Assembly: GCF_026262575.1 (NCBI RefSeq)
Contig: NZ_JAPKFL010000001.1
Location: forward strand, 124,001-188,000
DNA: 64,000 nucleotides
Source of the DNA: Streptomyces marinisediminis
Lineage (GTDB): Bacteria; Actinomycetota; Actinomycetes; Streptomycetales; Streptomycetaceae
Reading direction: 5' to 3'
Position numbers and translations under genes: made by a program. Shown piece after piece: positions 1 through 64,000 of this stretch; the stretch's first letter is position 1; every line of letters begins with the position of its first letter. The notes beneath the pieces were generated by a model. The model had not been told where the DNA came from, did not search any database, and was given only the letters and a program-made list of their open reading frames with translations.

Positions 1-77
1 AGCAGCTCGGCGGCGGCCGGGCCGCCGGAGGCGTGCGGGGCGAGACGGGGCGAGGAGCTGTCCGGCTTGGCGGTCAT
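1..77 (-). CDS. N-terminus of a further gene after treS, possibly maltokinase (partial)
   Basis: Only the first 25 codons are inside the window. Reading leftwards from ATG at 77 gives MTAKPDSSSPRLAPHASGG and then an Ala/Leu-rich stretch. A good ribosome binding site (GGAAGGA) lies 4 nt before the ATG. In Streptomyces the gene after glgE and treS on the same strand is usually pep2/mak (maltokinase), followed by glgB (branching enzyme), so one of these is likely. The visible residues have no diagnostic motif, so the identity rests on gene order alone. A terminator-like hairpin separates it from treS, which suggests it has its own promoter. Confidence 0.5.
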   Translation of the reverse strand, partial: MTAKPDSSSPRLAPHASGGPAAAEL

Positions 78-320
78 GGCGTCCTTCCCCCGGGCACACG
101 AGATGTACGCGAAGTGTCCCGGAATGCGGCATTGGCTGTCCGGCTGTGCGGGACGTGTTTCGGGGTAATCGACCGTGCGGCGGCTTGCGCACTGGGCCAC
201 ACGGGTGGTTCTCCGGTTACTACGTGTGCCCTCGCTCCGCGCGTCCTAACCGACCGCCCCACCCGAGGCGTGCACCCGCCGGACGCGCCCGGCGGCCGGA
301 CGCGCGCGGGGTCCGGAGGC

Positions 321-358
321 GGCCGGGGCCCGGAGGCGGTGGCCTCCGGGCCCCGGCC
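321..358 (-). terminator. Hairpin after treS
   Basis: A perfect 17-bp inverted repeat (321-337 with 342-358) around a 4-nt loop begins 10 nt past the treS stop codon. There is no clear U tract, which is common for GC-rich actinobacterial terminators. Confidence 0.7.
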
Positions 359-367
359 GCGCGTCCG

Positions 368-2183
<1,816 letters not shown>

Positions 2184-2197
<14 letters not shown>

Positions 2198-4229
2198 CGT
2201 TGGGTGACCCTCCGGTCGGTGAGGACGGTCGCAGGGTCAGGATGTGCGCCGGGGCCGGCGAACCGGGTCGCCCCGGCTCCAGTCGCACATAGTTGTCCCT
2301 GCCCCAGTGGTAGGTCTCGCCGGTGAGCTCGTCGCGCACCGGGAAGAGCTCGGCACCGCTTTCCTGAGCCGGTGTCAGGCCGAGCTTCTCCCTGTCCAAC
2401 GACACGGTCGCTTCCTGGGTGTGGTACGGATCGAGGTTCACCACCACCAGCACTGAGTCGGCGTAGGGCTCGCTGCTGCGCTTGGAGTAGGCGATGATCT
2501 GGTCGTTGTCCGTGTGGTGGAAGTGCAGGGAGCGCAGCGTCTGGAGCGCCGGGTGGCGGCGCCGCAGCCGGTTCAGCGTGGTGATCAGCGGGGTGATCGT
2601 GCGGCCCTCGCGCTCGGCGGCCGCCCAGTCCCGTGGTCGCAGCTCGTACTTCTCCGAGTGCAGGTACTCCTCGCTGCCCTCGCGCACCGCCGTGCCCTCG
2701 CACAGCTCGAAGCCCGCGTACATCCCCCAGGTGGGGGAGAGCGTGGCGGCCAGCACCGCGCGGATCTCGAACGCCGGGCGCCCGCCGTGCTGGAGGTAGG
2801 CGTGCAGGATGTCGGGGGTGTTGACGAAGAAGTTGGGCCGCATGTACGCGGCCGCCTCCCCCGACAGCTCGGTCAGGTACTCCGTCAGCTCCTGCTTGCC
2901 GTTGCGCCAGGTGAAGTAGGTGTAGGACTGCTGGAAGCCCACCTGCGCGAGCGCGCGCATCATCGCCGGGCGGGTGAACGCTTCGGCCAGGAAGATCACG
3001 TCCGGGTCCGTGCGGTTGATCTCGGTGATCACCTTCTCCCAGAAGCGGACGGGCTTGGTGTGCGGGTTGTCCACCCGGAAGATGCGCACGCCCTGCTCCA
3101 TCCAGAAGCGCAGCACCCGCAGCGTCTCGCCCACCAGCCCCCGGTACGCCGTGAGGCCGTTGTCGAAGTGGAGGGGGTAGATGTCCTGGTACTTCTTCGG
3201 CGGGTTCTCCGCGAACGCGATCGACCCGTCGGCCCGCCTGCGGAACCACTCGGGGTGCTCGGTGACCCAGGGGTGGTCCGGGGAGCACTGGAGCGCGAAG
3301 TCCAGGGCGACCTCCATGCGCAGGTCGCGGGCGGTGTCCACGAAGTGCGCGAAGTCCGCGAAGGTGCCCAGGTCCGGGTGGATGGCGTCGTGCCCGCCGT
3401 CGGCCGAACCGATGGCCCACGGGACGCCGACGTCGTGCGGGCCCGCCTCCAGGGCGTTGTCGCGGCCCTTGCGGAAGGCGGTGCCGATGGGGTGGATCGG
3501 CGGCAGGTAGACGACGTCGAACCCGGCCGCGGCGACGGCGGGCAGGCGCTCGGCCGCGGTGCGCAGCGTGCCCGGCACCGGCGCCCCGCCGTCCGCCGGG
3601 ACGACGGCGCCCTCGCTGCGCGGGAACAGCTCGTACCAGGAGCCGAACAGCGCGCGCCGGCGCTCCACCTGCACCGGCAGGGACCGGGAGGGGGTGACCA
3701 GCTCGCGCAGCGGATGCCGCGTCAGGGCCTCCGTCAGCTCGGCCCCGAGCGCGGCGGCGAGCCGGTCCCGTTCGTCCAGCGCGGTGTTGCGCAGCGCGTC
3801 CACCGCCTCCAGCACGACGGCCCGGCCCGCGTCCTTGGGCACCTCGGCCGCGGCCCGCTCCAGGAGCTGCGCCCCCTCGGCGAACGTCAGCTCCACGTCC
3901 ACGCCCGCGGGGACCTTCAGCGCGGCGTGGTGCCGCCAGGTGGACACCGGGTCGCTCCACGCCTCGACGACGAACGTCCAGCGCCCCGCCGCGTCCGGTG
4001 TCACCAGCGCCTCCCACCGGTCGGTGCCGGGGGCGGCCTCGCGCATCGGCGTCCAGGGCCCCGCGTGCCCGGCCGGGTCGCGCAGGACGACGTTGGCGGC
4101 CACCGCGTCGTGCCCCTCGCGGAACACGGTGGCGGACACCTGGAACGACTCGCCCACCACCGCCTTGGCGGGCCGGCGCCCGCAGTCGACGAGCGGCTGG
4201 ACGTCCAGGACGGGGATGCGACCGATCAT
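2184..4229 (-). CDS. glgE: Alpha-1,4-glucan:maltose-1-phosphate maltosyltransferase
   Basis: A 681-residue GH13_3 enzyme that transfers maltosyl units from maltose-1-phosphate to the non-reducing end of alpha-1,4-glucan. The N-terminal beta domain starts [12 protein letters not shown]. The catalytic domain contains the nucleophile Asp387 (RVDNPHTKP) and acid/base Glu416 (FLAEAFTRP), followed by the typical [12 protein letters not shown] and [15 protein letters not shown] segments. The open frame runs far upstream, but ATG at 4229 has an AGGTGG ribosome binding site and matches the usual family N terminus, so I chose it. It diverges from glgP across about 590 bp and overlaps treS. Confidence 0.95.
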
Positions 4230-4390
4230 GGGGTTCCACCTGGGGTCGATAATGGGTGTTTCGTACTTTGTATCCGCTTCACGAGGGCGGGAGGCCGTGC
4301 GGGCATGACCGCTCCCGTCCGCGTTCACTCGGCTGGGGGCCTCACCGCGCAGGGGATCTTTCTGCCCACGGGCCCGCCGCGCGATGCGCC

Positions 4391-4424
4391 GGTGAAGTGA
4401 ACTACCGGTAGGTAGTCGCTCACC
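4391..4424. promoter_or_regulatory. Operator-like dyad between glgE and glgP
   Basis: ACTACC, GGTA and GGTAGT (4401-4416) form an inverted repeat, flanked by GGTGA (4391-4395) and TCACC (4420-4424), with a 2-nt asymmetry between inner and outer arms. It is one of the few non-GC-saturated patches in the gap. It could be a repressor site for either gene or a weak hairpin; no regulator can be assigned. Confidence 0.35.
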
Positions 4425-4808
4425 GCGTGTACCCGGCGCGGGCGCGGCGGACCGTCGGGTTTCGGCCAGGTGTGCGGCGTGGGTGCCGCCGGGCGGACCC
4501 GCCCGGCGCCGCCGCCCCGTTCGCGCGCCGGGCGTGCGCCTGCGGGCCCCGGCGCGGGGCGTGCCTCCGGGGGCGTGGGCGGGGGTCCGTACCGGCAGGG
4601 GGCGTGCGCGCGGGGGTGCGGCGCGCCCGGCCGCCGCGTCACCGGCCCCGGGCGCGTCCGGGCCGCACGGCGGCCCCGGGCGGCGCGTGGGGCGCGCCGG
4701 GACGGGGCGGGGGCGGGGCGTGGGCGGGACGCGCCGGGCGCAACCCGCAGGGGTGTAATCCGCACCCGAAAGCACCGCAAACCACGGCGGGCGGCGGGGC
4801 GCCGCCGC

Positions 4809-4814
4809 TACGGT
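4809..4814 (+). promoter_or_regulatory. Leaderless-type -10 (TACGGT) for glgP
   Basis: TACGGT ends exactly 6 nt before the GTG start. This places the probable transcription start at the start codon. Confidence 0.55.
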
Positions 4815-4820
4815 CGCACC

Positions 4821-7373
4821 GTGAAGGCCATCCGTCGTTTCTCCGTACGTCCCGTCCTTCCCGACTCCCTTCGACCGCTCGGCGACCTGGCGCGCAACCT
4901 GCGCTGGTCCTGGCACACCGACACCCGCGAGCTCTTCCGGTACGCCGACCCGGAGGGGTGGCGGGCCACCGGCGGGGACCCGCTGCGGCTCCTGGGGGCC
5001 GTCCCGGCGGCCCGGCTGGCGGAGCTGGCGCAGGACCGGCGCTTCCAGCGACGGCTGAAACTGGGCGCAGGCGACCTGAACGACTACCTGACCGAGCCGC
5101 GCTGGTACCAGCACGCCGCCGACGACCTGCCCGCCGCGATCGCCTACTTCTCCCCGGAGTTCGGCATCACCGCCGCGCTGCCGCAGTACTCCGGCGGCCT
5201 GGGCATCCTCGCCGGCGACCACCTGAAGGCCGCCAGCGACCTGGGCGTGCCCCTGATCGGCGTCGGCCTGCTCTACCGGCACGGCTACTTCCGCCAGTCG
5301 CTGTCCCGGGACGGCTGGCAGCAGGAGAGCTACCCGGTGCTCGACCCGGACGAGCTGCCCCTGGAGCTGCTGCGCGGCGGCGAGGGCGCGCCCGTCACCG
5401 TCTCACTGGCGCTGCCGGGCGGACGCACGCTGCACGCCTACGTGTGGCGGGCCCGCGTCGGCCGGGTGCCGCTGCTGCTGCTCGACTCCGACGTGGAGGA
5501 GAACGCGCCCCGCGAGCGCGACGTCACCGACCGGCTCTACGGCGGCGGACGCGAGCAGCGGCTGCTCCAGGAGATGCTGCTGGGCATCGGCGGCGTGCGC
5601 GCGGTGCGCGCGTACTGCGCGCTCACCGGCCACCCCGAGCCGGAGGTGTTCCACACCAACGAGGGGCACGCCGGCTTCCTCGGCCTGGAGCGCATCCGCG
5701 AACTGAGCGCCCGGGGCGCTCAGTTCGACGCGGCGCTGGAGGCCGTGCGGGCCGGCACGGTGTTCACCACCCACACCCCGGTCCCGGCCGGGATCGACCG
5801 CTTCGACCGGGAGCTGGTCGCCCGCTACTTCGGCGACGACGGCGAGCTGCCCGGCGTCGACGCCGAGCGGGTCCTCGCGCTCGGGATGGAGACGCCGCGC
5901 GACGGCGAGCCGGGGCTGTTCAACATGGCGGTGATGGGCCTGCGGCTGGCCCAGCGGGCCAACGGCGTCTCCACACTCCACGGGGACGTGAGCCGGGAGA
6001 TGTTCCGCGACCTGTGGCCCGGGTTCGACGCCGACGAGGTGCCGATCGCCTCCGTCACCAACGGCGTCCACGCGCCGACGTGGGTCGCGCCCGAGATCAC
6101 CGAGCGCGCCCCCCGGCTGCCCGACCAGGAGCTGTGGGAGCTGCGCCGCGCCCTGCGCGAGCGGCTCGTGCAGGAGGTGCGGCAGCGGCTGTACGACGCC
6201 TGGCGCGAGCGCGGCGCGGCCCACGCGGAACTGGGCTGGATCGACCACGTGCTCGACCCGGACGTGCTGACCGTCGGCTTCGCCCGCCGCGTGCCGTCCT
6301 ACAAGCGGCTCACGCTCATGCTGCACGACCGGGACCGGCTGCGCGCGCTGCTGCTCCACCCCGAGCGGCCGGTGCAGCTCGTCGTCGCGGGCAAGGCGCA
6401 CCCGGCCGACGACGGGGGCAAGCGGCTGGTGCAGGAGCTGGTGCGCTTCGCCGACGACCCGCGGGTGCGCCACCGCATCGTCTTCCTGCCCGACTACGGC
6501 ATGGGCATGGCGCAGAGGCTCTACCCCGGCTGCGACGTGTGGCTGAACAACCCGCTGCGCCCGCTGGAGGCGTGCGGCACCAGCGGCATGAAGTCGGCGC
6601 TCAACGGCGGGCTCAACCTCTCGGTGCTCGACGGCTGGTGGGACGAGTGGTACGAGCCCGACTTCGGCTGGGCCATCCCCACCGCCGACGGCCCCGGCGC
6701 CGACCCCGAGCGGCGGGACGCGATCGAGGCCGCGGCGCTGTACGCGGTGCTGGAGGACCAGGTCGCCCCCTGCTTCTACGACCGCCCCGAGCGCTGGCTG
6801 GAGATGGTCCGCCAGACGCTGACCCGGCTCGGCCCCAAGGTGCCGGCCGACCGCATGGTCCGCGACTACGTGCGGCGCCTGTACGCGCCCGCCGCGCTCG
6901 CCCACCGCGCGCTGGACGGCGCCGACGGGCACCGCGCGGCGGGCGAACTGGCCGCCTGGAAGGCCCGGGTGCGCGCACAGTGGCCGCACGTCGCCGTCGA
7001 CCACGTGGAGGCCGCGGGCCCGGCCTCCGAGACCCTGGAGCTGGGCGGCTCGCTGCGCCTGCGGGTGCGGGTGACGCTGGGCGCGCTGGAGCCCGGCGAG
7101 GTGGAGGTGCAGGCCGTCGCGGGCCGGGTGGACCGCACCGACACCCTCGTCGACCCGGAGACGGTGGTGCTCAAACCGGCCGGACGCCCGGACCTGACGG
7201 GCCGCCGGCTGTACGAGGGCGAGCTCGCACTCGACCGCACGGGCCCGTTCGGGTACACCATCCGCGTCCTGCCCGCGCACCCGCTGCTGGCCGACCCGGC
7301 CGAGCTGGGCCTGCTCGCGGTGCCCGGGGAGGGCGCGGTCGGCGGCGAGCCCGCGGGCGTCCTCCTGCGGTGA
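4821..7373 (+). CDS. glgP: Alpha-glucan (glycogen/maltodextrin) phosphorylase
   Basis: An 850-residue GT35 enzyme that releases glucose-1-phosphate from alpha-1,4-glucan using pyridoxal phosphate. The N-terminal YFSPEFGIT and QYSGGLGILAGDHLKAASD segments are family hallmarks. The PLP-binding lysine is Lys591 in GTSGMKSALNGG, and the C-terminal region after about 690 is a short extra domain. The frame stays open upstream to about 4470, but the GTG at 4821 (VKAIRRFSVRP) matches the family N terminus and has a TANNNT hexamer 6 nt ahead. It diverges from glgE/treS, so glucan breakdown and synthesis genes share one intergenic region. Confidence 0.93.
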   Translation: MKAIRRFSVRPVLPDSLRPLGDLARNLRWSWHTDTRELFRYADPEGWRATGGDPLRLLGAVPAARLAELAQDRRFQRRLKLGAGDLNDYLTEPRWYQHAADDLPAAIAYFSPEFGITAALPQYSGGLGILAGDHLKAASDLGVPLIGVGLLYRHGYFRQSLSRDGWQQESYPVLDPDELPLELLRGGEGAPVTVSLALPGGRTLHAYVWRARVGRVPLLLLDSDVEENAPRERDVTDRLYGGGREQRLLQEMLLGIGGVRAVRAYCALTGHPEPEVFHTNEGHAGFLGLERIRELSARGAQFDAALEAVRAGTVFTTHTPVPAGIDRFDRELVARYFGDDGELPGVDAERVLALGMETPRDGEPGLFNMAVMGLRLAQRANGVSTLHGDVSREMFRDLWPGFDADEVPIASVTNGVHAPTWVAPEITERAPRLPDQELWELRRALRERLVQEVRQRLYDAWRERGAAHAELGWIDHVLDPDVLTVGFARRVPSYKRLTLMLHDRDRLRALLLHPERPVQLVVAGKAHPADDGGKRLVQELVRFADDPRVRHRIVFLPDYGMGMAQRLYPGCDVWLNNPLRPLEACGTSGMKSALNGGLNLSVLDGWWDEWYEPDFGWAIPTADGPGADPERRDAIEAAALYAVLEDQVAPCFYDRPERWLEMVRQTLTRLGPKVPADRMVRDYVRRLYAPAALAHRALDGADGHRAAGELAAWKARVRAQWPHVAVDHVEAAGPASETLELGGSLRLRVRVTLGALEPGEVEVQAVAGRVDRTDTLVDPETVVLKPAGRPDLTGRRLYEGELALDRTGPFGYTIRVLPAHPLLADPAELGLLAVPGEGAVGGEPAGVLLR

Positions 7374-7389
7374 CGCCCGCGGCGGCGCG

Positions 7390-9255
7390 TTAGGTCAGGC
7401 TGTCCTGCCAGGCCCGGTGGAGCTGGGCGAAGCGGCCCGTCCCGGCGAGGAGTTCGCCGGGCGGGCCGTCCTCGACGAGACGGCCGTCGGCCATGACCAG
7501 CACGCGGTCGGCGATCTCCACCGTGGACAGGCGGTGCGCGATGACGACCGCCGTGCGGTCGCCGAGCACGGTGTGCATGGCCCGTTGCACCGCCTGCTCG
7601 CCGGGCACGTCCAGCGAGGACGTCGCTTCGTCCAGGATCAGCACGGCCGGGTCGGCCAGCAGGGCCCGGGCGAAGGCCACGAGCTGCCGCTGACCGGCGG
7701 AGATGCGGCCACCGCGCTTGCGCACGTCGGTGTCGTAGCCGTCGGGCAGGGCGGTGATGAAGTCGTGCGCCCCGATGGCCCTGGCCGCCTCCTCCACCTC
7801 CGCCCGGGTGGCGTCCGGCCGGCCGATGGCGATGTTCTCGGCCACCGTGCCGGAGAACAGGAACGCCTCCTGCGTCACCATCACCACACCGCGCCGCAGC
7901 TCCGGCGTCGACAGCTCCCGCAGGTCGACGCCGTCGAGCAGCACGCGGCCGTGCGAGGCGTCGTAGAAGCGGGCCAGCAGCTTGGCCAGGGTCGACTTGC
8001 CCGCGCCCGTCGCGCCGACCACCGCCACCGTCTGCCCGGCGGGAATGGCCAGGTCGAAGCGCGGCAGCACCTCGCCGCCGGTGCGGTAGCCGAAGCTGAC
8101 GCCCTCGAACCGCACCGCGCGGCCCGGGCGGCCGTCCCGCACGGGCGGCAGCTCGCGCGGCCGCCGCGGCTCGGGGACGCCGGGCACCTGGGCCAGCAGC
8201 CCGGCGATCTTCTCCAGCGAGGCGGCGGCCGACTGGTAGGAGTTGAGGAACATCCCCAGCCGGTCGATCGGGTCGTACAGGCGCCGCACGTACAGCGCGG
8301 CCGCCGCCAGGGCGCCCAGCGCCAGCGTGCCGTCGGCGACGCGGTAGGCGCCCCACAGCACGATCGCGGCGACGGCGACGTTGGCCGTCAGCCGGGAGGC
8401 GACGACGTAGCGGGCCATCTCCAGGATGGAGTCGCCGTTGACCTTCCAGTGGTCGGCGTTCAGCGCCCGGAACCGCTCGTCGTTCGCCCGCTCCTGCCGG
8501 AAGGACTGCACCGGGCGGATGCCGTTCAGCGTCTCGGCGAACTTCACGATCACCGAGGCGATCGCCGTCGACCGCTTGCGGTACACCCGCATCGAGCGCC
8601 GCTGGAAGTCGCGCACCAGCAGCCCCAGCGGCACGAACGAGGCCAGCGCCGCGCCGCCCAGGCCGAGGTCCAGGTAGAGCAGCAGCGCGGCGATGTAGGC
8701 GACCGAGACGACGACGCCCAGCAGCTCCTGGAGGCCCTCGTCCAGCAGCTCGCGCAGCGACTCGACGTCCGTGGTGGAGCGGGAGATGAGCCGCCCGGAG
8801 GTGTAGCGGTCGTGGAAGTCGACGCTCAGCGCCTGCGCGTGCCGGTAGATGCGCCCGCGCAGCTCCACCAGCACGCTCTGGTTGACGCGCGCGGCGGCCC
8901 GGGTGAAGGCGTACTGCAGCCCGCCCGAGGCGCCCGCGCACACCGCGTAGCCGACGGCGAGCCAGAACAGCGGCGGGTACCGGCCCTCGCGCAGCGCGGG
9001 CACCACGTGGTCGATGGCGAACGCCACCAGCAGCGGGCCGCCCTGCACGGCCGCCTGCTGGCCGAGCAGGAGCAGGACGGCGACGGACACCCGCAGCCGG
9101 TGCGGGCGCAGCAGCGAGCCCAGCAGGCGGCGGGCGGCGTCGGGCGGGGCGGGCAGCACGTCCCGGTCGAACGGGTCGACGGGGGCCTGGGCGGTGTGCG
9201 CGCCGGGTTCCGGCGGTCCGGGCGTGGCCGGTGTCGCCGTCGAGATCGTGGTCAC
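7390..9255 (-). CDS. ABC exporter half-transporter, canonical catalytic NBD
   Basis: A 621-residue membrane-fused ABC protein, about six transmembrane helices (roughly residues 40-330) followed by a nucleotide-binding domain. Walker A is GATGAGKST, the signature is ISAGQRQ, Walker B is LILDEATSSLD with the catalytic Glu, and the H-loop is IAHRLST. It starts at a GTG that overlaps the stop of the upstream partner (GTGA), so the two are co-translated and almost certainly form a heterodimer. The substrate is unknown; family members export drugs, lipids or peptides. It converges on glgP with only 16 bp between the stops. Confidence 0.88.
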   Translation of the reverse strand: MTTISTATPATPGPPEPGAHTAQAPVDPFDRDVLPAPPDAARRLLGSLLRPHRLRVSVAVLLLLGQQAAVQGGPLLVAFAIDHVVPALREGRYPPLFWLAVGYAVCAGASGGLQYAFTRAAARVNQSVLVELRGRIYRHAQALSVDFHDRYTSGRLISRSTTDVESLRELLDEGLQELLGVVVSVAYIAALLLYLDLGLGGAALASFVPLGLLVRDFQRRSMRVYRKRSTAIASVIVKFAETLNGIRPVQSFRQERANDERFRALNADHWKVNGDSILEMARYVVASRLTANVAVAAIVLWGAYRVADGTLALGALAAAALYVRRLYDPIDRLGMFLNSYQSAAASLEKIAGLLAQVPGVPEPRRPRELPPVRDGRPGRAVRFEGVSFGYRTGGEVLPRFDLAIPAGQTVAVVGATGAGKSTLAKLLARFYDASHGRVLLDGVDLRELSTPELRRGVVMVTQEAFLFSGTVAENIAIGRPDATRAEVEEAARAIGAHDFITALPDGYDTDVRKRGGRISAGQRQLVAFARALLADPAVLILDEATSSLDVPGEQAVQRAMHTVLGDRTAVVIAHRLSTVEIADRVLVMADGRLVEDGPPGELLAGTGRFAQLHRAWQDSLT

Positions 9256-11090
9256 CGTTCTCCCTCGCGGTCGCCGGACATCAGGTGGCGGTACTCGGCG
9301 CTGTCGCGCAGCAGCTCCTGGTGCGTGCCGACGGCGGTGATCCGCCCGCCGGACAGCAGCGCAGCGCGGTCGGCCAGCAGCACGGTGGACGGGCGGTGCG
9401 CGACGACCAGCGCCGTCGTGGACGCCAGCACCTCGCGCAGCGCGGCCTCCACCTTCGCCTCGGTGTGCACGTCCAGCGCCGAGAGCGGGTCGTCCAGCAC
9501 CAGGAAGGGCGGGCGGCCGATGACGGCGCGGGCCAGGGCCAGGCGCTGGCGCTGGCCGCCCGACAGGCTCAGGCCCTGCTCGCCGACCTGCGTGCGCTCC
9601 CCCTGCGGCAGCGCCCGCACGAACCCGGCCGCCTGCGCCACCTCCAGCGCCCGCCACAGCTCCTCGTCGTCCGCGTCCGGGGCGCCCATGCGCACGTTCT
9701 CCGCGACGCTCGCGGAGAACAGCGTCGGCTCCTCGAAGGCGACGGCGACCATGCCGCGCAGCCGGTGGCGCGGCACCCGCTGGATGTCGACGCCGTCCAG
9801 GGTGATGCGGCCGCCGGTCAGCTCGTGCAGCCGGGGCACGAGCGCGGTGAGGGTGGTCTTGCCGGAGCCGGTCGTGCCCACCAGGGCGACCGTCTCGCCG
9901 GAGCGCACGTGCAGGTCGACGCCGTCCAGGACGGGCGGCGCGCCGGGGTCGGCGTCGGGGAAGCGGAACGTCACGCCCGACAGGCGCAGGCCGGAGCCGT
10001 CGCCCGCTGGAGCGGCGCCCGCGGAGGTCGCGCCCGCGGAGGTTGCGCCCGCGGAGGTCCCCGGCTCGGCCGGGTCCTTCGGGAGCGGGGTGTCGACGAC
10101 CTCGAAGTAGCGGTCGGCGGCCGTGGCGGCCTCGTTGCTCATCGCCAGCAGGAAGCCGAGCGACTCCACCGGCCAGCGCAGCGCCAGCGCCGTGGACAGG
10201 AACGCCACCAGCGTGCCCGCCGACATGTCCCCGTCGGCCACCCGCATCGTGCCCAGCACCAGCGCCGCGCCGAGCGCCAGCTCGGGCAGGGTGAGGATGA
10301 GCCCCCAGATCGTCGCCAGCAGCCGCGCCTTGTGCAGCTCGGTGCCCTTCAGCCGCTCGTTCAGCGCCCGGAAGGCGCGGGCCTGGCTGCGGTGCCGCCC
10401 GAACCCCTTGATGATCCGGATGCCCAGCACGGCCTCCTCGACGACGGTCGCGAGGTCACCGACCTGGTCCTGCGCCCTGCGGGCGGCCACCGAGTAGCGC
10501 GCCTCGAACATCGAGCACAGCACCACCAGCGGCAGCACCGGCGCGAGCAGCACCAGCCCCAGCGTCCACTCCTGGGCGAGCAGCACGATGCAGCCGACGA
10601 CGATGGTGACGCCGTTGACCAGCAGGAACGTCAGCGGGAAGACCAGGAACATGCGCAGCAGTTGCAGGTCGGTGGTGCCGCGCGACAGGAGCTGGCCGCT
10701 GGCCCAGCGGTCGTGGAAGGCCACCGGCAACCGCTGGAGGTGCCCGTACAGGTCCGCCCGCATGGCGGCCTCCACCCCGGCCAGCGGGCGCGCCACGAGC
10801 CACCGGCGCAGCCCGAACAGCGCCGCCTCGGCCACGCCCACGGCCAGCAGCAGGACGCCGCCCCACCACACCCCCGTGGTGTCACCGGCGGCCACCGGGC
10901 CGTCGATGATCCACTTGAGCACCAGCGGGATGGCCAGGCCCACCACGGAGGCGACCGTCCCCACCACGGCGGCGGTTCCCCACCGCGCGCGCACCGGCCG
11001 CAGGTACGGCCACAACCTCAGCAACGACCGCACCGCCGACCGCGGTGCCTCCCGCGCCGGGGCGGGAGCGGTTTCATCCAGGAGACTCAT
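9252..11090 (-). CDS. ABC exporter half-transporter, NBD with Glu-to-Asp Walker B
   Basis: A 612-residue partner of the downstream exporter gene. It has an N-terminal transmembrane domain (about residues 35-330) and a C-terminal NBD. Walker A is GTTGSGKTT and the signature is LSLSGGQRQ. Walker B reads VLDDPLSALD, so the catalytic Glu is Asp, and the H-loop histidine is present (VAHRPST). A degenerate catalytic site in one half is typical of heterodimeric exporters with asymmetric ATPase sites. A short linker before the NBD holds three TSAGA-type repeats. The first gene of the pair, it starts at ATG 11090 with about 210 bp to glgX. Confidence 0.88.
   Translation of the reverse strand: MSLLDETAPAPAREAPRSAVRSLLRLWPYLRPVRARWGTAAVVGTVASVVGLAIPLVLKWIIDGPVAAGDTTGVWWGGVLLLAVGVAEAALFGLRRWLVARPLAGVEAAMRADLYGHLQRLPVAFHDRWASGQLLSRGTTDLQLLRMFLVFPLTFLLVNGVTIVVGCIVLLAQEWTLGLVLLAPVLPLVVLCSMFEARYSVAARRAQDQVGDLATVVEEAVLGIRIIKGFGRHRSQARAFRALNERLKGTELHKARLLATIWGLILTLPELALGAALVLGTMRVADGDMSAGTLVAFLSTALALRWPVESLGFLLAMSNEAATAADRYFEVVDTPLPKDPAEPGTSAGATSAGATSAGAAPAGDGSGLRLSGVTFRFPDADPGAPPVLDGVDLHVRSGETVALVGTTGSGKTTLTALVPRLHELTGGRITLDGVDIQRVPRHRLRGMVAVAFEEPTLFSASVAENVRMGAPDADDEELWRALEVAQAAGFVRALPQGERTQVGEQGLSLSGGQRQRLALARAVIGRPPFLVLDDPLSALDVHTEAKVEAALREVLASTTALVVAHRPSTVLLADRAALLSGGRITAVGTHQELLRDSAEYRHLMSGDREGER
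10015..10059. repeat. 15-bp x3 tandem repeat inside the ABC exporter gene
   Basis: Three contiguous 15-bp units (10015-10029, 10030-10044, 10045-10059), nearly identical, encode the TSAGA repeats of the linker between transmembrane and nucleotide-binding domains. They stay in frame and probably vary in copy number between strains. Confidence 0.85.
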
Positions 11091-11202
11091 CAGGACCGAG
11101 AGTAGAGATGACTGCTGACAGCCGCATCGGTATTTCCGACCCCGGGCGCCTCGGACCCCGGACGTAGGCCGCGCGGCCCCCCTCCGGCGTAGGGCCTGGG
11201 GC

Positions 11203-11270
11203 GCGGCCCTCCGCGCGGCGTCGGCGGCGCGGCCTCCGCGCGGCGCCCCGGCGGTGCGGCCTCCGCGCGG
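11203..11270. repeat. About 26-bp x3 GC-rich repeat between glgX and the ABC exporter genes
   Basis: Three copies of a core reading GCGGCCTCCGCGCGG (first copy with one extra C) begin at 11203, 11229 and 11256. They fill most of the 213-bp gap. No ORF or regulatory role is evident; partial self-complementarity may help termination after glgX. Confidence 0.7.
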
Positions 11271-11303
11271 CCCCCGTGGTGCGCGGGGGTGCGGCCGGGA
11301 GGG

Positions 11304-13673
<2,370 letters not shown>

Positions 13674-13877
13674 GGGCGGCCTCCTGCGGCTCACGCGGGC
13701 GGGACCGCGCGCGGGCCACGGTGCCGCGGGCGCAGTGGCCACCGGTGCGCCCGGCGTCCCGTGCCGCGCGCTCGCGCTCCCGCCTCCTGCCGGAAGTCTT
13801 CCCGGCCGGAGCGCTCCGTTCACCCCGGGGCCCGTTCGATTCCGCCAACCGGTGGGCCCACCCGCGTTAACGGGCGT

Positions 13878-13883
13878 TACCCT
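13878..13883 (+). promoter_or_regulatory. Leaderless-type -10 (TACCCT) for the enoyl-CoA hydratase gene
   Basis: TACCCT ends 6 nt before ATG 13890. A GTTAACG / CGTTAC pair of half-sites (13866-13880) overlaps it. Confidence 0.5.
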
Positions 13884-13889
13884 GCCGCC

Positions 13890-14657
13890 ATGACTGTGAA
13901 CCTCGAAGTGGCCGACGGCGTCGGCACCCTCCGGCTGGACCGCCCGCCGATGAACGCCCTCGACATCGCCACCCAGGACCGGCTGCGCGAGCTGGCCGCG
14001 GAGGTGACGCGGCGGGACGACGTGCGGGCCGTGGTCGTCTACGGCGGCGAGAAGGTGTTCGCGGCGGGCGCGGACATCAAGGAGATGCGGGACATGGACC
14101 ACGCCGCGATGGTCGCCCGCGCGGGCGATCTCCAGGCGGCGTTCACCGCCGTCGCCCGCATCCCCAAGCCCGTGGTCGCCGCCGTCACCGGCTACGCCCT
14201 CGGCGGCGGCTGCGAGCTGGCCCTCTGCGCCGACGTGCGCATCGCCGCCGGGGACGCCAAGCTCGGGCAGCCCGAGATCCTGCTCGGCCTCATCCCCGGC
14301 GCGGGCGGCACCCAGCGGCTGTCCCGCCTGGTGGGCCCGTCCCGGGCGAAGGACCTCATCTTCACCGGACGGCAGGTGAAGGCCGAGGAGGCGCTGGCCA
14401 TCGGGCTCGTCGACCGGGTCGTCCCGGCCGCCGAGGTCTACCAGGCCGCGCACGCGTGGGCCGCCCGGCTCGCCCGGGGCCCGGCGATCGCGCTGCGCGC
14501 GGCCAAGGAGGCCGTCGACCTCGGCCTGGAGGCCGACCTCGACACCGGGCTCGCCATCGAGCGCAACTGGTTCGCCGGGCTCTTCGCCACCGAGGACCGC
14601 GAGACCGGCATGCGCAGCTTCATGGAGGACGGTCCGGGCAAGGCCGTCTTCCGCTGA
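13890..14657 (+). CDS. Enoyl-CoA hydratase/isomerase family protein
   Basis: A 255-residue crotonase-fold protein. The oxyanion-hole segments are clear: FAAGADIKEM near residue 55 and ALGGGCELAL near 100. Downstream, GQPEILLGLIPGAGGTQRL supplies the first catalytic Glu (PE) and the usual second Glu position is replaced by Gly/Ala-type residues (PGAGGTQ). Family members hydrate 2-enoyl-CoAs in fatty-acid or amino-acid degradation; the exact substrate cannot be read from sequence. It diverges from glgX and is probably monocistronic with a leaderless start. No beta-oxidation genes are nearby. Confidence 0.88.
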   Translation: MTVNLEVADGVGTLRLDRPPMNALDIATQDRLRELAAEVTRRDDVRAVVVYGGEKVFAAGADIKEMRDMDHAAMVARAGDLQAAFTAVARIPKPVVAAVTGYALGGGCELALCADVRIAAGDAKLGQPEILLGLIPGAGGTQRLSRLVGPSRAKDLIFTGRQVKAEEALAIGLVDRVVPAAEVYQAAHAWAARLARGPAIALRAAKEAVDLGLEADLDTGLAIERNWFAGLFATEDRETGMRSFMEDGPGKAVFR

Positions 14658-14860
14658 CCCCGCGCCCCGGCAGGCCCGCACCCGGGGCCCGGGCGGCCGG
14701 GGCGCCGTGCGCGCCGGGGCCGTCGGCGCGCGGCTCACCGGCGCCGGGGTCCGGCGTGCCCCGCGCGCCGGGGCGGGGCCAGCGCGCGTCGGTGGCACGG
14801 GTGCCCCGCCGGGGCGGGGGCGGGCGTTTCGCCGGGGGAGGGGTGGGGCACCCGGGGCGC

Positions 14861-15487
14861 ATGCGTATCGGGATCATCGGAGCCGGGCGCATCGGCTCCA
14901 CGTTGGCCGGACACCTCGACCGCATCGGGCACGAGGTGGTCATCAGCAACTCCCGGGGCCCGGAGACGCTCTCCGGCCTCGTCGCGGAACTGGGCGGCTC
15001 CGTCCGCGCGGTGACGGCGCGGGAGGCGGCGGAGTTCGGCGAGCCGGTCGTCGTCGCCGTCCCCTACGGCGCGTACCGCGAACTGCCCGCCGAGGAGCTG
15101 CGGGACAAGGTCGTCATCGACACCTGCAACTACTACCCCGAGCGCGACGGCCACGACCCCGACCTGGACGCGGACCGCACGACGTCCAGCGAGAAGATCC
15201 AGGCGTACACGGGCAGCAATCTGGTGAAGGCGTTCAACGCCATCCACTGGGAGGCCCTGCGCGACCGCGCCCGTCCCCCCGGCGATCCGGAGCGGGTGGC
15301 GATCCCGCTGTCCGGCAGCGACTCCCAGGCGAAGGCCGTCGTCTCCGGGGTGATCAACGAGATCGGCTTCGCCCCCGTGATCGCCGGGGACCTCGGCGGC
15401 GGCGGGCGCCGGCACCAGCCGGGCACCAGCGTCTACGGCGCCCTGCTGCCGGCCGACGAGACGAGCGCGCTGCTGCGGGCCCACTGA
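14861..15487 (+). CDS. NADP/coenzyme F420-type oxidoreductase (Rossmann fold)
   Basis: A 208-residue protein with an N-terminal dinucleotide-binding loop GIIGAGRIGSTLA and SNSRGP, where the Ser/Arg after the second strand suggests NADP(H). The region VVIDTCNYYPERDG and then SNLVKAFNAIHWE fit the 'NADP oxidoreductase coenzyme F420-dependent' (F420H2:NADP reductase-like) family. True F420:NADP reductase activity is not proven, because many actinobacterial paralogues are uncharacterised. No convincing ribosome binding site is seen beyond a G-rich run. The 203-bp gap upstream is featureless GC-rich DNA. Confidence 0.8.
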   Translation: MRIGIIGAGRIGSTLAGHLDRIGHEVVISNSRGPETLSGLVAELGGSVRAVTAREAAEFGEPVVVAVPYGAYRELPAEELRDKVVIDTCNYYPERDGHDPDLDADRTTSSEKIQAYTGSNLVKAFNAIHWEALRDRARPPGDPERVAIPLSGSDSQAKAVVSGVINEIGFAPVIAGDLGGGGRRHQPGTSVYGALLPADETSALLRAH

Positions 15488-15543
15488 GACCCGCCCGCCG
15501 GCCACCCCCGGGACCCGTCCCCGACGACGCCCCCGGGATCGCA

Positions 15544-15614
15544 CACGAGAACGCCCACGGGATCACCCAACAACCAGACCCACGAGAACGCCCACGACAA
15601 CGCCCACGAAAACC
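15544..15614 (+). repeat. Direct repeats just before the DUF3140 gene
   Basis: CACGAGAACGCCCACG occurs at 15544-15559 and 15581-15596, with a one-base variant at 15593-15608 and a truncated copy at 15605-15614. The stretch is almost free of T on the plus strand and runs directly into the AGGAGG site. It could give an unstructured leader or be a protein-binding array. Confidence 0.65.
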
Positions 15615-15627
15615 AGGAGGCACAACG

Positions 15628-15984
15628 GTGACGGACGCCTCGGACATCGACCCGATCGAGCGGGAAGCGCTGTGGGGCGAGTTCCACCGCGTGGTCAACA
15701 TGACGTCGCAGGAGCTCAGCGACTGGCTGCGCACCGACTCCGCGCGGGAGGAGGGCGAGGAGCTGCCCGACCAGGCGGGCACGGTCAAGGGCCAGCACGT
15801 GCTGGCCATCCTGCGCAAGCGCCAGGTGGACCTGACCGGCGACGACCTGCGGGTCATGCGCAAGGTCGTGGACACGGTCGAGGCCGAGCGCCGCGAGGAC
15901 CTGGAGCCCGTCGCGGGCGAGGACCACTGGCGCTTCCGCCTGATGCGCCTGGGCCACGACCCGCTCAAGCCGCCGGCCCCGTGA
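15628..15984 (+). CDS. DUF3140 family protein
   Basis: A 118-residue protein matching the DUF3140 pattern: ALWGEFHRVVNMTSQEL near residue 14, then WLRTDSAREE, and a basic helix near VLAILRKRQVDLT. The fold looks like a small DNA-associated helical domain, but the function is unknown. GTG start at 15628 has an AGGAGG site 8 nt ahead. The next gene follows after 16 bp, so the two are probably one transcript. In other actinobacteria DUF3140 genes often sit near stress or DNA-repair genes, which fits the HhH protein next door. Confidence 0.8.
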   Translation: MTDASDIDPIEREALWGEFHRVVNMTSQELSDWLRTDSAREEGEELPDQAGTVKGQHVLAILRKRQVDLTGDDLRVMRKVVDTVEAERREDLEPVAGEDHWRFRLMRLGHDPLKPPAP

Positions 15985-16000
15985 GAGACGGGAGCCCGCC

Positions 16001-16666
16001 ATGAGCAAGGACGACGCGGCCCGCGACACGGTGCGGGCCCTGCTGGACGCGCACGGGCGGACGTACGCCGAGGAGGCCGGCATCCGGCTGAAGGACACCC
16101 CGCAGCCGCTGTACCAGCTCCTGGTGCTGACGGACCTGCTCAGCGCGCGCATCCAGGCCCCCGTCGCGGTCGCCGCCGCCCGCGCGCTGTTCGACGCGGG
16201 TTTGCGCGACGCGCGCCGCATGGCCGAGGCCACCTGGCAGCAGCGGGTCGACGCGCTCGGCGAAGGGGGCTACCGGCGCTACGACGAGCGCACCGCCACC
16301 CAGTTGGGCGAGTCCGCCGCGCTGCTGCGCGACGAGTACGGCGGCGACCCGCGCCGCATGCGCGACGCCGCGGGCGACGACGTGGAGGCGCTGCGCGCGG
16401 CGGTGCGGCGGCTGCCCGGCATCGGCCCCGCGGGCGCGGACATCTTCCTGCGCGAAGTCCAGGCCGTCTGGCCGCACCTGCGGCCGTACCTGGACGCGAA
16501 GGCGCTCGACGGCGCGCGTCGGCTCGGCCTGCCCGACGACGCCGGAGCGCTGGCCGCGCTGGCGCCCCGGGAGGACGCCGCGCGGCTCGCCGCCGCCCTC
16601 GTGCGCGCCGCGCTGGACGCTTCCGTGGCCGAGGACGTGCGCGCCCGGGCCGGAGCCGACGGCTGA
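16001..16666 (+). CDS. HhH-GPD (endonuclease III-like) protein lacking the catalytic Lys and Fe-S cysteines
   Basis: A 221-residue all-helical protein with a helix-hairpin-helix at RRLPGIGPAGADIF (about 137-149). The region resembles endonuclease III, and Asp165 in YLDAKALDGARRLGL aligns with the catalytic Asp. The Lys that normally follows the hairpin Gly is absent, and the protein contains no cysteine, so there is no 4Fe-4S cluster. This points to a monofunctional glycosylase or a divergent binding protein rather than a lyase. It lies 16 bp after the DUF3140 gene. Substrate unknown. Confidence 0.8.
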   Translation: MSKDDAARDTVRALLDAHGRTYAEEAGIRLKDTPQPLYQLLVLTDLLSARIQAPVAVAAARALFDAGLRDARRMAEATWQQRVDALGEGGYRRYDERTATQLGESAALLRDEYGGDPRRMRDAAGDDVEALRAAVRRLPGIGPAGADIFLREVQAVWPHLRPYLDAKALDGARRLGLPDDAGALAALAPREDAARLAAALVRAALDASVAEDVRARAGADG

Positions 16667-16734
16667 TCAGATTCTGAGTGCCCGTCAGCCCGGCAATTCC
16701 CCGACTTGGCCCACGCGAAGCGCGAATTCCCGCC

Positions 16735-17220
16735 ATGATGGGGGCCATGGCGGGACTGGAGGAGACGGCGCTCCCGCGGGTGCCGTCCGGCGAGGACATG
16801 GCCGAGGGCGGCGCACTCGAACTCCTCGGTGATCCCTCGCAGGCCGAGGTCCGGTTCCGCAACCGGCCGGAGTCCGCCGGCCTGGCCAGGCGGCTGACCG
16901 CCGACGTGCTGCGCGGGAGCTGGCGGCTGCCGGGCACCGTCGTCGACGACGGCGTGCTGCTCGTCTCCGAACTCGTCGGCAACGCCGTCCGGCACACCGG
17001 TGCCACCCACTTCGGTCTGCGCATGTTCCGGCGGGGAAGCTGGGTCCGGATCGAGGTGCGCGACCCCTCGCGCGGGCTGCCGTGCCTCATGCCGACCCGG
17101 GGTCTCGACACCACCGGGCGCGGCCTGCGGCACGTGGACGAGCTCGCCGACCGCTGGGGCGTGGACCTGCTGCCGCGCGGGAAGACCACCTGGTTCGAGT
17201 TCCGCCTCACCGACCGCTGA
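16735..17220 (+). CDS. RsbW-like ATP-binding protein (anti-sigma factor / HATPase_c)
   Basis: A protein of about 161 residues with a GHKL-type ATPase domain. The N box is LVSELVGNAVRHTG and the G1-type box is DPSRGLPCLM followed by DTTGRGLRHVDELADRWG. Streptomyces genomes carry dozens of such single-domain proteins, some acting as anti-sigma factor kinases. No partner sigma factor, anti-anti-sigma or PP2C gene is adjacent here. Three Met codons (16735, 16738, 16747) are possible starts, and none has a strong ribosome binding site; I took the first. Confidence 0.8.
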   Translation: MMGAMAGLEETALPRVPSGEDMAEGGALELLGDPSQAEVRFRNRPESAGLARRLTADVLRGSWRLPGTVVDDGVLLVSELVGNAVRHTGATHFGLRMFRRGSWVRIEVRDPSRGLPCLMPTRGLDTTGRGLRHVDELADRWGVDLLPRGKTTWFEFRLTDR

Positions 17221-17306
17221 CGCCGCCCGCCGCGTCCCGCCGCCACGGCCGCCGTCGAGCCATCGCCCCGGTGCGCGCCGCCTGCCGCGTCCGGAGGCCC
17301 GGCCCG

Positions 17307-17320
17307 GCCCCGCGCGGGGC
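17307..17320. terminator. Possible GC palindrome terminator after the RsbW-like gene
   Basis: A perfect 14-bp palindrome, GCCCCGCGCGGGGC, lies 87 bp after the stop, in the 182-bp gap before glsA. It may be a weak terminator or chance in such GC-rich DNA. Confidence 0.3.
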
Positions 17321-17402
17321 GCGTCCCCGGCGTCGTCGTGCCGCCACGGGCGGGGCGTGAGCCGGTCGCCCGGGCAGGGGGAGGCGCGTACACAATGGGC
17401 GG

Positions 17403-18314
17403 GTGGACTACGAAGCGTTGCTGGGGCACGCCATGGCGGCGGCCCGACCCGTGCTCGACCGCGCGGCACCGGCCGACTACATCCCCGCGCTGGCCTGCGC
17501 CGACCCACGGGACTTCGGCATGGCGCTGGCCACCGTGGACGGGGAGGTGCACGGTGTGGGGGAGTGGCGCAAGCCGTTCTCCGTACAGAGCGTGTCCAAG
17601 CTCTTCGCCCTCGCCCTGGCGCTCGCGCACGGCGGGACGGCGCTGTGGCGGCGGGTGGGCCGGGAGCCGTCGGGCAACCCGTTCAACTCGCTGATCCAAC
17701 TGGAGTCCGAGCAGGGCATCCCCCGCAACCCGTTCATCAACGCCGGCGCACTGGTCGTCACCGACGCCCTGCTCAGCCTCACCGGGGACGCGCGCGGGGC
17801 GGTGGTGGACTTCCTGCGCGACGAGTCCGGCAACCCGGGTATCGCCATCGACCCGGCCGTGGCGGCCTCGGAGGCCGGACACGGCCACCGCAACGCCGCG
17901 CTCGCGCACTTCATGGCGTCCTTCGGCAACCTGCGCAACCCGGTCGACGAGGTGCTCGAACACTACTTCGCGCACTGCTCGGTGACCGCCGACTGCCGTG
18001 ACCTGGCGCTCGCGGGCGGCTTCCTGGCCCGGCACGGCCTGCGGGCGGACGGCACCCGGCTGCTCAGCCGCAGCGACGCCAAGCGCGTCAACGCCGTCCT
18101 GCTGACCTGCGGCACCTACGACGCCGCCGGGGAGTTCGCCTACCGCGTCGGGCTGCCGGGCAAGAGCGGGGTGGGCGGCGGCATCCTGGCCATCGTCCCC
18201 GGCCGCGGGGCGGTGTGCGCGTGGAGCCCCGGCCTGGACGCGACCGGCAACTCGGTCGGCGCGATGGCCGCCCTGGAGGACTTCACCGAACGCTCCGACT
18301 GGTCGGTGTTCTGA
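17403..18314 (+). CDS. glsA: Glutaminase
   Basis: A 303-residue serine-dependent glutaminase of the beta-lactamase-like fold, converting glutamine to glutamate and ammonia in the cytoplasm. The catalytic Ser63 and Lys66 lie in FSVQSVSKLF, and ESEQGIPRNPFINAGA and GKSGVGGGI are further conserved segments. GTG at 17403 gives the usual family length. Upstream, CACAAT ends 6 nt before the start, a one-base departure from the leaderless TANNNT pattern. A hairpin follows the stop codon immediately. No STAS or ankyrin extension is present. Confidence 0.92.
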   Translation: MDYEALLGHAMAAARPVLDRAAPADYIPALACADPRDFGMALATVDGEVHGVGEWRKPFSVQSVSKLFALALALAHGGTALWRRVGREPSGNPFNSLIQLESEQGIPRNPFINAGALVVTDALLSLTGDARGAVVDFLRDESGNPGIAIDPAVAASEAGHGHRNAALAHFMASFGNLRNPVDEVLEHYFAHCSVTADCRDLALAGGFLARHGLRADGTRLLSRSDAKRVNAVLLTCGTYDAAGEFAYRVGLPGKSGVGGGILAIVPGRGAVCAWSPGLDATGNSVGAMAALEDFTERSDWSVF

Positions 18315-18317
18315 CCC

Positions 18318-18335
18318 GGCCCGCGTGCGCGGGCC
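18318..18335 (+). terminator. Hairpin after glsA
   Basis: A perfect 7-bp stem (18318-18324 with 18329-18335) and 4-nt loop start 4 nt after the glsA stop. The rest of the 359-bp convergent gap to 18673 shows no gene or other signal. Confidence 0.6.
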
Positions 18336-18673
18336 CTGTCGCGCCGCCGCCCACGGGAGCCGGGGCCGTCGCCCGCCCGGACCGGCCCCATGCCACCGCA
18401 CGCCCGGCGCCGACGACCCCGAACGGCGCAGACGTCGGCCAAGGGGAGGGGGCCCCGTAGCGACGCGAGCCGGTGGTCGTGCACCGCCCCCGGCCGGAGC
18501 CCAGCACATTCCGGCGCGCTCCTCGAAGGCGCGGACGGGGTGTGCCGTGGCCCCTCGCACGGCGCTCCGCGGGCGCCCGGCCGACGCGTCTCGCGGGCAC
18601 GGGGACACCGGCACGCAACGCGGCGGGTGCTCGCGGCGGGGGCGCCGCACGGGGGCCGCCGCCGCGACTCCGG

Positions 18674-19975
18674 TCAGCCGCCCGGACCAGTGGCCGCCGC
18701 CGCGTCGGCGACCGCGGGGGCGGGCGGCTTCGCGGAAGCGGGCGGGGTGCGGTAGGCGCGGAGGGGGGCGTTGACCGCGGACACGGCGGCGATCGCCAGG
18801 ACGGCGGACAGCCCGCCGAAGACCAGGGAGAAGGAGGCGGAGGTGGCCGACGCCAGCAGGCCACCACGGAGGTTCCCGAGCTCGGGGCCCGCGACACCGA
18901 TGACGTGTTCCACCGAGGAGACCCGCCCCCGGTAGGCGTCCGGGGTCTCCCGTTGGACCAGGGCACCGCGGGTGACGACGGACACGGTGTCGGCGGCGCC
19001 CGCCACGGCCAGGCAGGCGAGCGCCAGCCACAGCGGCCCCGCCAGGCCGAAGCAGGCCAGCGCCAGGCCCCAGACACCGGCCGCGGAGAGCTGTACCAGG
19101 CCGGCACGGCGCCGGCGCGTCACCGTGCCGGAGAGCAGACCGGCCGTGATCCCCCCGACCGCGACGGCCGAGAGGAACAGGCCGAGGGTCTGCGGGCTCC
19201 CCCCGAAGCGGGCCTCGTTGACCAGCGGGAAGAGGGCGATGGGCATGGCGAGCAGCGTCGCGGACAGGTCGGTGGCCATCGAGCCCCACAGCGTCGGGCG
19301 GCGCAGGACGATCCCCCAGCCGCCGCGCTTGAGCCGGCGCCTGCCGCCGGCCGCGCCGGTGCCTTCGGGGCGCATGGCAGGCAGGCGGACCACCGCGAGC
19401 AGCGCGACCGCCGTGGCCACGGCCTGGGTCGCGTACGCGGCGGAAAAGCCCCAGTGGGCGATGACCAGCCCGGCCACCGCGGGACCGGCCAGCATGGCCG
19501 CCTGGAAGGAGACGTTGGTCAGCGCGAGACCGGCCGCGACCTGGTCGCCCGGCAGCAGCCGGACCGGGAAGGTCCGCCGGGCCGGAGCTCCCAGAGCGCC
19601 GCAGCTCGTCCCCACGGCCACCAGGGCGAGCAGCAACAGCACGTTGCGGTTGCCCGCCAGGGCCTGGGCGCACAGCCCCGCGGCGGCCAGCAGGTGGCCC
19701 GCGGTGGTGGCCCGCACCACCGCACGGCGGTCGACGGCATCGGCCAACGTGCCGCCGAGCAGCCCGAACAGGATCATCGGCAGGCCGGTGGCGAGCCCGA
19801 TGGCGCCGGTGCCCACCGGACTGCCGGTGAGGTCCCAGACCTGGGCCAGCACCGCCACGTTGGCCATCTGCCCGCCGAACTGAGAGACCGAGGTACCGAT
19901 CCACAGGTCCCGGAACGACCGACTGCCACGCAGCGGGCGGGCGTCGAGGAACCGGACACGGACCTGCGCCCTCAT
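18674..19975 (-). CDS. MFS transporter (MFS_3 / enterobactin-exporter-like)
   Basis: A 433-residue membrane protein with about 12 hydrophobic helices. The first half carries GTSVSQFGGQMANVAVLAQ and the loop GTLADAVDRRAVV, both typical of the MFS_3 efflux family. The second half includes RGALVQRETPDAYRGRVSS, a common signature of this group. Such proteins export drugs, siderophores or macrolides; no substrate can be inferred. ATG at 19975 overlaps the stop of a small upstream ORF (ATGA). The C terminus ends in about 25 Pro/Ala-rich residues. It converges on glsA. Confidence 0.85.
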   Translation of the reverse strand: MRAQVRVRFLDARPLRGSRSFRDLWIGTSVSQFGGQMANVAVLAQVWDLTGSPVGTGAIGLATGLPMILFGLLGGTLADAVDRRAVVRATTAGHLLAAAGLCAQALAGNRNVLLLLALVAVGTSCGALGAPARRTFPVRLLPGDQVAAGLALTNVSFQAAMLAGPAVAGLVIAHWGFSAAYATQAVATAVALLAVVRLPAMRPEGTGAAGGRRRLKRGGWGIVLRRPTLWGSMATDLSATLLAMPIALFPLVNEARFGGSPQTLGLFLSAVAVGGITAGLLSGTVTRRRRAGLVQLSAAGVWGLALACFGLAGPLWLALACLAVAGAADTVSVVTRGALVQRETPDAYRGRVSSVEHVIGVAGPELGNLRGGLLASATSASFSLVFGGLSAVLAIAAVSAVNAPLRAYRTPPASAKPPAPAVADAAAATGPGG

Positions 19976-20220
19976 CGCGGTGGCCCGACGAGCCCGACGA
20001 GCCCGACGAGCCCGACGAGCCCGACGGGCCCGGCCTGCCCGACCAGCCCGACCAGGTGGTGGAGGGCCCGCTGCCGCGCCGACCGGTGCTCCAGCGCCCG
20101 CCGCACCTCCTCGGCGACGGCGGTCATCGCGTGCGGGACCTCGCCGTCCGGCTCGGCGACCGCCGCGTGGGCAGCGCGCCACCGCGCCTCCGCCGCCCCC
20201 GGCCCGCCCACGGCGAGCAC
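19972..20220 (-). CDS. Small ORF with GLVGLVG repeat tail (doubtful)
   Basis: An 82-codon frame beginning at GTG 20220, 4 nt after the stop of the preceding small gene, and ending in ATGA overlap with the MFS gene. The first 55 residues are helix-forming and mixed in charge (AVAEEVRRALEHRSARQRALHH). The rest is a Gly-Leu-Val repeat created by a 9-bp tandem repeat. There is no ribosome binding site at the GTG, and I do not recognise a family. The tight spacing on both sides supports translation; a non-coding spacer is the alternative. Confidence 0.4.
   Translation of the reverse strand: MLAVGGPGAAEARWRAAHAAVAEPDGEVPHAMTAVAEEVRRALEHRSARQRALHHLVGLVGQAGPVGLVGLVGLVGLVGPPR
19984..20055. repeat. 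9-bp tandem repeat, eight units
   Basis: Four exact CCCGACGAG units (19984-20019) are followed by four degenerate units to 20055. On the minus strand they encode GLV repeats at the end of the 82-codon ORF, directly ahead of the MFS start. Nine is a multiple of three, so copy number can change without a frameshift. Confidence 0.9.
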
Positions 20221-20224
20221 GGTG

Positions 20225-20536
20225 TCAGCGGGCGGCGCCGCGGCGGGTGGTGGCGCGGCGGCGGCGGTCGTTGCACAGCAGGCACTTGCCCCAGCCGGGC
20301 GGCAGGGGGTCCTCCTTGTCGCCGTGGAGCGGGTCCACCGCGCCCATCGGGTGCTCGCGGCAGCCGGTGGTGCCGCCGTGCGCCGCCTCCAGGAAGCGCA
20401 CCGCGCCCAGGGCGCGCTGGAGCGCGTCGGCCACCTCGGCGAGCTGGTCCGCCGGCGGGGCGCTCTCGAAGCCGAAGGCGATGTCGGACGCCGTGCTCAG
20501 GGCGTTCTGCAGCTCACGGACCTCTGCGTAGCTCAT
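20225..20536 (-). CDS. Conserved small hypothetical protein with C-terminal CxxC
   Basis: A 103-residue protein with an N-terminal helical part (YAEVRELQNALSTASD) and a C-terminal part containing CLLC in GWGKCLLCND, which could bind zinc together with Cys/His upstream (TTGCREH). The function is unknown. ATG at 20536 has TAGCCT 7 nt ahead, so the transcript may be leaderless; that hexamer contains the stop codon of the preceding kinase gene. It probably starts a short operon with the small ORF and the MFS gene. Confidence 0.7.
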   Translation of the reverse strand: MSYAEVRELQNALSTASDIAFGFESAPPADQLAEVADALQRALGAVRFLEAAHGGTTGCREHPMGAVDPLHGDKEDPLPPGWGKCLLCNDRRRRATTRRGAAR

Positions 20537-20543
20537 GCCCCGA

Positions 20544-20549
20544 AGGCTA
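20544..20549 (-). promoter_or_regulatory. Leaderless-type -10 (TAGCCT) overlapping a stop codon
   Basis: TAGCCT on the minus strand ends 7 nt before ATG 20536. Its first three bases are the TAG stop codon of the YegS-like kinase gene. Confidence 0.5.
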
Positions 20550-21494
20550 GCCTCCGCCGCCGACAGCGCCCGGCGCGGGCACCAGCACCCGCACGGCGCC
20601 CGGCACCGCCTCGGCGCGCACGGGGAGCGCGCCCAGCGGCTCGCCGTCGGCGTAGGCCCGCATGCGCGGGGTGTGCACGAGCACGCTGCGCGCGTGGAAG
20701 GTCCGTACCAGGGGGTGGGTGGCGTGGGTGCCCCGGTACAGGCGAGGGAAGGCGCGCACGAGGCGCCCGCGCCCGGCCGGGCCGACGACGGTGACCGACA
20801 GCCGCCCGTCGTCCGGCGCGGCGTGCGGGCAGACGCGCATGCCGCCGCCGTAGGTGGTGGTGTTGCCGACGGCGACGAGGACGGCCTCGAACTCCTCGGG
20901 CGCGCCGCCGTCGACCTCCAGGGTGAACGGCAGCGGGCGCAGCACGGCCAGCTCCAGCAGCGTCGCCAGGTTGTAGCGCGCGCGGCCGCGCGGCCACCGC
21001 ATCCGGTTGGCGCGGTCGGTGACCAGCGAGTCCAGGCCGCTGGTGAGCACGGTGCCGAACCAGTGGCCGCGGCCGCCCGCGGCCAGGGACGTGGCGCGCC
21101 CGAGGTCCAGGGTGCGGCGGACGCCGCCCAGCACGACGTCGGCCGCGGCGGCCGGGTCCCGGGTGGGCACGCCCAGGACGCGGGCGAAGTCGTTGCCGGT
21201 GCCGGTGGGCAGCACGGCCAGCGCCGTGTCCGTCCCGGCGACCTCCTGGAGCGCGAGGTGCACCATGCCGTCGCCGCCCGCGACCGCGAGCACGTCCGTG
21301 CCCGCGGCCACGCAGGCGCGCGCCCCCTCCCGCGCCTCGCCGGCGTCGCGCCCGGCCACCACGTCCACCCGGGCGCCCGCCGCCAGCAGCCGCCGCGCGG
21401 CGCGGGCGGCGACCTCCGCGCCGCGGCGGCCGCCCGCCGCGGGGTTCACCAGCAGCGCGACCGTGCGCGGCGCGGCGCCGCCCGGTGCGCTCAC
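20547..21494 (-). CDS. Diacylglycerol/lipid kinase family protein (YegS-like)
   Basis: A 315-residue DAGK_cat-fold kinase. The N-terminal ALLVNPAAGGRRG, the nucleotide loop VAGGDGMVHLALQE (near residue 75) and VLPTGTGNDFARVLG are hallmarks of the family, which phosphorylates diacylglycerol, sphingoid-like or related lipids with ATP. The C-terminal beta domain ends in the usual YADGEPLG motif. GTG at 21494 overlaps the stop of the FAD oxidase gene by 4 nt, so the two are co-translated. Pairing with an alkylglycerone-phosphate-synthase-like gene suggests a glycerolipid substrate. Confidence 0.88.
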   Translation of the reverse strand: MSAPGGAAPRTVALLVNPAAGGRRGAEVAARAARRLLAAGARVDVVAGRDAGEAREGARACVAAGTDVLAVAGGDGMVHLALQEVAGTDTALAVLPTGTGNDFARVLGVPTRDPAAAADVVLGGVRRTLDLGRATSLAAGGRGHWFGTVLTSGLDSLVTDRANRMRWPRGRARYNLATLLELAVLRPLPFTLEVDGGAPEEFEAVLVAVGNTTTYGGGMRVCPHAAPDDGRLSVTVVGPAGRGRLVRAFPRLYRGTHATHPLVRTFHARSVLVHTPRMRAYADGEPLGALPVRAEAVPGAVRVLVPAPGAVGGGG

Positions 21495-23104
21495 GCCCCG
21501 TCCCCGGGGATGAGCTTGCCGGGGTTGAGGACGCCCACCGGGTCGAGCACGTCCTTGACGGCGCGGAGCACCTCCACGCCCAGCGGGCCGACCTCGGCGG
21601 CCATCCACGGCCGGTGGTCGGTGCCCACGGCGTGGTGGTGGGTGATGGTGCCCCCGCGGGCGGCGATGGCGTCGCCCGCGGCCTGCTTGGCCGCCAGCCA
21701 GCGGGCCAGCGGGTCCGCGCCGGCGGCGGCGACGACGGTGAAGTACAGCGACGCCCCCTCGGGGTAGACGTGCGAGACGTGGCACAGCACCACCGGCGGC
21801 CCGCCCCCGGCGCCGCCCAGGGCGCCGGTGAGCGCGTCGGTCACGGCCTGCCGCAGCGCGGGCAGCGCCGACCAGGTGGTGGCCGTCTCCAGGGTCTCGG
21901 CCAGCACGCCCGCGTCCAGCAGGGCGTCGCGCAGGTACGGCCCGGAGTACCTGCTGTGCCGCCACCGCGCGACGGGCTCCGGTCCCAGCTCGGTGCCGCC
22001 CGCCTCCCGCAGCGTGCGTGCCGACAGCTCCCGCACGGCCGCCACGTGCGCGGCCGTGCCCTCGTGGGCGACGACGGCCAGGCAGCCGGGGGTGGCCTCC
22101 CGGCCGGAGAGCGCGGCGTTCACGAACGTCTCCGTCTCGTCGGACAACCGCACTAGGGTGGGGCGCGCGTCGCTCTGCGCGAGCGCCCGCAGCGCGGCCG
22201 TACCCGTGGCGAAGTCGGGGAAGGACCAGGCCTCGTCCCGGTCGGCCGCGGGCAGCGGACGCACCCGCAGCGTGACCTCGGTGATGACGCCGAGCGTGCC
22301 CTCCGAGCCGAGCAGGAGCTGGCGCAGGTCGGGCCCGGCGGCCGACCCCGGGGCGCGGCCCAGCTCCAGCGTGCCGCGCGGGGTGGCCACGCGCAGGGCG
22401 AGCACCATGCCGTCGAACCGCCCGTGCCCGGTGGAGGACTGGCCGGCCGAACGGGTGGCCGCGTAGCCGCCGATCGTGGCGTACTCGTAGCTCTGCGGCT
22501 GGTGGCCGAGCGTCAGCCCGTGCGCGGCCAGCAGCTCCTCGGCCCGCGGGGTGCGCAGGCCCGCCTGGAGCGTCGCGGTGCGGGCGACGGCGTCGACGGA
22601 GACGAGCCGGTCCAGCCGCCGCAGGTCGAGCGCGACGACGGCGGCGAAGGGCCCGCGCAGCGGCTCCACCCCGCCGACGACACTCGTGCCGCCGCCGAAC
22701 GGGACGACGGCCACCCGGTGCCGCGCGCAGGCGGCCAGCACGGCGGCCACCTCCTCGTGGCCGCCGGGCAGCACCACGGCGTCCGGGGCGGCGGCCACGT
22801 CCCCGGCGCGGCGGCGCAGCAGGTCCGGGGTGGACTTGCCGCCGGTGTGCCGCAGGCGCGCGGCGGCCTCCTCCACCACGTGCCCCGGCCCCACCGCGTC
22901 GACGAGCGCCGCCCGGGCGGTGTCCGGCAGCGCGGGGGGCGGCAGCCGCAGGTCCTCCTCGGCCGTGCGCGGCGCGTCGGCCAGGGGCGCGCCGAGCACC
23001 TGCGCGAGCAGGTCGCGGACGGAGTCGGGCAGGGCGGTGGCGTGCGCGGCGTCGCCCCAGGCGTCCCAGGGCATGTCGGCGGCGCGGCGGCGCGGAGCTG
23101 TCAT
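21491..23104 (-). CDS. FAD-binding oxidase, alkylglycerone-phosphate-synthase-like
   Basis: A 537-residue protein of the FAD-linked oxidase / vanillyl-alcohol-oxidase fold. The FAD-binding half shows PFGGGTSVVGG and the AGPS-typical YEYATIGGYAATRSAGQSS, GHGRFDG. The C-terminal half carries SHVYPEGASLYFTV and THHHAVGTDHRPW, matching the catalytic Tyr region and His triplet of alkyldihydroxyacetonephosphate synthase, which swaps an acyl for an alkyl chain on acyl-DHAP in ether-lipid synthesis. D-lactate or glycolate oxidases are the alternative. ATG at 23104 lies only 17 bp from the divergent TetR start. It overlaps the downstream lipid kinase. Confidence 0.85.
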   Translation of the reverse strand: MTAPRRRAADMPWDAWGDAAHATALPDSVRDLLAQVLGAPLADAPRTAEEDLRLPPPALPDTARAALVDAVGPGHVVEEAAARLRHTGGKSTPDLLRRRAGDVAAAPDAVVLPGGHEEVAAVLAACARHRVAVVPFGGGTSVVGGVEPLRGPFAAVVALDLRRLDRLVSVDAVARTATLQAGLRTPRAEELLAAHGLTLGHQPQSYEYATIGGYAATRSAGQSSTGHGRFDGMVLALRVATPRGTLELGRAPGSAAGPDLRQLLLGSEGTLGVITEVTLRVRPLPAADRDEAWSFPDFATGTAALRALAQSDARPTLVRLSDETETFVNAALSGREATPGCLAVVAHEGTAAHVAAVRELSARTLREAGGTELGPEPVARWRHSRYSGPYLRDALLDAGVLAETLETATTWSALPALRQAVTDALTGALGGAGGGPPVVLCHVSHVYPEGASLYFTVVAAAGADPLARWLAAKQAAGDAIAARGGTITHHHAVGTDHRPWMAAEVGPLGVEVLRAVKDVLDPVGVLNPGKLIPGDGA

Positions 23105-23105
23105 G

Positions 23106-23140
23106 CGTTACAGTCTTGCATATGGTGTCAATCAGTAACG
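23106..23140. promoter_or_regulatory. Candidate TetR operator overlapping both divergent start sites
   Basis: CGTTAC (23106-23111) and GTAACG (23135-23140) are exact inverted half-sites centred on CATATG at about 23123. The dyad fills the whole 17-bp space between the divergent start codons and runs into the regulator's first codons. It is an AT-rich island in GC-rich DNA, as expected of an autoregulatory operator. Confidence 0.6.
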
Positions 23141-23769
23141 AGGGTGAGGACCGAACTCCGCCGGAGGAGTCCGCCACCGACCCGATCGCGCAGAACCTCC
23201 TCGACGCGGCCCACGCGTGCATCGCCACCTTCGGCCTGCGCCGCCTCACCCTCACCGACGTCGCCCGCCGGGCCGGGGTGAGCCGCCCGACGATCTACCG
23301 GCGCTGGCGCGACATCGACACGCTCCTGGGCGACCTGCTCACCCGGGAACTGCGCACCGTCCTGCTCGCGGCCGCGCCCCGGGCCGCCGCCGAAGGCCAC
23401 GACGGCCGCACCCGGCTCGTCGCCGGGGCCGCCCGCGTCCTGACGGACCTGCGCGCCCACCCGCTCATGGCGCGCATCCTGGACACCGAGCCGGAGACGC
23501 TGGTCACCTACACCTTCCAGCGGCTCGGCTCCAGCCAGCGCCACGCCCTGGCCTTCACCGAGGAGCAGATCCGCGCCGGGCAGGCCGACGGCTCCGTCCG
23601 CCCCGGCGAACCCGCCGAGCTGGCCCGCATGGTGCTGCTGCTGGTCCAGACGGCCGCCCAGTCCTGGCGCCTGGTCGACGACGTGCTGCCGCTGCCCCGG
23701 CTCACCGCCGAGCTGCGCCACATGCTCGACGCCTACCTGCGCCCCACGCCCGGACAGGAGGCCCCGTGA
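23122..23769 (+). CDS. TetR/AcrR family regulator
   Basis: A regulator of about 215 residues. The N-terminal helix-turn-helix reads LTLTDVARRAGVSRPTIYRRW at about residues 40-60. The C-terminal ligand domain is not diagnostic. ATG at 23122 and GTG at 23125 are both possible starts, and TTG 23116 is also in frame; none has a ribosome binding site, so the mRNA may be leaderless or initiate in the neighbour's coding region. It probably represses itself, the co-translated GlpD-like gene (GTGA overlap) and the divergent AGPS-like/kinase genes, responding to a lipid or acyl-CoA ligand (inference). Confidence 0.85.
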   Translation: MVSISNEGEDRTPPEESATDPIAQNLLDAAHACIATFGLRRLTLTDVARRAGVSRPTIYRRWRDIDTLLGDLLTRELRTVLLAAAPRAAAEGHDGRTRLVAGAARVLTDLRAHPLMARILDTEPETLVTYTFQRLGSSQRHALAFTEEQIRAGQADGSVRPGEPAELARMVLLLVQTAAQSWRLVDDVLPLPRLTAELRHMLDAYLRPTPGQEAP

Positions 23770-25292
23770 ACCCCGCCGCCTCACTCAACGCCGCCCGCCG
23801 CGCCCGCGACCTGGCCCGCCTGGGCGACCGGCCCGACGTGGACCTGCTCGTCGTCGGCGGCGGCGTCACCGGCACCGGCATCGCGCTGGACGCCGCCACC
23901 CGCGGGCTGTCCGTCGTCCTGGCCGAGAAGCACGACCTCGCCTTCGGCACCAGCCGCTGGAGCTCCAAACTCGTCCACGGCGGCCTGCGCTACCTGGCCA
24001 CCGGGCAGCTCGGCATCGCCCACGAGAGCGCGCGCGAACGGCACATCCTGCTCGCCCGCACCGCCCCGCACCTGATCCGCCCCCTGCCGATGCTGCTGCC
24101 GCTGCACGACGACGTGAGCCACGCCCAGGCCGCGCTCACCCGGACCGGTTTCCTCCTCGGCGACGCGCTGCGGCTGTCCGCCGGGACGCGCGGCACCCTG
24201 CTGCCCGCCGCGCGCGGCGTCTCCCGGCACCGCGCGCTCGCCCTCGCCCCCGGGCTGCGCCCCACCGGACTGCGCGGCGGACAGCTCGCCTACGACGGCC
24301 AACTCGTCGACGACGCCCGCCTGGTGATCGCCCTCGCGCGCACCGCCGCCGCCCACGGCGCCACGGTTCTCACCCGGCTCGGCGCCACCGAACTGCGCGG
24401 CGACGGCGCCGTGCTGCGCGACGAACTCACCGGCGAACGGCTCCCCATACGCGCGCGGGCCGTCGTCAACGCCACCGGCGTCTGGGCCGACCGACTCGTG
24501 CCCGACGTGCGGCTGCGCCCCAGCCGGGGCACCCACCTGGTGCTCCCCGGCCACCTGTTCGGCGGCCTGCGCAGCGCGCTGACCATCCCGGTGCCCGGCG
24601 ACCGCACCCGCTTCGCCCTCCTCCTGCCCCAGCCCGACGGCCGGGTGTACGCCGGCCTCACCGACGAGCCGCTCGACGGCCCCGCGCCCGACGTGCCCAC
24701 CGCCCCGGAGAGCGACATCGCCCACCTCCTGGACGTCGTCGGCCGCGTCCTCGCCGTCCCGCCGCGCCGCGAGGACGTCGTCGGCGCCTTCGCGGGCCTG
24801 CGCCCCCTGCTCGACGCGGGCGCCCCCGGCGGGCGCAGCGCCGACCTCTCGCGCCGCCACGCCGTGCTCACCTCGCCCGACGGCGTCCTCACCGTTGTGG
24901 GCGGCAAGCTGACGACCTACCGGCGCATGGCCGAGGACGCCGTGGACGCCGCCGCCGCGGGCGCCGGCCTGCGCGTCGGCCCCTGCCGCACCAAGCGCCT
25001 GCCGCTGCTGGGCGCCGCCCCCCGCGCCGAGCTGGCCCGCGTCGCGGCCCCCGCCCGCCTGGTCGCCCGCTACGGCACCGAGGCCCCGGCCGTCCTCGCC
25101 GAAGCCGACGGCCGCCCCGACCTGCTCGCGCCGCTGGTCACCGGCGTCACCGGCGCCGAACTGCGCTGGGCGGTCCGGCACGAGGGCGCCCTGGACGACG
25201 ACGACCTCCTCCACCGCCGCACCCGCGTCGGCCTCGTCCCCGCGGACGCCGCCACCCTCCGCACCGCCGCCCGCACCGCCCTGCTGGGCTGA
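23766..25292 (+). CDS. Glycerol-3-phosphate dehydrogenase (GlpD-like, FAD)
   Basis: A 508-residue FAD-dependent dehydrogenase oxidising glycerol-3-phosphate to dihydroxyacetone phosphate. The N-terminal FAD loop is VVGGGVTGTGIALDAA (about residue 30), followed by FGTSRWSSKLVHGGLRYL, the GlpD signature. GGKLTTYRRMAEDAV near residue 380 closes the FAD domain. The C-terminal alpha domain is shorter and Ala/Arg-rich. The GTG start overlaps the TetR stop. In this cluster it would supply DHAP for the AGPS-like enzyme, so it may be a dedicated paralogue rather than the housekeeping glpD of the glycerol operon. Confidence 0.88.
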   Translation: MNPAASLNAARRARDLARLGDRPDVDLLVVGGGVTGTGIALDAATRGLSVVLAEKHDLAFGTSRWSSKLVHGGLRYLATGQLGIAHESARERHILLARTAPHLIRPLPMLLPLHDDVSHAQAALTRTGFLLGDALRLSAGTRGTLLPAARGVSRHRALALAPGLRPTGLRGGQLAYDGQLVDDARLVIALARTAAAHGATVLTRLGATELRGDGAVLRDELTGERLPIRARAVVNATGVWADRLVPDVRLRPSRGTHLVLPGHLFGGLRSALTIPVPGDRTRFALLLPQPDGRVYAGLTDEPLDGPAPDVPTAPESDIAHLLDVVGRVLAVPPRREDVVGAFAGLRPLLDAGAPGGRSADLSRRHAVLTSPDGVLTVVGGKLTTYRRMAEDAVDAAAAGAGLRVGPCRTKRLPLLGAAPRAELARVAAPARLVARYGTEAPAVLAEADGRPDLLAPLVTGVTGAELRWAVRHEGALDDDDLLHRRTRVGLVPADAATLRTAARTALLG

Positions 25293-25638
25293 CGCCGGAA
25301 CACCCCCGGGGGCCGCGGCGCGGGCGCGGGCGCCGCGGGACGGGAAGGCGAGGAACCGGCCGTGCGGACGGAACCGAGCCGCCGCCCCCCGCGCGCCACC
25401 ACGAGCAGCGCGACCCCCGGCACCCAGCGCACCGGCGGAGGCAGGCGAAGGCCGACGCGCCCCCCCCCGTGGACCGCGCGCCACACGCCCACGAGACGCC
25501 GCGCCGCCCCGCCCCGCCCCGTCAGCCCGTCCGCGTGTTCGGGAACCCGGAAGCCCCGCGCCACCGTGTAGACAAACAACTGCCGACCGGTGCCGACCGG
25601 CGCCGAAGGCGCCGCGCCTGGGGGAGAGGAGTCGAGCC
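25293..25638. other. Gap between the glpD-like gene and the toxin gene
   Basis: 346 bp with a hairpin at 25313-25338, no credible ORF and no recognisable RNA. Base composition rises to pure GC tracts (about 25440-25470) then becomes more mixed after 25560. The last 18 bp carry the strong ribosome binding site of the toxin gene. A toxin promoter should be here, but none is clear. Confidence 0.5.
25313..25338 (+). terminator. Hairpin after the glpD-like gene
   Basis: A perfect 9-bp stem (25313-25321 with 25330-25338) and 8-nt loop lie 20 nt past the stop codon. Confidence 0.55.
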
Positions 25639-28600
25639 GTGGGGTACGTCTTACCTGATGGCGCGGACGCGATGCTGGACCTCATCGGCGTCGGCTGGCC
25701 GAACGTCGACGAGGACGACTACCGGGACATGGCGAACGACCTGCGGGACTTCGCCGAAGACGTGGAGGACGACGCGCACGCGGCGCGTTTGACGATCACA
25801 CGGCTGGTCTCCTCCGGCGACTCCGAGGCGCTCACCGCGTTGCAGGGGTACTGGGACAAGCTCGACACCCGGCACATGGCCGATCTCGCCTCGGCCGCCC
25901 GCCTCTTCGCCACCGCCCTGGACGGGGCGGCCGACGTCATCGCCGGGCGGAAGGCGGCGGCCGTGGGGGAGCTGGTCGCTCTGGCGGCCTCGATCGGGAT
26001 CGGTCTGGCCGCCGCCCCGTTCACCGCCGGTCTGTCGACCCTGTTCAGCGCCGGAGCGATCGCGGCGACGCGGGAAGTGGTTCGGCGGCTGCTGCGGGAG
26101 GCCATGGAGCTGGCCGTGGCGGAACTGGTCACGGCGCTGTCCGAACCCGCGGTGCAGGCCCTGGAGAGTATGGCCACCGAGCTGGTGGTGGAGATCGCCG
26201 CGACGGGGCTGGGCCTGCAGGACGAGATCGACGTCGGGGAGGTCGCCCAGGCCGGGCGGGACGGCTTCCAGGAGGGCGCCCAGTCGCTGAACCTGGCCTC
26301 CGCCGACGGTGCCCCACCCAGCCTCGGCCGCGCCATCGGCAAGCTGAAGATCGATGACGGCGAGCACGACACGGCCGCCACCAGCCTCACCGGGGTCAGC
26401 ACCTCCGTCAACGGGCGCACCACCGGAAAGTTGACCAACGCCCGCACCAAGCAGGGCAAGACCCGAGGCAAGGACGAACTCGCCGACGCCGTCAACGAGT
26501 TCGTCGACCGAGGGATGAGCTCTCTGGAGAAGGCGACCAAGACCGTCGGCGACCACTTCGGCGGCGCCCTGCCCCGCGGTGTGCGCAGCATCAACACCCT
26601 GCACGGAAACAACGAGCGTGACACCAAGCGCCGCTTCGACGCCTTCCGGATCGACGAGGGCCGCGACGGTGACGGGACCCGCCGAGGCACCGACCCCGCC
26701 GGTCCTCGCCCCGCCCCGCGCGCCGACCGTCCGGTACCCACCCGTCCCGACTCGCTGCGGACGGTCAAGACGGACGCGCGGACCAACGGCGTGGCACGGG
26801 AGGACTCCGCCCAGTGCGGCGATCCGATCGACATCGCCACCGGTGCGATGACGCTGACGCAAACCGACATCACGCTGCCCGGCGTGCTCACCCTCGCCCT
26901 GCACCGCACCCACATCGGCACCTACCGCTACGGGCGGCACTTCGGCCGCTCCTGGGCCTCCACCCTGGACGAGCGCCTGCACATCGACCCCGACGGCTCC
27001 GTCGTCTGGGCCCGGGAGGACGCCTCCTCACTCCTCTACCCGCGCACCCCGCAGGAAGGCGACGACCCCCTCCTGCCGGTCGAGGGCCACCGGCTGCCGC
27101 TGCGCCGCGTCACCGGCGTCCCCGGCGTCGCCTTCGCCGTCACCGATCCCCGTACCGGCATCACCCGGTCCTTCGCCGAGCCCGCCGCACCCCTCCCGCA
27201 ATCGCTCTTCGACGCCCCGGCCCTGTGCTGGCTGCTCTCCCTCACCGACGCCCACGGCAACGAGGTCGAGATCGTGCGCGACGACCGGCTAGCGCCCACG
27301 GCGGTCGTGCACTCCGGCGGCTACCACGTCGAGATCGGCACCGCGCCCCTCCACGGCGACGGCCCCCTGCGCGTGACCGGCATCGCCCTGCGCACCCCCG
27401 AGGGCGCCACCCCGGTCACGGCCTACGGCTACGACGACCACGGCGACCTCACCACAGTGACCAACTCCAGCGGTCTTCCGCTGCGTTTCACCTACGACGC
27501 CGACTCCCGCGTCACCTCCTGGACCGACCGCAACGACTCCACGTTCCGCTACGTCTACGACGCCTCCGGCCGGGTCGTGGAGACCGTCGGCCCCGACGGC
27601 TCCCTCTCGGCCACCCTCACCTACGACACCGAGGCCCGCACCACCGCGTACACCGACTCACTCGGGCACACCACGACCTACCACCTCAACCGACTCGGCC
27701 AGGTCACCACCGAGACCGATCCCGCAGGGCACACCACCCACCAGGAGTGGGACCGCTACGACCGCCTGCTGTCCCGCACCGACCCCCTCGGCCACACCAC
27801 CACCTTCACCTACGACGACGCGGGCAACCTGACGACGGTGCTGCGGGCCGACGGCACCACCTCCACCGCCGCCTACAACGCGGACAACCTCCCCGTCGAG
27901 ATCACCGCCCCCGACGGCACGGTGTGGCGCCACACCTACGACGCGCACCGCAACCGCACCTCCGTCACCGCCCCTGACGGCGCCACCACCCACTTCACCC
28001 ACGACCCCACCGGCGCCCCGACCACCGTCACCGACGCCCTAGGCCACACCCAGCACGCGGTGAACAACGCCGCGGGCCTGCCGCTGACGCTCACGGACGC
28101 CGCCGGCCACACCACCACCATCACCCGCGACGCCTTCGGCCGCCCCGCGACCGTGACCGACCCCCTGGGCGCCGCCACACGCACGGAGTGGACCGTGGAG
28201 GGCAGGCCCGCCCGCCGCATCGCTCCCGACGGCACCACCGAGACCTGGTCCTGGGACGGCGAGGGCAACTGCACCTCCCACACCGACCCCGCCGGCGGAA
28301 CGACCTCCATGGAGTACGGGCACTTCGACAAGCTGCGCGCCCGCACCGGCCCCGACGGCGCCCGCTACGAGTTCCAGTACGACACCGAGCTGCGTCTCAC
28401 CCAGGTCGTCAACCCGAACGGGCTGACGTGGGACTACGCCTACGACGCTACCGGTCGGCTCACCTCGGAGACCGACTTCGACTCCCGCACCCACACCTAC
28501 ACCTGTGACCCCGCGGGACGCCCGGCCACCCTCGTCACGCCCCTGGGCCAGCGTTACACCTACACCCACGACCGTCTCGGCCGTCTGCTCGCCCGGAACG

Positions 28601-30297
28601 TCGACGGTGTCGTCACCGAGTACGCCTACGACACCGCCGGCCGGCTCATCCGTGCCACGACCCCCACCTCCGCACTGCTACGCGAACACGACGTACGGGG
28701 TCGGTTGCTGGCCGAGAGCGTGGACGGACGCACCATCCGCTACACCTACGACCTCCTCGGCCGCCGTACGTCCCGCACCACCCCCACCGGCGCCACCACG
28801 CGCTACGACCACGGCCCGGCAGGCCATCGCACCCGCCTCGACGTGCACGGGCACCTCCTCACCTTCCAGCACGACCCCCGGGGCCGCGAACTCGCCCGCA
28901 CCTTCGGCCCCACCGACCAACCCGTCACCCTCACCACCGCCTTCGACCTCCTCGGTCGCCCCGTCGAACACACCCTTTCCTCCCCAGCCCGCGTCGTCCG
29001 CTCCCGCGGATACGACTACCGCGCCGATCACCACCTCGTCTCCACCACCGACCACCTGGCCGGTACCACCGAGCACTACACCCTCGACCCCGTCGGCCGC
29101 CCCCTGAGCGTCACCGCCGACGACTGGTCCGAGACCTACGCCTACGACCAGGCCGGCAACCAGACGCACGCGCACTGGCCCGACCAGGCCCCCCACCGCG
29201 AAGCCCGCGGCGAACGGACCTACGTCGGCACCCGCATCACCACCGCCGGAGCCGTGCGCTACGAACACGACGCCGCCGGACGCACCACCCTCCGCCAGAA
29301 GCCCCGGCCGTCCCGCAAACCCGCCACCTGGCACTACACCTGGGACGCCGAAGACCGCCTCACCACGTGCACCACTCCCGAAGGCGCCACCTGGCGCTAC
29401 ACCTACGACCCCCTCGGTCGCCGCACTGGCAAACAACGCCTCGCCCCCAGCGGTGACATCACCGAAGAGGTCCTGTTCACCTGGGACGGCTCCCGCCTGG
29501 CTGAGCAACTCGACACCACCACCAACACCGCGCTCACCTGGGAGCACGAGGGCCATCGACCGCTCACCCAGATCGAGCGTCGTCTCGAACAGGCGACCCG
29601 AGAAGAGATCGACGCCCGCTTCTTCGCCATCGTCACCGACCTCGTCGGCGCCCCCACCGAGCTTGTCGACGAAAGCGGCCACGTCCACTGGCACACCCGC
29701 GCCACCCTGTGGGGCACCACCACCTGGAACCGGGACGCCACCGCTTACACCCCGCTCCGCTTCCCCGGCCAGTACGCCGACCCCGAGACCGGCCTTCACT
29801 ACAACCACTTCCGCCATTACGATCCCGACACCGCCCGCTACACCACCCCCGACCCCCTCGGCCTCACCCCAGCCCCGAACCCCGCCACGTACGTCCACAA
29901 CCCCCACACGTGGATCGACCCCCTGGGCCTGGCACCCGAGTGCGGAGGCGACCGGGTGCCGGCCTCCCGGGTGCTGCCGAGCCGGAATGCGGCCTTCAGG
30001 TCGGCGAAGAGGGACCTTGGAATCCCGAACGGTCGGCAACCTGATGAGTTGATGATGACGTCGATGACCGACAGATCGGGGCGGCAGATTATGAATCCAG
30101 ACGGAACTCCCGTGTTGACCAGAGAGTACGTGTTCACGCGTGAAGAGGGCGATCGAGTGATCATCCAGGACCACTCGGCCGGCCACTACTATGGCGAAGG
30201 CGGCGTGGGCGATCAAGGCCCTCACCTGAATGTTCGCCCATTCGAGAACCCGAGGACCGGTAAGGTTCCTGGTACGGCCCAGCATTACGAGTACTAA
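25639..30297 (+). CDS. RHS/YD-repeat polymorphic toxin with C-terminal HNH/EndoVII nuclease
   Basis: A 1552-residue modular toxin. Residues 1-370 are a helical N-terminal domain of WXG/LXG-like character (DDYRDMANDLRDFAED onwards), with a Gly/Ala-rich hydrophobic helix near 115-150. A DUF6531-like segment starts at CGDPIDIATGAM (about 393). YD/RHS repeats fill about 600-1370. The RHS-associated core ends near DPLGL (about 1373-1433). The 115-residue tip carries SRNAAFRSAKRDLGIP, DHSAGH (1511-1516) and EGGVGDQGPH, matching the Tox-HNH-EHHH / endonuclease VII-fold nuclease toxins. No signal peptide is seen, so type VII-like export is inferred. GTG 25639 has a GGAGAGGAG site. Codon 5 is TTA. The tip has lower GC than the scaffold. 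Confidence 0.92.
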   Translation: MGYVLPDGADAMLDLIGVGWPNVDEDDYRDMANDLRDFAEDVEDDAHAARLTITRLVSSGDSEALTALQGYWDKLDTRHMADLASAARLFATALDGAADVIAGRKAAAVGELVALAASIGIGLAAAPFTAGLSTLFSAGAIAATREVVRRLLREAMELAVAELVTALSEPAVQALESMATELVVEIAATGLGLQDEIDVGEVAQAGRDGFQEGAQSLNLASADGAPPSLGRAIGKLKIDDGEHDTAATSLTGVSTSVNGRTTGKLTNARTKQGKTRGKDELADAVNEFVDRGMSSLEKATKTVGDHFGGALPRGVRSINTLHGNNERDTKRRFDAFRIDEGRDGDGTRRGTDPAGPRPAPRADRPVPTRPDSLRTVKTDARTNGVAREDSAQCGDPIDIATGAMTLTQTDITLPGVLTLALHRTHIGTYRYGRHFGRSWASTLDERLHIDPDGSVVWAREDASSLLYPRTPQEGDDPLLPVEGHRLPLRRVTGVPGVAFAVTDPRTGITRSFAEPAAPLPQSLFDAPALCWLLSLTDAHGNEVEIVRDDRLAPTAVVHSGGYHVEIGTAPLHGDGPLRVTGIALRTPEGATPVTAYGYDDHGDLTTVTNSSGLPLRFTYDADSRVTSWTDRNDSTFRYVYDASGRVVETVGPDGSLSATLTYDTEARTTAYTDSLGHTTTYHLNRLGQVTTETDPAGHTTHQEWDRYDRLLSRTDPLGHTTTFTYDDAGNLTTVLRADGTTSTAAYNADNLPVEITAPDGTVWRHTYDAHRNRTSVTAPDGATTHFTHDPTGAPTTVTDALGHTQHAVNNAAGLPLTLTDAAGHTTTITRDAFGRPATVTDPLGAATRTEWTVEGRPARRIAPDGTTETWSWDGEGNCTSHTDPAGGTTSMEYGHFDKLRARTGPDGARYEFQYDTELRLTQVVNPNGLTWDYAYDATGRLTSETDFDSRTHTYTCDPAGRPATLVTPLGQRYTYTHDRLGRLLARNVDGVVTEYAYDTAGRLIRATTPTSALLREHDVRGRLLAESVDGRTIRYTYDLLGRRTSRTTPTGATTRYDHGPAGHRTRLDVHGHLLTFQHDPRGRELARTFGPTDQPVTLTTAFDLLGRPVEHTLSSPARVVRSRGYDYRADHHLVSTTDHLAGTTEHYTLDPVGRPLSVTADDWSETYAYDQAGNQTHAHWPDQAPHREARGERTYVGTRITTAGAVRYEHDAAGRTTLRQKPRPSRKPATWHYTWDAEDRLTTCTTPEGATWRYTYDPLGRRTGKQRLAPSGDITEEVLFTWDGSRLAEQLDTTTNTALTWEHEGHRPLTQIERRLEQATREEIDARFFAIVTDLVGAPTELVDESGHVHWHTRATLWGTTTWNRDATAYTPLRFPGQYADPETGLHYNHFRHYDPDTARYTTPDPLGLTPAPNPATYVHNPHTWIDPLGLAPECGGDRVPASRVLPSRNAAFRSAKRDLGIPNGRQPDELMMTSMTDRSGRQIMNPDGTPVLTREYVFTREEGDRVIIQDHSAGHYYGEGGVGDQGPHLNVRPFENPRTGKVPGTAQHYEY

Positions 30298-30307
30298 AGG
30301 AGTTCCG

Positions 30308-30703
30308 ATGTTGGACTGGATCGCGTCTCTCAGTAATCCGCAGCCGGTACTGGCTGTCTATGGGGACACGGTGCCGACCCTGGACGAGGTGCGCATCGAG
30401 GAACTCTGCCTAAGCGTGAATGGTCCTACGCTGCGCCTTCGCTTCGATCTCGCGGAATTCCCGGCCAATCCTCCTGTGAAGTGGCGGCGCGACCGTCTGG
30501 ACGTAGTACAGGTCGAGCTCGCCTTCGGGGGCCTGCGTGCGATCTCGGTTGATGAGTTCTCCGTGGAGTCGGTCTGTGATCTGAAAATCCAGAAGGATGG
30601 ACTGGTCAGCTTTTCCAGCGAATCCGACTCGGTGAAGTTCCAGGGCACGGCGGAGACGGCGACGATCCTGCGCGTTTCTGCGTATGCGATGGGTTGCGCC
30701 TGA
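30308..30703 (+). CDS. Imm50-like immunity protein
   Basis: A 131-residue cytoplasmic protein resembling Immunity protein 50: it begins MLDWIASLSNPQPVLAVYGD, continues with a beta-rich core FDLAEFPANPPVKW, and has no signal peptide. It presumably binds and blocks the nuclease tip of the toxin encoded just upstream. The ribosome binding site AAAGGAG overlaps the toxin stop codon, so expression is coupled. The first Met with this site is at 30308; the longer upstream frame is ruled out. GC is clearly lower than in surrounding genes, consistent with joint acquisition of tip and antidote. Confidence 0.85.
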   Translation: MLDWIASLSNPQPVLAVYGDTVPTLDEVRIEELCLSVNGPTLRLRFDLAEFPANPPVKWRRDRLDVVQVELAFGGLRAISVDEFSVESVCDLKIQKDGLVSFSSESDSVKFQGTAETATILRVSAYAMGCA

Positions 30704-30811
30704 TGCGGCACCAGGTTCGGCGTGTACGGCGGTGATCGTTCGGCTGGTGCGGTTGGTTCCGCGGTGGGGATTCGCTGAGGGAGTGCCTTGCCCGCGGCGG
30801 GCGGCCGCCTC

Positions 30812-31198
30812 TCAGGCGATCCAGGCCCGGAGGCGTTCGCTGAGGACGACGTCATGCGGCAGCCGCGGGAGCTCCTGCGCGTCCACCCGTCCACCCTGGC
30901 GCCTGATGACGGCGGCCAGGGCGTTCCAGTGGCCGACCGCCGCCTGCTCGTGCGTCTCGCCGTCTCCCGGCTCGTCCGGCCCGACCACCGTCCGGGCCGT
31001 CGCCTCGACGTCCTCCGCCGTGGTCGACGCCCGGAGGTCCACCGGGCCCGAGGAGGTCCAGCCACGGTCGTCGAGCACGACCAGGCCGCGGCCGTCCGCG
31101 AGTACGGCCTCAAGCCGTGCCGACACCGACATCTGGCGAGCGTCAGAGGCAGCGCCGTCCAGATCCGTGTACGTGACCAAGCGGACCACGTCGCTCAT
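30812..31198 (-). CDS. Small hypothetical protein
   Basis: A 128-residue acidic protein starting MSDVVRLVTYTDLDGAASDA, with ADGRGLVVLDDRGWT in the middle and a hydrophobic/basic C terminus LPHDVVLSERLRAWIA. I do not recognise a family; homologues probably exist in streptomycetes. GGGGAGGG serves as ribosome binding site for ATG 31198. It lies between the immunity gene and the sdaA terminator, on the opposite strand to the toxin. It may simply be a core gene bounding the toxin insertion. Confidence 0.65.
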   Translation of the reverse strand: MSDVVRLVTYTDLDGAASDARQMSVSARLEAVLADGRGLVVLDDRGWTSSGPVDLRASTTAEDVEATARTVVGPDEPGDGETHEQAAVGHWNALAAVIRRQGGRVDAQELPRLPHDVVLSERLRAWIA

Positions 31199-31213
31199 GC
31201 CACCCTCCCCTCG

Positions 31214-31252
31214 GTCCGTCCGCGCCCGGTGGGGGCCGGCGCGGACGGACCG
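31214..31252 (-). terminator. Hairpin after sdaA
   Basis: A perfect 13-bp stem (31214-31226 with 31240-31252) and 13-nt loop lie 67 nt past the sdaA stop codon and just ahead of the small gene starting at 31198. Confidence 0.65.
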
Positions 31253-31319
31253 CCACGATGATCGCCCCCAGGCCCCACCCCACCGGCACGTCGGCACCCT
31301 CGCGTGCGGGTGGGTCGGG

Positions 31320-32702
31320 TCAGCACTCGATGATGTTGACCGCGAGGCCGCCGCGGGCGGTTTCCTTGTACTTGACGCTCATGTCGGCGCCGGTGTCCTT
31401 CATCGTCTTGATCGCCTTGTCCAGCGACACGTGGTGGCGGCCGTCGCCGCGCAGGGACATCTTGGCCGCCGTCACCGCCTTGACCGCCGCCATGCCGTTG
31501 CGCTCGATGCACGGGATCTGGACGAGGCCGCCGACCGGGTCGCAGGTCAGGCCCAGGTTGTGTTCGATGCCGATCTCCGCGGCGTTCTCCATCTGCTCGG
31601 CGCTGCCGCCCAGCACCTCGGCCAGCGCGCCGGCGGCCATGGAGCAGGCGGAGCCGACCTCGCCCTGGCAGCCGACCTCGGCGCCGGAGATGGAGGCGTT
31701 CTCCTTGAACAGCATGCCGATGGCTCCGGCGGCCAGCAGGAAGCGGACGACCCCGTCCTCGTCGGCGCCGGGGACGAAGCGCGTGTAGTAGTGCAGCACG
31801 GCCGGGATGATGCCGGCGGCGCCGTTGGTGGGAGCGGTGACGACGCGCCCGCCGGCGGCGTTCTCCTCGTTGACGGCCATCGCGTAGAGCGTGACCCACT
31901 CCATCGCGTGGGCCTCGGGGTTGCCCTCGGTGCGCAGCATGCGCGCGGTCTTCGCCGCCCGTCGGCGCACTTTCAGCCCGCCGGGCAGGATGCCCTCCTG
32001 GCTGCTGCCGCGGGCCACGCACTCCTGCATGACCTGCCAGATCTCCAGCAGTCCGGCGCGGATCTCCTCCTCGGTGCGCCAGGCCTTCTCGTTCTCCAGC
32101 ATCAGCGCGGAGACCGACAGCCCGGTCTCCCGGGTCAGCCGCAGCAGCTCGTCGCCGGTGCGGAAGGGGTAGCGCAGCGGGGTGTCGTCGAGCTTGATGC
32201 GGTCCTCGCCGACGGCGTCCTCGTCCACGACGAAGCCGCCGCCGACGGAGTAGTACGTCTTCTCCAGCAGCGGGCGGCCGTCCGCGTCGTAGGCGAACAG
32301 GGTCATGCCGTTGGCGTGGTAGGGCAGGGAGCGGCGCCGGTGCAGGATGAGGTCGGTGTCGGCGTCGAAGGCGATCTCGTGGGCGTCGCCGATCTCGGTG
32401 GCGAGCAGCTTCAGGCGCCGCTCGGTGCGGATGCGCTCGACCCAGCCGTCGGCCCGCGCGACGTCGACGCTGCGCGGGGAGTGGCCCTCAAGGCCCAGCA
32501 GGACGGCCTTGGGCGTGCCGTGGCCGTGCCCGGTGGCGCCGAGGGAGCCGAACAGTTCGGCGCGCACGGAGGCCGTCTGGGCCAGGACGCCGTCGTTCTT
32601 CAGGCGGACGGCGAACATGCGCGCGGCGCGCATGGGGCCGACGGTGTGCGAACTGGACGGGCCGATGCCGATGGAGAAGAGGTCGAAGACGGAGATGGCC
32701 AC
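31320..32702 (-). CDS. sdaA: L-serine ammonia-lyase, iron-sulfur type
   Basis: A 460-residue single-chain serine dehydratase converting serine to pyruvate and ammonia. The N-terminal half begins [20 protein letters not shown], the family hallmark. The 4Fe-4S ligands are expected at Cys345 (EVGCQGEVG), Cys387 and Cys398 ([16 protein letters not shown]). The chain ends in Glu-Cys460, the C-terminal Cys that in the studied bacterial enzyme inserts into the active site as fourth iron ligand. It follows glyA on the same strand but a hairpin separates them, so expression may be partly independent. It completes glycine-to-pyruvate flux. Confidence 0.95.
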
Positions 32703-32770
32703 GGTGCGGACTCCCTGTCAGCTCGGGTGTGGAGCCGGTCGGTGGTCGGTGCGGGGGGTGTGTGGTGGGG

Positions 32771-32811
32771 GGCCGGGCCGCTCGCGCGGGGTGGGCGCGG
32801 GCGGCCCGGCC
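32771..32811 (-). terminator. Hairpin after glyA
   Basis: GGCCGGGCCGC (32771-32781) pairs perfectly with 32801-32811 around a 19-nt loop, starting 10 nt past the glyA stop. It may reduce readthrough into sdaA. Confidence 0.6.
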
Positions 32812-32820
32812 ACCGTCGGA

Positions 32821-34095
32821 CTACTTCGTCAGGCCCGGGTAGAGCGGGTGCTTCTCGGCGAGCGCGGTGACCCGCCCGGCGAGCGCCTTGGCCCTGGCCT
32901 CGTCGAAGCCGGGGAGCAGTGCCTCGGCGATGATGTCGGCGACCTCGCGGAAGTCGTCCTCGCCGAAGCCGCGGGTGGCCAGCGCCGGGGTGCCGACGCG
33001 CAGGCCGGAGGTGACCATCGGCGGACGCGGGTCGTTCGGCACCGCGTTGCGGTTGACGGTGATGCCGATCTCGTGGAGCCGGTCCTCGGCCTGCTGGCCG
33101 TCCAGCGCGCTCTCGCGCAGGTCGACGAGGACCAGGTGGACGTCGGTGCCCCCGGAGAGCACCGAGACGCCCGCGGCGCGCGCGTCCGGCTGGGTGAGCC
33201 GTTCGGCGAGCAGCCGCGCCCCGGTCAGGGTGCGCTGCTGGCGCTCCGCGAACTCCTCGGAGGCGGCGATCTTGAACGAGACCGCCTTCGCCGCGATGAC
33301 GTGCTCCAGCGGCCCGCCCTGCTGGCCGGGGAAGACCGCCGAGTTGATCTTCTTGGCGTGCTCGGCCCTGGAGAGGATGACGCCGCCGCGCGGCCCACCG
33401 AGCGTCTTGTGCGTGGTGGTGGTGACGACGTCGGCGTACGGCACCGGGTTGGGGTGCAGCCCGGCGGCGACGAGGCCGGCGAAGTGCGCCATGTCCACCA
33501 TCAGCAGCGCGTCCACGGCGTCCGCGACGCGGCGGAAGGCGGCGAAGTCGAGCTGACGCGGGTAGGCCGACCAGCCCGCGATGATCAGCTTCGGCCGGTG
33601 CTCGCGCGCCAGCCGCTCGACCTCGGCCATGTCGACGAGCCCGGTCTCGGCGTCCACGTGGTAGGCGACGACGTTGTAGAGCTTGCCGGAGAAGTTGATC
33701 CGCATGCCGTGGGTGAGGTGACCGCCGTGGGCCAGGTCCAGACCCATGATGGTGTCGCCCGGCTTGAGCAGCGCGAACATCGCGGCGGCGTTCGCGGAGG
33801 CGCCGGAGTGCGGCTGCACGTTGGCGGCCTCGGCGCCGAAGAGCGCCTTGATCCGCTCGCGCGCGATGTCCTCGATCACGTCGACGTGCTCGCAGCCGCC
33901 GTAGTAGCGGCGGCCGGGGTAGCCCTCGGCGTACTTGTTGGTCAGCACCGACCCCTGGGCCTCCAGCGCCGCGACCGGCGCGAAGTTCTCGGAGGCGATC
34001 ATCTCCAGGGTGGACTGCTGGCGGTGGAGCTCGGCGTCGACGGCGGCGGCGACGTCCGGGTCCACCTCGTGGAGGGAACTGTTCAGAAGCGACAT
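32821..34095 (-). CDS. glyA: Serine hydroxymethyltransferase
   Basis: A 424-residue PLP enzyme interconverting serine and glycine with tetrahydrofolate. The N-terminal IASENFAP and [15 protein letters not shown] segments are diagnostic, and the PLP lysine is Lys230 in [14 protein letters not shown]. It sits 44 bp after gcvH in the riboswitch-controlled operon, so here it probably consumes the methylene-THF made from glycine cleavage. Streptomyces usually have a second glyA elsewhere. A hairpin follows the stop. Confidence 0.95.
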
Positions 34096-34139
34096 GGTGT
34101 CCTCGGTGAGAGTCCGCGGGGAATCCGGAAGGCGGTGGC

Positions 34140-34517
34140 TCAGGCGCCGGTGAACTCGGTGTAGCCCGCCGCGTCGAGCAGGTCGTCCGGCTCCTCGGTG
34201 ACGCGCACCTTGAACAGCCAGCCGCCCTCGAACGGGGCGCTGTTGACCAGGCCCGGGTCGTCCACGACGTCCTGGTTGGCCTCGGTGACCTCACCGCTCA
34301 CGGGCGAGTACAGGTCGCTGACCGACTTCGTGGACTCCAGCTCGCCGCAGGTCTCGCCCGCGGTCACGGTGGCGCCCACTTCGGGCAGGTCCACGTAGAC
34401 GACGTCACCGAGCGCGTTGGCGGCGTGCTCGGTGATGCCGATGGTCGAGACGCCGTCCTCGGCGACCGACAGCCACTCGTGCTCCTTGCTGTAACGCAGG
34501 TTCTGGGGGTTGCTCAT
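34140..34517 (-). CDS. gcvH: Glycine cleavage system H protein
   Basis: A 125-residue lipoyl carrier that shuttles the aminomethyl group between P and T proteins. The lipoylated residue is Lys64 in [15 protein letters not shown]. The RYSKEHEWL start and [14 protein letters not shown] are typical. ATG at 34517 lies 64 bp after gcvT, in the same operon as glyA. gcvP is not in the window; in streptomycetes it is usually unlinked. Confidence 0.96.
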
Positions 34518-34581
34518 GGTGCGGATTCTCCCGGATGAGGGGTGGTGACGTGGGGAACGGGGTGCCCGATGGGCGTGCGGC

Positions 34582-35745
34582 TCAGTTCTCGCGCCGGTAG
34601 AAGGGCAGCGCCACGACCTCGTACGGCTCGTGCTTGCCCCGGATGTCGACGGACACGCCCGGCGTGCCGGGGGCGGCGTGCGCGGCGTCCACGTAGGCCA
34701 TCGCGATCGGCTTGCCGAGGGTGGGGGAGGGGGCACCGGAGGTCACCTCACCGATCGTCCGGCCCTCGCCGTCGACCACCGGGAACCCGGCGCGCGGCAC
34801 CCGGCGGCCCTCGGCGACCAGGCCCACCCGCGTGCGCGGCGCCTGCTCGCGGGTGCGCTCGGCGGCGGCCGCCAGCGCCTCGCGGCCCACGAAGCGGCCC
34901 TCGTTCGCGGTCTTCTCGAACTTCACCACCCGGCCGAGCCCGGCGTCGAACGGCGTCGTGTTCCGGGTCAGCTCGTGCCCGTACAGCGGCATCCCGGCCT
35001 CCAGGCGCAGGGTGTCGCGGCAGGACAGGCCGCACGGCACCAGCCCGGCGTCCGCGCCCGCGGCGAGCAGCGCCCGCCAGAGCCGCTCGGCGTCGGACGG
35101 GTCGACGAACAGCTCGAAGCCGTCCTCGCCGGTGTAGCCGGTGCGGGCGATCAGCGCTTTCGCGCCGGCGACGGTGCCGGGCAGCCCGGCGTAGTACTTC
35201 AGCCCGCCGAGGTCCGCGTCGGTCAGGCCCGAAAGGATGCCGGCGGCCTCGGGGCCCTGCACGGCCAGCAGCGCGTACGCGTCGCGGTCGTCGCGCACGG
35301 CGGCGTCGAACCCGGCGCTCCGCTCGGTCAGCGCGTCCAGCACCACCTGGGCGTTGGAGGCGTTGGCGACGACCATGTACTCCCGGTGCCCCTCGTGCTC
35401 CCGGTCGGCGAGCCGGTAGACGATCAGGTCGTCCAGGATGCCGCCGGAGGCGTCGCAGATCATGGTGTAGCGGGCGCGGCCGGGCTTGAGCGCGCCCAGG
35501 TTGCCCACCAGCGCGTAGTCCAGCAGTTCGCCGGCCTGCGGGCCGGTGACGGCGATCTCGCCCATGTGGGAGAGGTCGAAGAGGCCGGCGCGGGTGCGCA
35601 CGGCCTGGTGCTCGTCGCGCTCGCTGGCGTAGCGCAGCGGCATGTCCCAGCCGGCGAAGTCGGTCATCGTCGCGCCGAGGGCGCGGTGGACGGCGTCCAG
35701 CGCGGTGCGGCGGGGCGGGGCGTTCTCGGACAGGGCGTCAGACAT
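34582..35745 (-). CDS. gcvT: Glycine cleavage system T protein (aminomethyltransferase)
   Basis: A 387-residue folate-binding enzyme that releases ammonia and transfers the methylene group from H protein to tetrahydrofolate. The N-terminal [31 protein letters not shown], and central [14 protein letters not shown] are diagnostic. ATG at 35745 lies 20 nt after the second glycine aptamer, with GGGAG as ribosome binding site. It is the first gene of the gcvT-gcvH-glyA operon. Confidence 0.96.
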
Positions 35746-35764
35746 TCAGGGGCTCCCAGGCAGG

Positions 35765-35875
35765 GCGGACACGTCCTCCCCATCTGTCATCGGAACCTGA
35801 GAGGTTCGCCACAGGCCCGTACGGGCCACGGCTTGCACCTTGGGTGGGGCGGACCCCCGGCCGGGGGCCGTCCGC
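35765..35875 (-). promoter_or_regulatory. Glycine riboswitch, second aptamer
   Basis: Read on the minus strand, it contains CTCTCAGGTTCCGATGACAG and GGTGCAAGCC, the 3' glycine-binding elements. Closing stem GCGGAC/GTCCGC pairs 35870-35875 with 35765-35770. The 5' side departs from consensus and includes a GGCCCCCGG/CCGGGGG hairpin (about 35850-35870) that could act in the expression platform. Together with the first aptamer it forms the tandem glycine switch, expected to turn the gcv operon on when glycine is high. Confidence 0.85.
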
Positions 35876-35894
35876 TTTTCAGATCTGCCTCGCG

Positions 35895-35990
35895 CGCACG
35901 GTATCGGGGCCTGAGAGATTCAAGGGAGGACTTGCTCCTTCGGCGCCCCCGCGCCCTGGACGACCAGGGGTGCTGGGACTCTCCCGTGCG
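35895..35990 (-). promoter_or_regulatory. Glycine riboswitch, first aptamer
   Basis: The minus strand has the highly conserved GGCGCCGAAGGAGCAAG and AATCTCTCAGGC elements. The closing stem pairs 35984-35990 with 35895-35901. This is a near-consensus glycine aptamer, upstream of gcvT in the usual tandem arrangement, 19 nt from the second aptamer. Confidence 0.93.
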
Positions 35991-36182
35991 GGCTCGAACG
36001 GCCGGTATGAAGTTCGCGCGCTCATCATTGCACGGGAACCGGCCACCGGGGCACCCCGGACCGCGTGGGGTTCGCCGCGCCGGGGCCGGAGGGTAGTGGG
36101 AGGGAACCGGAGCGTATCGAACGGACATCATAGGAGTGGCCGCGCACAGTACGGTGGACGGCCCCGGGGAGGGAGACACGGC

Positions 36183-37292
36183 ATGACGCGGCACGGAACC
36201 CAGGTCCCGCCAGCCCCCGACACGCTCACGGCGCCCGACACGCCCCCACCGCCCGGGGCCGCGTCCGCACCGCCCGGCCCGCCGCCCGCCGCACCGCCCG
36301 GCCCGCCGCCGCCCGCCGCCACGCCTGCGCTGCCGGGGGCGCCGGCGCCGTCAGACGCCCCGCCTCCCGGCGCCGCGTCCGTGCCTCCCGGCACCGGGTC
36401 CGCGCTGCCCGGCGGCGCGTCCGCGCAGCCGGGGACGCCCGCGCCGACTCCGCCCGTGCCCGGCCCGTCCGGCGTGGACGCGGCTTCGCCCGCGGCGGGC
36501 GAGCCCTCGCCCGCCGGGGCGCGGGGCGCGCAGGTGCCGTGCGCGCCGGGTGCCGCCGGGTCCGTGCCCGGTGGGCGGGCGGGGCTCCCCGGTGCCCGGA
36601 CCGCCGCGCCGGCGGCCGCCGGGGCGCGGCCGGGGGTGCCGGAGCCGCGCGGCGGGGCCGCCGACCGGCCGGGCCCGGACCGCGGGCGCATCCGCGACCT
36701 GCGCGGTGAGCCCGGCCCCCCGGCCCTCACCTTCCCGCCGGGCGACCGGGTGGTGGTCTCCGGCCTGCCCGGCAGCGGCAAGTCCACGCTGATCCGCGCG
36801 CTCACCGCCCAGACGGCGGCCGAGGCGCTGCGGGCGGACTCGCAGGAGGTGCGCGAGCGCTGGGAGCGACGGCTGCCGCGCTGGCTCCCGTACGGCGTCT
36901 ACCGCCCCGTGGTGCGCGTGGACCACTACCGGCGCCTGCTGCGCGCGCTGCGCACCGGCTCCAGCGTCGTCGTCCACGACTGCGGGAACCTGCCGTGGGT
37001 CAGGCGCTGGCTGGCCCGTGACGCCCGGCGCCGGGGCCGCATGCTGCACCTGGTGGTGCTGGACGTCCCGGCCGCCGTGGCGCTCGCCGGGCAGGCCGAG
37101 CGCGGGCGCGCCGTCTCGGCCCCCGCGTTCGCCGCGCACCGGCGCGCCATGGCCCGGCTGCTGGGCGACCTCGCGGCCGGGCGCCTGCCCGCGGACTGCG
37201 ACACGGCCACCCTGCTCACCCGGCCGGCGCCGACCGGGCCCGCTGAGCCGACCGCGTCCACCGGGCCGACCCCGCCGCCCGTGCCCCGGTGA
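36183..37292 (+). CDS. P-loop NTPase with long Pro/Ala/Gly-rich N-terminus
   Basis: A 369-residue protein. Residues 1-180 are almost entirely Pro, Ala and Gly, probably disordered. Then comes a compact kinase-like P-loop domain: VVVSGLPGSGKSTLIRAL with a Walker A at about 200, Asp-rich contacts in RVDHYRRLLRAL, and VVHDCGNLPW as a likely Walker B-type segment. The domain resembles zeta-toxin/kinase-type AAA NTPases that are common and uncharacterised in Streptomyces. ATG at 36183 has GGGAGGG ahead. It converges with the secreted-protein gene, 6 bp apart. Function unknown. Confidence 0.75.
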   Translation: MTRHGTQVPPAPDTLTAPDTPPPPGAASAPPGPPPAAPPGPPPPAATPALPGAPAPSDAPPPGAASVPPGTGSALPGGASAQPGTPAPTPPVPGPSGVDAASPAAGEPSPAGARGAQVPCAPGAAGSVPGGRAGLPGARTAAPAAAGARPGVPEPRGGAADRPGPDRGRIRDLRGEPGPPALTFPPGDRVVVSGLPGSGKSTLIRALTAQTAAEALRADSQEVRERWERRLPRWLPYGVYRPVVRVDHYRRLLRALRTGSSVVVHDCGNLPWVRRWLARDARRRGRMLHLVVLDVPAAVALAGQAERGRAVSAPAFAAHRRAMARLLGDLAAGRLPADCDTATLLTRPAPTGPAEPTASTGPTPPPVPR

Positions 37293-37298
37293 CCGGCG

Positions 37299-38168
37299 TC
37301 AGCGGCCCGACCGCGCGCCCCCGTCGGCCAGGGCGGTCATGACCGCGTCCAGGCGCCGCAGGACGGTGTCGGCCGCCCGCCCGGTCCGCTCCGCCTCGCG
37401 CGCGGCCGACGCGTCCAGCAGCGCGTCGACGGCCTCCCGCAGCTCGTCCAGGGCGGCGTGCGCCGACGTGGGGGCCGCGGGGGCCTGCCGCTCCGGCTCC
37501 TGCGCGGTCACCGGAGCGCCGGTGGGCAGGCCGGTGGGCACGCCGGTCGGGACGGCCGTCGGCGTGCCGGTGGGCGTGGTGGGCGGGTCGCACGGGGGGA
37601 ACGGCAGCGTCGGGTAGGTGATGCCGACGTCCGGGAGCTGCACGGGCAGGCAGCTCGGGAAGGGGGCGGCGGCCGAGGGGCGGCCGGTGGGCTCGGTCGA
37701 GCCCACCGACCACTCGTCGAAGTCCACCCGCCACTGGTCCCGGGCGTCGTCCCACTCGACCCGCACGCCCTCCCGCCCGCCGACCTCCACGCTCTGCCGC
37801 TCCGGCCGCTCCCGCGCGTCCGGCGCGTCCTCGGCCCGGTCGCCGCGCGCCGGGGCCGCGTCCAGGGTGCGCCGCAGCCGGCGCAGGTCGCGGCCGACGT
37901 CGCGGCGGTTCTCGGTCATCTCGGCGGCGGAGAGCCGGCCGCGGGGCGCCTCCAGCACGTCGTCGACGAGTTCGGAGACGGAGGACATCAGCTCGCCCAG
38001 GTGGTCGAGCTGCCGGGCCCGGTCGGCCAGCGCCTCGGTGCCGGGCAGGGGCGCGGCCGCGGGACGGTCGGCGGGGCCGGCACCGGCGACGCCGACGAGG
38101 GTGAGGGTCACGGTTCCGGCGAGTGCGGCGGAGGCCGCACCGAAGGCGGCCTTGCGAGCGCTGAGCAT
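37299..38168 (-). CDS. Secreted hypothetical protein
   Basis: A 289-residue protein with a classical signal peptide: basic MLSARKAAFG, hydrophobic core to about 30, Ala-Gly-Ala cleavage region. The mature part has helical segments (DHLGELMSSVSELVDDVLEA, RRDVGRDLRRLRRTLDAA), an acidic central patch, a Thr/Pro/Gly repeat region PTGVPTGLPTGAP near 210-225 and a C-terminal helix. No catalytic motif is seen. ATG at 38168 has CAGGAG 8 nt ahead. The long upstream frame to 40577 is a GC-frame artefact. Function unknown; possibly cell-wall associated. Confidence 0.8.
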   Translation of the reverse strand: MLSARKAAFGAASAALAGTVTLTLVGVAGAGPADRPAAAPLPGTEALADRARQLDHLGELMSSVSELVDDVLEAPRGRLSAAEMTENRRDVGRDLRRLRRTLDAAPARGDRAEDAPDARERPERQSVEVGGREGVRVEWDDARDQWRVDFDEWSVGSTEPTGRPSAAAPFPSCLPVQLPDVGITYPTLPFPPCDPPTTPTGTPTAVPTGVPTGLPTGAPVTAQEPERQAPAAPTSAHAALDELREAVDALLDASAAREAERTGRAADTVLRRLDAVMTALADGGARSGR

Positions 38169-38317
38169 GGTTACGGCTCCTGACGGACGGTCCGATGCGA
38201 CCTCTCCACCCTCCGTCCGCCCCTTACCGCACGCAACCGTACGCTCACCACAGGTGTTCATCCGGGTGAGCGGACGGGCCCGGGCCGCCCGCGCGGTCCG
38301 CACCCGGGGCCCGGCGT

Positions 38318-38323
38318 TATCGT
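38318..38323 (+). promoter_or_regulatory. Leaderless-type -10 (TATCGT) for the first SseB-like gene
   Basis: TATCGT ends 7 nt before ATG 38331. Confidence 0.45.
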
Positions 38324-38330
38324 GCCCGGC

Positions 38331-39119
38331 ATGACAGCGCCCCGGCAGCACCCGCACCCCCCGCACCCGCAGCCCCCGCCCGGCGGCGACGGCTGGCCCG
38401 GCAACGAGCTGGAGCAGACCCTGGCCGCGTCGGTGGACGTGCCCGGCGCGGGCGGGCGGATCATGGAGGCGCTGGGCCGCAGCAGCGTCTACGTGCCGCT
38501 GCCGGAGGGCGGCGGCCCCGACAGCCGGGACCTCGACCTGCCGACGGTGGAGCTGGAGGGCGCCGCATACGTGCCCGTCTACAGCTCGCCGGAGCAGTTG
38601 CGGCGGTGCGTGCGGATGGCGATGCCGTTCGCCGCCGTCCCGGCGCGCGAGTTCGCGCGCGGACTGCCGCCGCACGTCGGCGTCGTGGTGAACCTGGAGG
38701 GCGTCGTCACCGTGCCGCTGCCCCCGCAGGCCGTGGCGGAGCTGGCCCGGGAGCCGGAGGGCGGGCCCGGCGTGCCGCGCGGCGCGCGGGTGCGGCTGTT
38801 CGAGCCGGACTGGCAGGAGGACCCGGTGGACTTCCTCACCGCGGCCGCCGGGGAGTTCGCCGGGCTGGCCCCGGTGCGGACGGCGCGGCGCGGCCTGGCC
38901 AGCGCCGAGGGCGACCCGCCCGCGCTCTTCGTCGGCGTCGAGCTGGACCTGCTGGAGCCGGACGCCCGGCAGGCCGCCCACGACGCGCTCGCGCGGGCGC
39001 TGGCCGGCCGCTCGGTGCGCTGGCCGGTGCAACTGGTGTTCATGGACGCCGCGCCGCAGGACCCGGTGGTGGGCTGGCTGCGGGAGTGCGTCCGCCCCTT
39101 CTACACGCGCCCGGACTGA
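38331..39119 (+). CDS. SseB-like protein, first copy
   Basis: A 262-residue cytoplasmic protein of the 'enhanced serine sensitivity' SseB type. After a Pro/His-rich start (HPHPPHPQPPPGGDGWPGNE) comes the SseB N-terminal domain: GRSSVYVPLPEGG near 45, AAYVPVYSSPEQLRRC and PFAAVPAREF, then a second alpha/beta domain. No enzymatic motif is evident; the biochemical role is unknown. GTG 38322 in frame is an alternative start. The tandem second copy follows after 150 bp. Confidence 0.8.
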   Translation: MTAPRQHPHPPHPQPPPGGDGWPGNELEQTLAASVDVPGAGGRIMEALGRSSVYVPLPEGGGPDSRDLDLPTVELEGAAYVPVYSSPEQLRRCVRMAMPFAAVPAREFARGLPPHVGVVVNLEGVVTVPLPPQAVAELAREPEGGPGVPRGARVRLFEPDWQEDPVDFLTAAAGEFAGLAPVRTARRGLASAEGDPPALFVGVELDLLEPDARQAAHDALARALAGRSVRWPVQLVFMDAAPQDPVVGWLRECVRPFYTRPD

Positions 39120-39269
39120 GTACAGTGGCCGGTTGGCCTGAGTACCGTGACGGCGGTGGCTGAGCAGCCGCGGCGGTACTCCGGCCGGGGCGGGTTCGTA
39201 AGCTGGTTGGATGTCGGGGGAGCACGTGGCGTGCCCGGAGCGGGACCGAAGCGGAGAAGGGCGGCGGAC

Positions 39270-40058
39270 GTGAGCGCGGGTGGAAGCGTCGAGGAGCTGC
39301 TGCGCCAGGTGGCCCCGGGCCGGAGCGACCGGTTCGCCGCGTACGAGGCGCTGCTGCGGGCGCTCACCGACGCGCCGCTGTGGCTCCTGCTGTGGCAGGG
39401 CCACCCCGGCGACCCGCGGGCCCGGTACGCGGGCCTGGGGGTGGCCGGGCACGGCTACGTCCCGTGCGTGACGTCGGCCCGGGAGCTGGCCGTCTCCGGC
39501 TGGACGCGCGGGCACGAGGTGGTCCAGGGGCGGGAGGCCGCCGGCGGCCTCTTCCCGGCCCACCACGGGCTGTGGCTCAACCCACACGGCCCGGGCGGGG
39601 GCCTGGGTGTGCCGTGGCCGGACCTGCGCCGGGTCTTCGCGGGCCTGGACCGCCTGCCGGCCGGGCCGCTGCGGCTGAGCGACCCCGTCGTGCAGGCGCC
39701 GCAGTTCTACGCCCAGCTCACCCACCAGGCGCAGCACACCCCGGCGGTGCGCAGCCTGCGCCGCGCCTGGGTGCAGCCCGCGCACGGCACCGCGTTCCTG
39801 GCCGTGGGCGTGGACCTGTACGAGCCCGGCGGGCCCGCGCTGCACGCCGCGACCACGATGGTGCGGCAGGCCGCGAGCGCCGTGCCCGACGGGCTGCCGG
39901 TGGCCGTGGTCCCCCTGGGCGACCCGCACGACCCGGTGGCGATGTGGCTGCGCGCCCACGGCCGCCCGTTCTTCGACCGCGACGTCCAGCCCACCGCGCA
40001 CGTCGCCGCCCCCGCCCCGGGGCCCCGGCACGGCTACGGCTACCCCCGGGCGTACTGA
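39270..40058 (+). CDS. SseB-like protein, second copy
   Basis: A 262-residue paralogue of the gene before it. SGWTRGHEVVQGREAAGG and LWLNPHGPGGGLGVPWPDL mark the first domain and QPAHGTAFLAVGVDLYEPGG the second. GTG at 39270 (VSAGGSVEELLRQV) gives the usual family length and follows a GGAGAAGG tract; the frame stays open to 39147 upstream. The 150-bp spacer has repeated CTGAGTAC tracts and no gene. The pair may form a heteromer. Confidence 0.78.
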   Translation: MSAGGSVEELLRQVAPGRSDRFAAYEALLRALTDAPLWLLLWQGHPGDPRARYAGLGVAGHGYVPCVTSARELAVSGWTRGHEVVQGREAAGGLFPAHHGLWLNPHGPGGGLGVPWPDLRRVFAGLDRLPAGPLRLSDPVVQAPQFYAQLTHQAQHTPAVRSLRRAWVQPAHGTAFLAVGVDLYEPGGPALHAATTMVRQAASAVPDGLPVAVVPLGDPHDPVAMWLRAHGRPFFDRDVQPTAHVAAPAPGPRHGYGYPRAY

Positions 40059-40165
40059 CGCCGGCGCCCACCGCCGCGCCCGCGCGCGTGCGGCACGCCT
40101 CCCGCGCCGCTCACCGGGGCGGCACACCGCGTGGCACGGCGGTCGGACGCCGCCCGCGCGTCGCG

Positions 40166-40285
40166 CCGCTTCCGCGCGGTGCCGCTTCCGCGCGGTGCCG
40201 CTTCCGCGCGCGGTGGCGCTTCCCCGCGTCGCGCGGCTTCCGTGCGCCGTGCCGCTTCCCCGCGCCGTGCCGCTCGCGTGCCGTC
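40166..40285. repeat. About 16-bp degenerate tandem repeat ahead of the peptide-import operon
   Basis: Roughly seven imperfect copies of a GCCGCTTCCGCGCG-type unit. No ORF crosses it convincingly. It lies in the 536-bp gap 40059-40594, which otherwise contains GC-rich DNA to about 40430 and then the promoter and leader of the importer operon. Confidence 0.65.
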
Positions 40286-40518
40286 GCCGCCGGGGGCCGG
40301 GGAGGCGGAAGCGGCCCGGCGGGCGCCGCCCGCCCCGGCCCGCCCCGGAGGCCGCGGCGGGCCGGGGCGCGCGCTCGCGGGGGAAAAGGCGCACGTCACC
40401 AAGGTGGAGGCGGTGGACGCCGGACGTGCCGCGGTCCGGTTGCGCCTTATCGCCCGGTACGCCGTCCGGGGCGCCGATCAAGGCTGGTCTCAGCTCGGTA
40501 TCACCGGCATGCGGACGG

Positions 40519-40547
40519 TTCACACCTCTATGGATGCACAGTAATGT
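40519..40547 (+). promoter_or_regulatory. Sigma-70/HrdB-type promoter for the oligopeptide importer operon
   Basis: TTCACA (40519-40524) and TAATGT (40542-40547) with a 17-nt spacer lie in an AT-richer patch, giving a leader of about 40 nt before ATG 40595. The ribosome binding site is GAGGTGG. Confidence 0.55.
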
Positions 40548-40594
40548 GCGGGCGACCAGAATCTGTTGCACCACCATGACCCCTGAGGTGGACC

Positions 40595-42256
40595 ATGCGT
40601 AGAACCAGATCCAGGGTCGTCCAGGCGATATCGGCCACCCTTGCGGTCGGACTCATCACCGCCGGCTGTGCCAGCGAGCGCGACGGCGAGGCGGGCGGAG
40701 GCGACACCTTCATCTTCGGCGCCGCGGCCGACCCGGGCTCCCTGGACCCGGCCCTGGCCAGCGACGGCGAGACGTTCCGCGTCACCCGGCAGGCCTTCGA
40801 GGCCCTCATCGAGCACGAACCGGGCGGCACCGAACTCGTCGGCGGCCTCGCGGAGTCGTGGGAGAGCAGCGAGGACGGCACCCAGTGGACGTTCCACCTC
40901 CGCGACGGGGTCACGTTCCACGACGGCGAGAAGCTGACCGCGGAGGCCGTCTGCGCCAACTACGACCACTGGTTCAACTGGAAGGGCACCTACCAGCAGA
41001 AGGCGGTCTCCTACTACTGGCAGACCATCTTCGGCGGTTTCGCGGAGAACGAGAGCGAGAACACGGCGGAGCCCAACTACAAGGGCTGCACCGCCAAGGA
41101 CGAGCTGACCCCCGTCATCGAGGTCCACGAGGCGTCCGCCAACCTGCCGGGCGGCTTCTCGCTCCAGGCGCTGGCCATCCACTCGCCGAAGTCCCTGGAG
41201 GCCTACCAGCAGGAGGAGGCCACCGGCGAGGGCGACGCGATCAACTACCCGAAGTACAGCCAGGAGGCCGGGACGGTCGCCGGCACGGGCCCGTTCGAGA
41301 TCACCGAGTGGGACAAGGGCAACGACGAGGTCACCCTCAAGCGCTTCGACGACTACTGGGGTGAGAAGGCGGGCGTGGAGACGCTGGTCTTCCGCACGAT
41401 CTCCGAGGAGAACGCCCGGCGCCAGGCGCTGGAGGGCGGGGACATCCACGGCTACGACCTGGTCGCGCCCTCCGACGTGAAGACGCTGGAGGACAAGAAC
41501 TTCCAGGTCCCCGTCCGCGGCGTGTTCAACATCTTCTACCTGGGCTTCTCGCAGGAGGCGAACGCCGCCCTGGAGAAGAAGGAGGTCCGCCAGGCCCTCA
41601 CCCACGCCATCGACCGGCAGAACATCGTCGACACCCAGCTCCCCGAGGGCGGGGTCGCGGCCACGCAGTTCATGCCGGACACCGTGGACGGCTACTCCAA
41701 GGACGTGGCCACCTACGCGTACGACACCGACAAGGCCACGTCGCTGCTGGCCGACGCCGGTGAGGAGAACCTCGCCGTCGACTTCTGCTACCCGACCGAG
41801 GTCACCCGCCCCTACATGCCGGCCCCGGCCGACATGTTCGAGCTGATGAAGGCCGACCTGGAGCGGGCCGGGGTCACGGTCACCCCCAAGCCGATGAAGT
41901 GGGCGCCGGACTACCTGGACGCCACCGAGAGCGGCTCCTGCGACCTGCACCTGCTGGGCTGGACCGGTGACTTCAACGACGGCTACAACTTCATCGGCAC
42001 CTGGTTCAGCGGCTACGACGAGCAGTGGGGCTTCCGCAACGACGAGATCTTCGACGCCATGAAGGCGGCGGAGTCCGAGCCGGACGTCGCCCAGCGCACC
42101 GCCCTGTACCAGAAGGCGAACGAGCTGATCATGGACTACGTCCCGGGCGTGCCGATCTCCTCCTCGCCCCCGTCCATCGCGTTCTCCGCCGACGTGAACC
42201 CGCCCGAGGTCTCCCCGCTGACGCAGGAGAACTTCGCCGAGGTCACCTTCAAGTAA
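40595..42256 (+). CDS. Oligopeptide-type ABC importer, substrate-binding lipoprotein
   Basis: A 553-residue SBP_bac_5 (cluster C) protein. The lipobox is LITAGC with the lipidated Cys at about 26. The mature part shows AAADPGSLDPALASDGET and DGVTFHDGEKLTAEAVC, typical of DppA/OppA-type binding proteins. Peptide, nickel or sugar-oligomer ligands are possible in the family; the flanking permeases and ATPases fit a di/oligopeptide importer. It is the first gene of a five-gene operon, separated from the rest by a strong hairpin. Confidence 0.9.
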   Translation: MRRTRSRVVQAISATLAVGLITAGCASERDGEAGGGDTFIFGAAADPGSLDPALASDGETFRVTRQAFEALIEHEPGGTELVGGLAESWESSEDGTQWTFHLRDGVTFHDGEKLTAEAVCANYDHWFNWKGTYQQKAVSYYWQTIFGGFAENESENTAEPNYKGCTAKDELTPVIEVHEASANLPGGFSLQALAIHSPKSLEAYQQEEATGEGDAINYPKYSQEAGTVAGTGPFEITEWDKGNDEVTLKRFDDYWGEKAGVETLVFRTISEENARRQALEGGDIHGYDLVAPSDVKTLEDKNFQVPVRGVFNIFYLGFSQEANAALEKKEVRQALTHAIDRQNIVDTQLPEGGVAATQFMPDTVDGYSKDVATYAYDTDKATSLLADAGEENLAVDFCYPTEVTRPYMPAPADMFELMKADLERAGVTVTPKPMKWAPDYLDATESGSCDLHLLGWTGDFNDGYNFIGTWFSGYDEQWGFRNDEIFDAMKAAESEPDVAQRTALYQKANELIMDYVPGVPISSSPPSIAFSADVNPPEVSPLTQENFAEVTFK

Positions 42257-42272
42257 CCGCGCGCTGCGCGTG

Positions 42273-42313
42273 AGGTCCGCCCGGCCACGACACCCTGGTG
42301 GCCGGGCGGACCT
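42273..42313 (+). terminator. Intercistronic hairpin between importer lipoprotein and permease genes
   Basis: A perfect 16-bp stem (42273-42288 with 42298-42313) and 9-nt loop. It sits inside the operon, so it more likely stabilises or partially terminates the lipoprotein mRNA, giving excess binding protein. Confidence 0.7.
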
Positions 42314-42358
42314 GTATCAGCCAGCCCGGTAAGACCCCAAGAAAGGGGGCGTCGCGGG

Positions 42359-43363
42359 GTGTTGCGACTCGTCGTCCGCAGACTGCTCCAGCTCATACCC
42401 ACCCTGCTCGGCCTGTCGGTACTGCTCTTCGCGTGGCTCAACCGGCTGCCCGGCGGGCCGGCCGCGGCCATCCTGGGCGAGAAGGCCACCCCGGCCGACG
42501 TCGCCGCCATCGAGGAGGCACTCGGGCTCGACCAGCCCGTGTGGGTGCAGTACCTGCGGTTCCTCCAGCGCCTGGGACGACTGGACCTGGGCACCTCCAC
42601 CATGACCGGCCAGCCGGTGTGGGAGGAGTTCACCCGGGCCTTCCCGGCCACCGTCGAACTGGGCGTCAGCGCCATGGTCATCGCCGTCGTCGTCGGCGTC
42701 CCGCTGGGCTACTTCGCCGCCCGGCGCCGCGGCGGCTGGCTGGACGTCACCGCCGTCTCCGGCTCCCTGCTGGGCATCTGCATCCCGGTGTTCTTCCTGG
42801 CCTTCATCCTCAAGGCCCTCTTCGCCGTGCAGCTCGGCTGGTTCCCCAGCTTCGGGCGCCAGACCACCGGCATCGACGCCACCGAGATCACCGGGTTCTA
42901 CGTGCTCGACGGCCTGCTCACCGGCGAGTTCGACGCCGCCTGGGACGCGGTCACCCACCTGGTGCTGCCCGCCCTGGCGCTGGCGTCCATCCCGCTGGCC
43001 ATCATCGTGCGCATGACGCGCGCGAGCGTGCTGGAGGTGCTCGGCGAGGACTACGTGCGCACCGCGGAGTCCAAGGGGCTGCGCAAGAGCACCGTGCGCG
43101 GCCGGCACGTGCTGCGCAACGCGCTGCTGCCGGTGGTCACCGCGATCGGCCTGCTCACCGGCGGGCTGCTGTCCGGCGCGGTGCTCACCGAGTCCGTCTT
43201 CGCCTTCGGCGGCATCGGCTCCTTCATCAAGGAGGCCATCGACGCCCGCGACTACCCGGTGCTCGTCGGCTTCATCATGTTCATCGCGCTGGCCTACGTC
43301 GTCATCAACCTGCTGGTCGACCTGGCGTACGGCCTCATCGATCCGAGAGTGCGGGTGCACTGA
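42359..43363 (+). CDS. ABC importer permease, DppB/OppB type
   Basis: A 334-residue inner-membrane protein with about six helices. The N terminus MLRLVVRRLLQLIPTLLGLS is standard for DppB. The EAA loop lies near EDYVRTAESKGLRKSTVRGR in the cytoplasm, contacting the ATPases. GTG at 42359 has GAAAGGGGG about 9 nt ahead. The stop overlaps the next gene by one nucleotide. Confidence 0.92.
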   Translation: MLRLVVRRLLQLIPTLLGLSVLLFAWLNRLPGGPAAAILGEKATPADVAAIEEALGLDQPVWVQYLRFLQRLGRLDLGTSTMTGQPVWEEFTRAFPATVELGVSAMVIAVVVGVPLGYFAARRRGGWLDVTAVSGSLLGICIPVFFLAFILKALFAVQLGWFPSFGRQTTGIDATEITGFYVLDGLLTGEFDAAWDAVTHLVLPALALASIPLAIIVRMTRASVLEVLGEDYVRTAESKGLRKSTVRGRHVLRNALLPVVTAIGLLTGGLLSGAVLTESVFAFGGIGSFIKEAIDARDYPVLVGFIMFIALAYVVINLLVDLAYGLIDPRVRVH

Positions 43364-44316
43364 TGAGCACCAAGACAGACAAGATCGACCGCCTCGCGGA
43401 GCTGACGGCGAGCACCGAGACCGCCACCGGCGGCAGCCTGTGGGTCGAGGCGTGGCGGCGGCTGAAGCAGAGCAAGATGGCGATCATCGGCGCCGTCGTC
43501 ATCGGCGCCTTCGTGATCCTGGCGGTCATCGGCCCGTGGGTCGCGCCCTACGACCCGACGGCCCAGCTCTGGCGCGGCGAGGTCTTCACCAACCGCAACA
43601 TCTTCGTCGGCCCCCGCGCGGAGAACTGGTTCGGCCTGGACCACCTGGCCCGCGACGAGTTCTCGCGACTGCTGGTCGGCGCGCGGCAGACGCTGCTCGT
43701 CGGCATCGTCGCCACCCTGCTCGGCTTCACGATCGGCGCGCTCGTCGGCGGCTCGGCGGGCGCCGCGCTCACCCTCGGCGGCAAGCTCGGGCAGCGCTAC
43801 GACACCGTCGTCATGCGCGTGATCGACATGATGCTCGCGCTGCCGTCGCTGCTGCTGGCGGTCACCATCGCCGCCGTCATGGGGCAGTCGCTGACGACCG
43901 TCATGGTCGCCGTGGGCGTGGTGCAGATCCCGATCTTCGCGCGGCTGCTGCGCGGCGCGATGCTCGCCCAGGGCGGCAAGGACTACGTCGTCGCCGCCCA
44001 GGCGCTCGGCGTGCGCAAGCGGCGCGTCGCGCTCGGCCACGTGCTGCCGAACTCGCTGAGCCCGGTGATCGTGCAGGCGACGCTGAGCCTGGCCACCGCC
44101 ATCATCGAGGCCGCCGCCCTGTCCTACCTGGGCCTGGGCAACCCGGACGCGGCCGAGCCCGAGTGGGGCGTCATGCTGGCGCAGGCGCAGAAGTACTTCG
44201 ACGCCGCGCCGATGCTCGCGGTCTACCCCGCGCTGGGCATCATCATCACCGCCCTCGGCTTCACCCTGCTGGGCGAGGCGATGCGCGAAGCCCTCGACCC
44301 GAAACTGCGGAGCTGA
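43363..44316 (+). CDS. ABC importer permease, DppC/OppC type
   Basis: A 317-residue permease partner. It begins with a cytoplasmic segment and a first helix (MAIIGAVVIGAFVILAVIGP), followed by the periplasmic domain and about five further helices. The EAA loop reads KDYVVAAQALGVRKRRVALG. The start overlaps the DppB-type stop (TGATG), so the two membrane subunits are co-translated. Confidence 0.92.
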   Translation: MSTKTDKIDRLAELTASTETATGGSLWVEAWRRLKQSKMAIIGAVVIGAFVILAVIGPWVAPYDPTAQLWRGEVFTNRNIFVGPRAENWFGLDHLARDEFSRLLVGARQTLLVGIVATLLGFTIGALVGGSAGAALTLGGKLGQRYDTVVMRVIDMMLALPSLLLAVTIAAVMGQSLTTVMVAVGVVQIPIFARLLRGAMLAQGGKDYVVAAQALGVRKRRVALGHVLPNSLSPVIVQATLSLATAIIEAAALSYLGLGNPDAAEPEWGVMLAQAQKYFDAAPMLAVYPALGIIITALGFTLLGEAMREALDPKLRS

Positions 44317-44320
44317 TGAC

Positions 44321-46371
<2,051 letters not shown>

Positions 46372-46393
46372 GTCCGCGCGAGGCGCGGGGGGC

Positions 46394-47017
46394 CTATCCA
46401 ACCTCCTGCGCCTCGTGCGAGCGGGAGCGGGGCAGCGACACGCCCCAGTACATCGCGGCCAGGCGCAGGGCGAAGACCACCGCGGCCGAGGACACCGCCG
46501 CGGGGCCCGGGCCGACGTCCAGCCAGTGCAGCGCCAGGTAGCACAGGGCGCCGGCGAACGCGGCCGTGGCGTACACCTCCTCGCGCAGCAGCAGGGGCGG
46601 CAGCTCGCCGCAGAGCACGTCGCGCACCACCTCGCCGGTGACGCCGGTCAGCACGGCCAGGATCAGCACGGCCAGCGGCGTCACGCCGGACTCGATGGCC
46701 GCGCGGGCCCCGATGACCGTGACGACGGAGAGCCCGACGGCGTCGACGAGCAGCAGCGCGCGGTGCGGCAGCTTCCAGAAGCGCAGGTAGACCATGGTGA
46801 CCACGCCCACGGTGGCGATGAGGGTCAGCAGCACCCAGTCCTGCGTCCAGTACAGCGGGTTGCGGTCCAGGATGAGGTCGCGCAGGGTGCCGCCGGACAC
46901 CCCCGCGGCGAAGGCCAGCACGAGACCGCCGAAGGGGTCCATGTTGGCGCGGTGCGCGGCCAGCACGCCGCTCGCGGCGAAGGCGGCGACGCCCACCAGG
47001 TAGAGCACGTGGAGCAT
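46394..47017 (-). CDS. TRIC-type (UPF0126) cation channel protein
   Basis: A 207-residue membrane protein with two repeated three-helix units. Both contain the family glycine-rich motif: AFAAGVSGGTLRDLIL near 35-50 and VLTGVTGEVVRDVL near 130-145. Bacterial members form trimeric K+-permeable channels. ATG at 47017 gives the usual length; an in-frame extension upstream to 47080 is unsupported. Converges with the importer operon and diverges from the thioesterase. Confidence 0.88.
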   Translation of the reverse strand: MLHVLYLVGVAAFAASGVLAAHRANMDPFGGLVLAFAAGVSGGTLRDLILDRNPLYWTQDWVLLTLIATVGVVTMVYLRFWKLPHRALLLVDAVGLSVVTVIGARAAIESGVTPLAVLILAVLTGVTGEVVRDVLCGELPPLLLREEVYATAAFAGALCYLALHWLDVGPGPAAVSSAAVVFALRLAAMYWGVSLPRSRSHEAQEVG

Positions 47018-47066
47018 GACCCGATGATCCCACCACCAGAACCTACCCGTGGGTAATAGAAAGCTG

Positions 47067-47072
47067 TACGGT
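47067..47072 (+). promoter_or_regulatory. Leaderless-type -10 (TACGGT) for the thioesterase gene
   Basis: TACGGT ends 6 nt before ATG 47079, within an AT-richer stretch. Confidence 0.55.
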
Positions 47073-47078
47073 ACCGCC

Positions 47079-47942
47079 ATGGTTCAGGCACAGCCCGGGG
47101 CGGACGCCGGCGCGCGCATCGGAGACAGCGAGTTCGACCGCGACACCGGGGTCCACCGCGTGGCGGACGGTGTCTACACCGCCGAGCTGCCCCCCGGGTG
47201 GGCGGCCGTCGGCGACGCGCTCAACGGCGGCTACCTCCTCGCCGTCCTCGCCCGCGCGCTGCGCGACGCCCTCGCCCACCCCGACCCGTTCAGCATCACC
47301 GCGCACTACCTCACCGCGACCCGCCCCGGGCCCGCCGTCATCCGCACCCGGGCCGCCGCGCCCGGCCGGACCCTGGCGGCCGGCTCCGCCGCGCTGTTCC
47401 AGACAGACGAGGACGGCGGCGAGGTCGAGCGGGTCCGCGTGCTGGCCACCTACGGGGACCTCGGCGCGCTCCCCGACGAGGTCCGCACCACGGCGCCGCC
47501 CCCCGCCCTGCCGCCGCCGGACGCCTGCCCGGGCACGCGCGACGACCCGGGCGGCGCCGCCGGGCGACCGCCCATCGCCGGACGGCTGGACCTGCGGCTG
47601 GACCCGGCCACCGCGGGCTGGGCCGTGGGAGCGCCCAGCGGACGCGGCGAGATGCGCGCCTGGTTCGCCCTGGCCGACGGCCGCGACCTGGACCCCCTCG
47701 CGCTGCTCCTGGCCGTGGACGCCCTCCCGCCGACCGCCTTCGAGCTGGGCCTGCGGGGCTGGGTGCCCACCGTGGAGCTCACCGCCCACGTGCGCTGCCG
47801 CCCGGCCCCCGGGCCGGTGCGCGTCGCCGTCACCACCCGCAACCTCGCGGGCGGCTTCCTGGAGGAGGACGTCGAGGTCTGGGACGGCGCCGACCGCCTG
47901 GTGTGCCAGGCCCGCCAGCTCGCGCGGGTGCTCGCGCGCTGA
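47079..47942 (+). CDS. Thioesterase family protein (TesB-like double hotdog)
   Basis: A 287-residue protein with two consecutive hotdog-like domains. The first contains GDALNGGYLLAVLARAL near 45-60 and FSITAHYLTATRPGP; the second ends with CRPAPGPVRVAVTTRNL, GGFLEEDVEVWD. These match the acyl-CoA thioesterase-like family of unknown specificity. ATG at 47079 is favoured by the TACGGT hexamer. Converges on mnmA with a shared hairpin. Confidence 0.83.
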   Translation: MVQAQPGADAGARIGDSEFDRDTGVHRVADGVYTAELPPGWAAVGDALNGGYLLAVLARALRDALAHPDPFSITAHYLTATRPGPAVIRTRAAAPGRTLAAGSAALFQTDEDGGEVERVRVLATYGDLGALPDEVRTTAPPPALPPPDACPGTRDDPGGAAGRPPIAGRLDLRLDPATAGWAVGAPSGRGEMRAWFALADGRDLDPLALLLAVDALPPTAFELGLRGWVPTVELTAHVRCRPAPGPVRVAVTTRNLAGGFLEEDVEVWDGADRLVCQARQLARVLAR

Positions 47943-47970
47943 CGCCCGCGCGGGTGCCCCCGCGCGGGCG
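47943..47970. terminator. Bidirectional hairpin between the thioesterase gene and mnmA
   Basis: A perfect 12-bp stem (47943-47954 with 47959-47970) and 4-nt loop lie directly after the thioesterase stop and serve both convergent genes. Confidence 0.75.
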
Positions 47971-47993
47971 GGTCCGGACGGCGGTGCCCCGGC

Positions 47994-49127
47994 TCAGCTC
48001 TCCACGCGCTCCGCGCGGCGCGTCGTCGCGATCGTCGCCGAGCCGACCACCCGGGAGCCGTCGTAGAGGACGACCGCCTGGCCCGGCGCCACGCCGCGCA
48101 CCGGCCGGTGGAAGGCGACGCGCAGCTCCCCGTCCACCAGCTCCGCCGTGACCGGCGTCTCGGCGCCGTGCGCCCGCAACTGCGCGGTGTAGGAGCCGGC
48201 GCCGGCCGGGGGGGTGCCGCACCACCGGGGGCGCACGGCGGTGAGCGCGCTGACGTCCAGCGCGTCGGCCGGACCCACCGTCACCCGGTTGTCCACCGGC
48301 GAGATGTCCAGCACGTAGCGGGGCTTGCCGTCCGGAGCGGGGCGCCCCAGCCGCAGGCCCTTGCGCTGCCCCACGGTGAACCCGTACGCGCCCTCGTGGG
48401 TGCCCAGCTTGCGCCCGTCCTCGTCGACGATGTCGCCCTCGGCCCGGCCCAGCCGGCCGGCCAGGAAGCCCTGGGTGTCGCCGTCGGCGATGAAGCAGAT
48501 GTCGTGGCTGTCCGGCTTCCTGGCCACCGCCAGGCCGCGGCGCTGGGCCTCCGCGCGGACCTCCTCCTTCGTCGCCCGGCTGTCGCCCAGGGGGAACATC
48601 GCGTGCGCGAGCTGCCGTTCGTCCAGGACGCCGAGCACGTACGACTGGTCCTTGGCCAGATCGCTCGCGCGGTGCAGCTCGCGCGAGCCGTCCGCGCGCC
48701 GCACGACGGTGGCGTAGTGGCCGGTGCACACCGCGTCGAAGCCGAGCGCCAGCGCCTTGTCCAGCAGCGCCGCGAACTTGATCTTCTCGTTGCAGCGCAG
48801 GCACGGGTTGGGCGTGCGGCCCGCCTCGTACTCGGCGACGAAGTCCTCCACGACGTCGGCCCGGAAGCGCTCGGCCAGGTCCCACACGTAGAACGGGATG
48901 CCGATGACGTCGGCCGCGCGTCGCGCGTCGCGGGAGTCCTCCAGCGTGCAGCAGCCGCGCGCGCCGGTACGGAAGGACTGCGGGTTCGCCGACAGGGCCA
49001 GGTGCACGCCGGTCACGTCGTGCCCGGCCTCCGCCGCGCGGGCGGCGGCGACGGCCGAGTCCACGCCGCCGGACATGGCGGCCAGCACGCGCAGGCGGCG
49101 GGGGTGGGGTGCGGTGTCGTCAGTCAT
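47994..49127 (-). CDS. mnmA: tRNA 2-thiouridylase
   Basis: A 377-residue enzyme that adds sulfur to uridine 34 of Lys, Glu and Gln tRNAs. The PP-loop is [16 protein letters not shown] at the N terminus; the catalytic Cys is in [15 protein letters not shown], and the second Cys in [13 protein letters not shown]-terminal beta domain ends before residue 377. ATG at 49127 has TACCCT 9 nt ahead. In streptomycetes this gene lies near the cysteine desulfurase (50826-51995 here), which likely supplies the sulfur. Confidence 0.95.
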
Positions 49128-49308
49128 AGCCGTTCCAGGGTACGGGGCCCGGGCCCGGCGCCCCCACCGCGGGAACGGCGGCCGCCCGGGCGGCCGGACC
49201 GCGGGAGGCCGGGCACCCGCGCGCGGACGGCTCCGCCGCTGGAACCGGGCGGGCCCGCGCGGCGTTATGGGGAGGGAACCCACGATCCACGGCTCACCAG
49301 GGGGACGC

Positions 49309-49995
49309 ATGTCGTCAGCGCCCGAGGCCCGGCGCGGCGTCAGCCGCCGGACCCTGCTCCTCACCGGCACGGCGGCCGCGCTCGGCGGGGCCGGCTACGC
49401 CCACCGCGAGGAGCTGCGCGGCCTGTGGTACTCCGTGCCGGGCAACGAGATACCCCGCACCGTGGGCGAGGTGGACTTCCCCGGCGCCCACTGGGCGGCC
49501 GCCTCCGGCGCGAACTGGCGGCTGGCCAGCCGCCCCCACGACTACACCGTCGACCGCGTGGTCGTCCACGTCATCCAGGGCAGCTACGCGGTCGCGCTCA
49601 AGGTCTTCGCCGACCCCGGCCACGGCGCCGCCGCCCACTACGTGGTGCGCACCTCCGACGGGCAGGTGGCGCAGACGGTGCGGGAGCTGGACGTCGCGTA
49701 CCACGCGGGCAACCGCTCCTACAACGAGCGCAGCATCGGCATCGAGCACGAGGGCCACGTCGACCGCCCGGAGGACTTCACCGACGGCATGTACCGCGCC
49801 TCGGCCGTGCTGACCGCCGACATCTGCGACCGCTACGGCATCCCCAAGGACCGCGAGCACATCGTCGGGCACAACGAGGTGCCGGGCGCCACCCACACCG
49901 ACCCCGGTCCGCACTGGGACTGGGAGCGCTACCTGCGCATGGTGCGGGACGCCCGGCCGGTGCCACGTCCCTCCGGCAGTCCGGTCAGCCGTTGA
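49309..49995 (+). CDS. N-acetylmuramoyl-L-alanine amidase, Tat-exported
   Basis: A 228-residue peptidoglycan hydrolase of the amidase_2/PGRP fold. The N-terminal [19 protein letters not shown] is a twin-arginine signal. Zinc ligands are expected at His in VVVHVIQG, His in [11 protein letters not shown], and the general Glu in IGIEHEGH. The short length suggests action on muropeptides or the cell wall rather than a modular autolysin. ATG at 49309 has AGGGGGAC ahead. Its last 11 bp overlap the convergent DUF4190 gene. Confidence 0.87.
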
Positions 49996-50614
49996 ACTGC
50001 TCGTTGAACTCCTGCTCGCAGTCCTCGATCTCGGACTGGGTCTCGGCCTGCTCCACGCAGTCGGTGAAGTTGCTGAACTCCTCGCTGTTGAACAGCGCGA
50101 CGCCCGCGACGATCACGATGATCGAACCGATCAGGGCGAGCGCGCCCAGGACCAGGCCGGCGATGGACATGCCGCCGTTCGTCGCCTCGCCCCGCTTGCT
50201 GCGCCGCCAGCCCAGGATGCCGAAGACCACCGCGAGCAGGCCGAGCAGCACACCGCCGACGGCCGTCCAGAACAGCAGGACGCCGACGATGCCGAGGATG
50301 AGCGCGGCGATGCCGAAGCCGTTGCGCGGCGAGCGCGGCGGGCCTCCGTAGCCGCCGGGCTCACCGGCGCCCCCGTGGCCGCCGCCGTAGGGGTCGTTCG
50401 GGCCGCCGCTGTAGCGCGGGGGCTCACCCGAGCCGCCCGGGTGGCCGTAGTCGCCCTCGCCGGGCCGCCCGCCGGGGCCCGGGTCCTGCGGGCCGGTGCC
50501 TCCGCCCGGCCCCTGAGCGCCCCCGTAGGGGTCGTTCGGCCCCCCGTAGCCCTGGTTGCGGCCGTGCGGACCGTCGGGGCCGGGGTCCTGCGGGGGAGGG
50601 GGGTAGGAGCTCAT
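49985..50614 (-). CDS. DUF4190-type membrane protein
   Basis: A 209-residue protein: Pro/Gly/Tyr-rich N-terminal half with repeated YGGPNDPYGG units, then two transmembrane helices (AALILGIVGVLLFW; LVLGALALIGSIIVIVAGV) separated by GWRRSKRGEATNGG, the DUF4190 signature. The C-terminal tail [20 protein letters not shown] is acidic and probably extracytoplasmic, with two Cys. ATG at 50614 has GAAGGGAAG ahead. Function unknown; such proteins are abundant in Streptomyces. Confidence 0.8.
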   Translation of the reverse strand: MSSYPPPPQDPGPDGPHGRNQGYGGPNDPYGGAQGPGGGTGPQDPGPGGRPGEGDYGHPGGSGEPPRYSGGPNDPYGGGHGGAGEPGGYGGPPRSPRNGFGIAALILGIVGVLLFWTAVGGVLLGLLAVVFGILGWRRSKRGEATNGGMSIAGLVLGALALIGSIIVIVAGVALFNSEEFSNFTDCVEQAETQSEIEDCEQEFNEQFNG

Positions 50615-50687
50615 AACGCTTCCCTTCGACGACGTCACGACGATCATATGGGCCGCGTTCCGTCTACCCAGGTGACGGCGTCGATAA

Positions 50688-50719
50688 CAGGCCGGGCGCC
50701 CGTACGGGTGCCCGGCCTG
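50688..50719 (-). terminator. Hairpin after the cysteine desulfurase gene
   Basis: CAGGCCGGGC and GCCCGGCCTG (50688-50697, 50710-50719) pair, with an inner four-base stem and a G-U step. It lies about 110 nt past the stop, so it may instead belong to the leader of the DUF4190 gene. Confidence 0.5.
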
Positions 50720-50825
50720 GGCCGGTCAGCGCAGGCGCCCGGTACCGCCGCCGTCCCGGCCGCGCGCCGCCGCCCGGCCGGTGTGCGCGCGGCACGCCCC
50801 CGGCCGGCCCGCCCCGGCGGGGCCG

Positions 50826-51995
50826 TCAGCTCAGTCCGGCGGAGCGGGCGCGGGCCACGGCCGGTCCGATGGCCTCGGCCAGCGCCGCGACGTCCGCCCG
50901 CGTCGAGGTGTGCCCCAGGGAGAAGCGCAGGGTGCCCCGCGCCAGCTCCGGGTCGGCCCCCGTGGCGAGGACGACGTGGCTGGGCTGGGCGACGCCCGCC
51001 GTGCACGCCGACCCGGTGGAGCACTCGATGCCCTGGGCGTCCAGCAGGAGCAGCAGCGAGTCGCCCTCGCACCCGGGGAAGGCGAAGTGCGCGTTGGCCG
51101 GGAGCCGCCCGGCCGGGTCGGGATCGCCGCCCAGGACGGCGTCGGGCACCGCCGCGCGCACCGCCTCGACCAGCGCGTCCCGCAGGGCCCCCACCTCCCG
51201 GGCGAACCGGGCCTGCCCGGCCGCCGCCAGGTCGGCGGCCACCGCGAAGGCGGCGATGGCCGGCACGTCCAGCGTCCCCGAGCGCACGTCGCGCTCCTGG
51301 CCGCCGCCGTGCAGCAGCGCCTCGGGCGCGAGGTCCCGGCCGAGCACCAGCGCGCCGACGCCGTACGGGCCCCCCGCCTTGTGCCCGCTGACGGCCATCG
51401 CCGACAGGCCGCTGGCGCCGAAGTCCACCTCCGTCTGCCCGAGCGCCTGGACGGCGTCGCAGTGCAGCGGGACGGCGAACTCCGCGGCCGCCTCGGCCAG
51501 CGCGGACACCGGCTGCACGGTGCCGATCTCGTTGTTCGCCCACATCACGGCCGCCAGCGCCACGTCAGCGGGGTCGCGGGCTATCGCCGCGCGCAGGGCG
51601 TCGGGGTCGACGCGTCCCACGGCGTCCACCGGCAGCCACTCGACGCGGGCGCCCTCGTGGTCGGCCAGCCACTGCACGGCGTCGAGCACGGCGTGGTGCT
51701 CGACGGGGCTGGCCAGCACCCGGGTGCGGGCGGGGTCGGCGGCGCGGCGGGCCCAGTACAGGCCCTTGACCGCCAGGTTGTCGGCCTCCGTGCCGCCGGA
51801 GGTGAACACCACCTCGCTGGGCCGGGCGCCCAGTGCGGCGGCCAGCCGCTCCCTGGCCTCCTCGACGGTGCGGCGGGCCCGGCGCCCCGCGGCGTGCAGG
51901 GAGGAGGCGTTTCCGGTGCGGACGAGCTGCTCGCCCAGCTCCCGTACCGCCTCCGGCAGCATCGGGGTGGTGGCGGCGTGATCGAGGTAGACCAT
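50826..51995 (-). CDS. Cysteine desulfurase (IscS/NifS-type)
   Basis: A 389-residue PLP enzyme that takes sulfur from cysteine. [15 protein letters not shown] opens the protein; [27 protein letters not shown], the PLP Lys206 in [10 protein letters not shown] and the persulfide Cys331 in [10 protein letters not shown] follow. Most likely the sulfur donor for MnmA nearby, as no Fe-S assembly genes are adjacent. ATG at 51995 has TACACT 9 nt ahead, close to leaderless. Confidence 0.93.
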
Positions 51996-52061
51996 GGTGC
52001 GGCCAGTGTAATGAGCCGCCCGCGGCGGGCCCGGCCACGGTCACGCGGGCCCGGGCCGCGC

Positions 52062-52952
52062 TCAGGCGGCGGTGGGCAGCCGGTGCGCGTGCTCGGGCGC
52101 GAGCAGGGGCGCGCAGAGGTCGCCGTGGCGTTCGACGCGCTCCAGCACGTCGGTGATGCGGAGGTCCAGCCGGGCGCCGCGCTCGCCCGCGGCGACCTCC
52201 TCCCACGTCAGCGGCGCCGAGACGGTCGGCGCCGACCTCGCCCGCGCCGTGTAGGGGGCGGCGGTGGTCTTGGCCGCGTTGTTCTGGCTGTGGTCGATGA
52301 ACACCTTGCCCGGCCGCAGGCCGCGGTCCATGCGGTGCAGTGCCAGCTCCGGCAGCTCCCGCTCCGCGCGCGCCGCGAGCCGCTTGGCGTAGGCGCTCAC
52401 CGCCTCCGAGGGGGTCGGTTCGAGCGCCACCATCAGGTGCAGTCCCTTCCCGCCGGAGGTCTTGGGCCACGCCTCCAGGCCGTCGTCGGCCAGCCGCTCC
52501 CGCAGCCACCGCGCGACGGCGCAGCACTGCGCGACGCCGGCCGGGGCCCCGGGGTCCAGGTCGAGCACCAGCCGGTCGGCCCGCCCGGGGGCGTCGGCGC
52601 GCCACTGGGGCACGTGCAGTTCGGTCACCAGGTTGGCCGCCCACATCAGCGACGGCAGGTCGTCGAGGACGACCTGCCGCCCCGTCATGCGCCGGGTGCG
52701 CGGCACCTCGGCGACCGTCACCCACTCGGGCGTGCCCGGCGGCACGTTCTTGGCGAAGAAGGTCTCGCCCCGGGCGCCGTCGGGGTAGCGCAGGAAGCTC
52801 AGCGGGCGGCCCGCCAGGTGCGGGAGGAGGACGGGGGCACAGGTGGCGTAGTAGTGCAGCAGCTCGCCCTTGGTGGTGCCGTCCGGGTAGAGCGCCTTCT
52901 CCAAGTTGCTGAGGGCCAGCCGTCGGCCCGCCACGTTCGTCACAGGCGGCAT
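52062..52952 (-). CDS. LigD-type polymerase/primase domain protein (NHEJ)
   Basis: A 296-residue stand-alone polymerase domain. NLEKALYPDGTTKGEL, the metal-binding DLDPG near 145, GGKGLHLMV and QNNAAKTTAAPYTARA identify the AEP-type LigD polymerase family, which fills gaps at broken ends and adds ribonucleotides. No ligase or phosphoesterase domain is fused, so the ATP-dependent ligase must be elsewhere. ATG at 52952 begins PPVTNVAGRRLAL; no clear ribosome binding site. It diverges from ku with 84 bp between. Confidence 0.92.
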   Translation of the reverse strand: MPPVTNVAGRRLALSNLEKALYPDGTTKGELLHYYATCAPVLLPHLAGRPLSFLRYPDGARGETFFAKNVPPGTPEWVTVAEVPRTRRMTGRQVVLDDLPSLMWAANLVTELHVPQWRADAPGRADRLVLDLDPGAPAGVAQCCAVARWLRERLADDGLEAWPKTSGGKGLHLMVALEPTPSEAVSAYAKRLAARAERELPELALHRMDRGLRPGKVFIDHSQNNAAKTTAAPYTARARSAPTVSAPLTWEEVAAGERGARLDLRITDVLERVERHGDLCAPLLAPEHAHRLPTAA

Positions 52953-53036
52953 ACCCTGATAGTCCCATGAAATGCTCACGAAAGGTGACGAAGCGGACCG
53001 GCGGACGGCGGCCCGTACCCGGCGAGGAGTGATGAC

Positions 53037-54173
53037 GTGCGGTCCATCTGGAAGGGCTCGATCTCCTTCGGGCTCGTCAGCATCCCGATCCAGCTCTACG
53101 GCGCCACCCAGAACCACTCGGTCAGCTTCCACCAGGTGCACACCGCGCACGACTGCGGCGGGCGCATCCGCTACCGCAAGGTGTGCGAGATCGAGGAGGT
53201 CGAGGTCCCGCCGGAGGAGATCGGCAAGGGCTTCAAGGCCGCCGACGGCACCACCGTGCTGCTGACCGACGAGGACTTCGCGTCCCTTCCCCTGCCCACC
53301 GCCCGCACGATCGAGATCCTCTCCTTCCTGCCGCTGGAGGAGATCGACCCGATCCAGCTCGACCGCGCCTACTACATGAGCGCGGAGACGGCCGCCGCGG
53401 CCAAGCCGTACGTCCTGCTGCGCGAGGCGCTCCAGCGCAGCGGCAAGGCCGCCGTCGCCAAGTTCGCGCTGCGCGGCCGGGAGTCGCTGGGCCTGCTGCG
53501 GGCGCTGGAGGACACCCTCGTCCTGCACTCGATGCTCTGGCCCGACGAGGTGCGCTCCTCCAGCGGGCTCGCCCCCTCCGGCGACGTCTCGGTGCGGGAC
53601 GCCGAACTCGACCTCGCCGAGACGCTGATGAACTCACTCGGCGACCTCGACTGGGACGACCTGCACGACGAGTACCGCGAGGCCGTGGAGGAACTCGTCG
53701 AGGCCAAGCAGGAGGGCCGCGAGCCCGCGGAGGCACCGGCCGAGCCGCGCGGGGGCAAGGTCATCGACCTGATGGCCGCGCTGGAGAGCAGCGTCGCGGC
53801 GGCCCGCGAGGCCCGCGGCGACGGGGGGACCGGGGGCGAGCAGGAGGCCACCGAGGCCGCGACCGTGCACCACCTCACGCGCGAGGACGCCGAGGACGCC
53901 GAGGACGCCGGGCAGGCGACGGAGGAGCGGCCCGCGCGGAAGAGCACGGCGAGGAAGAAGGCCGCCGCGAAGAAGGCGCCGGCGCGCAAGGCGGCCGGGA
54001 AGTCGCCGGACAAGGCATCCGGCACCTCCTCCGGCACCTCGTCCGGCACGGCGCGGGAGAAGAAGGCGGCGGGCAGGAAGACCACGGCGGCGAAGAAGGG
54101 CACGGCGGCGGAGAAGCGCACGGCGAAGAAGACCGCCGCCAAGAAGACCGCGAGCCGCAAACGCGCGTCCTGA
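53037..54173 (+). CDS. ku: DNA end-binding protein Ku
   Basis: A 378-residue Ku homodimer subunit. The core beta-barrel (about residues 1-260) begins RSIWKGSISFGLVSIPIQL, with VSFHQVHTAHDCGGRIRYRK and DPIQLDRAYYM. Residues 265-378 are a Lys/Ala-rich tail (KKAAAKKAPARKAA, KKTAAKKTASRKRA) typical of actinobacterial Ku and able to bind DNA and recruit LigD. GTG at 53037 has GAGGAG 8 nt ahead. It diverges from the LigD-type polymerase gene. Confidence 0.95.
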   Translation: MRSIWKGSISFGLVSIPIQLYGATQNHSVSFHQVHTAHDCGGRIRYRKVCEIEEVEVPPEEIGKGFKAADGTTVLLTDEDFASLPLPTARTIEILSFLPLEEIDPIQLDRAYYMSAETAAAAKPYVLLREALQRSGKAAVAKFALRGRESLGLLRALEDTLVLHSMLWPDEVRSSSGLAPSGDVSVRDAELDLAETLMNSLGDLDWDDLHDEYREAVEELVEAKQEGREPAEAPAEPRGGKVIDLMAALESSVAAAREARGDGGTGGEQEATEAATVHHLTREDAEDAEDAGQATEERPARKSTARKKAAAKKAPARKAAGKSPDKASGTSSGTSSGTAREKKAAGRKTTAAKKGTAAEKRTAKKTAAKKTASRKRAS

Positions 54174-54188
54174 CCAGCGCGTCCCGCA

Positions 54189-54240
54189 CGCGCCCCGGCT
54201 CGCGCGCCCCGGCTCGCGCGCCCCGGCTCGCGCGCCCCGG
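54189..54240. repeat. 14-bp tandem repeat after ku
   Basis: Three exact CGCGCCCCGGCTCG units (54189-54202, 54203-54216, 54217-54230) and a partial fourth, running into the ku terminator. Confidence 0.9.
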
Positions 54241-54251
54241 GCCGGGGCGCG
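54231..54251. terminator. Hairpin between ku and the DUF1963-like gene
   Basis: CGCGCCCCGG (54231-54240) pairs with 54242-54251; only about eight pairs can form around the loop. It is placed 58 nt after the ku stop and just after the convergent gene's stop, so it could serve both. Confidence 0.6.
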
Positions 54252-54256
54252 CGGGC

Positions 54257-54865
54257 TCAGCTCTGCCAGAGGAACACGGCGTGCCCGCAGGGTTCGCAGG
54301 CGAAGGTGTAGGCGCAGCCGCCGCCCCCGAAGTTGGCCGAGGTGGCCACGTCCTGGCCGTCCTCCCACTGGGCGACGAACGGCATCGGCCCGGCGCACCC
54401 GGGGCAGGCGGGCGTCTCGTCCCCCTGGAGCCAGGACGGCTCGCCGCCCCGCTGCCCCAGCACCTCGCGCACCGGCCGTCCGGTCGCCTTCACCCACTCG
54501 GCCGAGGCGTCGAAGTACGTTTCGGCCTCCACGTCCTCGAACGCGACGCCGGAGACCGCGCCCAGGGCGGTGACGCCCGTGGCCGGTGGCGTCGCCGCAC
54601 GCACGCCCTCCGCCGGCAGCAGTATCGCCCGGTTGCCCCCGGCGAACGGGTCCCACTCCTCGCACAGCCCCGGGTCGTTCTGGCACATGAACGCCGTCAG
54701 CACGCTCCCGTGCTCCAGCGGCAGGCGCAGCAGGAACTGCATGGGCCCGCCGCAGTGCGCGCACTCCGGCCACGTGAAGTCCTCCGGCACCAGCGGCGCC
54801 CCGCCCGTGCGCGTCCCGCCCGCGTCCGCCGCGACGGCCCCGGCGTACGTCATCAACGTGATCAC
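54257..54865 (-). CDS. DUF1963-like protein with zinc-ribbon-type cysteines
   Basis: A 202-residue protein. CAHCGGPMQFLLRLPLEHGS near 37-56 and CPGCAGPMPFVAQWEDGQD near 150-168 form two similar units, each with a Cys pair, plus CEPCGHAVF near the end. It resembles DUF1963-type proteins; function unknown, probably metal-binding. GTG at 54865 has TAGGAT exactly 6 nt ahead, which favours it over ATG four codons later. Confidence 0.75.
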   Translation of the reverse strand: MITLMTYAGAVAADAGGTRTGGAPLVPEDFTWPECAHCGGPMQFLLRLPLEHGSVLTAFMCQNDPGLCEEWDPFAGGNRAILLPAEGVRAATPPATGVTALGAVSGVAFEDVEAETYFDASAEWVKATGRPVREVLGQRGGEPSWLQGDETPACPGCAGPMPFVAQWEDGQDVATSANFGGGGCAYTFACEPCGHAVFLWQS

Positions 54866-54871
54866 CCAGGC

Positions 54872-54877
54872 ATCCTA
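54872..54877 (-). promoter_or_regulatory. Leaderless-type -10 (TAGGAT) for the DUF1963-like gene
   Basis: TAGGAT on the minus strand ends 6 nt before GTG 54865. Confidence 0.55.
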
Positions 54878-54936
54878 GCCCCGCCCCCGCGCACGCCGCC
54901 CCGCCCGTACCGGCGCGCGGTCCCGCCGGCGGGCGG

Positions 54937-54979
54937 GGCGAGGACCCCCGGCCGGGGGTCCGGTCCGGGGGTCCTCGCC
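54937..54979 (-). terminator. Hairpin after dps
   Basis: A perfect 15-bp stem (54937-54951 with 54965-54979) and 13-nt loop lie about 120 nt past the dps stop, before the promoter of the DUF1963-like gene. Confidence 0.65.
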
Positions 54980-55100
54980 GCGCGGGGTCTTCTGCGGGCA
55001 CCGCGGGAGGGTGCCGGGGGTCTTCCGCGGGGTGCCGGGAGGCCGCGTGGTCGCGGGTCGCCTCCCGGGCCTCGGGGCCTTCCGGGTGCGACCGGCAGCC

Positions 55101-55574
55101 TCACTGCTTGTGCTCGGCCTGGAACATCCAGTGGTGCTTCTCCAGCTCGCCGGTGAGGGAGATGAAGATGTCCTCCGTCACCGGGTCCGCCTTGCCGACC
55201 GCCGCCATGCGCTCGCGCATGCGCCCGACGACCGTGCCCAGCGCGTCCGTCATCGTGGCGACCGCGTCGGCGTCCTGCTGCCAGCCGTCCACCACGTGCC
55301 GGATGCCGCTGCCCTCGGCCACCGTGCCCACGCGCCCGTCCGGCGCCAGCCCGACGGCCGAAGCGCGCTCGGCGACCGTGTCGGAGTACTGGCGCGCGGT
55401 GTCCACGACGTCGTCGAGCTGGAGGTGGACGGTGCGGAAGCGGGAGCCGACCACGGTCCAGTGGATCTGCTTGGCCACGAGCGAGAGGTCGACGAGATCG
55501 ACCAGCGCGCCCTGCAGCGCCTCACCGACCACCTTGAGATCCTGCTCCGGCAGTGTGCTCTTCACGGCGTACAT
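55101..55574 (-). CDS. dps: DNA starvation/stationary phase protection protein Dps
   Basis: A 157-residue ferritin-like protein that stores iron and shields DNA. All five interface ferroxidase ligands expected for Dps can be placed: His38 (KQIHW), His50, Asp54 (HLQLD), Asp65 and Glu69 (SDTVAERA). The N and C termini lack long basic tails, so DNA binding by tail is not obvious. ATG at 55574 has GAGG about 9 nt ahead. Streptomyces usually have several Dps paralogues. Confidence 0.92.
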   Translation of the reverse strand: MYAVKSTLPEQDLKVVGEALQGALVDLVDLSLVAKQIHWTVVGSRFRTVHLQLDDVVDTARQYSDTVAERASAVGLAPDGRVGTVAEGSGIRHVVDGWQQDADAVATMTDALGTVVGRMRERMAAVGKADPVTEDIFISLTGELEKHHWMFQAEHKQ

Positions 55575-55651
55575 CCGTTGACCTCGCTCCTTGCTTGCTG
55601 TGAGCGGCTTTGTGCCTTTCCGGCATCGCGGGTACCCAGGCGGGCGCGGGG

Positions 55652-56668
55652 TCACGCCACCGCGGCGGTGGCCGGGGCCGCGAACGCGGTCTCCAGCCGG
55701 GCGAAGTCCTCCAGGCAGCGCCCGGTGCCCACGGCCACGCAGGTCGCCGGCTCGTCCGCGACCGTCACCGGCATGCCCGTCTCGCGGGAGAGCCGCTCGT
55801 CCAGGCCGTGCAGCAGCGCGCCGCCGCCGGTCAGCACGATGCCGCGCTCCATGATGTCGCCGTACAGCTCGGCCGGGCAGGCGTCGAACGCGCTGCACAC
55901 GACGTCGACGATCGCCTGCACCGGCGGCTCGACGGCCTCGCGGATCGCCTCGCTGTCGAGCTGCACCGTCTTGGGCATGCCGGTGACCTTGTCCCGGCCG
56001 CGGATGACCATCCGCGCGTCCGTGCCGAGCGTCGTCTTGATCTGCTCGGCGGTGCGCTCGCCGACGGTGATGGTGTGCTGCTTCTCGACGTACGCGGAGA
56101 TCGCCGCGTCCAGCGCGTCACCGGCGACCCGGGAGTGGCGCGCGACGACCAGGCCGCCCAGCGAGATGACGGCCACCTCGGTGGACCCGCCGCCGACGTC
56201 GACCACCATCGACCCGCACGGCTCGTACACCGGCAGCCCGGCGCCGATCGCGGCGGCCATGGGCTCCTCGATCAGATGCACGGACCGCGCCCCGGCCCGG
56301 GAGGTGGCCTCCAGGACGGCCCGGCGCTCCACGCCGGTCACCCCGCTGGGGGTGCTCACGACCACCCGGGGAGCGCGGCTGCGGCTGCGGCGCGCCTTGG
56401 CGATGAACTGCCGCAGCATGCCCTCGGCCGCCTCGTAGTCGGAGACGACGCCGCCCCTGAGCGGCCGGATGGCGACGATCGTGCCCGGCGTGCGGCCGAC
56501 CGCCTCCCGCGCCTCGTGCCCGACCGCGAGCACGGTGCCGGTGCGGGAGTCGACGGCCACGACGGACGGCTCGTCCAGGACGATGCCGCGCCCGCGGGCG
56601 TACACGAGGGTGTTGGCGGTGCCCAGGTCTATGCCCAGGTCCCGGGTGCTGAAGGTCATGTTCGCCAT
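55652..56668 (-). CDS. MreB-like actin-family protein
   Basis: A 338-residue actin-fold ATPase. The phosphate-1 loop is GIDLGTANTLVYARGRG at the N terminus, phosphate-2 is VVDVGGGSTEVAVISLGG, and the adenosine motif is GIVLTGGGALLHGLDERL. These match MreB/Mbl proteins. No mreC, mreD or rodA genes are adjacent, so this is probably a paralogue rather than the mre-cluster copy, with a role perhaps in sporulation-related cell-wall work. ATG at 56668 has TGGAG about 9 nt ahead. It diverges from the SDR gene. Confidence 0.9.
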   Translation of the reverse strand: MANMTFSTRDLGIDLGTANTLVYARGRGIVLDEPSVVAVDSRTGTVLAVGHEAREAVGRTPGTIVAIRPLRGGVVSDYEAAEGMLRQFIAKARRSRSRAPRVVVSTPSGVTGVERRAVLEATSRAGARSVHLIEEPMAAAIGAGLPVYEPCGSMVVDVGGGSTEVAVISLGGLVVARHSRVAGDALDAAISAYVEKQHTITVGERTAEQIKTTLGTDARMVIRGRDKVTGMPKTVQLDSEAIREAVEPPVQAIVDVVCSAFDACPAELYGDIMERGIVLTGGGALLHGLDERLSRETGMPVTVADEPATCVAVGTGRCLEDFARLETAFAAPATAAVA

Positions 56669-56803
56669 GGACGTGACTCCACATGTTCCGTGAGGGTGTG
56701 TGACGCCTTGTAGCCGATTGTCGTCCTCTCCCGGCGCGCTGCCACCGGACGGCCGCACCGGTGCGGCAATCGGGGCACCCGGCCCGCCGGGCGGGCGCGG
56801 CTC

Positions 56804-56809
56804 TAGGCT
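56804..56809 (+). promoter_or_regulatory. Leaderless-type -10 (TAGGCT) for the SDR gene
   Basis: TAGGCT ends 6 nt before ATG 56816. Confidence 0.55.
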
Positions 56810-56815
56810 GGCGGC

Positions 56816-57529
56816 ATGGCAACGCATCTGATCACCGGCGCGGGCTCCGGCATCGGCGCCGCGCTCACCCGCGCGCTGCTGGAGCGCGGTGACGAGCTGT
56901 GGCTGCTCGCGCGCGACGCGGGCCGGGCCCGGCAGCTCGCCCGGGAGTTCGCCCCGGCCGCCGAGGCGGCGGGCGGCGGCGTCCGCACCCTCGTCGGCGA
57001 CCTCGCCGAACCCGAGCGGCTGTCCTGGGCGTTCGGCCACCAGGAGCCGCCCGGCGAGCTGGACTCCCTGGTGCACAGCGCGGGCGTGTGCGACCTGGGT
57101 GACGTGGGGGAACTGACGCCCAAGGTCTGGCAGGCGACGCTGGCCGCCAACCTCGTGGCGCCCGCCGAGCTGACCCGGCTGCTGCTGCCCCAGCTCCGCC
57201 TGGCCCGCGGCCACGTGGTGTTCGTCAACTCCGGCGCCGGGCTGCGCGCCCACCCGCAATGGAGCGCCTACGCCGCGAGCAAGCACGGCTTGAAGGCGCT
57301 GGCCGACGCCCTGCGCGGCGAGGAGTCGGGCAACGGGGTGCGCGTCAGCAGCGTCTACCCGGGCCGGACGGCGACGCCGATGCAGGAGAAGGTGCACCGC
57401 CAGGAGGGCAAGGCGTACCGCGCCGAGGAGTGGATGAGCCCGGAGTCCGTCGCCCGGACGGTGCTGACCGCGCTCGACCTGCCCCGCGGCACCGAGCTCA
57501 CCGACCTCAGCGTGCGCCCCACCGGCTGA
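56816..57529 (+). CDS. Short-chain dehydrogenase/reductase
   Basis: A 237-residue classical SDR. The cofactor loop is TGAGSGIGAAL at the N terminus, VHSAG follows near 90, and the catalytic Tyr and Lys are in YAASKHGLKA. The Arg/Asp pattern after the second strand is unclear, so NADPH or NADH preference cannot be set. Substrate unknown. The last four codons lie in a 14-bp tandem repeat whose units contain the stop codon. Confidence 0.88.
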   Translation: MATHLITGAGSGIGAALTRALLERGDELWLLARDAGRARQLAREFAPAAEAAGGGVRTLVGDLAEPERLSWAFGHQEPPGELDSLVHSAGVCDLGDVGELTPKVWQATLAANLVAPAELTRLLLPQLRLARGHVVFVNSGAGLRAHPQWSAYAASKHGLKALADALRGEESGNGVRVSSVYPGRTATPMQEKVHRQEGKAYRAEEWMSPESVARTVLTALDLPRGTELTDLSVRPTG

Positions 57530-57590
57530 CCGGCACCGGCTGACCGGCACCGGCTGACCGGCACCGGCCGGCCGGCACCGGCCGGCCGTC
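57521..57590. repeat. 14-bp tandem repeat covering the SDR stop codon
   Basis: Three exact ACCGGCTGACCGGC units (57521, 57535, 57549) and two degenerate ones to 57590. Each exact unit contains TGA; the first supplies the SDR stop. The 14-bp period is not a multiple of three. Confidence 0.9.
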
Positions 57591-57620
57591 GGGGCGGGCG
57601 CGGCCGGGCGGGGCGGCTCC

Positions 57621-57648
57621 GGCCGCTCGGCGGCGGGGCCGAGCGGCC
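57621..57648 (+). terminator. Hairpin after the SDR gene
   Basis: GGCCGCTCGG (57621-57630) pairs perfectly with 57639-57648 around an 8-nt loop. Confidence 0.6.
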
Positions 57649-57762
57649 ACGGCCGCCCCCGGCTCCCACCCGCCGCCCCCGGTCGGCCGCTCGGCGCCGG
57701 GCCGAGCCCGCCGGGCGCCGCCTCGCGGAGCGGGGCGTGCGCCGGGCGGCGGCGGGCGCTCG

Positions 57763-57768
57763 TAGGCT
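57763..57768 (+). promoter_or_regulatory. Leaderless-type -10 (TAGGCT) for the MetE-like gene
   Basis: TAGGCT ends 6 nt before GTG 57775. Confidence 0.55.
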
Positions 57769-57774
57769 GCGGGG

Positions 57775-58809
57775 GTGAGCGCTAACGAGTCGAGGTTCAA
57801 CTGGGGGCCGGGCGCGGCCAGCGGCGTCGGGTCCATGCCGGGGGAGGACGCCCGCGAGGCGGCCCGTACCGTCACGGGCAGCCTGGAGCCGCCCGTCCAC
57901 CTGCCCTACCTGCCGGAGCTGCCCGCGCGCGGCCCGGGCGCCGACATGGTCGGCCGCACCACCGGACTCCTCGCGGAGCTGTACGCGCACCTGGAACCCA
58001 GCGGCTGGCGGGTCGGCGACCGGCCCGGGCGCGACACCCGCCGCGCCCGCGCCTGGCTGGGCGAGGACCTGGACGCGCTGGAGGAGTACACGCAAGGGTA
58101 CGCGGGCGCGCTCAAGCTGTCGGTCACCGGCCCGTGGACGCTGGCCGCCGCGCTGGAGCGCCGCAACGGCGAGGCGATGCTCGGCGACGCCGGCGCCCGC
58201 CGCGACCTGACCGCCTCCCTCGCCGAGGGCGTGCGCGCCCACCTGGCCGACGTGCGCCGCCGGGTGCCCGGCGCCCGGCCGGTGCTCCAGCTCGACGAGC
58301 CCTCGCTGACCGCCGTGCTCACCGGCCGCGTGCCCACCGCCAGCGGCTACCGCACCCACGCGGCGGTGGACCGCGCGGTGGTGCGCGACGCGCTCGCGGA
58401 GCTGGTGCGCGCGGCCGGCGACGCGCCCGTCGTCGTGCACTGCTGCGCGCCGGGCGTGCCCTTCGCGCTGCTGCGCCGGGCGGGCGTCGCCGGCGTCTCC
58501 TTCGACGCCGCGCTGCTCACCGAGGGTGAGGACGAGGCGATCGGGGAGGCGGTCGAGGGCGGCACCGCGCTCTTCGCGGGTGTCGTGCCCGGCACCGAGC
58601 CCGACGGCGCGGCATTGTCGGACCCGGCGGGTAGCGTCATGGGGGTCAGGTCGCTGTGGCGCAGGTTGGGGCTGTCTCCGGCGCTCCTCGCGGAGTCGGT
58701 GGTGGTCACTCCGGCGTGCGGTCTCGCGGGCGCCTCGCCGGCGTACGCGCGTGCGGCGCTGGCGCACTGCGTCCGCGCGGCACGCTCACTCGCGGACGAC
58801 CCTGAGTGA
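57775..58809 (+). CDS. MetE-like (cobalamin-independent methionine synthase C-terminal type) protein
   Basis: A 344-residue protein resembling the catalytic domain of MetE: zinc-type ligands are present in VVHCCAPGVPF and in the late TPACGLAGASP, and LQLDEPSLTAVL matches the conserved Asp/Glu segment. It lacks the duplicated N-terminal domain of true MetE. It may be a core methylcobalamin- or corrinoid-linked methyltransferase, or a repair-linked protein; in actinobacteria it is often next to ligA. GTG at 57775 is set by the TAGGCT hexamer. A short hairpin at 58815-58831 follows. Confidence 0.8.
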   Translation: MSANESRFNWGPGAASGVGSMPGEDAREAARTVTGSLEPPVHLPYLPELPARGPGADMVGRTTGLLAELYAHLEPSGWRVGDRPGRDTRRARAWLGEDLDALEEYTQGYAGALKLSVTGPWTLAAALERRNGEAMLGDAGARRDLTASLAEGVRAHLADVRRRVPGARPVLQLDEPSLTAVLTGRVPTASGYRTHAAVDRAVVRDALAELVRAAGDAPVVVHCCAPGVPFALLRRAGVAGVSFDAALLTEGEDEAIGEAVEGGTALFAGVVPGTEPDGAALSDPAGSVMGVRSLWRRLGLSPALLAESVVVTPACGLAGASPAYARAALAHCVRAARSLADDPE

Positions 58810-61143
<2,334 letters not shown>

Positions 61144-61338
61144 GACGTGGCCCGAACTCCCGTGCGGCACTCCCGTTTCTTCCGTAACGGCGCGGCCCCG
61201 TAAGGAAGATGACGGACAATTAGCCAACCACGCGGGTAGCGGCAGCCGGTCGGTGCCCATGGCACCGTTTCGCGCCTACTGTGGATCCACGGGCGCCTGC
61301 CGTGGCGCGGTGCACCGACGGCCGTGAGAGGGACGCGC

Positions 61339-63609
61339 ATGCAGCAGACACCCGAAGAACGTGGTGGCGGCGGCGACCGCCGCCCCGCGCGGCTGCCCAC
61401 CCGGCCGGGCCCCGGCGCCGGCCCGCCGCCGGCGGCACCGCGCCCCCGCGGGGCCGCGAGCCCCCGCCCGGGCCGCCCCGCCGACGAGCGGACGGTCGAC
61501 CGCCCGCCCGGGGCCGCCCGGGCGGGGGCCTGCTGCTCGCGGCTGCGCCGCGCCCTGCTGACCAGGGTGCCCGGGCTGTCCACCGCCGTCCTGGCCGCCG
61601 CCGCCACGGCCCTGGCCTTCTGCGGCTACCGCGCCGCCGGGCGGGGCGAGGCCCTCTTCCCCGCCTCCACGGCGGGCTGGGCGCTGGTGGCGCTCACCGC
61701 CGTCGTCGTCGCCCACCTGGTGCTCCTCGGCCGGGACCGCTGGTGGGGCGGCACCGGCTCCGGGGCCGCACTGACCCTGGCCGTCCTGCTGCTGTACGGG
61801 TGGATGCCCGCCGCCCTGGTGAGCATCGCCGTCGTCTTCGTCACCGGCGTCGCCCGGCACCGCCGGTGGCGGCAGGCGGCGGTGCACGGCGCCGTGGACA
61901 TCCTGGGCATCGTCGCCTCCGCCTGCGTCATGGCCGCCTTCGGCCTGCGGCCCTCGGTCGCCCAGCCGTGGACGCCGGACCTGTGGTCCTGGTCGGCCGT
62001 GCCCGAGATGACGGCGACCGCCTGCACCTACCTGGTGGTCACCCGGGTGCTCCAGTGGTATTGCGAGATCCCCTGCCCCGCCCTGCCGAGCGCCGCCCGC
62101 ACCGCGCTGGTCAGGCACGGCCTGACCTGCGTGGCCCTGATGGGCATCTCCCCGCTGATCGTGGTCGTCGCCACCGCCCAGCCGCTGGCGCTGCCGCTGT
62201 TCGCCGTGCCCTTAATCGCGCTGGACTCCACGCTGTGGATCGCCCGCGTCCGGGCCGAGGAGCAGCTCCGGGACCCGCTCACCGGCCTGCCCAACCGGCT
62301 GTGGCTGATGGAGCGCACCTGGTCCGCCCTGGACGACGCCGACCGGGCCGGCGCCCGTGCCGCGCTCGTCCTGATCGACCTCGACCGCTTCCGCTCCGTC
62401 AACGACACCCTCGGCCACCTCGCCGGCGACCGCCTGCTGCTCCAGATCGCCGACCGGCTGCGCACGGCCCTGCCCCGGGGCGCGGAGGCCGCCCGGCTCG
62501 GCGGGGACGAGTTCGCCGTGCTGCTCCCGCTGGCCGTCTCCACCACCAGCGCCCAGCGGGCCGCGCGCACGGTGGTCAGCGCGCTCAGCTCCCCGCTCCA
62601 CCTCGACGGGCACAGCCTGGTGCTGGAGGCCAGCGCGGGCGTGGCGGTCTTCCCCGACCACGCGGACGAGGCCGAGGGCCTGCTGCGCCGGGCCGACGTG
62701 GCGATGTACGAGGCCAAGCGCGACCGCAGCGGCGTCGAGGTCTACGACGTCATGCGCGACGGCAACACCGTCGACCGCCTCGGCCTGCTCGGCGACCTGC
62801 GCCGTGCCCTGGACGCCGGCGAGGTGGAGCTGCACTACCAGCCCAAGGTCCGCTTCGACGGGCAGGTGTCCGGGCTGGAGGCGCTGGTGCGCTGGCAGCA
62901 CCCCGAGCGCGGGCGGGTCGCCCCGGACGTCTTCATCGCCATCGCCGAGACCTCCGGCCTGATGCCCCGGCTCACCGAGTACGTGCTGGAGAGCGCGCTC
63001 GGGCAGGTCGCCGCCTGGCGGGCGGCCGGGCTCACCGTGCCCGTCGCCGTCAACGTCTCCCCGCGCGACGTCCACACCCCCGGGTTCGCCGGCGCGGTGG
63101 CCGCCCGCCTGGCCCGGCACGGCGTACCGGCCTCCGCGCTCCAACTGGAGATCACCGAGCACGTGCTGCTGGAGGAGCCGCAGCAGGCGGCCGACACGCT
63201 GGCCGGTCTCGTCGGACACGGGGTGAAGATGTCGCTCGACGACTTCGGCACCGGCTACTCCTCCCTCGTCCACCTGCGCAGACTGCCCGTCAGCGAGCTG
63301 AAGATCGACCGCTCGTTCGTGGCCCGCCTGGCCGTCGACAGCCAGGACGCCGCGATCGTCCGGTGCACGGTCGACCTCGCCCACTCGCTCGGCCTGCTCG
63401 TGGTCGCCGAGGGCGTGGAGGACGACGAGACGTGGGAGCACCTGCGCGACCTGGGCTGCGACGCCGTGCAGGGCTGGCTGGTCGCCGCCGCCATGCCGCC
63501 GGCGGAGACGACGGCCTGGCTGCGCGCCCGCGAGGTCGCCCCCGGCGGCACCGGCGCCCGCGCCTTCCGCGTCCCCCGCCCCACGGCCGCCAAGGGCCCG
63601 ACGGCGTGA
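61339..63609 (+). CDS. Membrane GGDEF-EAL protein (c-di-GMP turnover)
   Basis: A 756-residue bifunctional protein. The first 90 residues are Pro/Arg-rich, then about six membrane helices span 95-285. The diguanylate cyclase motif GGDEF is intact (388-392) but the preceding RxxD inhibitory site is absent (RGAE). The phosphodiesterase domain starts EAL (514-516) and keeps VNVSP, EITEH, SLDDFG, LKIDR, AEGVE and VQGW, so all expected metal and catalytic residues are present. ATG at 61339 has GAGAGGG 7 nt ahead; GTG 61324 is the alternative. Codon 292 is the rare Leu codon TTA (62212-62214), so translation may need bldA tRNA. Confidence 0.93.
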
Positions 63610-63684
63610 GCACCCCGGCCGGGCGGCCACCGGCCGGCGCCGCGCCTCCCGCGCCCGCGGGCGTGAGCCGCCCGGGGGTAGCCA

Positions 63685-63690
63685 TAGGAT
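63685..63690 (+). promoter_or_regulatory. Candidate -10 (TAGGAT) for the gat operon
   Basis: CATAGGAT lies 43 nt before ATG 63734, giving an ordinary leader of about 35 nt with AAGGAA as ribosome binding site. Confidence 0.5.
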
Positions 63691-63733
63691 TGGGGCGCAA
63701 GCTCATGCCCGTAACCCCTTAAGGAACCGCCGC

Positions 63734-64000
63734 ATGCCTGGCATCACCCGCGAGGAGGTCGCGCACCTCGCGAAGCTGGCGCGCCTTGAGCTGAGCGCCG
63801 AAGAGCTCGAACACTTCGCCGGTCAGCTCGACGACATCATCGGAGCGGTCGCCGCCGTCTCCGAGGTCGCAGGCGAGGACGTGCCGCCGACCTCCCACCC
63901 GCTGCCGCTGACCAACGTCATGCGCCCGGACGAGGTCCGTCCGAGCCTGACGCCCGAGCAGGCGCTCTCCGGGGCGCCCGCCCAGGAGCAGCAGCGCTTC
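63734..64000 (+). CDS. gatC: Asp/Glu-tRNA amidotransferase subunit C (partial)
   Basis: The first 89 codons of GatC (full length about 98), the small subunit of the enzyme that amidates Glu-tRNA(Gln) or Asp-tRNA(Asn). [19 protein letters not shown] and [20 protein letters not shown] followed by [17 protein letters not shown] are diagnostic. gatA should follow just outside the window. Confidence 0.93.

Follow-up and report, generated by a model that had tools for sequence, protein, structure and literature searches.

Experimental precedent for a toxin of the kind analyzed here comes from TseI of Aeromonas dhakensis, which joins a PF15657 tip to an RHS core and degrades plasmid DNA (PMC7170923). 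In the accessible part of that report, the activity is abolished in the H1497A and HFH-AAA variants, the protein cleaves itself after L1433 by means of D1407 and D1429, and the immunity protein TsiI protects by binding TseI. At the level of surveys, Zhang et al. 2012 place Tox-EHHH in their toxin table alongside Imm8, Imm50, RHS repeats, T7SS (WXG), and Actinobacteria, whereas the immunity table differs, giving Tox-HHH and Ntox24 for Imm50 (accessible part of PMC3482391). The available portion of a Salmonella survey (PMC10469887) reports several candidates with Rhs and Tox-HNH-EHHH, only part of which have Imm50. For Listeria, linkage of an Rhs toxin to a type VII system has already been published (PMC10327511, available in part).

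Here we examine a gene pair in the window, a stretch of 64,000 nucleotides of Streptomyces marinisediminis DNA. A first-pass annotation had recognized an RHS toxin with an Imm50-like neighbor, and this observation is real, as the open reading frames and profile matches confirm. Its view that the combination of toxin and immunity protein is open does not hold, since Tox-EHHH and Imm50 already occur together in the 2012 survey, in the Salmonella survey, and in NCBI names, where close relatives are called "HNH/endonuclease VII fold putative polymorphic toxin" and "Imm50 family immunity protein". One row of Zhang et al. 2012 matches the present locus in tip family, Imm50, RHS, T7SS (WXG), and Actinobacteria; it is a survey entry, with no experiment in the accessible part of that paper (PMC3482391). 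The Salmonella SPI-6 candidates resemble it in RHS scaffold, tip family, Imm50 partner, and two-gene unit but differ in their T6SS context and, for some, in the presence of PAAR or Ntox47, as far as the available portion of the survey describes them (PMC10469887). In the published work on Imm50, Tox-HNH-EHHH, and T7SS/Rhs that we covered, mostly outside subscription journals, no test of this pair was found. The pair is intact and ordinary, and both its toxin–antidote family and its kind of scaffold have been described before.

Our overall reading, which we consider quite probable, is that the locus encodes an RHS toxin with a DNA-cutting Tox-HNH-EHHH tip, that the next gene encodes an Imm50 antidote, and that export proceeds via ESX. 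From sequence and comparison, this reading draws on the domain order, the histidine motif, the overlap of a ribosome site with the toxin stop, the recurrent pairing of tip and Imm50, the unlike tips of scaffold relatives, and the low GC3 of the pair.

Architecture of the Toxin and Likely Antidote Genes

The toxin gene is preceded by a purine-rich ribosome site at about 25624–25631 and has the layout of an RHS polymorphic toxin, with YD/RHS repeats (16 stretches of RHS_repeat, 290 bits with Pfam) and an RHS-associated core ahead of a variable tip (Table 1). All of the families named in the first-pass annotation (RHS toxin, Tox-HNH-EHHH tip, Imm50 partner, and WXG-like N-terminus) score above curated cut-offs. 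Among the PHROGs, the toxin matched one RHS-like family of unknown function, and no family matched the antidote.

Table 1. Coordinates of the features of the toxin–antidote locus in the window.
Feature	Coordinates	Strand	Details
RHS polymorphic toxin gene	25639..30297	+	single open frame, 1552 codons (1552 aa), GTG start
WXG100_2 (PF25547), likely type VII export signal	25690..26073	+	residues 18-145, Pfam 32.8 bits (cut-off 27)
DUF6531 (PF20148)	26818..27033	+	residues 394-465, Pfam 68.4 bits
RHS-associated core domain	29707..29931	+	residues 1357-1431, NCBIfam TIGR03696 (Rhs_assc_core), 78.4 bits (cut-off 32.5)
Predicted self-cleavage motif	29851..29931	+	residues 1405-1431, D1405 and D1427, predicted cut after L1431
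Toxin tip	29932..30294	+	residues 1432-1552, Pfam match and 73 listed proteins with the same tip (window's own counted)
Tox-HNH-EHHH (PF15657)	30085..30294	+	residues 1483-1552, 81 bits; D1511-H1512, H1516, H1529, H1549
Ribosome-binding site AAAGGAG of antidote	30296..30302	+	overlaps toxin stop TAA (30295-30297)
Imm50-family gene (PF15594), likely antidote	30308..30703	+	ATG start, 131 aa, 49.3 bits

The ATG of the Imm50 gene lies ten bases past the toxin stop, which places the gene directly downstream of a polymorphic toxin, and the overlap of its ribosome site with that stop, pointed out earlier, is present in the letters. The TsiI gene lies directly at the TseI stop in the same manner, a likeness by position (PMC7170923, accessible part). 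The profile search put the small protein in Imm50, the score given in Table 1 applying to 30305–30700 and a score of 48.6 bits to a longer open reading frame from 30230, against a cut-off of 27.1. Among the matches listed are 17 Imm50 homologues, the closest of which is 95% identical and comes from Streptomyces sp. TRM70308. Judged by family and position, the Imm50-family protein likely neutralizes the tip.

The upstream flank is presumably glycerol-3-phosphate dehydrogenase, and we take the downstream flank to be serine dehydratase and serine hydroxymethyltransferase. Downstream of Imm50, an open reading frame on the minus strand (30812–31297, 161 aa) matches nothing in Pfam or NCBIfam above cut-off, and a scan for promoters and terminators yielded nothing usable above shuffles. 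ARAGORN calls a tRNA-Thr (CGT) at 25358–25434, just upstream of the toxin. Rfam has no family there at gathering score, so the call is probably spurious, and a mobile-element link through it was rejected. Separately, the coding strand of the RHS scaffold between 27001 and 30000 is strongly C-rich, with a GC skew of -0.28 to -0.30 per kb that is the minimum of the window. The same genome encodes a second RHS-repeat protein (G000:C61:2667-4787, open frame of 2341 aa).

Predicted Self-Cleavage Motif and Nuclease Tip

Directly ahead of the tip is the motif TTPDPLGL...WIDPLGL, which holds D1405 and D1427. Because the spacing of these residues and the kind of motif equal those of D1407 and D1429 in TseI, a cut after L1431 is predicted. 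The first-pass annotation had identified the core correctly and had placed its end near residue 1433; the DPLGL motif places the end at L1431 instead, and the tip then comprises 121 amino acids rather than the 115 proposed. The likeness to TseI, which is 1545 aa long compared to 1552 aa here, includes the RHS core, the PF15657 tip, the [ED]H motif, and self-cleavage aspartates 22 residues apart. TseI differs in its export by a T6SS with VgrG and a chaperone and in having another N-terminus (PMC7170923, accessible part).

The match of the tip to Tox-HNH-EHHH, which had been proposed from its motifs, exceeds the family cut-off of 25 bits. The [ED]H motif of this family and its two further histidines are present as D1511-H1512, H1529, and H1549, accompanied by H1516. 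All four histidines are invariant in 73 of the 73 listed tip proteins and D1511 is kept in 69 of these 73 (the window's own protein counted in each case), figures that are somewhat inflated because the search gathers candidates by shared words. By the EH-then-HFH pattern of a Prescottella locus (L007), H1512 and H1529 are the likely counterparts of the TseI residues altered in H1497A and HFH-AAA, with the difference that TseI has HFH where the tip in the window likely has HLN (PMC7170923, accessible part).

We predict that this tip cleaves the DNA of competing cells. A search of solved structures by sequence gave no convincing relative for the tip or the antidote, and a fold comparison of the tip returned no His-Me finger nuclease among the matches listed. 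Alternatively, the tip may kill by another nucleic-acid chemistry, such as that of an RNase, or adopt a fold that is not of the His-Me finger nuclease kind; we regard this as distinctly unlikely.

Pairing of the Tip with Imm50 in Other Genomes

We surveyed 392 genomes of the same genus, the present genome included. PF15657 matched 51 times in 46 genomes and Imm50 104 times in 59 genomes, with 4 of the 104 Imm50 matches under the family cut-off. An Imm50 match lies downstream of the tip (same strand, within 300 bases) at 32 of the 51 tip matches. When the tips are divided by score, with class limits fixed after the list was seen, the pairing is found for 11 of 11 tips of at least 80 bits (the class of the window), 18 of 18 tips at 47–80 bits, and 3 of 22 below 47 bits. 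Tip and Imm50 distances are correlated, with a Mantel r of 0.84 in the window's class (10 loci of the 11 matches) and 0.51 in the 47–80-bit class (16 of 18); none of 2000 permutations reached as high a value in either class.

The remaining 19 of the 22 tips below 47 bits have no Imm50 next downstream. Imm8 was looked for as the partner of these low-scoring tips, and its single match in the 392 genomes falls in a genome that has none of the listed tips.

Outside the genus, a scan of genome contigs yielded only two loci. An RHS-HINT toxin of Kribbella antibiotica (L006) has a same-class tip with Imm50 directly downstream, the tips being about 80% and the Imm50 proteins about 74% identical to those of the window; it differs in having a signal-like N-terminus (by eye) and a HINT domain (by Pfam) instead of WXG100_2. 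In the Prescottella locus, a weak tip (28.4 bits) is followed by another open reading frame and then by Imm50. Plasmid relatives are distant, with the tip in three records at 39.5–44% and Imm50 in two records at 29.9%. Two of the three plasmid tips, on two near-alike Streptomyces plasmids, are each followed by two Imm50 genes; the third is from Tenacibaculum, and its next gene is annotated as hypothetical.

Probable Exchange of Tip and Antidote

The N-terminal 390 residues of the toxin were matched in 43 of 100 genomes (own genome included, with 19 candidates scored in most genomes). We defined scaffold relatives as the 20 best rows besides the window's own. Their N-terminal identity is 34–67%, and the RHS core also aligns in 13 of them (47–66%), the other seven being short proteins without a core. 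The tips of these 20 relatives form nine groups (E 1e-5 over 60 residues); a single one (L116, 37% identity) is related to the tip in the window, and 19 are unrelated to it.

The same tip class also occurs on other chassis. It is found behind WXG100_2 (L123), behind T7SS_signal (L125 and L127), and, in L128 and L130, behind N-termini that have no Pfam match and appear Sec-signal-like by eye; four further loci with this tip class (L124, L126, L129, and L131) are short or without a usable start and were left out of this N-terminal scan. Among the matches listed in a protein search, the tip is also found behind HINT and, more distantly, behind PAAR.

Base composition separates the pair from the scaffold as well, with GC3 values of 0.918 for the scaffold, 0.727 for the tip (from residue 1433), and 0.735 for the antidote. 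Windows of 115 codons with a GC3 of 0.735 or less number 0 of 132 in the scaffold (minimum 0.826) and 0 of 682 in 23 other genes (minimum 0.904). The 23 genes, namely 22 of the 37 other open reading frames picked partly by high GC3 plus one chosen by hand, form a control that leans high because of this selection, a bias from which the scaffold control is free. The lower GC3 of tip and antidote fits cassette exchange, and the natural reading of these sequence comparisons is that tip and antidote are exchanged as a cassette.

Several further origins and roles were considered and rejected. A phage search gave no match for the tip or the antidote, and a phage or plasmid origin of the pair was dropped with only distant plasmid relatives and no nucleotide match at hand. 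A role in anti-phage defense was likewise rejected, with no PADLOC match.

In other bacteria, RHS proteins can mediate interactions among sibling cells, and the tips described above differ between relatives. Both points count for a gene pair that serves kin discrimination or development within the colony and not attack on other species, a possibility to which we assign a very low probability. A contact-dependent weapon against other streptomycetes is a plausible function.

Export Route

The earlier remark that the toxin has no signal peptide agrees with its hydrophobicity profile, the measure used here, in which the ten 19-residue windows of highest hydrophobicity all begin within residues 105–114. 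The companion remark that no secretion gene is linked to it fits the open reading frames around the toxin, but two ESX loci lie elsewhere in the genome. The first (C1:359-374 kb) encodes EccE, EccB, two WXG100 proteins, an FtsK/SpoIIIE-type ATPase, and EccD, and the second (C98:27-38 kb) encodes an FtsK/SpoIIIE-type ATPase, EccD, EccB, and EccE; we infer that the two ATPases are EccC. Additional ESX-type matches are found on C88 (two WXG100 proteins) and C13 (EccE, weak).

The toxin has two marks of a type VII substrate, a WXG100-type N-terminal domain and an ESX exporter in the genome, and it is the only match to PF25547 in the genome at E 0.001. The WXG100-like domain and the two ESX sets make the T7SS the leading candidate for export. 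The first ESX set shares a contig with the toxin, at a distance of about 205 kb; without linkage, we do not file the toxin as an ESX-linked effector and infer only that it uses ESX.

A toxin and antidote as described above could also be released by a non-ESX route or by lysis. This alternative departs from our overall reading in the release step, and the probabilities of the two are not exclusive. It is favored by the fact that no ESX gene adjoins the toxin and by the occurrence of the same tip class on the Kribbella RHS-HINT protein with its signal-like N-terminus and, distantly, on PAAR, chassis which indicate that the tip itself does not fix the export route. Against it are the WXG100_2 match above cut-off, an N-terminus without a hydrophobic stretch, two ESX sets with EccB, EccD, EccE, and an EccC-type ATPase, and the NCBI label "putative T7SS-secreted protein" on many relatives that combine this tip with a PF21725 N-terminus. 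We consider release outside ESX unlikely and retain ESX export as the preferred route.

Imm50 Doublets beside Related Tips

An unexpected result lies outside the window, where two Imm50 genes stand in a fixed order downstream of related tips. With Pfam, 15 of the 18 tips in the 47–80-bit class have two downstream Imm50 matches (the second one in G271 being under the cut-off), and a profile refined on the loci themselves finds the doublet in 18 of 18. Across all Imm50 clusters, 41 of 63 are scored as doublets, although at least one of the 41 (G091) is a single broken gene. In the literature covered above, again mostly outside subscription journals, no description of Imm50 doublets was found.

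For an Imm50 tree, 60 loci were fetched (30 of the 51 tip rows and 30 of the 104 Imm50 rows), 58 of which have Imm50; after removal of duplicates, the tree holds 72 sequences in all, including 3 named homologues. First genes, second genes, and solo genes separate in this tree, and the Imm50 gene of the window belongs to the solo class. When only neighbors from other loci are counted, the nearest one belongs to the gene's own class in 25 of 28 first genes, 26 of 28 second genes, and 14 of 15 solo genes. Exceptions come from L016, which pairs two solo-type genes, and L054, where the array runs solo, first, second. Over 26 loci, distances among first genes correlate with those among second genes (r 0.75, a value reached in 0 of 2000 permutations), as joint inheritance of the two genes would lead one to expect.

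The ordered doublets consist of a longer first gene and a shorter second gene that form two separate clades, with L023–L040, L043, L061, L062, L067, and L069–L072 among the examples. The upstream frame was read at 16 Imm50 loci; 11 of these lack a listed tip, and by eye the window's tip is absent from all 11. Some Imm50 doublets have no recognizable toxin upstream.

Dual immunity by unlike proteins has been described for Tde5 of Pseudomonas aeruginosa (accessible part of PMC13392607). Imm50 might comprise three antidotes, a solo form for tips like that of the window and a conserved two-protein antidote, made up of the first and second genes in that order, that would block a related tip at two different surfaces; we put this forward tentatively and regard it as doubtful. 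If it were true, the window's pair and its doublet cousins would set one-protein against two-protein immunity to the same nuclease family.

Proposed Mechanism and Implications

In the mechanism that we propose, the RHS repeats would form a shell around the tip, and self-cleavage of the core would fall after L1431, matching the TseI cut after L1433. Export would follow from the WXG100-like N-terminus, which would direct the toxin to an unlinked ESX (type VII) exporter of the same genome. Inside a neighboring cell the tip would degrade DNA, and at home Imm50 would bind the tip.

The locus contributes a clean and intact example of a Tox-HNH-EHHH/Imm50 pair on an RHS scaffold of the type VII kind, and its value is comparative. 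Together with the ordered doublets beside related tips in the same genus, it would make it possible to ask directly why a single antidote is needed for some nuclease tips whereas two are retained for others. It would also allow a test of whether actinobacterial ESX systems export RHS toxins.
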